In this document: piece after piece, positions 1 to 34,321 of the stretch
Numbering within the stretch: the first letter of the stretch is position 1
Layout of the letters: every line of letters begins with the position of its first letter
DNA from: Cytophagales bacterium
GTDB taxonomy: Bacteria; Bacteroidota; Bacteroidia; Cytophagales; MED-G16
Direction: 5' to 3'
Assembly (NCBI GenBank): GCA_029940715.1
Contig: JAPYTU010000008.1
Coordinates: 1 to 34,321 of the forward strand
DNA: 34,321 nt
The notes under the pieces: model-generated
Told to the model about the DNA's origin: nothing
Seen by the model: only the letters and a program-made list of their open reading frames with translations
Database searches by the model: none
Program-made: the position numbers and the translations under genes

Positions 1-2
1 TT

Positions 3-140
3 TCAAACACTTCACAATTTATTATCGTAACCCATAATAAAAGAACAATGATTAACACAGATATTATATATGGAGTTACTATGCCAGAACAAGGAGTTTC
101 TAAATTAGTTCCTGTAGATTTAAGAAATTTAAAAATGTAA
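3..140 (+). CDS. smc: Chromosome segregation protein SMC, C-terminal fragment (5' truncated by window)
   Basis: Frame 3 reads [45 protein letters not shown], matching the SMC C-terminal signature (QFIxVTHNKxTM...LYGVTMxExGVSKLVSV). Confidence 0.85.
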
Positions 141-210
141 ATGAATATTGATAATTATCATTTAGAATTGTTTAATTAAATTATAATTTTATATAAAAAA
201 ATTAATTATT

Positions 211-1998
211 ATGTATAATGAATCAATTATCGGTGGTGAATTTTTAATTAAAGAAAGTAATCCAGAAAACATTTTTATTCCTGAGGATTTTAATGAAGAA
301 CAGAAGATGATGGCAGATGCATGTCAAGATTTTCTTGAAAAAGAAATAATTCCAAAAACAGAAGAAGTTGAAAAATGCAAACCTGGTTTAATGTCAAATC
401 TTTTAAAAAAATCTGGTGATTTAGGCTTGTTAGGTTTATCAATTTCAGAAGAATTTGGTGGAATGAATATGACCTTTAATACTAGTATGCTTATTGCAGA
501 TGTTATAGGTATTACTGGTTCATTTTCAACTGCTTATGGTGCTCATACAGGAATTGCAACACTTCCATTATACTTTTATGGAACAGATGTCCAAAAAAAA
601 AAATATTTACCTGGACTTGTCTCAGGAGATATTATGGGCGCTTATTGTTTAACAGAACCAGATTCTGGATCTGATGCTAACGCCGCTAAATCTAGAGCTG
701 TTTTATCAAAAAACAAAAAATCATATATTATCAATGGTCAAAAAATGTGGATAACTAATGGTGGTTTTGCTGATTTGCTTACTGTTTTCGCTAAAATAGA
801 TAATGATAAATATCTATCAGCATTTCTAATTGAAAAAGATTTTTCAGGGATAACCATGAATGAAGAAGAAAATAAATTAGGTATTAAAGGATCATCAACA
901 AGACAAATATTCTTTAATAACGTTTTTGTACCAATAGAGAATTTGCTTGGGCAAAGAGAAGAAGGATTTAAAATAGCTTTAAATATTTTAAATATTGGTA
1001 GAATTAAATTAGGTGTAGGGGTTTTGGGTGGATGTCGAGCTGTTATATCAAGTTCAATCCAATACTCAAATGAAAGAATACAATTTGGTGTGCCAATTAG
1101 TAGCTTTGGTGCAATTAAAAATAAAATTGCACAAATGGTAGTTAAAACCTTTTCATGTGAAGCTATTACGTATAGAGCAGGTCAAGAAATTGAAAATAAA
1201 GTTATTGAGTTTGAAAAAGAAGGGTTATCAAAAAATAAATCAGAACTAAAAGCACTTGAATTATTTTCAGTAGAATGTGCAATATGCAAAGTATATGCTT
1301 CTGAAATACTTGATTATGTTGTAGATGAAGGAGTACAAATTTATGGTGGAATGGGTTTTTCTGAAGAAGTTCCAATGGCCAGAGCATATCGTGATGCTAG
1401 AATATCAAGAATTTATGAGGGTACAAGTGAAATTAATAGACTACTTATTCTTGGAATCCTACTTAAAAGATCTGTTAAAAATGAAATTAATTTATTTAAT
1501 GAATCAAAAAAAGTTTTAAATGAATTAATGTCAGTTCCAACATTTGAAGATTACGATATAAATAATAATTTTTCTAAATATTATAATCACATAAAAAAAA
1601 TAAAAAAAGGCATATTAATTATTTTTGGTAATGCAGCATTACATTTTAAAAATAAAATTAATGAAGAACAAGAAATTCTTATGAACATATCAGATATGAT
1701 AATTGAGTTATATGCTTTTGAATCTTTAGTTTTAAGAACCAATAAAATTTATTTAAATCAACCTAATGCAATTTTATTAGAATTAGCTCAAGCTTCAATG
1801 TATGAATCTACAAAAAATATATATTCATCTGGTTTTGAGGCTTCTTGTAGTTATTTAGAAGGAGAAGAATTAAATTTTATTTTATCAGCCCTAAAAAGAT
1901 ATACTAATTATAATCCTATCAACTTAAAAGACTGCAGAAGAAAAATTGCTGATCATTTTATAAAAAAAGGAAATTATAAATTATTTAATTTATTATAA
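211..1998 (+). CDS. Acyl-CoA dehydrogenase family protein (595 aa, with C-terminal extension)
   Basis: Motifs GAYCLTEPDSGSDA, ITNGGFADL, YGGMGFSEEVPMARAYRDARISRIYEGTSEINR typical of the ACAD family. Confidence 0.93.
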   Translation: MYNESIIGGEFLIKESNPENIFIPEDFNEEQKMMADACQDFLEKEIIPKTEEVEKCKPGLMSNLLKKSGDLGLLGLSISEEFGGMNMTFNTSMLIADVIGITGSFSTAYGAHTGIATLPLYFYGTDVQKKKYLPGLVSGDIMGAYCLTEPDSGSDANAAKSRAVLSKNKKSYIINGQKMWITNGGFADLLTVFAKIDNDKYLSAFLIEKDFSGITMNEEENKLGIKGSSTRQIFFNNVFVPIENLLGQREEGFKIALNILNIGRIKLGVGVLGGCRAVISSSIQYSNERIQFGVPISSFGAIKNKIAQMVVKTFSCEAITYRAGQEIENKVIEFEKEGLSKNKSELKALELFSVECAICKVYASEILDYVVDEGVQIYGGMGFSEEVPMARAYRDARISRIYEGTSEINRLLILGILLKRSVKNEINLFNESKKVLNELMSVPTFEDYDINNNFSKYYNHIKKIKKGILIIFGNAALHFKNKINEEQEILMNISDMIIELYAFESLVLRTNKIYLNQPNAILLELAQASMYESTKNIYSSGFEASCSYLEGEELNFILSALKRYTNYNPINLKDCRRKIADHFIKKGNYKLFNLL

Positions 1999-3368
1999 TG
2001 AAAAGAGGATCCTTTAATTCAAAATTAGGATTTATTTTAGCTGCTTCAGGTTCAGCAGTTGGTCTTGGGAATATATGGAAGTTTCCTTTTGAAGTTAGTA
2101 ATGGTGGTGGTGCCGCTTTTTTATTGATGTATCTTTTCTTTTGTTTTGTTTTATGCTTCCCAATTATTGTTTCTGAACTTGCTATAGGAAGAAATACAAA
2201 GAAAAATGCAATAGGTGCATTTAAAAAAATGGGCCATAAAAAATGGAATTTTATAGGAAAAATTGGTGTCTTTTGTGGGGTACTTATATTATCGTTTTAT
2301 ACTATAGTTGCTGGGTGGGTGTTAGGATATGTTATTGAAATGTTAGCTGGTAATTTTTCTATATCAAATAATTTTTCAGAGTATGTTAATGATGTGGATA
2401 AAATTTTAATTTATTCTACTCTTTTTATGTTTTTTACTGCATTAATAGTATCAAAAGGCATTGCAAATGGTATTGAAAAAGCTGCAAAAATATTAATGCC
2501 TTCATTGCTAATAATGATAATAGCATTAATAATATATGCTTTGACATTACCTAATGCAATAGATGGAATAATATTTTATTTAGTTCCAGATTTTTCTCAG
2601 ATTAATTTAACAGTTGCAGGAAATGCTTTAGGGCAAGCTTTTTTTTCACTTTCTCTTGGAATGGGAATGCTAATAACCTATGGGAGTTATGTTGACAAAA
2701 ATACTAATATTATTAATTCAGCAGCATTAATAACTTTAACTGATGTTGGTGTAGCATTTTTAGCGGGTTTAATTATTTTTCCTTTTATTTTTTCTTCTGG
2801 TATTCAAAGTGATGGTGGTCTAGGATTAATTTTTGAAGTTTTTCCTAAAATTTTTGAAGGCTTAGGAAGCATCACTGGAACAATTATTGGGTCAATATTT
2901 TTTATATTATTATCTTTTGCTGCTATTACTTCAACAATTTCATTACTTGAAGTTCCTGTTTCATTCTTGGTTGATGAATATAAAGTTCGTAGAAAATTTT
3001 CAGTATGGATTGTTGCTTTAATTATTCTTTTGATTGGAATACCATCATCTTTATCTCAAGGTAAAAATGATTTTTTTACAAACTTTATAACTTATTATGG
3101 TAAAGAAGAATCAATTGATTTTATGACTTTTATTACTGACGTATCTAATGATACACTTTTACCATTAGGAGGATTTTTAATAACAATTTATGTTTCTAGT
3201 GTGTGGAAGAAATCAAATTTATCAAGAGAAATATCTAAGGGAAATAAATCTTACCAAGGATCAATAATGGAAAAATATATAAATTTTTCAATTAACTACA
3301 TATGTCCATTAATATTGGGAACAATTTTTGTTTTGACTTTCTTTAATAAATTTTTTGGATTTTCATGA
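1998..3368 (+). CDS. Sodium-dependent transporter, NSS/SNF family
   Basis: N-terminus FNSKLGFILAASGSAVGLGNIWKFPFEVSNGGGAAFLLMYLFF is the NSS signature; TAATG overlap with upstream ACAD gene. Confidence 0.93.
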   Translation: MKRGSFNSKLGFILAASGSAVGLGNIWKFPFEVSNGGGAAFLLMYLFFCFVLCFPIIVSELAIGRNTKKNAIGAFKKMGHKKWNFIGKIGVFCGVLILSFYTIVAGWVLGYVIEMLAGNFSISNNFSEYVNDVDKILIYSTLFMFFTALIVSKGIANGIEKAAKILMPSLLIMIIALIIYALTLPNAIDGIIFYLVPDFSQINLTVAGNALGQAFFSLSLGMGMLITYGSYVDKNTNIINSAALITLTDVGVAFLAGLIIFPFIFSSGIQSDGGLGLIFEVFPKIFEGLGSITGTIIGSIFFILLSFAAITSTISLLEVPVSFLVDEYKVRRKFSVWIVALIILLIGIPSSLSQGKNDFFTNFITYYGKEESIDFMTFITDVSNDTLLPLGGFLITIYVSSVWKKSNLSREISKGNKSYQGSIMEKYINFSINYICPLILGTIFVLTFFNKFFGFS

Positions 3369-3372
3369 GATT

Positions 3373-4602
3373 TTATTCAAATCTAAGAGCTTCAATAGGA
3401 TCAAGCTTACTTGCTTTCCTAGCTGGAATATATCCGCTTAAAATGCCTACAAATGTGCTAATTAAAATACCAGTAATCATCCACAACCATGGCATTATAA
3501 AACTACCTCCTCCAATGTATATTGTAACCATATTACCAAATAGTAACCCTAAAATAACACCTCCTAAACCACCTAATTGACAAATTAAAACAGATTCAAT
3601 TAAAAATTGATATTTAATAATCTTAGGTGTTGCTCCCACTGCTTTCCTAAGACCAATTTCCCTAGTTCTTTCAGTTACTGAAACTAACATTATATTCATT
3701 AGACCAATACTTGCTCCTAAAAGTGTAATAATACCAATTGCAAATCCACCAGTCTTTAAATATCCAGATATTTCATCAAGTTCTGAATCTAAGGATTCGT
3801 TTTTTTTAATAGTAAATGATAGTTCACTACCTAATGGATCTTTTCTAAGAATTTTAAATAAATAAGTAGAATAATCTATATCATCTGATAAATTTTTACC
3901 ATCATCTACTTTTATATTTATAACATAATTAGATGAAGGTCTTAATTTTCTTGCAGTTTCAATAGGAATAATAAGTCTATTATCTCCACTACCACCAAAA
4001 GAGCTACCTTTTTCCTCTAATAAACCAATAACTCTAAATTTACTTCCTCTTGCTGTAATATATTTATTAATTGGATCTTCATTATTTTTAAAAAGAGAAG
4101 ATTTAACTTCTGATCCAATTAAAACAACAAAAACACCACTTTCATTTTCAATTTTTGTAAAATTTCTACCTTTTTCTAAAATGATATTTTTTACTGAAAT
4201 ATAATTTTCATCACCAGATTCAACAGAAACATTAGGATTTGTTGTCTCAGATTTATATTTTAATTCTGCAGTTCTTGTTACTAGTGTACTAACAGTTACT
4301 AAACCTACACCTTCATACTTTTTTTTAAATTCTTTAGTTTCTATATATTTTATTGGTGGTTGATTTTTTTTTCTTATACCAGATGATCTTCCTCTATTAT
4401 TTCTTTCACTTTCAATTGTATAAATATCTGACCCTAAATCTGAAAAACTGTCAGAAATTGAACTTTTAATTCCATCTATAGATGTTAAAATACCAACCAA
4501 TGAAGATATACCTATAGATATAATTGCACAAGTCAGGAATACTCTTAATAAATTTGATTTTATAGACTGAAGGGCTTCATGTAAAAGGTGTAAATAATTC
4601 AA
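3373..4602 (-). CDS. ABC transporter permease, MacB/FtsX-like
   Basis: N-terminal TM plus periplasmic domain plus C-terminal FtsX domain (GASIGLMNIMLVSVTERTREIGLRKAVGA... GYIPARKASKLDPIEALRFE). Confidence 0.9.
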   Translation of the reverse strand: MNYLHLLHEALQSIKSNLLRVFLTCAIISIGISSLVGILTSIDGIKSSISDSFSDLGSDIYTIESERNNRGRSSGIRKKNQPPIKYIETKEFKKKYEGVGLVTVSTLVTRTAELKYKSETTNPNVSVESGDENYISVKNIILEKGRNFTKIENESGVFVVLIGSEVKSSLFKNNEDPINKYITARGSKFRVIGLLEEKGSSFGGSGDNRLIIPIETARKLRPSSNYVINIKVDDGKNLSDDIDYSTYLFKILRKDPLGSELSFTIKKNESLDSELDEISGYLKTGGFAIGIITLLGASIGLMNIMLVSVTERTREIGLRKAVGATPKIIKYQFLIESVLICQLGGLGGVILGLLFGNMVTIYIGGGSFIMPWLWMITGILISTFVGILSGYIPARKASKLDPIEALRFE

Positions 4603-4629
4603 TATTTTTTTAACAAATATAAATAAAAA

Positions 4630-5637
4630 TTAAAGAGCAGCTTTAGTAGTAGAAATTATAATAGAAGCAATTTTATATGGATCACCATTAGATGATGGTC
4701 TTCTATCTTCTAACCTACCTTTCCACCCATCTTCAAGAGTTCCAATAGGAATTCTTATAGATGCTCCTCTATCAGAGACACCATATGAAAATTGATTTAT
4801 AGACTGAGTCTCATGAGCTCCAGTAAGTCTTTGATCGTTGTCTGCACCATATACAGTTATGTGTTTTTTAATATTTTTTCCAAATTCATCACAAATTTTA
4901 TTAAACACCTTTTCATCACCACATGTTCTAAGAATGTTATTAGAAAAATTAGCGTGCATACCAGAACCATTCCAATCACCTTTTATAGGCTTAGGATGCA
5001 AATTAATACTAAGACCATATTTTTCAGCATTTCTTTCAGCTAGGTATCTTGCAATCCATACTTGATCACCTGCATCTTTAGCTCCTTTAGCAAAAATTTG
5101 ATATTCCCATTGACCTGTAGCTACTTCAGCATTTATTCCCTCAACATTTATACCAGCTTCTAAACATTGATCTAGGTGTTCTTCAACACAATCTCTTCCA
5201 AATGTATTTTCTGATCCAACGCTACAGTAGTATTGACCTTGAGGAGAAGGGTAACCATTTGTGGGAAATCCTAATGGTAAATTAGTATCAGGGTTCCATA
5301 AAAAATATTCTTGTTCAAATCCAAACCAAAAATCATTATCATCATCATTAATTGTAGCTCTTCCATTAGACTCATGTGGTGTAGCATCAGCATTTAATAC
5401 TTCATTCATTACTAAATAACCATTAGATCTATCAGGATCTGGATAAATTACTACAGGTTTTAACAAACAATCAGAAGCATTTCCTTCTGCTTGTTGAGTA
5501 GAACTTCCATCAAATGACCACATAGGACAATCGTCCAATTTTCCTGAAAAATTAGATTTGATCAAAGTTTTACTTCTTAAACTTTGTGTTGGTTTATATC
5601 CATCAAGCCATATGTATTCTAATTTAGATTTATTCAT
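4630..5637 (-). CDS. glnII: Glutamine synthetase, type II (GSII, beta-Grasp)
   Basis: IWLDGYKPTQSLRSKT, WSFDGSSTQQAEGNASD, GFEQEYFLW, WNGSGMHANFS, GAHETQSINQFSYGVSDRGASIRIP. Confidence 0.9.
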   Translation of the reverse strand: MNKSKLEYIWLDGYKPTQSLRSKTLIKSNFSGKLDDCPMWSFDGSSTQQAEGNASDCLLKPVVIYPDPDRSNGYLVMNEVLNADATPHESNGRATINDDDNDFWFGFEQEYFLWNPDTNLPLGFPTNGYPSPQGQYYCSVGSENTFGRDCVEEHLDQCLEAGINVEGINAEVATGQWEYQIFAKGAKDAGDQVWIARYLAERNAEKYGLSINLHPKPIKGDWNGSGMHANFSNNILRTCGDEKVFNKICDEFGKNIKKHITVYGADNDQRLTGAHETQSINQFSYGVSDRGASIRIPIGTLEDGWKGRLEDRRPSSNGDPYKIASIIISTTKAAL

Positions 5638-5794
5638 AATTATTATATTAAAAAATTAATTTTTTTTAAATTAATAAAATAATAAGATTATCAAATATAA
5701 TTATTAAGAAAATGTTGTATACAAGAATATATTTTATGAAATATTTAATTTATTCTTCAATTATTAAAAATATTTAAATTAATGAATGATTGAT

Positions 5795-6379
5795 TTACTG
5801 TTTTTTTAGAATATCTGAAAATACTTTTTTAAATTTTTCAATCTTTGGAGAAATAACATAAGAACAATATGCTTGAGTTGGATTAATTTTAAAATAATCT
5901 TGATGATAATTTTCAGCTTTATAATAATTTTCTAATTTTTCAATTTTTGTAACTATTGGACTTAACCATGCACCAGAATTATCTAATTTCTCAAGATATG
6001 TTTCAGATAACTTTTTTTGTTCTAAATCATGATAAAAAATTATAGATCTATATTGTGTTCCTACATCTGCACCTTGTCTATTAAGTGTAGTTGGATCATG
6101 TGTTTTCCAAAATACTTCTAATAGTTTAATAAATGATACTTTATTAGCATCATATTTAATTCTAGTGACTTCAGCATGGTTTGTTTTTCCAGAGGATACT
6201 TCTTCATAAGTGGGATCAATTGTATTTCCTCCAGAATAACCTGATTCAACTTCAATAACACCATCAAGAAGTTCAAATATAGCTTCAGTACACCAAAAAC
6301 AACCTGAACCAAAAGTTGCATATTTTATGTTCATAAAATTTAAATTAAAAATAGCTATACAAAAAATAATTATTTTCAT
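5795..6379 (-). CDS. msrA: Peptide-methionine (S)-S-oxide reductase MsrA
   Basis: YATFGSGCFWCTEAIFELLDGVIEVESGYSGG, conserved GCFWC active site; start immediately follows the stop of the upstream TPR gene. Confidence 0.95.
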   Translation of the reverse strand: MKIIIFCIAIFNLNFMNIKYATFGSGCFWCTEAIFELLDGVIEVESGYSGGNTIDPTYEEVSSGKTNHAEVTRIKYDANKVSFIKLLEVFWKTHDPTTLNRQGADVGTQYRSIIFYHDLEQKKLSETYLEKLDNSGAWLSPIVTKIEKLENYYKAENYHQDYFKINPTQAYCSYVISPKIEKFKKVFSDILKKQ

Positions 6380-6964
6380 TTAATAACAATATTTTTTTTT
6401 AACATTTATAGCATCAAAATTATTTAAAGAAGCAGCTATAGAAAAATTTTTACATGCTTTATTGTCATTTTTTAATTTTAAATATATTAATCCTAGATAA
6501 TAATATGAATCAGAATAATTGCTATTTAATGATATAGAAGTATCAAAAGCTTTAACTGCATCTCCAAAATTACCTTGGTATTGTAAAGATCTACCAAGAA
6601 TAAAATATGCCTGATGAAGTTCATTATTAATTTTAATTGCTTTTTTTGAATATTTTTCTGCTAATATATAATTTGAATTCCTAATATGATGAATTGCTAT
6701 ACTCAAAGTTGCATTAGCGTTTTCATTATCTAACTCTAAAACTTTTTGATAATCTTTAAAAGCAAATTCAAATTGTTTTAATTCTTCATATGATCTGCCT
6801 CTTCTATAAATTGATTTAATATCATTTGGCTTCAAATTAATTATTTCATTATATAATTCTATTGCCCCTATAAAGTTCTTAGATACATATAAATTATCAG
6901 CATCTCTTGGTTCATCTTTTATGCAAGAAATAAACAAGAATAATATTATAATAAAATGTTTCAT
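6380..6964 (-). CDS. TPR-repeat lipoprotein-like protein
   Basis: Lipobox-like N-terminus (LFLFISCIKD) and several TPR repeats; TAA/ATG junction with msrA. Confidence 0.8.
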   Translation of the reverse strand: MKHFIIILFLFISCIKDEPRDADNLYVSKNFIGAIELYNEIINLKPNDIKSIYRRGRSYEELKQFEFAFKDYQKVLELDNENANATLSIAIHHIRNSNYILAEKYSKKAIKINNELHQAYFILGRSLQYQGNFGDAVKAFDTSISLNSNYSDSYYYLGLIYLKLKNDNKACKNFSIAASLNNFDAINVKKKYCY

Positions 6965-6993
6965 ATAATGGAAATATAAAAATTAATTATTAA

Positions 6994-7011
6994 TTTTAGG
7001 CAAACCTAAAA
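6994..7011. promoter_or_regulatory. Candidate DtxR/MntR-family operator
   Basis: Perfect palindrome TTTTAGG-CAAA-CCTAAAA 13 bp upstream of the DtxR-family gene start, in the divergent intergenic region. Confidence 0.7.
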
Positions 7012-7023
7012 ATATAATTTGAC

Positions 7024-7692
7024 ATGTCTAATAATAAGTTAACAAAATCCGAAGAAGATTATATCAAAACTATATTTAACCTATCAGAATTTGGCAACAA
7101 ACAAGTATCAACAAATTCTATATCAAAGGTATTAAAAATAGAACCAGCTTCTGTAACAGATATGGTAAAAAAACTATCACTAAAAAAACTTATTTATCAT
7201 AAAAAATATAAGGGATCTCAAATTTCTAAGTCTGGTATAAAAGTTGCATTACAAATTATAAGAAAACATAGGTTGTGGGAAGTTTTTTTACATGAAAAAT
7301 TAAATTTTAAATGGGATAAAATACATAATATAGCTGAAGAACTAGAGCATGTTAGCTCTAATAAATTAATCGATAAGCTAGATGATTATTTAAAATATCC
7401 AAAAATTGATCCACACGGCGACCCTATTCCTAATAAATTAGGAGTTATTGAATCTACTATAAAAATTTCTTTAAGTGATTTAAAAATTTTTGAAAGTGGT
7501 ATAGTATCTAGAATAATTAAAGAAGATGATCATTTTTTTAAACTTTTAAAAAAATTAAACATACAAATAGGAACAAAAATTAAAGTAATTGAAAAATTAG
7601 AATTTGATAATTCATTAGAAATTATTATTGATAATAAAAAATTATTAATATCTAAAAAAATTGCTTCAAACATTAAAATAACTAAGATTTAA
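7024..7692 (+). CDS. DtxR/MntR-family metal-dependent transcriptional regulator
   Basis: KLTKSEEDYIKTIFNLSE...VSTNSISKVLKIEPASVTDMVKKLS; downstream EELEHVSSNKLIDKLDDYL...DPHGDPIP typical metal-binding/dimerisation region. Confidence 0.92.
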   Translation: MSNNKLTKSEEDYIKTIFNLSEFGNKQVSTNSISKVLKIEPASVTDMVKKLSLKKLIYHKKYKGSQISKSGIKVALQIIRKHRLWEVFLHEKLNFKWDKIHNIAEELEHVSSNKLIDKLDDYLKYPKIDPHGDPIPNKLGVIESTIKISLSDLKIFESGIVSRIIKEDDHFFKLLKKLNIQIGTKIKVIEKLEFDNSLEIIIDNKKLLISKKIASNIKITKI

Positions 7693-7694
7693 TT

Positions 7695-8516
7695 ATGGAA
7701 AATATTATAAAATTTTTTGAAAATATTAATCCAATATTGGGTGCATTTTATGCGACAATGTTTACGTTTATAGTAACCTCATTAGGTGCGTCATTTGCTT
7801 TGTTTTTTAAAAAAATGCACAGAGGAGTATTAGATGGTTTGCTTGGTTTCTCAGGTGGTGTAATGATTGCTGCAAGCTTTTGGAGTCTTCTTGCACCATC
7901 TATCGAAATGTCAAAAGGAGAAGGTTTTCAAAAGGTATTACCAGCAGCTATAGGATTTACATTAGGTGCTGTTTTAATATTTATTATGGATAAAATATTA
8001 CCTCATCTTCATATAAATTTTAAAGAAAGTCAAAAAGAAGGAATTAAAACATCTTTACATAGAACAGTATTATTAGTTTTAGCTATTACACTTCATAATA
8101 TACCTGAGGGTCTAGCTATTGGTGTTTTGTTTGGTGCAGTTGCATCAGGTATACCAGAAGCATCTATATCTGGTGCAGTAATTTTAGCTATTGGTATTGG
8201 GTTACAAAATTTTCCTGAAGGAATAGCAGTAGCTATGCCGTTAAGAAGACTAGGGTTAAGTAGATTAAAAAGTTTTTATTATGGTTCATTGTCTGGAGTT
8301 GTTGAGCCAGTTGCAGGAGTAATTGGAGCTGTTGCTGTTACATTTTTTACTCCTATTTTACCTTATGCGTTATCTTTTGCTGCAGGAGCGATGGTATTTG
8401 TTGTTGTTGAAGAGGTTATACCCGAAACACAGATAGATAAATATACTGATATAGCATCGTTAGGTTTTATTATTGGTTTTGTTATTATGATGTCTCTTGA
8501 TGTAGCTTTGGGTTAA
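7695..8516 (+). CDS. ZIP-family metal transporter
   Basis: HNIPEGLAIGVLFG and QNFPEGIAVAMPLR motifs plus GxxEPVAGVIGA; 2-nt gap after the DtxR-family gene. Confidence 0.93.
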   Translation: MENIIKFFENINPILGAFYATMFTFIVTSLGASFALFFKKMHRGVLDGLLGFSGGVMIAASFWSLLAPSIEMSKGEGFQKVLPAAIGFTLGAVLIFIMDKILPHLHINFKESQKEGIKTSLHRTVLLVLAITLHNIPEGLAIGVLFGAVASGIPEASISGAVILAIGIGLQNFPEGIAVAMPLRRLGLSRLKSFYYGSLSGVVEPVAGVIGAVAVTFFTPILPYALSFAAGAMVFVVVEEVIPETQIDKYTDIASLGFIIGFVIMMSLDVALG

Positions 8517-8539
8517 GCAAAACATATCTATATATTAAA

Positions 8540-8598
8540 TAAACACATATTTTATGTAAGATAGTATACCAACTAGTATACCATTTGATGTAAATTAT
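8540..8598. repeat. Diverged direct repeat A (partner 10956-11014), contains a 12-bp tandem TAGTATACCAAC/TAGTATACCATT
   Basis: Ungapped alignment to 10956-11014 gives about 42/59 identical bases by eye, with the same internal 12-bp duplication. Confidence 0.5.
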
Positions 8599-8599
8599 G

Positions 8600-8890
8600 C
8601 TACAAGAAAATGTCGTTTTCGTAGTCATCTAAACCTACTACCCTACCATCTGCTTTTTTTAATGTTATTCTTTTTTTCAATTGTACTTCTTCGTTACAAT
8701 TGACATCAAACCAGTTATCAAAAGAACGGTCACTGCTTGTTACCGTTTTGGTGTGTACTTCTTTGTTACATACCACTTTTTCTTTTTGCTTTCTTCTTTG
8801 TTCTTCAGCTTCTATTTGTTCTACCGCTAAGTCGTGTTTATCTAACCCTTTTAATTGCTTTTTAGTGAACCTTTTAACTGGTTTAAACAT
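8600..8890 (-). CDS. Hypothetical protein, Lys/Glu-rich, 96 aa
   Basis: ORF of 96 aa; internal near-repeat VVCNKEVHTKTVT / VNCNEEVQLKKRIT; no recognised family. Confidence 0.5.
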   Translation of the reverse strand: MFKPVKRFTKKQLKGLDKHDLAVEQIEAEEQRRKQKEKVVCNKEVHTKTVTSSDRSFDNWFDVNCNEEVQLKKRITLKKADGRVVGLDDYENDIFL

Positions 8891-8973
8891 AACTGTAATG
8901 TCTTCATTTAAACCCGTTATATAGCGTTTAATAGTCTTTAAAACCCGTTTACCTTAAACCCTAACATCTGACA

Positions 8974-9008
8974 TTTGGCTTTTCTCTTGAATCTTGATAG
9001 ATTGAAGT
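8974..9008 (+). promoter_or_regulatory. Bacteroidota-type promoter TTTG-N20-TAGATTG, 4 nt before ATG
   Basis: TTTG 8974-8977, TAGATTG 8998-9004, ATG at 9009. Confidence 0.6.
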
Positions 9009-9374
9009 ATGAGATACCTATTTATCTTATTATTTTTCTTGTTTTCTTGTAGTTTAATTCTACCAGAACCATTGCCTTCTTACACATTAGAATTACGATA
9101 CACAGATGAATCAACAACTCCAAGATTAACTTTTATTCAAATCTCTTTAATTAATTATGTGCTTGATGTTACATCGCAAAATCAAACTTTTACTCTTGAT
9201 ATAGGATTGCTAAAAATTGATGATGTGAGAGTAACATTAACATTTAGTTGTGAAGTTGGTAATAACTTATATAATGAAGATGTGATTGTTAATTTTTATG
9301 AAGATTCTAAAACAGTATTAGAAATATCTAGAGTTGTCGTTTGCAATCCCGACATTATTGTGTTGTATGAATAA
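9009..9374 (+). CDS. Hypothetical lipoprotein, 121 aa
   Basis: Signal peptide with lipobox-like LFSC (MRYLFILLFFLFSCS); preceded by promoter-like element. Confidence 0.6.
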   Translation: MRYLFILLFFLFSCSLILPEPLPSYTLELRYTDESTTPRLTFIQISLINYVLDVTSQNQTFTLDIGLLKIDDVRVTLTFSCEVGNNLYNEDVIVNFYEDSKTVLEISRVVVCNPDIIVLYE

Positions 9375-9386
9375 ACAAAAAACCCC
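9372..9386 (+). repeat. Stop-codon-associated repeat TAAACAAAAAACCCC (partial copy 1)
   Basis: Same string starts at the stop codon in copies at 9472 and 9646. Confidence 0.6.
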
Positions 9387-9387
9387 T

Positions 9388-9474
9388 ATGGATAAAGAAA
9401 CTATAAAATTAATTATTTATGTTATTGTAGGTTTTCTTGCAGTAATTATTCCTTATTATCTATTCTTTAACTAA
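9388..9474 (+). CDS. Candidate 28-aa single-TM micropeptide (MDKETIKLIIYVIVGFLAVIIPYYLFFN)
   Basis: ORF not in supplied track; ATG 14 nt after the preceding stop; one hydrophobic helix. Confidence 0.35.
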   Translation: MDKETIKLIIYVIVGFLAVIIPYYLFFN

Positions 9475-9537
9475 ACAAAAACCTCACTAACCCCACTCCC
9501 CTTTTGAATTTTTCTTTGATAGTTGTAGATTGTAGGT
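9472..9537 (+). promoter_or_regulatory. C-rich repeat module with promoter TTTTG-N19-TAGATTG, 5 nt before ATG (copy 2)
   Basis: TAAACAAAAACCTCACTAACCCCACTCCCCTTTTGAATTTTTCTTTGATAGTTGTAGATTGTAGGT, near-identical to 9646-9710. Confidence 0.7.
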
Positions 9538-9648
9538 ATGGAATCGTTGTTAAGAGCATTAGCTTCAATATTAAAATTCGAGGTAAGAACTAGAAAAACT
9601 TCAGCGGTTAAAAAAAGAAGATTTAGAAAAACTTACAAATCCAATTAA
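9538..9648 (+). CDS. Candidate 36-aa basic peptide (MESLLRALASILKFEVRTRKTSAVKKRRFRKTYKSN)
   Basis: ORF starting 5 nt after the -7 element of copy 2 and ending at the stop embedded in copy 3. Confidence 0.4.
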   Translation: MESLLRALASILKFEVRTRKTSAVKKRRFRKTYKSN

Positions 9649-9710
9649 ACAAAAAACCCCACTAACCCCACTCCCCTTTTGAATTTTGTTTTGATAATTG
9701 TAAATTGTAG
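9646..9710 (+). repeat. C-rich repeat module with promoter TTTTG-N19-TAAATTG (copy 3, no adjacent ATG)
   Basis: TAAACAAAAAACCCCACTAACCCCACTCCCCTTTTGAATTTTGTTTTGATAATTGTAAATTGTAG, near-identical to 9472-9536. Confidence 0.7.
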
Positions 9711-9883
9711 TTTGAGAATTATATAAATAATATAGTCAATTATATACCCATATATTAGAATTTGAAAGCAAAACAAGAGTCATTGTTTCTTAGTCAAATG
9801 AAGGAGGGTGTTTAATTTTTTAGCTTAAATATGTTAAACATTTGAGTTTTATATTTTTTAAGAATTTTAATATTTTTTTTGAA

Positions 9884-9915
9884 TTGTTCATTTTAATAAA
9901 TAATGAATATTTTTG
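9884..9915 (+). promoter_or_regulatory. Bacteroidota-type promoter TTG-N21-TATTTTTG
   Basis: TTG 9884-9886, TATTTTTG 9908-9915, upstream of the dienelactone hydrolase gene at 9933. Confidence 0.5.
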
Positions 9916-9932
9916 TTTAAAACCAATCTATC

Positions 9933-10721
9933 ATGAAAATTATTTTTGTCTTCTTTTTTTTAATATTATTATCTTGTTTTCAACAAGATAATAAATCAAT
10001 GGTTAAAAAAGAGATTAAATATCAACTGGATACTTTGCAAATGCATGGTTATTTGGTTTATGACGAATCAATAAAAGAGAAAAGACCTGCTATATTAGTC
10101 GTTCATGAGTGGTGGGGACAAAATAAATATCCTAGAAAAAGGGCAGAAATGATTGCAAAATTAGGTTATGTAGCCTTTGCCGTTGATATGTATGGCAATG
10201 GTAAAGTTGCTGAACATCCAAAAGATGCTGGTGCATTTAGTTCGTCTATAATGAGGGATTTTGAAACTAATAAAGAAAGATTTTTAAAAGCAATGGAGGT
10301 TGTGAAAGGGTTTGAATTTGTTGATAGTTCTAAAATTGGTGCAATTGGTTATTGCTTTGGAGGTGGAGTAGTTCTAAATATGGCTAGATTAAATGTTGGC
10401 CTGTCTGGTGTTGCTAGCTTTCATGGTTCTCTAGGAAAAGCAATCAGTTATACTGGTCCAACATTAACTAAAATTTTAGTTTGTAATGGTGCAGACGATA
10501 GAATGGTTGGAAGTGATGCAACCTTAAGGTTTAAAGAAGAAATGGATTCTTTAAAAACAGATTACCAATTTGTGAATTATCCCAATAGTTTACATGGATT
10601 TACTAATCCTGAATCAACTATTAATGGAGAAAAATTTGGTATTGGATTAGCCTACAATAAAGAGGCTGACCTACAATCTTGGGAAAAAATGCAAACTTTT
10701 TTTCAAGCTATTTTCAAATAA
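9933..10721 (+). CDS. Dienelactone hydrolase family protein, secreted/lipoprotein-like
   Basis: EWWGQNKYPRKRAEMIAKLGYVAFAVDMYGNGK, GAIGYCFGGGVV, catalytic Cys nucleophile elbow, LHGF. Confidence 0.92.
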   Translation: MKIIFVFFFLILLSCFQQDNKSMVKKEIKYQLDTLQMHGYLVYDESIKEKRPAILVVHEWWGQNKYPRKRAEMIAKLGYVAFAVDMYGNGKVAEHPKDAGAFSSSIMRDFETNKERFLKAMEVVKGFEFVDSSKIGAIGYCFGGGVVLNMARLNVGLSGVASFHGSLGKAISYTGPTLTKILVCNGADDRMVGSDATLRFKEEMDSLKTDYQFVNYPNSLHGFTNPESTINGEKFGIGLAYNKEADLQSWEKMQTFFQAIFK

Positions 10722-10741
10722 AAAATTATTTTAGCCTTTTT

Positions 10742-10799
10742 TTTAGTTCTACTAGTTCGTTGCTTCGCTTGTTGCTTGACGCAATCGCTCGCAACTAAA
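10742..10799. repeat. GC-rich stem-loop-like intergenic element
   Basis: TTTAGTT (10742-10748) complementary to AACTAAA (10793-10799), with internal TTGC-TTGAC-GCAA hairpin; base composition contrasts with flanks. Confidence 0.4.
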
Positions 10800-10846
10800 G
10801 TATTCTTTACCTTGAATGCTGTTTAAATCTTGTGACCTATTTTGTA

Positions 10847-10930
10847 ACCCAAAGTTTATTTTTTACAGATAATTTAATAGCTAACTGATGAATTAAGCTT
10901 TATTTTAGTGTTTTGTTAATGTTTTGGGTT
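10847..10930. repeat. 84-bp direct repeat copy 1, inverted termini ACCCAAA...TTTGGGT
   Basis: Ungapped 720-bp-offset match to 11567-11650, 9 mismatches by eye. Confidence 0.85.
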
Positions 10931-10955
10931 GAAATAAACTTTTCTGAAGTATAAT

Positions 10956-11014
10956 TAAACACACATTTTAAGAGTGTTAGTAATCCAATTAGTAACCCAA
11001 AAAATACAAATTAT
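10956..11014. repeat. Diverged direct repeat B (partner 8540-8598), contains 12-bp tandem TTAGTAATCCAA/TTAGTAACCCAA
   Basis: Manual alignment to 8540-8598. Confidence 0.5.
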
Positions 11015-11037
11015 ATATAAAATTTAGACCACTCCCC

Positions 11038-11073
11038 TTTTGAATTGAGCTTTGATGTTTTTAGATTGAAAGT
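11038..11073 (+). promoter_or_regulatory. Promoter module TTTTG-N19-TAGATTG, 5 nt before ATG (copy 4)
   Basis: ACTCCCCTTTTGAATTGAGCTTTGATGTTTTTAGATTGAAAGT followed by ATG at 11074. Confidence 0.65.
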
Positions 11074-11373
11074 ATGAAATGGTACTTTATAATCATATTT
11101 TTTGTATTTAGTTGTACTAATTTTAGTCAAACGTGGAAAGAATACTATTATAGTGGTCTCAAAAAATATGATAATAGAGACTATAATGGTGCTATAGTTG
11201 ACTTTACTAAATCAATTGAACTTAATCCTAATTTTGTTTATGCTTATTTCAATAGAGGTGTTGTAAAAGAAATTATGAATGATAGAAACGGTGCTTGTGC
11301 AGACTACAAAATAGCAGCAAAAATGGGACATAAGGGTGCTGAAGAAATTATATGGGATGACCATTGTAAATAA
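11074..11373 (+). CDS. Small TPR lipoprotein-like protein, 99 aa
   Basis: FFVFSCTN lipobox-like; DYNGAIVDFTKSIELNPNFVYAYFNRGVVK TPR motif. Confidence 0.75.
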   Translation: MKWYFIIIFFVFSCTNFSQTWKEYYYSGLKKYDNRDYNGAIVDFTKSIELNPNFVYAYFNRGVVKEIMNDRNGACADYKIAAKMGHKGAEEIIWDDHCK

Positions 11374-11509
11374 AGGCCCAATTCCGATATTATTAGGTGG
11401 TGATACTTCTTTGTTTTCGGAACTTCCGAATGAACTGAAATTTGAACTGATAAACACAAAAACATATTTAAACCAAATAGCACAGAACCATTATAAACTA
11501 AAGAAATAA
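11357..11509 (+). pseudogene. Remnant of a dihydrofolate reductase/RibD C-terminal domain protein (3' end only)
   Basis: Frame reads MTIVNKGPIPILLGGDTSLFSELPNELKFELINTKTYLNQIAQNHYKLKK*, resembling the RibD_C C-terminus (PxLLGGGxxLF...LxLxxxKxYxxxxxxxHYxxKK). Confidence 0.55.
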
Positions 11510-11566
11510 AAACTCCTCATTTTTAAAAGACTTTTAATTATATATTATATACTAACCTTTTTACTT

Positions 11567-11650
11567 ACCCAAAGTTTATTTTTTATTGATAATTTAATCG
11601 CTAACTGATAAATTAAGAATTATTTTAGCGTTTTGTTAATGCTTTGGGAT
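11567..11650. repeat. 84-bp direct repeat copy 2, inverted termini CCCAAAG...CTTTGGG, abutting mnmE
   Basis: Ungapped 720-bp-offset match to 10847-10930. Confidence 0.85.
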
Positions 11651-11653
11651 AAA

Positions 11654-13027
11654 ATGAATACTTCAATTAATAACGATACGATAATTGCTCCCTCAACACC
11701 ATATGGTTTAAGTGCTGTTTCTCTTATTAGATTATCTGGAAAAAAATCTATCTCATTAACTAATAAAATTTTTTTAAATAAAGATTTAAATAAGGTTAAA
11801 TCTCATACAATCCATTTTGGAACTATTAAATACAAAAATAATATTATAGATGAAGTATTAGTATCAATTTTTAAATCCCCCAGATCCTATACAAAAGAAA
11901 ATGTAGTAGAAATTTCCTGTCATGGTTCACCCTATATAATAAATAAAATTATTTCTATTTTTATAAAACTTGGTGTACGAATAGCAAATAAAGGAGAATT
12001 TACATTAAGATCATTTTTAAATGGAAATATGGATCTTTCTCAGGCAGAAGCAGTTGCAGATTTAATATCTTCAAACTCTAAAAATTCTCATAAAATAGCA
12101 TTAAATCAAATTAGAGGTAATTTTTCAAAAAAAATACAAGAATTAAGAAATGAATTAATTGATTTTTCTTCATTAATAGAATTAGAGTTAGATTTTTCTG
12201 AAGAAGATGTTGAGTTTGCAAATAGAAATAAATTATCTAATACTGTAAATAAAATTTTAGAATATTCAAAATATTTAATAAATAGTTACGATGCTACTAA
12301 CGTTTTAAAAAATGGTATAGAAGTTGTTATTACAGGAAAGCCTAATGTTGGAAAATCTACAATTCTAAATGCTTTAATAAATGAAGAAAAAGCAATAGTT
12401 TCAAGTATACCTGGAACTACTAGAGATCTTATAGAAGATACCATAACAATAGGCGGAAATATTGTTCGTTTTGTGGATACCGCAGGCATTAGAAAAGCCA
12501 CAAATAAAATTGAAAAAATTGGAGTTAATAAAGCTATTGAAAAAGCAAGAAATGCATCCATCGTTATTTACATATTTGATTTATTCAATGAATCTTTAGA
12601 ATCGATTAAAAATCAAATTAATTCTAAAATTCTAAAAAATAAAAATGTTATATTAATTGGCAATAAGTCAGATTTAAAGATAAATACTAGTATTATAAAT
12701 TTTTTCAAAAAAAATAATATTATAATAATTTCAGGTAAAAACTTTAAAGATATAAAGAGCTTAATAAATACAATTAATTTAAATATTAATAAAAACATAA
12801 TTAGGGATGAATCTTCTATATCAATTAATCAAAGACATTATGAATCATTATCTAAAGTGAACAATGCTATGGAAAATGTAAAAAAAAATTTGAAAGAAAA
12901 ATCAAATACTGATTTAATTGCATTAGATATAAAATATTCTTTGTCTTATTTAGGTGAAATAACAGGTGAAATTACAAATGATGACATTCTTTCGAATATA
13001 TTTTCTAAATTTTGTATTGGGAAATAA
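11654..13027 (+). CDS. mnmE: tRNA uridine-5-carboxymethylaminomethyl(34) synthesis GTPase MnmE (TrmE)
   Basis: DTIIAPSTPYGLSAVSLIRLSG, GKPNVGKSTILNAL, DTAGIRKA, C-terminal FSKFCIGK. Start at internal Met 11654 preferred over track start 11633. Confidence 0.95.
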   Translation: MNTSINNDTIIAPSTPYGLSAVSLIRLSGKKSISLTNKIFLNKDLNKVKSHTIHFGTIKYKNNIIDEVLVSIFKSPRSYTKENVVEISCHGSPYIINKIISIFIKLGVRIANKGEFTLRSFLNGNMDLSQAEAVADLISSNSKNSHKIALNQIRGNFSKKIQELRNELIDFSSLIELELDFSEEDVEFANRNKLSNTVNKILEYSKYLINSYDATNVLKNGIEVVITGKPNVGKSTILNALINEEKAIVSSIPGTTRDLIEDTITIGGNIVRFVDTAGIRKATNKIEKIGVNKAIEKARNASIVIYIFDLFNESLESIKNQINSKILKNKNVILIGNKSDLKINTSIINFFKKNNIIIISGKNFKDIKSLINTINLNINKNIIRDESSISINQRHYESLSKVNNAMENVKKNLKEKSNTDLIALDIKYSLSYLGEITGEITNDDILSNIFSKFCIGK

Positions 13028-13054
13028 TAACATGTCTTATTATTTTTCTTTTTT
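13023..13054 (+). terminator. Candidate AT-rich intrinsic terminator after mnmE
   Basis: AATAATAA-CATGTC-TTATTATT perfect 8-bp stem followed by a T-rich tract. Confidence 0.5.
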
Positions 13055-13170
13055 AAGAAATAACAAAATTATCTTCTCTTTAATTACTGTATAATAGAAC
13101 ATTTTATTGGTTTAATTGTAAATAATAAAATAAATGGGTAAATTCTATTTATAACCAAACTATTTTAAAT

Positions 13171-13386
13171 ATGGATTCAATTATGAAACAGGTTGGTGGC
13201 CTAATAGCAGGTCTTACTGGTCTAGTAGTATCACTTATTGGCTTAGGAGTTGCTGGACAAATTGTCTTCGGGAATATAATGGGACTGAATGTAATCGGTA
13301 ACATTACAGATATCGTTGATAGCTTATCTAGTGGCGGCTTTGTTGGACTTGTGGTTTTACTTATCCTTTGGGGTCAAGTTAAATAG
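13171..13386 (+). CDS. Small glycine-rich two-TM protein, 71 aa
   Basis: Two hydrophobic helices around a GNITDIVDSLSSG turn; less AT-rich, codon-biased ORF followed by a strong terminator. Confidence 0.7.
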   Translation: MDSIMKQVGGLIAGLTGLVVSLIGLGVAGQIVFGNIMGLNVIGNITDIVDSLSSGGFVGLVVLLILWGQVK

Positions 13387-13413
13387 CAACATAACAATCA
13401 TATTAAGTTTGAT

Positions 13414-13440
13414 AAAAAACCGCCTAAGGGCGGTTTTTTT
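13414..13440 (+). terminator. Intrinsic terminator
   Basis: AAAAAACCGCC-TAAG-GGCGGTTTTTTT. Confidence 0.92.
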
Positions 13441-13473
13441 ATCTTTTATCATCTACATATAAAGTAAAATATA

Positions 13474-13710
13474 ATGAAAGAAACAATTGATAAAGTAAGA
13501 AAACTGCTAAAACCTATAATTAGATTATCCATTGGTTTTGCAGCTACTGCTATTTTATTTCAATTAACCACAAATGTTAAATTATTTAATATGGATGTTG
13601 TAAATAATACATCTAAATTTATGAATGATATCGGTAATGAAACAGTTATGGGATTAATTTCAATATCTTTACTTTTAAATTTTCTTGGTAAAAAAATCAA
13701 ATTATATTAA
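13474..13710 (+). CDS. Small two-TM protein, 78 aa, possible distant paralogue of 13171-13386
   Basis: Similar length and topology (helix - polar N-rich turn - helix). Confidence 0.6.
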   Translation: MKETIDKVRKLLKPIIRLSIGFAATAILFQLTTNVKLFNMDVVNNTSKFMNDIGNETVMGLISISLLLNFLGKKIKLY

Positions 13711-13773
13711 AAATTAATTTATTATAAAAAAAATATTTTACACTGAATAATAAATTTTAATATTGCACAGAAT

Positions 13774-14292
13774 ATGATAAAAAATTCTAATAAAACGATT
13801 TTAATTATAATTTTTTTATCAATTACTTACAGTTCTACAAACTTTTTATATGCTCAAGACACTTCTACAGAAAATAAAACGATAAACTTTAAAGAGTTAG
13901 AAGATCAAATTAATCTTTTATTTAAAGAAATAGATAAATTAAATAAAGATTTTAATTCAAAAATATCAAAACAATTAGAATCATTAATCAAAGAAAATAA
14001 AAATTATTTGAATCAATTAGAAAGTGAATATAAATTGAAGATTAAAGATGAATCATCTAAAATAGAATCATTAAAAAAATCTGTTGATGAAATATTAAAA
14101 ATTAAAAATGAAGAACTTAAAATAGTTGATAATAAAATTAAGGATATTGAAAAAAACATAAAAAATCTATCAAGTGATGAATATATTAAAGATTTAAGAA
14201 AAAATATTAAAAAAGAATTAGATGAATTTAGAAGTACTTTAATTAAATCTTTTGAAGAAAGCTTAAATATCAAAGTTGATACAATAAATTAA
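13774..14292 (+). CDS. Secreted coiled-coil protein, 172 aa
   Basis: N-terminal signal peptide (TILIIIFLSITYSSTNFLYAQ) then long Lys/Glu heptad-like coiled coil; TAATG overlap with the next gene. Confidence 0.7.
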   Translation: MIKNSNKTILIIIFLSITYSSTNFLYAQDTSTENKTINFKELEDQINLLFKEIDKLNKDFNSKISKQLESLIKENKNYLNQLESEYKLKIKDESSKIESLKKSVDEILKIKNEELKIVDNKIKDIEKNIKNLSSDEYIKDLRKNIKKELDEFRSTLIKSFEESLNIKVDTIN

Positions 14293-15539
14293 TGACAAAA
14301 AAAAGAAAGCCTGAAAGTGAAATGATGTCATATGGATATGATCCTCATTTATCAGAAGGCGCTGCAAAAACACCATTATTTCAAACAAGTACTTTTGTTT
14401 TTAAAAATTCTGAAGAAGGGAAAGCTCATTTTCACATAGCCTATGGATTAAGAAAAAAAAGAAAAAATGAGAGTGTTTCTTTGGCATACTCTAGAATAAA
14501 TAATCCTAATGCTGAAATTGTAGAAGAAAGATTAAAAATTTGGGATAATGCAGAAGCTTGTGCTGTATTCCAAAGTGGAATGGCAGCCATTACAACTACT
14601 ATATTAGAGATTAGTAAACCTAACACCCTTATTATGCATTCTTCACCTTTATATGGTGGAACAGATCATTTTATAAAACGTGTACTTCCAAAATATGGAA
14701 TTAAATCAATGTATTTTGATTCTTTTGATACTATAGATAAAATTGTAAATAAAAAAAATATAAAATATCCTAATTTAAAAGTCAGCTTAGTATATATCGA
14801 GAGTCCTGCTAATCCAACAAACAGTCTAGTAGACATAAAAAAATCTAAAGAAATAGCTAACTATTTTTCAAACAAAAAATCTAAAACTTATTTAGCTATA
14901 GATAATACATTTATGGGACCAGTGTTTTCTCAACCCATTGATTTTGGTGCAGATCTTGTTTTATATTCAGCCACAAAATATATCGGTGGTCATAGTGATC
15001 TTGTAGCTGGTTCTGTTTGTGGAAATAAGTTATTGATTAATAGAATAAAAACAATGAGAGTTTTTTTAGGCAATATGGCTAATCCTTTTACTTGTTGGTT
15101 AATGTTAAGAAGTTTAGAAACATTAAAACTTAGAATGGAAAAATCTGCTGAAAATGCTAATAAAATAGCCATAGTTTTAAATAATCATAAAAAAATAAAA
15201 AAAGTACATTATTTAAATCTAATTCCTAAAAAATCTAATGAATATAAAATTTATAAAAGTCAATATTCATGTGGTGGAGGTATGATATCATTTGATATTA
15301 AAGGTGGAGAAAAAGAAGCATTTAAATTTTTAGATAATCTTAAATTAGTAAAACTTGCAGTAAGCTTAGGCGGAACTGAAAGTTTAGCATGTCACCCCTA
15401 CTCAATGACTCATGCTGATGTTAATAAAGAAACTAAAAAGTTATTTGGTTTTACTGAAGCTCTAGTTAGATTATCTATTGGTTTAGAAGATAGTGATGAT
15501 TTAATTGATGATATAAAAAATGCTTTAAAAAAAGTATAA
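14292..15539 (+). CDS. Cys/Met metabolism PLP-dependent enzyme (cystathionine gamma-synthase / methionine gamma-lyase family)
   Basis: TPLFQTSTFVF, YSRINNPNAEIVEERL, SGMAAITTT, LYSATKYIGGHSDLVAG, SLGGTESLACHPYSMTH. Confidence 0.92.
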   Translation: MTKKRKPESEMMSYGYDPHLSEGAAKTPLFQTSTFVFKNSEEGKAHFHIAYGLRKKRKNESVSLAYSRINNPNAEIVEERLKIWDNAEACAVFQSGMAAITTTILEISKPNTLIMHSSPLYGGTDHFIKRVLPKYGIKSMYFDSFDTIDKIVNKKNIKYPNLKVSLVYIESPANPTNSLVDIKKSKEIANYFSNKKSKTYLAIDNTFMGPVFSQPIDFGADLVLYSATKYIGGHSDLVAGSVCGNKLLINRIKTMRVFLGNMANPFTCWLMLRSLETLKLRMEKSAENANKIAIVLNNHKKIKKVHYLNLIPKKSNEYKIYKSQYSCGGGMISFDIKGGEKEAFKFLDNLKLVKLAVSLGGTESLACHPYSMTHADVNKETKKLFGFTEALVRLSIGLEDSDDLIDDIKNALKKV

Positions 15540-15540
15540 A

Positions 15541-17208
15541 TCAATAAGAGTCTTTATGTACATTTTTTATAGATCTACCAGATGGATCATTCATTTTAGA
15601 AAAATTTTTGTCCCATTTTAAGGCTTCTTCGGTGCTACATGCTATTGATTTACTAGATGGAACACATTTAACTGAACATTCATCAGGATAATGTTTATTA
15701 AAAATCATCCTATAATAAAATTCTTCTTTTGACTGCGGTGTGTTTATAGGATAAAGTTTTTTCCTATTATTAAAATCAAAATCTGAAATATTATTATTTG
15801 TAAATTCTTTCAAACTGTTAATCCATGAATATCCAACTCCATCAGAAAATTGCTCTTTCTGTCTCCACAATATCTCATCAGGTAAATCTCTTTTAAATGC
15901 TTCTCGTAAAATTGATTTTTCGATTTTATTAGGCTTTACCATTTTATCTTTTGGATTAACATTCATGGAAATATCTAAAAAATCTACATCTAAAAAAGGA
16001 ACCCTCCCCTCAACTCCCCAAGCAGCCAAAGATTTATTTGCTCTTAAACAATCATAAAGATGTAATTTGTTAATTTTTCTAATAGTTTCATTATGAAATT
16101 CTTCAGCATTAGGAGCCTTATGAAAGTATAAATAACCACCAAAAATTTCATCTGCTCCTTCTCCAGACAAGACCATTTTTATTCCCATTGATTTTATATA
16201 TCTAGCCATTAAATACATAGGTGTAGAAGCTCTAACCGTAGTAACATCATAAGTTTCTATATAATATATTACATCATTAATTGAATCAATAGCTTCTTGT
16301 ATAGTAAAAACTATTTCGTGATGTATAGTTTTTAAATATTGTGAAACTTTTCTTGAAGCTATTAAATCAGGTGAATTTCTTAACCCTATGGCAAAAGAAT
16401 GTATTTGAGGCCACCATGCATCATTTTTATTATTACTCTCTATTCTTTTTTTTGAAAATTTCTTTACTATAGAAGCAATTATTGATGAATCAAGACCTCC
16501 AGATAGTAGTATCCCAAATGGAACATCAGACATTAGCTGTCTTTTTACAGAATCTTCAAGGGATTTTTTTATATTTTTTACTACTGTTTTGTTTTCAGAC
16601 ACATTATCATAACTCATCCATGATTTAGAATAATATTTAACTGGATACTTTAATTTTTCATTCATATATGAGCCTGGAGGAAATTCCTTTATATCACTAC
16701 ATATACCTACCAAGCATTTCATCTCTGAAGCAAATAATAAATTCCCATATTTATCTGATCCCATATAAAGAGGCATGACTCCAATAGGATCTCTAGCTAC
16801 TAAAATTGAATTTTTATCTTTATCATAAAGAACAAATGAAAAAATCCCATTAATATCATTTAAAAAATCGACTGATTTGTTTTTATATAGGGATAAAATA
16901 ACTTCACAATCTGAATTTGTTTGATAATCATATTTTATTGATTTATCATTTTTAATACTTAAATGGTTATATATTTCACCATTTATTGTTAAAACCAAAT
17001 TCTTGTCTGATGATAAAATTGGTTGACCTCCAGATTTAATGTCTACAATTGCCAATCTTTCATGAGCTAATATTGCATTCTCTGATTTATAAATACCTGA
17101 CCAATCAGGACCTCTATGTCTAACTTTTTTTATTATATCTAAAGACATTGATCTAATATTATTATTTAAATATTTGTCTTTGTTGTAAATTGCAAGAATA
17201 CCACACAT
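15541..17208 (-). CDS. asnB: Asparagine synthase (glutamine-hydrolysing)
   Basis: MCGILAIYNKD N-terminal Cys amidotransferase; LSGGLDSSIIA PP-loop; EGADEIFGGYLYFHKAP. Confidence 0.95.
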   Translation of the reverse strand: MCGILAIYNKDKYLNNNIRSMSLDIIKKVRHRGPDWSGIYKSENAILAHERLAIVDIKSGGQPILSSDKNLVLTINGEIYNHLSIKNDKSIKYDYQTNSDCEVILSLYKNKSVDFLNDINGIFSFVLYDKDKNSILVARDPIGVMPLYMGSDKYGNLLFASEMKCLVGICSDIKEFPPGSYMNEKLKYPVKYYSKSWMSYDNVSENKTVVKNIKKSLEDSVKRQLMSDVPFGILLSGGLDSSIIASIVKKFSKKRIESNNKNDAWWPQIHSFAIGLRNSPDLIASRKVSQYLKTIHHEIVFTIQEAIDSINDVIYYIETYDVTTVRASTPMYLMARYIKSMGIKMVLSGEGADEIFGGYLYFHKAPNAEEFHNETIRKINKLHLYDCLRANKSLAAWGVEGRVPFLDVDFLDISMNVNPKDKMVKPNKIEKSILREAFKRDLPDEILWRQKEQFSDGVGYSWINSLKEFTNNNISDFDFNNRKKLYPINTPQSKEEFYYRMIFNKHYPDECSVKCVPSSKSIACSTEEALKWDKNFSKMNDPSGRSIKNVHKDSY

Positions 17209-17262
17209 ATAATTATAAATAAGAACGCAATATAATTTCTAAATTTATATCAAAAAAAAAAT

Positions 17263-19041
17263 ATGAAAATTTTAAATAGGAATCGGATACATATATATTA
17301 TAAATATTTTCTAAAAATAGTAGCAATTATATTATTATTCCCATTTTATTCATGTGAAAAAATAAAAAATAAAAATAAAAAAGTTTTATCTGATTCTGCT
17401 ATGGTTTCATCAGCCCATTCAATTTCTTCAAAAGTTGGTATTGATATTTTAAAACAAGGTGGAAATGCTTTTGATGCTGCAGTAGCAATCCAATTTGCAC
17501 TTTCAGTTGTTTATCCGAATGCAGGCAATATAGGTGGAGGAGGTTTTGTCGTTTACAGATTAAATAGCGGAGAAATTGGCTCTTTAGATTTTAGAGAAAA
17601 AGCTCCTTTTTTATCATCAAAAAACATGTATTTATATAATAAAAATGATTCTATATTAATTAATTATGAATTAAAAAATAATGATTTAAATGAAATGATT
17701 GTTGATGTAAATAAAAGTAAAATCGGTCATTTAGCATCTGGAATTCCAGGTACAGTAGATGGAATGGTTAAGCTTCATGAAAAGTTTGGTATTTTAGATT
17801 GGGAAAAACTCTTAAATCCATCAATAAAACTAGCTAGAGATGGTTATCAACTTACAACAGCACAATCAAATAGTTTAAATAGTACTAAAGATTTATTTCT
17901 TAAAGTAAATAAAAAATCTATTCCTTTTGTAAAAAATAATAGGTGGAAAACAAATGACACATTAGTACAAAGTAATTTATCTCTAACACTAAATAGAATA
18001 AAAAATCAAAAAAGAGATGGCTTTTATTCTGGAATTACTGCAAAATTATTACTTAAGGAAATGAATAAAGGCAAAGGGATATTTACTCAGGGTGATCTCG
18101 ATAAATATTCTTCAATATGGAGAAAACCTATTGTTGGATATTATAAAAACCATAAAATTATTTCTATGGGACCTCCTTCTAGTGGTGGAATTGCATTAGT
18201 CCAATTACTAAAAGGTATTGAAAAATACAATATAAAAAGTTATGGTTTTAATAGCTTAAAAACTATAAATGTAATGGCTGAACTTGAAAGTAGAGTTTAT
18301 GCAGATAGAGCAACTCATTTAGGTGACCCTGATTTTTACAAAGTCCCTGTTGAAAAATTAATTAATAGTAATTATTTAGAAAACAAATTCAAAAATATTA
18401 ATCCATTAAAAAAAACACCTTCAAATGAAATTAAAGAAGGTTCAATTACTTATAATGAGAGTAACGAGACCACACATTTCTCTGTTGTAGATAAATTTGG
18501 AAATGCTGTTTCTATTACTACAACTTTAAATGGATCTTATGGATCTAAAGTTGTTGTTGGTGGTGCTGGTTTTTTATTAAATAATGAAATGGATGATTTT
18601 AGTGTAAAACCCGGATTTCCAAATATGTTTGGATTAATTGGTGGTAAAGCAAATTCAATTGAACCTGGTAAAAGAATGCTTTCATCAATGACTCCTACAA
18701 TAATTGAAAAAAATAATAATTTATTTATGGTATTAGGAACTCCCGGTGGATCAACCATTATAACTTCTGTATTTCAAACTATATTAAATGTTATTGATTA
18801 TGAAATGACTATGCAAGAAGCAGTAGATGCAAAAAAAATACATCATCAGTGGGTTCCAGATATATTATATGTTGAAAAAAATTCTATAAGCAATGAAACT
18901 AAGAAACAATTAATATCTATAGGTCATAAAATTAATGAAAGAGGTACTATTGGAAGAATGGATTGTATATTAATTAATTCAGATAATAAATTAGAGGGTG
19001 GATCTGATAAAAGAGGAGATAATATAGCTATAGGATATTAA
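17263..19041 (+). CDS. ggt: Gamma-glutamyltransferase
   Basis: GGNAFDAAVAIQFALSVVYPNAGNIGGGGFVVYR, ETTHFSVVDKFGNAVSITTTLNGSYGSKVVVGGAGFLLNNEMDDF. Confidence 0.95.
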   Translation: MKILNRNRIHIYYKYFLKIVAIILLFPFYSCEKIKNKNKKVLSDSAMVSSAHSISSKVGIDILKQGGNAFDAAVAIQFALSVVYPNAGNIGGGGFVVYRLNSGEIGSLDFREKAPFLSSKNMYLYNKNDSILINYELKNNDLNEMIVDVNKSKIGHLASGIPGTVDGMVKLHEKFGILDWEKLLNPSIKLARDGYQLTTAQSNSLNSTKDLFLKVNKKSIPFVKNNRWKTNDTLVQSNLSLTLNRIKNQKRDGFYSGITAKLLLKEMNKGKGIFTQGDLDKYSSIWRKPIVGYYKNHKIISMGPPSSGGIALVQLLKGIEKYNIKSYGFNSLKTINVMAELESRVYADRATHLGDPDFYKVPVEKLINSNYLENKFKNINPLKKTPSNEIKEGSITYNESNETTHFSVVDKFGNAVSITTTLNGSYGSKVVVGGAGFLLNNEMDDFSVKPGFPNMFGLIGGKANSIEPGKRMLSSMTPTIIEKNNNLFMVLGTPGGSTIITSVFQTILNVIDYEMTMQEAVDAKKIHHQWVPDILYVEKNSISNETKKQLISIGHKINERGTIGRMDCILINSDNKLEGGSDKRGDNIAIGY

Positions 19042-19050
19042 AGATATCCT
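19032..19050. terminator. Small hairpin spanning the convergent ggt / MFS stop codons
   Basis: AGGATAT-TAAAG-ATATCCT; 19039-19041 is the ggt stop and the MFS stop starts at 19050. Confidence 0.5.
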
Positions 19051-20339
19051 TAAACATCATCTATTTCTTTATTTGAATACTTGTTTGTTAGACTGGCAAA
19101 TTTTATTGAAGCCAATAATCCAAAAATAGAAAATAGAACTAAAATTGTGAATACGTACTGATGACCAAGTAATCCAGGATATCTGTCTAAAAGATAGCCA
19201 ATGATTGGGGTTGCAAAAATATCAGGAGTATATCCAACAACAGAAATCAAACCAACAGCTGTACCTGTTAATATAAGGGGGATACGACCTTCTTGCATAA
19301 TAGAGAAATATAAAGCGCGAATAGCATATGTTCCAGTAGCAACAATGATTAATGAAAAGTAAAAAACAAAATTCATATTTAATTGAACCATTCCAAATGC
19401 AAACATTGATGACCCTATTAACATTGTAATAAAACCAATAATAATCAAATAAATGTAACTTGTTTTATCTGCTATTAAGGCAATTATTACACAAACTAAT
19501 GGTCTAAGGTATAATTGTAATGACCCAATATTTGCAGCCTGTATGTGATCGAATAGCATAACTTCAGAAGCATATAAAGAGTAAATATCTGTAACCTTAT
19601 ATCCCATATATGCGGAAATTATAATAATCATTATAAGCCATACCGATTGAATTTTTAAAACCGTTTTAATATTAGAATATGAATTTAACGAGTTTGTTTT
19701 TTTAAGTTCGTCTTTCTGATCCTTTTCCATAAAAAAGAGCACTAAAAATCCTGTTAAAAACACCATAAATGATGAAAATAAAATGACATATCTAAATGCT
19801 TCTTTACGCTCAATTAAATTTGCAGATTCAATATCGTTTGTCAAAAAAGTTGAAAAAATTAACACTCCTAAACTCCCCATTGAGGCAGCAACTAACCCTC
19901 TTCCTCCATCTAAAAATGCAAAAGCTTTCCCCTGATTTTTGGATCCTCCCCATACACGGGTAGCTTTTATCATAGCTCCCCAAAATAAAAACACAGTTGT
20001 AAAGCCCCAATAACCATATAAAATTTTTAAAATAAAGTAGGATGGGTAACTTGCTAAAACTACCCCACCTAAAGCTGTAAAAAAAAGTGAAACCGTTATT
20101 AATTTCTTAGGTTGAAACCTGTCTGAAATTACACCCCCATATACATAAGATAGCAATGCCATAGTTCCATATACGGAAAACAAACTTCCTAGCTGAAGAT
20201 TATTTAAATTGAATACTTCCAGGAATGTAGGTCTAAACACTCTAGGCAAAACATATGGTAATAAAAAAATTAATTCTCCAGAAAGTATTAATAGAGTTAT
20301 ACTTAAAAAAGAACCCTTTTTAAGTAGAGGATCTTTCAA
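19050..20339 (-). CDS. MFS transporter
   Basis: 12-TM-like hydrophobic protein; YVYGGVISDRFQPKKLITVSLFFTALGG MFS loop motif. Confidence 0.9.
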   Translation of the reverse strand: MKDPLLKKGSFLSITLLILSGELIFLLPYVLPRVFRPTFLEVFNLNNLQLGSLFSVYGTMALLSYVYGGVISDRFQPKKLITVSLFFTALGGVVLASYPSYFILKILYGYWGFTTVFLFWGAMIKATRVWGGSKNQGKAFAFLDGGRGLVAASMGSLGVLIFSTFLTNDIESANLIERKEAFRYVILFSSFMVFLTGFLVLFFMEKDQKDELKKTNSLNSYSNIKTVLKIQSVWLIMIIIISAYMGYKVTDIYSLYASEVMLFDHIQAANIGSLQLYLRPLVCVIIALIADKTSYIYLIIIGFITMLIGSSMFAFGMVQLNMNFVFYFSLIIVATGTYAIRALYFSIMQEGRIPLILTGTAVGLISVVGYTPDIFATPIIGYLLDRYPGLLGHQYVFTILVLFSIFGLLASIKFASLTNKYSNKEIDDV

Positions 20340-20541
20340 TTTAATTTTTATTGATTTTTTACAATATACATCAATTTAAAAGGATTAGAAGTGGCTGAAT
20401 TAAAAGAAGAAGATATGCTTAAAAATTTTCTTAACTCTAACCTCACTCCTTTTCTTTAATTGAAAAAAGATTGATTAATCAAAAACTGCTTGTGCTCTAA
20501 TTCTATGGTTTCTCTCTTTAATAAATTTCATTAAATAATTT

Positions 20542-21984
20542 CTATTTATCTATTATTAAAATTTCTACTCTCCTATTCAATCTTTTTGTTTCTTCAGAAC
20601 TATTGCTGAATCTAGGTTTTAATGAACCATATCCTTTAGTTTTAATTCTTTTTTTATTTATTCCATTCTTTATAAGATAATCTCTAATAACATTTGCTCT
20701 TTTTTCAGATAATTTTAAATTCTCAGTGAAATCACCCGAATTATCTGTGTGACCTTCTATTAAAACAGAAATATTTTTTTCATTATTAAATATATGTAAT
20801 ATGTTATTTAAGTTTTTTTGAGATAATTGCAATATCTCATAGGATGATCTTTTAAAAAGTATATTATCTAATACTAAACGTGAATTATTTTTTATTTCCT
20901 TCAAGTTAAGAGCTACTTTTTTATTTTCGTTTATACTAATTAAAGTATCTAATTGAAAGAAATTTTTTATTTTAAAAGTAAATATTAAATTTTCATTTTT
21001 TTTATAATTATAAATTAATGATTTAGTATTTATTTTAAAAAAATCAATTAAACTGGAATCACTATAAATATATAAATCCCCACTAATATCCTCAGTATTA
21101 TTTATAGAAAAACTAATTTGAAATTTATCGTCTTTATTTACTCTTCTAAGCAACTTTAAATTAGAATAACCTAAACTATTATATTCTTCAGAAATTATAA
21201 AATTTTTATTATTTGAATTGTATGAAATAAATTTTTCCGAAGCATTTGAATTAAATTTATCTATAAGAATAGGTTCAGACCATTTACTATAATTATCATC
21301 TAAATTAACAGAATAATAAAAGTTAAAACTACCATATATACTTGGTCTATTTGATGAGAAAATTAATGTGTCATCATTTAATATAAAAGGAGAAATTTCT
21401 TGGTATTTTGAATTAATAATCGATCCAATATTTTTTAGTCTACTCCATGAAGATGAGTCTATTTTTTTTGATATATAAATATCTTCTACGCCATAAGAAC
21501 CATAACTTTCTATTCCTAAAAAGATTATATTATTATATATTGAACCAGAGATTAAATCAAAAAAAGGATTAAAACCAACTATAGAAGATTCATTTAATAC
21601 TTTTATATTATTAACATTAGTATTATAATATTTAATTAAACCTTCAGTAAAAACAACAAGTTTATCATCTTCAATACCTAAAAGTATATCATTATTAGTT
21701 GAATTTACTTTATTTAAATTGTTAGGTTTTTGCCATTTACCAGAAGTACTAATACTATACCAAACATCATTTTTATCATTAATACCACCTACGTTTTTAG
21801 AGTTAAAAGAACTATTAAAAAAAATTATTGAACCTTTATTATTTATATAACCTATATTTTCATTTGACTTTAAATTGATATTAATTAAAGAATCTATCTG
21901 ATATTGTTTTTCAAAAGATTGCGATAATAATTCACTATTAAATATGAAAATGATTATAAAAAAATAAATGTTCTTAATATTCAT
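20542..21984 (-). CDS. OmpA-family outer membrane protein with PD40-like region
   Basis: C-terminal VLIEGHTDNSGDFTENLKLSEKRANVIRDYLIKNGINKKRIKTKGYGSLKP...RLNRRVEI; FSSNRPSIYGSFNFYYS PD40-like motif. Confidence 0.9.
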   Translation of the reverse strand: MNIKNIYFFIIIFIFNSELLSQSFEKQYQIDSLININLKSNENIGYINNKGSIIFFNSSFNSKNVGGINDKNDVWYSISTSGKWQKPNNLNKVNSTNNDILLGIEDDKLVVFTEGLIKYYNTNVNNIKVLNESSIVGFNPFFDLISGSIYNNIIFLGIESYGSYGVEDIYISKKIDSSSWSRLKNIGSIINSKYQEISPFILNDDTLIFSSNRPSIYGSFNFYYSVNLDDNYSKWSEPILIDKFNSNASEKFISYNSNNKNFIISEEYNSLGYSNLKLLRRVNKDDKFQISFSINNTEDISGDLYIYSDSSLIDFFKINTKSLIYNYKKNENLIFTFKIKNFFQLDTLISINENKKVALNLKEIKNNSRLVLDNILFKRSSYEILQLSQKNLNNILHIFNNEKNISVLIEGHTDNSGDFTENLKLSEKRANVIRDYLIKNGINKKRIKTKGYGSLKPRFSNSSEETKRLNRRVEILIIDK

Positions 21985-22897
21985 TTTCTAAATTAATTAG
22001 ATTTCTTAATTCAATATTTTTAATCATTCTATTATAATTATCTAAAATTTGTGGAACCGCAGCTTCCTCATTTGTAATACTTGCAATATGAGGTGTTATT
22101 TCTATTTTATCATTTCTCCATATTTTGTTATTTTTAGGAAGTGGCTCTGTTTCAAAAACGTCTAAAAAAGCTCCTGATAGTTTACCAATTTCAATAGCCT
22201 TTAAAATATCTTTTTCATTTTGAACTTTACCTCTTGATACATTAATTAAATATGTTTCATCATTTAATTTATTAAATAATTTTATGTTTAATAGATTTTT
22301 TGTTTTTGACGTGTAAGGAACAGTGCATACTAAAACATTAATTTTATTTAAAAATTGATCTAAATTATCACCATGATATAATTTTATATCACTATGTTCT
22401 TTTTTATTTAAACTATAACCATAAACATTAAAACCTAAATTTTTTAATTTTATTCCAGCATCAGAACCTAAAGATCCAAACCCTAAAATTCCAATATTAA
22501 TATCAATTTCAGGTATACTGTTATGATCCCAAATTTTATTCTTCTTATCACTTTGATATTTAATTAGCCTTTTATGATAAAACAAAACAGCCATTATAAT
22601 ATAACTAGACATTGAAAATGATAGTTTTTCATCAGAAATCCTACAAATTGGAATATTTTCAGGTAACGAAGGATCTGATAATATATGATCAACTCCTGCT
22701 CCCATTGAATGAATAAGTTTTAAATTTTTAAACTTATTTAATAATCCATGAGGTTGATTCCATAGAGCTACGCAATCAATTTTATCATAGTCTAAAACAT
22801 TAGGCCATATTACTATTGAATCTTTAGAGATTAATTTATTAAATACAGTTACCCAATTATCAACTATATTATTTGGTGCTATTATTAATATTTTCAT
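21974..22897 (-). CDS. D-isomer specific 2-hydroxyacid dehydrogenase
   Basis: GILGFGSLGSDAGIKLKNLGF, VCTVPYTSKTKNLL, LINVSRGKVQNEKDIL, GAFLDVFETEPLP, ITPHIAS. Confidence 0.93.
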   Translation of the reverse strand: MKILIIAPNNIVDNWVTVFNKLISKDSIVIWPNVLDYDKIDCVALWNQPHGLLNKFKNLKLIHSMGAGVDHILSDPSLPENIPICRISDEKLSFSMSSYIIMAVLFYHKRLIKYQSDKKNKIWDHNSIPEIDINIGILGFGSLGSDAGIKLKNLGFNVYGYSLNKKEHSDIKLYHGDNLDQFLNKINVLVCTVPYTSKTKNLLNIKLFNKLNDETYLINVSRGKVQNEKDILKAIEIGKLSGAFLDVFETEPLPKNNKIWRNDKIEITPHIASITNEEAAVPQILDNYNRMIKNIELRNLINLENEY

Positions 22898-24554
22898 TTA
22901 ATATATATAGAAAATAAGATATACTACAAGTTAATAAAGTTCCTATAAAATTAAACCACAAGTAACCAATTGAATCGCCTTGATTAAAATAAATAATCAA
23001 AACAATAGTTTGAGATAAAATTGCACCTATAAATACATTATTAGATTTTATTTTTTTATTAAAAAAAGCAACTAAAAATATTCCCAAGACATTTCCATAA
23101 AGTAAAGAGGCAACTATGTTAATTGATTCAATTAAGTTTTCTTTTTGAACAAAAAATAATGAAAACAGAATTGCTATAACTCCCCATATAAAATTGAAGA
23201 ATTTAGAAATGATTACATCATTTTTAGTAAAAACATCTGATTTAAAAAATCTTTTATAAATATCAATAGTTGTTATAGCTGATAACGCACTAATTTCTGC
23301 TGATGTAGAACTCATAGCAGCAGAAAAAATTACTGCTATTAAAAAGCCAATTAAACCTATTGGTAGATAATCTAAAATAAACGTTAAAAATATAAAATCT
23401 GATTCTGGCTTTTTCATAATATATCCATTTGCTACAACCTCAGATTCGAAATTCTTTCGATTCATATCTAAATCGTTATTTAATTCAATAATTTGCTTAT
23501 TTAGTTTTTCATCTTTAGAGTTATTAAAATAACTATTTAATAATTCCTTTTTCTTTTCAAAAATTAAAGTATTTTCTTTCTCATAGTTTTCAATTAAAGA
23601 ATTATCAATAGATTTTTGATAACTTAAAAGACTCTTGTTAAAATTAAGGGGAGGTTGATTTAAAGAATAAAAAACAAATAATAATAGTCCAATAAAAAGT
23701 ATAAAAAATTGTAAAGGTATTTTCATAAATGCATTGAATATTAAACCCATTTGACTTTCTTTAATATTTTTACCATTTATATATCTTGATACCTGTGATT
23801 GATCTGTACCAAAATAAGATAACGATAGGAAAAATCCGCCAAATAAACCCGACCAAATGGTATACTTTTCTGAAAAATCAAAAGATAAATTAATTGCATT
23901 ATTTTTATCAAATAAACCCATTAATTGTAATGAATTGTAAAACGAAATATCTTTGAGTATAAAATTTAAAAGAAATGTAAATAATACAATTAATCCAATA
24001 AAAATAATTGTCATTTGATATTTGTGAGTTAAACTGACTGCCCTACTACCCCCAACTACTGTATACAAAATAATTAATGATCCAACTAATATTACAGTAA
24101 TGGTTAGATCCCATCCTAAAATAGTTGTTAAAATTATTGATGGAGCATAAATTGTAATTCCAGCTTGCAAACCTCTTTGCATTAAAAAAAATAAAGATGT
24201 AAGGAGTCTAACTTTATAATCAAACCTTGTCTCAAGGTATTCATATGCTGTATAAACATTTGACTTATAATAAATTGGAACAAAAATTAAAGAAACTATA
24301 ATAAGTGCAATTGGCAAACCAAGATAATTTTGAATAAAACTCATACCTTCAACATAACCTTGTCCTGGAGTCGATAAAAATGTAATTGCACTAGCTTGAG
24401 TAGCCATTACTGATAAACCTATTGTTCTCCAGTTTGCCGATTTATTACCTAAAATGTAAGATTTTAAATTTTTATTAGAATAATTTTTATATGTACTATA
24501 TAATGATATACTTAATAAAGTGAAGGAAAGTATAAATAAATCAATATTTGACAT
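22869..24554 (-). CDS. Sodium:solute symporter (SSS family)
   Basis: ILGNKSANWRTIGLSVMATQASAITFLSTPGQGYVEGM, GLFGGFFLSLSYFGTDQSQVSRYINGKNIKES. Confidence 0.93.
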   Translation of the reverse strand: MSNIDLFILSFTLLSISLYSTYKNYSNKNLKSYILGNKSANWRTIGLSVMATQASAITFLSTPGQGYVEGMSFIQNYLGLPIALIIVSLIFVPIYYKSNVYTAYEYLETRFDYKVRLLTSLFFLMQRGLQAGITIYAPSIILTTILGWDLTITVILVGSLIILYTVVGGSRAVSLTHKYQMTIIFIGLIVLFTFLLNFILKDISFYNSLQLMGLFDKNNAINLSFDFSEKYTIWSGLFGGFFLSLSYFGTDQSQVSRYINGKNIKESQMGLIFNAFMKIPLQFFILFIGLLLFVFYSLNQPPLNFNKSLLSYQKSIDNSLIENYEKENTLIFEKKKELLNSYFNNSKDEKLNKQIIELNNDLDMNRKNFESEVVANGYIMKKPESDFIFLTFILDYLPIGLIGFLIAVIFSAAMSSTSAEISALSAITTIDIYKRFFKSDVFTKNDVIISKFFNFIWGVIAILFSLFFVQKENLIESINIVASLLYGNVLGIFLVAFFNKKIKSNNVFIGAILSQTIVLIIYFNQGDSIGYLWFNFIGTLLTCSISYFLYILNENINNSTK

Positions 24555-24640
24555 TAAACAATCTTAGTAAAAAACAATAAAAAAAGTATATATAATATAA
24601 GTGCTATAATTATTTTAAAATGTGTTTTATTTAAGTCCAT
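24554..24640 (-). CDS. Candidate 28-aa single-TM micropeptide coupled to the SSS symporter (MDLNKTHFKIIIALILYILFLLFFTKIV)
   Basis: Not in the supplied track; its TAA shares an A with the symporter ATG (TAATG overlap). Confidence 0.5.
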   Translation of the reverse strand: MDLNKTHFKIIIALILYILFLLFFTKIV

Positions 24641-24693
24641 TATTTTAAAATTAATGAAATAGATATTTATAATATAATGATTAATTTATTTAA

Positions 24694-25854
24694 TTAAATA
24701 ATATCTGAATAATATGATTTAATAGTATTTCTTAAATTATAATTTAACGACATGGTTTTACCATAAGCTCCACAAGAATATATTCTAAATATATCATTCC
24801 TTTTTGAAAATGGTAATTTTATATTTTTTAAAAAAATATCTGAAGATTCACACAATGGACCAACAACATCATACTTTTTAAAAGTACTTTCAATAGAAGT
24901 TAAGTTTGATATTTTGTGATAGCTATTGTATAAAGCTGGTCTAATTAACTCAGTCATTCCTGCATCTAGTATAACATAATTTTTGTCATATGATTTTTTT
25001 GTAAATAATACTCTAGATATCAGATTACCACATTGCCCTACTAATGATCTTCCCAATTCAACATAAATTTTTTGATTTTTTAATAAAATGATATTCTTTT
25101 TATAAACATTAAAATATTCGCTAAAATTAGGAATATAATTTTTTTCTGGATTGTTATAATCTATAGGTAAACCACCACCTACGTTGATATGATTTAATAA
25201 TATACCATAATCAAATATTTTCTTGTTTGTTGTATTAGCTATTTTACATAATTTATCAAACACTTTAAAATTTGTTATTTGTGATCCTAAATGAAAATGT
25301 ATACCAACTAGATTTATATTATCTAAAGATTTTAACAAAATTAAAATGTCGTCTACATCATTTATATCAATACCAAATTTATTTTTTTTAGTACCAGTGG
25401 TAATATTCTTGTGTGTTTTTGATTCAATATTTGGATTAAGTCTTAAAGCAATATTTGATGTAACTAATGATTTTTTTGAAATATCATTGATTACTTGAAT
25501 TTCTTGAATTGACTCACAATTAAAACAAGAAATTTTACTATTAATAGAATATTCAATTTCTTTGTCAGTTTTTCCTACTCCGGCAAAAACAATATCTTTA
25601 TTATCAAACCCCTCCTCAATGGCTTTTTTTACTTCATTTCCACTAACAGCATCAATCCCTATACCATGATTTCTTATAAGATATAATAATTTAGAATTTG
25701 TATTAGCTTTAATAGCATAGTGAACTTTAAAAATTTTAGAATTTGCTTCTATTATTAACTTTTCTAAAGTCTCTGATAAAATGTTTAAATCGTAATAATA
25801 AAATGGGGTATCGATTGTTTTAAAAGAATCAATTATATCATTATTGAACACCAA
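24694..25854 (-). CDS. lysA: Diaminopimelate decarboxylase
   Basis: FYYYDLNILSETL, FKVHYAIKANTNSKLL, GIHFHLGSQI, LNHINVGGGLPI, GPLCESSDIF, CGAYGKTMSLNYN. Confidence 0.93.
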   Translation of the reverse strand: MVFNNDIIDSFKTIDTPFYYYDLNILSETLEKLIIEANSKIFKVHYAIKANTNSKLLYLIRNHGIGIDAVSGNEVKKAIEEGFDNKDIVFAGVGKTDKEIEYSINSKISCFNCESIQEIQVINDISKKSLVTSNIALRLNPNIESKTHKNITTGTKKNKFGIDINDVDDILILLKSLDNINLVGIHFHLGSQITNFKVFDKLCKIANTTNKKIFDYGILLNHINVGGGLPIDYNNPEKNYIPNFSEYFNVYKKNIILLKNQKIYVELGRSLVGQCGNLISRVLFTKKSYDKNYVILDAGMTELIRPALYNSYHKISNLTSIESTFKKYDVVGPLCESSDIFLKNIKLPFSKRNDIFRIYSCGAYGKTMSLNYNLRNTIKSYYSDII

Positions 25855-25859
25855 TTTTT

Positions 25860-26204
25860 TTAACTAATAGTTTTAATGATTTTCTTGAAAGATTCAGGGT
25901 CGTTCATGGCAATATCAGCCAAAACCTTTCTATTTAAAGTGATATTTGACTTTTTTAACTTATCCATAAAATCAGAGTATGAAATTCCCCCTACTCTTAC
26001 AGCAGCATTTATTCTTTGAATCCACAAACTTCTAATTTCTCTTTTTTTTGTTTTTCTATGAATATAAGAATACTGTAACGCTTTTTCTACAGCATTCTTT
26101 GTAACTGTCCATACATTTTTTCTTCTTCCAAAGTAGCCCTTTGCTAATTTAAAAATTTTTTTCTTTCTGTTTTTTGCTGCTACATTGTTTCTTGATCTTG
26201 GCAT
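25860..26204 (-). CDS. rplT: 50S ribosomal protein L20
   Basis: [70 protein letters not shown]. Confidence 0.98.
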
Positions 26205-26214
26205 AATTATAAAT

Positions 26215-26403
26215 TTATATCATTCTTTCAATATTCTTTTTGTCAGATTTATGAACTAATGAAGAGTTTGTTAAATTTCTTTTTTGTTTAGTTTCTTTTT
26301 TAGTTAAAATATGATTTTTAAATGCATTTTTTCTTTTAATCTTTCCAGATCCAGTCAATTTAAATCTTTTTTTAGCTCCTGATTTAGTTTTTACTTTTGG
26401 CAT
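26215..26403 (-). CDS. rpmI: 50S ribosomal protein L35
   Basis: [42 protein letters not shown]. Confidence 0.97.
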
Positions 26404-26407
26404 ATAA

Positions 26408-26950
26408 TTATTTTTTTGGTGATAACATTAAAAACATTCTTTTTCCTTCAAGTTTAGGTAACTCTTCAACATTTGCTATATCCTCAAGAGCTTGTGCTAA
26501 TTTTAGTAATAGAATTTCTCCTCTTTCTTTAAAAACAATCGTTCTACCATAAAAATGAACATACGCTTTAACTTTAGCACCACTTTCTAAAAATTTTATT
26601 GCATGTTTTAATTTAAAATTAAAATCATGTTCATCGGTATTTGGACCGAATCTAATTTCTTTTAAAACCATTTTTTGTGCATTAGACCTTATAGATTTTT
26701 GTTTCTTTTTTTGTGTGTATTTGAATTTTGAATAATCAATAATTTTACACACTGGAGGATCAATATTTGGTGAAATTTCAACAAGATCTAATCCAAGTCT
26801 TTCTGCCATAGCTTTTGCCTGGTGTAACGGATAAACATTTACTTCAACATTATCACCTACAACCCTAACTTTACTAGAAGTAATTTTATCATTAATTTTA
26901 TACTTCTCTTGTGGTCTATTCCAGGTTCTTTTTTTTCTATTTATTCTAAT
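26408..26950 (-). CDS. infC: Translation initiation factor IF-3, extended 5' to an ATT start codon
   Basis: In-frame upstream (M)[52 protein letters not shown] is essential IF-3 N-domain sequence. No ATG/GTG/TTG between the in-frame TAA (26966-26968) and 26809; SD AAAGGAGG precedes the ATT. Confidence 0.9.
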
Positions 26951-27018
26951 AATTCTTACCTCCTTTTAAAATATCTGCAAATATCTTAATATTTTATATA
27001 AATAAAAGTAAATCATAA

Positions 27019-28962
27019 TTATTTTGTATGATTTAATATTTCAACATTTAAAATATTTTCCAATTCAATTAATGACATTTTACCAATGTCTCCTTCTCCT
27101 TTTTTTCTAACAGATAATTTAGTTGAATTCATTTCATTTTCACCTACAATAATCATGTAAGGAATTTTCATTACTTCAGCATCTCTTATTTTTTTTGAAA
27201 TTTTTTCTACCCTCTTATCTAATGAACATCTAAATCCATTTTTACTTAGTTTATCATAAACACCAAATGCATAATTATTGACTTTGTCATTTATAGGTAA
27301 AATAATTAATTGTTTAGGGGCTAACCACAAAGGAAAATTACCCTCACAATGTTCAGTTAAAATTGCTATAAACCTTTCCATAGATCCAAATGGTGCTCTA
27401 TGAATTAAAACCGGTCTATCCTTTTTATTATTTTTATTAATAAAATTTAAATTAAAACGTTTAGGTAATTGATAATCTACCTGAACTGTGCCTAATTGCC
27501 ATTCTCTATCTAATGAATCATTAACTATAAAATCAATTTTTGGGCCATAAAAAGCTGCTTCACCATAAACTATATTAGCTTCAATTGATTTTTCTTTTAT
27601 TGCCTCAACTAAATCATTTTCTGCAATATCCCACAATTTACTATCACCAATATATTTATCATGATTTTTTTTATCTCTTAATGATACCTGAACTTTATAG
27701 TTATCAAATAAAAGTGCTTTAAAAACTTTTATTATAAGATTCATAACATTAATTACTTCAGACTTAACTTGATCAATTGTACAAAAAATATGTGCGTCAT
27801 CTTGTGTAAAACCCCTTACTCGTGTCATTCCATGTAATTCACCACTTTTTTCATATCTATAAACCGTACCAAATTCGGCTATTCTAATAGGTAACTCTTT
27901 ATACGAATGAGGTTTAAAATTAAAAATTTCACAATGATGTGGACAATTCATTGGTTTTAATAAAAATTCATCATTATCACTAGGAACTTTAATAGGTTGA
28001 AAAGAGGATTCTCCATACTTTTCATAATGACCAGATGTTACGTACAATTCTTTAGAACCTATATGCGGAGTTGAAACATGTTCATAACCTAAATTAATTT
28101 GTTCATTCCTCATGAAATTCATTAAATTTTCTCTAATAATATTTCCATTGGGTAACCACATAGGTAAACCCTGACCTACTTTATCGCTGAAAAAATATAA
28201 ATCAAGATCTTTACCTAATTTTCTATGATCTCTCTTTTTTGCTTCTTCAAGTTTTAATAGATAATTATCCAATTCTTTTTGTTTTGGAAAGGTGATAGCA
28301 TATAGTCTTGTTAATTGTTTATTTTTTTCATCTCCCCTCCAGTAAGCACCTGCAATGTTTAAAATTTTCACAGCTTTAACAAAAGAAGTATTTGGAATAT
28401 GAGGTCCTTTACATAAATCAATAAAATTACCTTGTTTATAAAAAGTAATTTCACCATCATTTAAATCTTTTAATAAATCCAGTTTTAAATTATCAGATTT
28501 ATTATCAAAATATTTTATAGCATCAGCTTTAGATATTTCTTCTCTTACGTATTCAGATTTGGTTCTGGATAATTCTATAATTTTATTTTCAATTTTTTCT
28601 AAATCAATTTTTGATGTATCATATTTATCAAAATCAATATCATAATAAAACCCATTAGCAATTGATGGTCCTATACCGAATTTTACTCCTGGGTATATAC
28701 TTTCAATAGCTTCAGCGAGTAAATGAGCTGAGGAATGCCAAAATGTAGATTTTCCCATATCATCATCCCAACTATAAAATTTTATTTTACAATCATTTAA
28801 TATTTTATATGATAAATCAACTACTTGATCATCAAGAGATGCAACTAAGGTTTTTTTAAATAAACTATTACTTATTGTTTTAAGAATTTCTAAACACGTG
28901 ATTCCTACTTTATAAGATTTTACTGATGCATCAGGGAACTCGATTTTTATAGATTTAATCAT
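27019..28962 (-). CDS. thrS: Threonyl-tRNA synthetase
   Basis: FWHSSAHLLAEAIESIYPGVKFGIGP, PMNCPHHCEIF, RVRGFTQDDAHIFC, YGPKIDF, RPVLIHRAPFGSMERFIAILTEH. Confidence 0.98.
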   Translation of the reverse strand: MIKSIKIEFPDASVKSYKVGITCLEILKTISNSLFKKTLVASLDDQVVDLSYKILNDCKIKFYSWDDDMGKSTFWHSSAHLLAEAIESIYPGVKFGIGPSIANGFYYDIDFDKYDTSKIDLEKIENKIIELSRTKSEYVREEISKADAIKYFDNKSDNLKLDLLKDLNDGEITFYKQGNFIDLCKGPHIPNTSFVKAVKILNIAGAYWRGDEKNKQLTRLYAITFPKQKELDNYLLKLEEAKKRDHRKLGKDLDLYFFSDKVGQGLPMWLPNGNIIRENLMNFMRNEQINLGYEHVSTPHIGSKELYVTSGHYEKYGESSFQPIKVPSDNDEFLLKPMNCPHHCEIFNFKPHSYKELPIRIAEFGTVYRYEKSGELHGMTRVRGFTQDDAHIFCTIDQVKSEVINVMNLIIKVFKALLFDNYKVQVSLRDKKNHDKYIGDSKLWDIAENDLVEAIKEKSIEANIVYGEAAFYGPKIDFIVNDSLDREWQLGTVQVDYQLPKRFNLNFINKNNKKDRPVLIHRAPFGSMERFIAILTEHCEGNFPLWLAPKQLIILPINDKVNNYAFGVYDKLSKNGFRCSLDKRVEKISKKIRDAEVMKIPYMIIVGENEMNSTKLSVRKKGEGDIGKMSLIELENILNVEILNHTK

Positions 28963-28994
28963 AATAATAATTCAATAAAATATTTTAAATAAAA

Positions 28995-29768
28995 TTATAC
29001 TTCTTTAATAAATAAATCATTATCAAATCTTAATTGCTTTCCATAAACACCTTCATTTTCTCTTTTACCCGTTCCAATAGCCATACAGATTTGTGCTTTT
29101 CTAGGTAGATTTAGAATTTTTTTCATTCTTGTTGAGTCTAAACCTTCCATTGGACAACTATCAAATCCATATGCTCTCATTGACAACATAAAGTTTTGAC
29201 AAGCTAAAGCTGTTGTTTTTTGAGACCAAACTTTCATATCAGAAAATGAACTAGGTTCTCTTGGAATTACTTTAAAAATACCAATTATGTTCACAATTAT
29301 CTTTTTAATAAACCCTAGTATACCTAAAAACCCGTGATTATATGCTAAACTTGTAATTTTAGCATAATAATTATAAACCTCTTTAGGTACATTATTTCTA
29401 GTTTTAAAATAATCTAACATTAATTGATTATTTCTTTTCCAATAGTCAGGTCTAGAAACAAAAACAAATAATTCTTTTGCAGTTGATGCAGCTGGTTGTG
29501 ATAAACATGCTTTTATAACTTTATTTTTTTTCTCCTTATTTTTTATCCAATAAATTTCCCATGTCTGCAAATTTGAAGATGTTGGAGCTTTAAGAGCATT
29601 TTCCATGCATTTTTTAACTATTTTTTCTGGAATTTTATGATCACTGAAAACCCTAACACTTCTCCTTGTATTTATTACTTTATCAAATTCTTCTGAATTA
29701 ATATTAGGAAGTTTTAAATTTAAAGGATTTGGATTTTTAATTCCTGAAAAAACAGTATTATTAGACAT
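28995..29768 (-). CDS. Nitroreductase family protein
   Basis: RRSVRVFSDHKIPEKIVKKCMENALKAPTSSNLQTW; ALACQNFMLSMRAYGFDSCPMEG. Confidence 0.9.
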   Translation of the reverse strand: MSNNTVFSGIKNPNPLNLKLPNINSEEFDKVINTRRSVRVFSDHKIPEKIVKKCMENALKAPTSSNLQTWEIYWIKNKEKKNKVIKACLSQPAASTAKELFVFVSRPDYWKRNNQLMLDYFKTRNNVPKEVYNYYAKITSLAYNHGFLGILGFIKKIIVNIIGIFKVIPREPSSFSDMKVWSQKTTALACQNFMLSMRAYGFDSCPMEGLDSTRMKKILNLPRKAQICMAIGTGKRENEGVYGKQLRFDNDLFIKEV

Positions 29769-29792
29769 AAATCAAAAATATATAAAAAATAA

Positions 29793-30557
29793 TTATATCT
29801 TATTTTTTATATCATTTATATCTGAATACAAAGCATTTATATGACTTTTTAAAGTATTTAAATCATTATTTGGATTAGGAAAATCTAAACTAAAAAAAGC
29901 TATTCCTTCCCAAACCTCTATAATGTCATTTAAACCTATATTATAAACTTCATAAGACTTATTATCAGAAATTAACTTTAATTCATTTTCTAAAGTTTCA
30001 ACTCTTTTATAAACTATACCGTCATTTTTTGTTAATAAGATATAATTTTTACCATCTTTAATATAATCTAAATTTTCAATATATTTTCCTATTACTATTG
30101 TTCCAGAAGTTAATGGTAACATAGAATCACCTTTAATTTCAAACGCTCTATGAGTGCCACTAAAATTTAAAAATGGCAATTGAAATTTTGGTAATTGTTC
30201 AATAAATTCAAAATCTGAATAGGAATTTAGATATCCAGCAGATGCTTTTTGATTAATTAATTCAATATTTTCATCACCTGAATTATCAACAGTTATTGAT
30301 AATACCTTTACTTTTTGATTTTCATTTCTTTTATAATTTTTTTCAGATAAAATAGAAACATCTTTTTTAAGTATATTATCTAAAGAAATATTAAATGTAT
30401 CACATATTTTTAATAGGTTATTTAATCTAGGATCTGATCTACCCTCCTCATATGCACCAACTAAAGATCTTTTAATTCCAATTTTTTTTGAAAACATCTC
30501 CTGTGTCCACCCTTTTTTCTTTCTTAAAAATCTTATGTTTTCATTTACTTTAACCAT
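29793..30557 (-). CDS. HTH (XRE)-S24 peptidase LexA/CI-like repressor
   Basis: N-terminal HTH_3 (IRFLRKKKGWTQEMFSKKIGIKRSLVGAYEEGRSDP); Ala-Gly in KASAGYL; catalytic Ser in GDSMLPL; Lys in IVYKRVE. Confidence 0.88.
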   Translation of the reverse strand: MVKVNENIRFLRKKKGWTQEMFSKKIGIKRSLVGAYEEGRSDPRLNNLLKICDTFNISLDNILKKDVSILSEKNYKRNENQKVKVLSITVDNSGDENIELINQKASAGYLNSYSDFEFIEQLPKFQLPFLNFSGTHRAFEIKGDSMLPLTSGTIVIGKYIENLDYIKDGKNYILLTKNDGIVYKRVETLENELKLISDNKSYEVYNIGLNDIIEVWEGIAFFSLDFPNPNNDLNTLKSHINALYSDINDIKNKI

Positions 30558-30561
30558 AATA

Positions 30562-30580
30562 TTACTATAATATATAGTAA
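30562..30580. promoter_or_regulatory. Candidate operator 1 of the HTH-S24 repressor
   Basis: Perfect dyad TTACTATA-ATA-TATAGTAA just upstream of the start codon (start at 30557). Confidence 0.65.
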
Positions 30581-30601
30581 ATATATAATAAATATTTTTA
30601 A

Positions 30602-30620
30602 TTACTATAATAATTAGTAA
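30602..30620. promoter_or_regulatory. Candidate operator 2 of the HTH-S24 repressor
   Basis: TTACTA-TAATAAT-TAGTAA, same half-sites and spacing, exactly 40 bp from operator 1. Confidence 0.65.
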
Positions 30621-30676
30621 TAATACATACCACTTTCAGTGTAAATAGTATTGTGTCTTATTATAAATAAAAATAT

Positions 30677-33600
30677 TTAAAAAGATATAAATTTTATATT
30701 ATTATCCTCAATCATATTATTAATCTGACTTACATAAGTATTTAATAACTTATTAAAATTTGCTAATTCATTATTTAACTCTTCTTTTATAACATTAAAA
30801 AATTCTATTGATTGATCAGTAGGTGGAAAATCTCCTCTTTGGGAATCACCCATCAAAAATGCTAATCTATTATTAATTCTTATACCATAATTAAGAGGAT
30901 CTTGTCTGCTTTGATTTTTTGTCATATGAATTCTATTTTCAATAACTGATAATTTATTAGAAAATTCATTAATTAGTGATAATAACTGCTTCTTATCAGA
31001 AGATTTATCTATAATATATTGTAAATCTTTCCTAATTTTTCTTATATCTATAATAGTCTGATTTGCTTTTGAAACTTGATCCCTAACAGAAATTAAAAAA
31101 TTAAATTGTTCTAAATAATCATTTTGAGTATTAGATAATCTTGGATCTTTTAAAATTTCAAAATCTTGTGACATCACCGCATCATTATATGTTAATCTTA
31201 CTTTATAAGTACCTGGCAAAGCTTTAGGTCCAATATTTGGAGAAGAATACAGTATCATTCCATCAAATGATTTAAAGCCCGGATATCTCATATCCCAAAT
31301 CAATTTATTTCCTCCACTTTTAGGAGATAAAGATTTTATGTTATTTTCAGAAAGAGCATATTCAATATCATTTGTGTTACTTAAAACTGGCTTTTCTAAT
31401 GAAGAAAGTAGTTTTTCTTTATTGTTTGTAAATGATCTTATTAAATTATTATTATTATCTATAATGGATATCTTAACATAATCATTCTCATTAAATTCTT
31501 TTAATGTATAATTTATAATTACTCCATTAGGATGATTAACTCCATTTAAAAGATTATTAGACCTTCCCCATCCTCCCGATTGGTGCATTCTATAAGTAAT
31601 ATCTGGTTTATATAGATATGATTCGCTGAATAAAACATCATCATTTAGTTGGTGTAATGGTGTTAAATCATCAATGATCCAAAAACTTCTACCATGAGTT
31701 GCAACAATTAGATCATTGTCTTTAATTTTTAAATCCCTAATAGATGTTATTGGTAAGTTTAATTGAAAAGGTTTCCAACTATTTCCATCATCAAATGAAA
31801 TATACATACCCCACTCTGTACCAGAATATAATAAACCCTCTCTTTTTTTATCTGACCTTATAACTCTTGTATAATAATTAGATTTTATTCCATTAGTTAT
31901 TAATGTCCAATTCTTTCCATAATCTTCTGTTTTATATAAATATGGATTATAATCTCCAAATTTATAAGAAGTTGCGGCAACATAAGCTTTCCCTTTTTTA
32001 AATAAACTTATATCTATTGAATTAATCATATTTAATTTAGGAGACATAGTTTCAGGTGGCGTAACATTTTCCCATGTTTGTCCAGCATCTTTAGATACAT
32101 GTATTAATCCATCATCACTACCTACCCATATAACATTATTTTCAATTTCAGATTCAGCTATAGCAAAAATATTTGCATAAAACTCTGCTCCAGTATTATC
32201 CTGGGTTATTAATCCACCTGAAGACTCAATAGTTTTTGGCAAATTTCTAGTTAAATCACCAGATATCGTATTCCATGTTTGACCTTCATTAGTTGTTACA
32301 TGTAAATAATTTGAACCAGCATATAGCTTATTTGGATTATTAGGACTAAACATTACAGGGAAATTCCAATTAAATCTATACTTCATAACTTCAGCACCAG
32401 AACCAGCTGGATTATCAGGCCAAATATTAACAGATCTTATTTGATTAGTTGAGTGATCCATTCTCATCATATAACCCTTATAAGTACCTCCATAAACTAT
32501 ATCATTATTTAAAGGATCTGGTGCTAAATGAGCACTTTCACCACCCGCTGTTGATTCCCAATCTTTATCTGATATTGAACTACTAGATGTTCTACTCTTT
32601 ATTCGTATAGTGCTATTATCTTGCTGTGCTCCATATATTCTATATGGAAATGAATTGTCAGTAGTTACTCTATAAAATTGAGCTGTTGGTTGGTTATAGT
32701 ATGTAGACCAATTATTTCCTCCATCATTTGAAATTTGTGCTCCACCATCATCTGCAATAATCATTCTCATGTTATTATTTGGATCTATCCATAAATCATG
32801 ATGATCTCCATGAGGTGCATTTTTTAATTTAAATGTTTTACCCCCATCAGAAGAAACACCATAACTTACATTTAAAATATATATTTTATCCTCATTTTCA
32901 GTATCAGCATAAATTCTAGTATAATACCATGCCCTTTGTCTTAAAGATCTATTAGAATTAATTTTAGACCAACTATTTCCTCCGTCATCTGATCTAAATA
33001 AGCCACCATTTTTTGCTTCTATCATAGCCCAAATTCTTTTAGAATTTAATGGAGATATTGCTAATCCAACAATACCCCATGGAAAATTAGGCAAACCCTC
33101 AAAAGTTGAAATATCTTCCCATGTGTTTCCCTCATCAAAACTTCTAAAAATTTTACTATCAGGACCCCCACTATCCATCCTATATCCATTTCTTTTCATT
33201 TGCCAAGTAGAAGCATAAATTATCCTAGAATTATTAGGATCAATAATTACATCTCCAACTCCAGCTTTATCTGATACAAATAATATTTTTTTCCAATTTT
33301 TTCCACCATCAATAGATTTATATAAACCCCTTTCCTTATTAGGTTTCCATAAATTTCCAATAACACCAACATATAAAACATCTGGATTAGATGGATGAAT
33401 TCTTATTCTAGAAACGTGCTCAGAATTAGGTAACCCTATAAATTCCCAAGTTTCTCCAGCATCCATACTTTTCCAAGCACCCCTACCAGAAGAAACATTA
33501 CCTCTTAACGTTTGTTCTCCTTCACCAACATATATAACATTAGGATCAGATTCTGATACTGCTATTGATCCTATAGATCCTCCAAAATATCCATCACTAA

Positions 33601-33865
33601 TAGATTTCCAAGTATTACCAGCATCAGTTGTTTTCCAAACACCACCGCCAGCAGTTCCCATATAATAGGTATTATCATCACCAACTACACCAGAAACAGT
33701 TCCTGACCTCCCACCTCTAAATGGACCAATTAATCTATAATCAATAGAATTATACAGGTTTTCATTATAAGAAAGTTGTTTCTTATTTGAATTACCTCTT
33801 TGAGAAAATAATTCGCTATTAAAATTAAAAAGTAATATTAGGTATATAAAAAATGTTTTTTTCAT
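30677..33865 (-). CDS. Sortilin/VPS10-like BNR-repeat exported protein, 1062 aa
   Basis: YRLIGPFRGGRSGTVSGVVGD...GGGVWKTTDAGNTWKSISD; many DGG/DAGxTW BNR/Asp-box repeats; signal peptide. Confidence 0.9.
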   Translation of the reverse strand: MKKTFFIYLILLFNFNSELFSQRGNSNKKQLSYNENLYNSIDYRLIGPFRGGRSGTVSGVVGDDNTYYMGTAGGGVWKTTDAGNTWKSISDGYFGGSIGSIAVSESDPNVIYVGEGEQTLRGNVSSGRGAWKSMDAGETWEFIGLPNSEHVSRIRIHPSNPDVLYVGVIGNLWKPNKERGLYKSIDGGKNWKKILFVSDKAGVGDVIIDPNNSRIIYASTWQMKRNGYRMDSGGPDSKIFRSFDEGNTWEDISTFEGLPNFPWGIVGLAISPLNSKRIWAMIEAKNGGLFRSDDGGNSWSKINSNRSLRQRAWYYTRIYADTENEDKIYILNVSYGVSSDGGKTFKLKNAPHGDHHDLWIDPNNNMRMIIADDGGAQISNDGGNNWSTYYNQPTAQFYRVTTDNSFPYRIYGAQQDNSTIRIKSRTSSSSISDKDWESTAGGESAHLAPDPLNNDIVYGGTYKGYMMRMDHSTNQIRSVNIWPDNPAGSGAEVMKYRFNWNFPVMFSPNNPNKLYAGSNYLHVTTNEGQTWNTISGDLTRNLPKTIESSGGLITQDNTGAEFYANIFAIAESEIENNVIWVGSDDGLIHVSKDAGQTWENVTPPETMSPKLNMINSIDISLFKKGKAYVAATSYKFGDYNPYLYKTEDYGKNWTLITNGIKSNYYTRVIRSDKKREGLLYSGTEWGMYISFDDGNSWKPFQLNLPITSIRDLKIKDNDLIVATHGRSFWIIDDLTPLHQLNDDVLFSESYLYKPDITYRMHQSGGWGRSNNLLNGVNHPNGVIINYTLKEFNENDYVKISIIDNNNNLIRSFTNNKEKLLSSLEKPVLSNTNDIEYALSENNIKSLSPKSGGNKLIWDMRYPGFKSFDGMILYSSPNIGPKALPGTYKVRLTYNDAVMSQDFEILKDPRLSNTQNDYLEQFNFLISVRDQVSKANQTIIDIRKIRKDLQYIIDKSSDKKQLLSLINEFSNKLSVIENRIHMTKNQSRQDPLNYGIRINNRLAFLMGDSQRGDFPPTDQSIEFFNVIKEELNNELANFNKLLNTYVSQINNMIEDNNIKFISF

Positions 33866-33978
33866 AATTAAGTTATTGTCTATTTAAATTCAATATAATA
33901 ATTAATATTTTGAAATCAATAACTATTAGAGTAGTCAACAATAATAAATAGCTATTATATTATAATAAATAATATATA

Positions 33979-34009
33979 TTGACATTTTGTCAGTCTTATT
34001 GTAAATTTG
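33979..34009 (+). promoter_or_regulatory. Bacteroidota consensus promoter for miaB, TTG-N20-TAAATTTG
   Basis: TTG 33979-33981, TAAATTTG 34002-34009 (perfect TAnnTTTG), ATG at 34021. Confidence 0.7.
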
Positions 34010-34020
34010 TCTAAATAATT

Positions 34021-34321
34021 ATGAAAAATAAATTTTATATAGAAAGTTATGGGTGTGCAATGAACTTTTCAGATAGTGAAATAGTTGCATCAATTCTTAA
34101 TAAAGAAGGATATGAATTATCAAAAAATCCCGAAGAAGCTAATCTAATACTTATAAATACATGTTCAATAAGAGATAAGGCAGAACAAACTATTAGAAAA
34201 AGATTAAAGTTATTTAATAAATACAAAAAAAATACCAACGAATTAAAAATTGGAATTCTTGGTTGCATGGCTGAAAGATTAAAAGAAAAATTATTAATTG
34301 AAGAAAAAATTGTAGATCTAG
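34021..34321 (+). CDS. miaB: tRNA-2-methylthio-N6-dimethylallyladenosine synthase MiaB, N-terminal fragment (truncated by window)
   Basis: [62 protein letters not shown]...[16 protein letters not shown]. Confidence 0.95.

What the first reader, a model, noticed from the sequence alone, without database searches (positions are those of the whole stretch)
10847..11650. 84-bp direct repeat with compensating inverted ends, exactly 720 bp apart, flanking an inserted TPR/RibD block next to mnmE
10847-10930 and 11567-11650 align without gaps at a 720-bp offset (9 mismatches by eye). Both have inverted termini: ACCCAAA/TTTGGGT in copy 1 and CCCAAAG/CTTTGGG in copy 2. The paired end bases differ between copies in a way that keeps 7-bp pairing. 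Copy 2 ends a few nt before the mnmE start codon. This fits duplication of the mnmE leader/att site when a ~720-bp cassette (TPR gene plus gene remnant) was inserted, or a small non-autonomous mobile element.
Basis: partly seen in the sequence, partly recalled or inferred. Interest (0 to 1): 0.66.

Follow-up and report, generated by a model that had tools for sequence, protein, structure and literature searches.

The report
Two tandem mini-islands downstream of ZIP gene
The repeated 84-base sequence is most likely one arm of an integration site, and it shows that two small gene-carrying elements, one only 720 bases long and neither carrying an integrase, inserted one behind the other at the end of a zinc-transporter gene, just before mnmE, in a marine bacterium.

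Summary
The 720-bp-offset repeat is real (75/84 identical; only two copies in the genome; none in relatives), but the reading changes. The "compensating" ends are not compensatory: the left arm is identical in both copies and none of the nine differences is a two-sided pair change. Three sites in the window share a TTTGGG core: the 3' end of the ZIP transporter gene (8507), repeat copy 1 (10923) and copy 2 (11643). Left of the core, copies 1 and 2 match (68/76), and neither matches the ZIP end. Right of the core, copy 1 matches the ZIP end (56/85; none of 199,000 random pairs did as well), and neither matches copy 2. This checkerboard is the attL / internal att / attR signature of two site-specifically integrated units in tandem: A (8507-10922, 2,416 bp) and B (10923-11642, exactly 720 bp). 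In the 11 relatives with an assembled junction, ZIP and mnmE lie 21-113 nt apart without insertion. Copy 2 is followed by the ancestral-type ZIP stop (GG|ATAA). Neither unit encodes an integrase, and only Xer-type recombinases in the genome look usable. Best reading: orphan, CIME-like tandem accretion at a protein-gene 3' end. New member of a known kind; the 720-bp unit is strikingly small.

The parts
7695..8516 (+). ZIP-family metal transporter gene; its 3' end (GCTTTGGGTTAA) is the integration target
   Evidence: Pfam Zip E=2.2e-25; directly precedes mnmE in 11 relatives
8507..8512 (+). attL core TTTGGG inside the last ZIP codons
   Evidence: shared with 10923 and 11643
8513..8597 (+). right arm (P') of unit A, with the 12-bp-period direct repeat TAGTATACCA-AC-TAGTATACCA at 8562-8583
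   Evidence: 56/85 identical in exact register to 10929-11013; null maximum 52 of 198,913 random pairs; repeat pattern unique to this window in 391 genomes
8507..10922 (+). unit A, 2416 bp: small ORFs, a 36-aa basic ORF, a dienelactone-hydrolase-family lipoprotein; no integrase
   Evidence: bounded by att cores; Pfam DLH; no PF00589 hit in the window
9933..10721 (+). dienelactone hydrolase family gene, cargo of unit A
   Evidence: PF01738 E=1.6e-40
10847..10922 (+). left arm (P) of unit A = bulk of repeat copy 1; its GTAACCCAAA (10844) recurs in the right arm at 10992
   Evidence: 68/76 identical to 11567-11642
10923..10928 (+). internal att core TTTGGG, junction of units A and B
10929..11013 (+). 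right arm (P') of unit B with TAGTAATCCA-AT-TAGTAACCCA at 10978-10999
10923..11642 (+). unit B, exactly 720 bp core to core: right arm, promoter repeat, TPR gene, dihydrofolate-reductase-family 3' fragment, left arm
11027..11068 (+). dispersed promoter-like repeat (CCACTCCCCTTTTGAA..TAGATTG) 6 nt before the TPR start
11074..11373 (+). small TPR gene, cargo of unit B
   Evidence: Pfam TPR; 73% identical orthologue downstream of mnmE in G003
11381..11511 (+). 3' fragment of a dihydrofolate-reductase-family (RibD-like) gene
   Evidence: 77.9% nt identity to NZ_CP092416.1
11567..11642 (+). left arm (P) of unit B = bulk of repeat copy 2
   Evidence: 68/76 identical to copy 1
11643..11648 (+). attR core TTTGGG, followed by ATAA = ancestral-type ZIP stop (GGA TAA)
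   Evidence: 7 of 11 distinct relatives' ZIP genes end GGATAA
11654..13027 (+). mnmE, right chromosomal flank
   Evidence: Pfam TrmE_N / MnmE_helical

Best explanation
Two related elements, A and then B or the reverse, were inserted by a site-specific integrase of the tyrosine type at the 3' end of the ZIP transporter gene, exchanging strands within or next to a 6-8 bp core (TTTGGG). Tandem integration leaves attL (ZIP end + A's right arm), an internal full att site (A's left arm + B's right arm) and attR (B's left arm + the original ZIP stop and mnmE). The incoming element re-supplies the ZIP stop codon (GGT TAA in place of GGA TAA), so the target gene stays intact. Neither unit carries an integrase, so they are orphan elements of the CIME kind (cis-mobilizable elements: attL/attR kept, recombinase lost), movable only if a helper integrase appears. 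Shown: the three-site anatomy, the register, the empty sites and the lack of an integrase. Inferred: tyrosine-type enzyme, the order of events, and past or present mobility.
For: Arm checkerboard: left arms X1/X2 68/76 against 28-29/76 for the other pairs; right arms attL/X1 56/85 against 26-29/85 for the other pairs; random pairs mean 26.1, sd 4.6, maximum 52 of 198,913. In a scan of all ~68,000 placements in the window on both strands, the next best right-arm match scores 36 against 58. Both right arms hold two direct repeats with a 12-bp period at the same distance from the core; core plus repeats occurs twice in 391 genomes of the order, both times here. All 11 relatives with an assembled ZIP-mnmE junction are empty (21-113 nt). 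After the attR core comes ATAA, the usual end of the relatives' ZIP gene. No integrase-family match in the window.
Against: No autonomous relative with the same att arms was found, so the enzyme is unknown. No sibling genome of the same genus is held, so an empty site in the same species was not seen; the implied pre-insertion ZIP-mnmE gap (1 nt) is shorter than in any relative (21-113 nt). The right arms are only 66% alike. Excision or circular forms cannot be tested from one assembly.
Confidence: 0.86

Rival explanations
1. Segmental duplication of the mnmE promoter/leader (for example tandem duplication of mnmE and a TPR gene, then deletion), leaving a promoter remnant at copy 1.
For: Copy 2 abuts mnmE; a TPR orthologue lies near mnmE in G003; relatives carry a promoter-like TTTTAGTAnTTTTG just before mnmE, resembling TTTTAGCGTTTTG in copy 2.
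Against: No relative has the repeat upstream of mnmE; similarity ends exactly at the core, not within mnmE; it does not explain the right-arm match between copy 1 and the ZIP end.
Confidence: 0.06
2. Integron-type gene cassettes: the repeat is an attC site and TPR and DLH are cassettes.
For: Small single-gene units in one direction with a repeat after each; GTTAAGC at the ZIP end fits the GTTRRRY core.
Against: The copy 2 boundary reads GGGATAA, with no GTT; bottom strands do not fold clearly better than shuffles as DNA (z -0.45 and -1.39); homology on both sides of the core (right arms) is not an attC feature; the recombinases scanned score below the integron-integrase cut-off (the C58 Xer-like protein was not scanned).
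Confidence: 0.04
3. A small non-autonomous transposable element (MITE) with CCCAAAG termini, inserted twice.
For: Discrete unit with inverted ends and sharp boundaries.
Against: Two copies only in the genome, none in 391 genomes; no target-site duplication; does not explain the right-arm match or the ZIP stop codon at attR.
Confidence: 0.02
4. A structured RNA leader of mnmE, copied upstream.
For: Copy 2 folds better than 200 shuffles as RNA (z -4.2).
Against: Copy 1 does not (z -1.0); no two-sided covariation among nine differences; no Rfam match at gathering threshold; not upstream of mnmE in relatives.
Confidence: 0.02

Closest known systems
CIMEs and tandem accretion (ICESt1-related elements of Streptococcus thermophilus; definition in PMC5704250)
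   Same: Elements without integration or transfer genes that keep att sites, integrated in tandem at the 3' end of a gene with an internal att site
   Different: Target is a ZIP transporter gene in a marine Cytophagales-type MAG; units are very small (2.4 kb and 720 bp); no resident ICE/IME or integrase seen
Dehalococcoides ssrA genomic islands (PMC3146451)
   Same: Several tandem islands separated by short direct repeats of a gene 3' end, some without an integration module
   Different: Those with a module use a serine recombinase and a 20-bp ssrA repeat; here the core is 6-8 bp with long arms and no recombinase is present
Integron gene cassettes
   Same: Short single-gene units bounded by a recombination site
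   Different: Double-sided arm architecture, no attC fold or consensus, no integron integrase recognised

Membership tests
CIME (cis-mobilizable element) | Flanking attL and attR retained | tested here: met
   Core and arms at 8507-8597, 10847-11013 and 11567-11648
CIME (cis-mobilizable element) | Integration genes lost | tested here: met
   No PF00589 match in the window; no recombinase among the unit ORFs by Pfam or PHROGs
CIME (cis-mobilizable element) | Transfer/mobilisation genes lost | tested here: met
   No relaxase or conjugation family among the unit ORFs scanned with Pfam
CIME (cis-mobilizable element) | Derived from a formerly autonomous ICE/IME | tested here: inconclusive
   No autonomous relative sharing the att arms was found
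CIME (cis-mobilizable element) | Can be mobilised by an integrase in trans or in cis | not testable with these tools
   needs an excision assay
Tyrosine-recombinase attP | 6-8 bp overlap with long arms carrying repeated arm-type sites | tested here: met
   TTTGGG core; TAGTAnnCCA x2 with 12-bp period in both right arms. That the repeats bind an integrase is inferred
Integron attC | GTTRRRY / RYYYAAC ends | tested here: not met
   Copy 2 ends GGGATAAAA
Integron attC | Strongly folded bottom strand | tested here: not met
   DNA fold z -0.45 and -1.39
Integron | Integron integrase in the genome | tested here: inconclusive
   Xer-like C33 and degenerate C99 proteins do not reach the integron-integrase cut-off; C58, a 298-aa Xer-like protein, was not scanned; MAG 93% complete

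The most novel reading that the evidence does not exclude
The 720-bp unit is not a decayed island but a working minimal mobile unit (full att site plus one promoter-bearing gene) that is inserted and stacked by a helper integrase in trans, in effect a gene-cassette system independent of integrons in streamlined marine Bacteroidota.
Probability: 0.13. Interest if true: 0.72.

Novelty: new member of a known kind. Interest (0 to 1): 0.4.

Why it matters
It shows how very small accessory modules can enter small marine genomes: site-specific stacking at the end of a protein gene, with the target gene's stop codon restored and a tRNA-modification gene (mnmE) cut off from its upstream neighbour. It gives a precise att signature (core plus arm repeats) for finding the unknown integrase and for surveying insertion states in ocean metagenomes. 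If such 0.7-kb units still move, cargo size in non-integron site-specific elements reaches down to single genes.

Tried and rejected
mnmE leader duplication: rejected by empty sites lacking the repeat. RNA covariation: none. Rfam: no match at gathering threshold. MITE or dispersed repeat: two copies only. attC: fold and consensus fail. A possible further right arm on G000:C22 lies inside an 812-aa membrane-protein gene and lacks the core, so chance. Viral contigs, phages and plasmids hold no copy of the att arms (the only plasmid hit is the DHFR fragment). The conserved 389-aa tyrosine-recombinase-like protein (G000:C99) was considered as the helper, but it appears to lack catalytic residues in this genome. 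The GC-richer stretch 10741-10800 was folded and is unremarkable. Two early calls used a wrong mnmE frame.

Full report
Observation. The two copies (10847-10930 and 11567-11650) align without gaps at exactly 720 bp with 9 mismatches (86% over 104 bp, E=6.5e-29). The CCCAAAG/TTTGGG ends are present in both, against an expectation of 0.04 such patterns in the window. The claimed compensation fails: the left arm ACCCAAAG is the same in both copies, and all nine differences have an unchanged partner or are unpaired. Only copy 2 folds better than shuffled sequence as RNA. There are no further copies in the 1.62-Mb genome, and nothing convincing in the family or in 391 genomes of the order.

Surroundings. 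The window lies in a marine MAG close to Marinoscillum/Flammeovirgaceae records. In every relative with an assembled junction (11 genomes of the family), the ZIP transporter gene is followed by mnmE after 21-113 nt. Here 3,137 nt separate them, filled with small ORFs, a dienelactone hydrolase, a small TPR gene and a dihydrofolate-reductase-family 3' fragment (the fragment is 77.9% identical to a gene on a Flagellimonas plasmid).

The key result. TTTGGG occurs at the ZIP 3' end (8507), at the right end of copy 1 (10923) and at the right end of copy 2 (11643). Left of the core, copies 1 and 2 match 68/76, while both pairs involving the ZIP end are at background (28-29/76). Right of the core, the ZIP end and copy 1 match 56/85, while both pairs involving copy 2 are at background (26-29/85); among 198,913 random pairs the maximum was 52. 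An independent scan of all placements in the window gave a next best score of 36 against 58. Both right arms contain two direct repeats of TAGTAnnCCA with a 12-bp period at the same distance from the core. The core-plus-repeats pattern occurs twice in 391 genomes of the order, both in this window, and never in 2.9 million viral contigs.

Reading. This is the pattern left by tandem site-specific integration: attL = target + right arm of unit A; internal att = left arm of A + right arm of B; attR = left arm of B + target. The sequence after the attR core, ATAA, is the end of a ZIP gene of the commonest type among relatives (GGA TAA, 7 of 11), whereas attL reads GGT TAA, supplied by the element. 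The target gene therefore keeps its C-terminus. Unit A is 2,416 bp and unit B 720 bp, which explains the exact offset. The long arms, repeated arm-type sites and short core point to a tyrosine integrase (inference). No integrase is encoded in the window; the genome's matches are two Xer-like proteins (C58, C33) and a 389-aa protein (C99) in which catalytic positions look changed.

Known relatives. The structure fits the definition of a CIME given in PMC5704250 (integration and transfer genes lost, attL and attR kept, tandem accretion) and resembles integrase-less tandem ssrA islands in Dehalococcoides (PMC3146451). It does not meet attC criteria. Membership in the CIME class is met structurally; origin from an autonomous element and present mobility are untested.

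Limits. There is one MAG, no second genome in the genus, and no autonomous relative found. The implied pre-insertion gap between the ZIP stop and the mnmE ATG at 11654 is 1 nt, shorter than in relatives. A chimeric assembly is unlikely, because both flanks keep the relatives' gene order.

Noticed in passing
window 9477-9544, 9652-9719, 11013-11080; about 34 places in G000 (clusters on C1, C118, C63, C4): Dispersed repeat ctaaCCCCACTCCCCTTTTGAATTTTTCTTTGATAGTTGTAGATTG, often ending ~6 nt before an ATG: a Bacteroidota-type promoter (TTTG-N19-TAgaTTG) with a conserved CCCCACTCCCC box, repeated through accessory-gene clusters in one direction within a contig even where neighbouring genes point the other way. 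Also in relatives G001, G003, G012. Could be a regulon box or a cassette boundary.
   Followed up: partly
L263:3628-4797 (G000:C99) and L265:5129-6307 (G001:C18): A ~390-aa tyrosine-recombinase-like protein in the same gene neighbourhood in G000 and G001, with similar-sized matches in most family genomes; catalytic positions look changed, especially in G000, suggesting a domesticated or inactive recombinase.
   Followed up: partly
L165:5251-5562 (G003:C21): Orthologue (73% aa) of the unit B TPR gene lies ~1.6 kb downstream of mnmE in another genus, beside further promoter repeats: both sides of mnmE may be accessory-gene zones.
   Followed up: partly
window 11374-11511: The 3' fragment of a dihydrofolate-reductase-family gene begins right after the TPR stop codon; its nearest hit is a mobilizable Flagellimonas plasmid. 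How the fusion arose is unknown.
   Followed up: no
window 10741-10800: A GC-richer stretch (GTTGCTTCGCTTGTTGCTTGACGCAATCGCTCGCAAC) between the DLH gene and copy 1; no remarkable fold.
   Followed up: partly
L266:2091-3127 (G000:C33): A XerC-like gene is split into two ORFs (frameshift, gap or assembly error) in this MAG.
   Followed up: no
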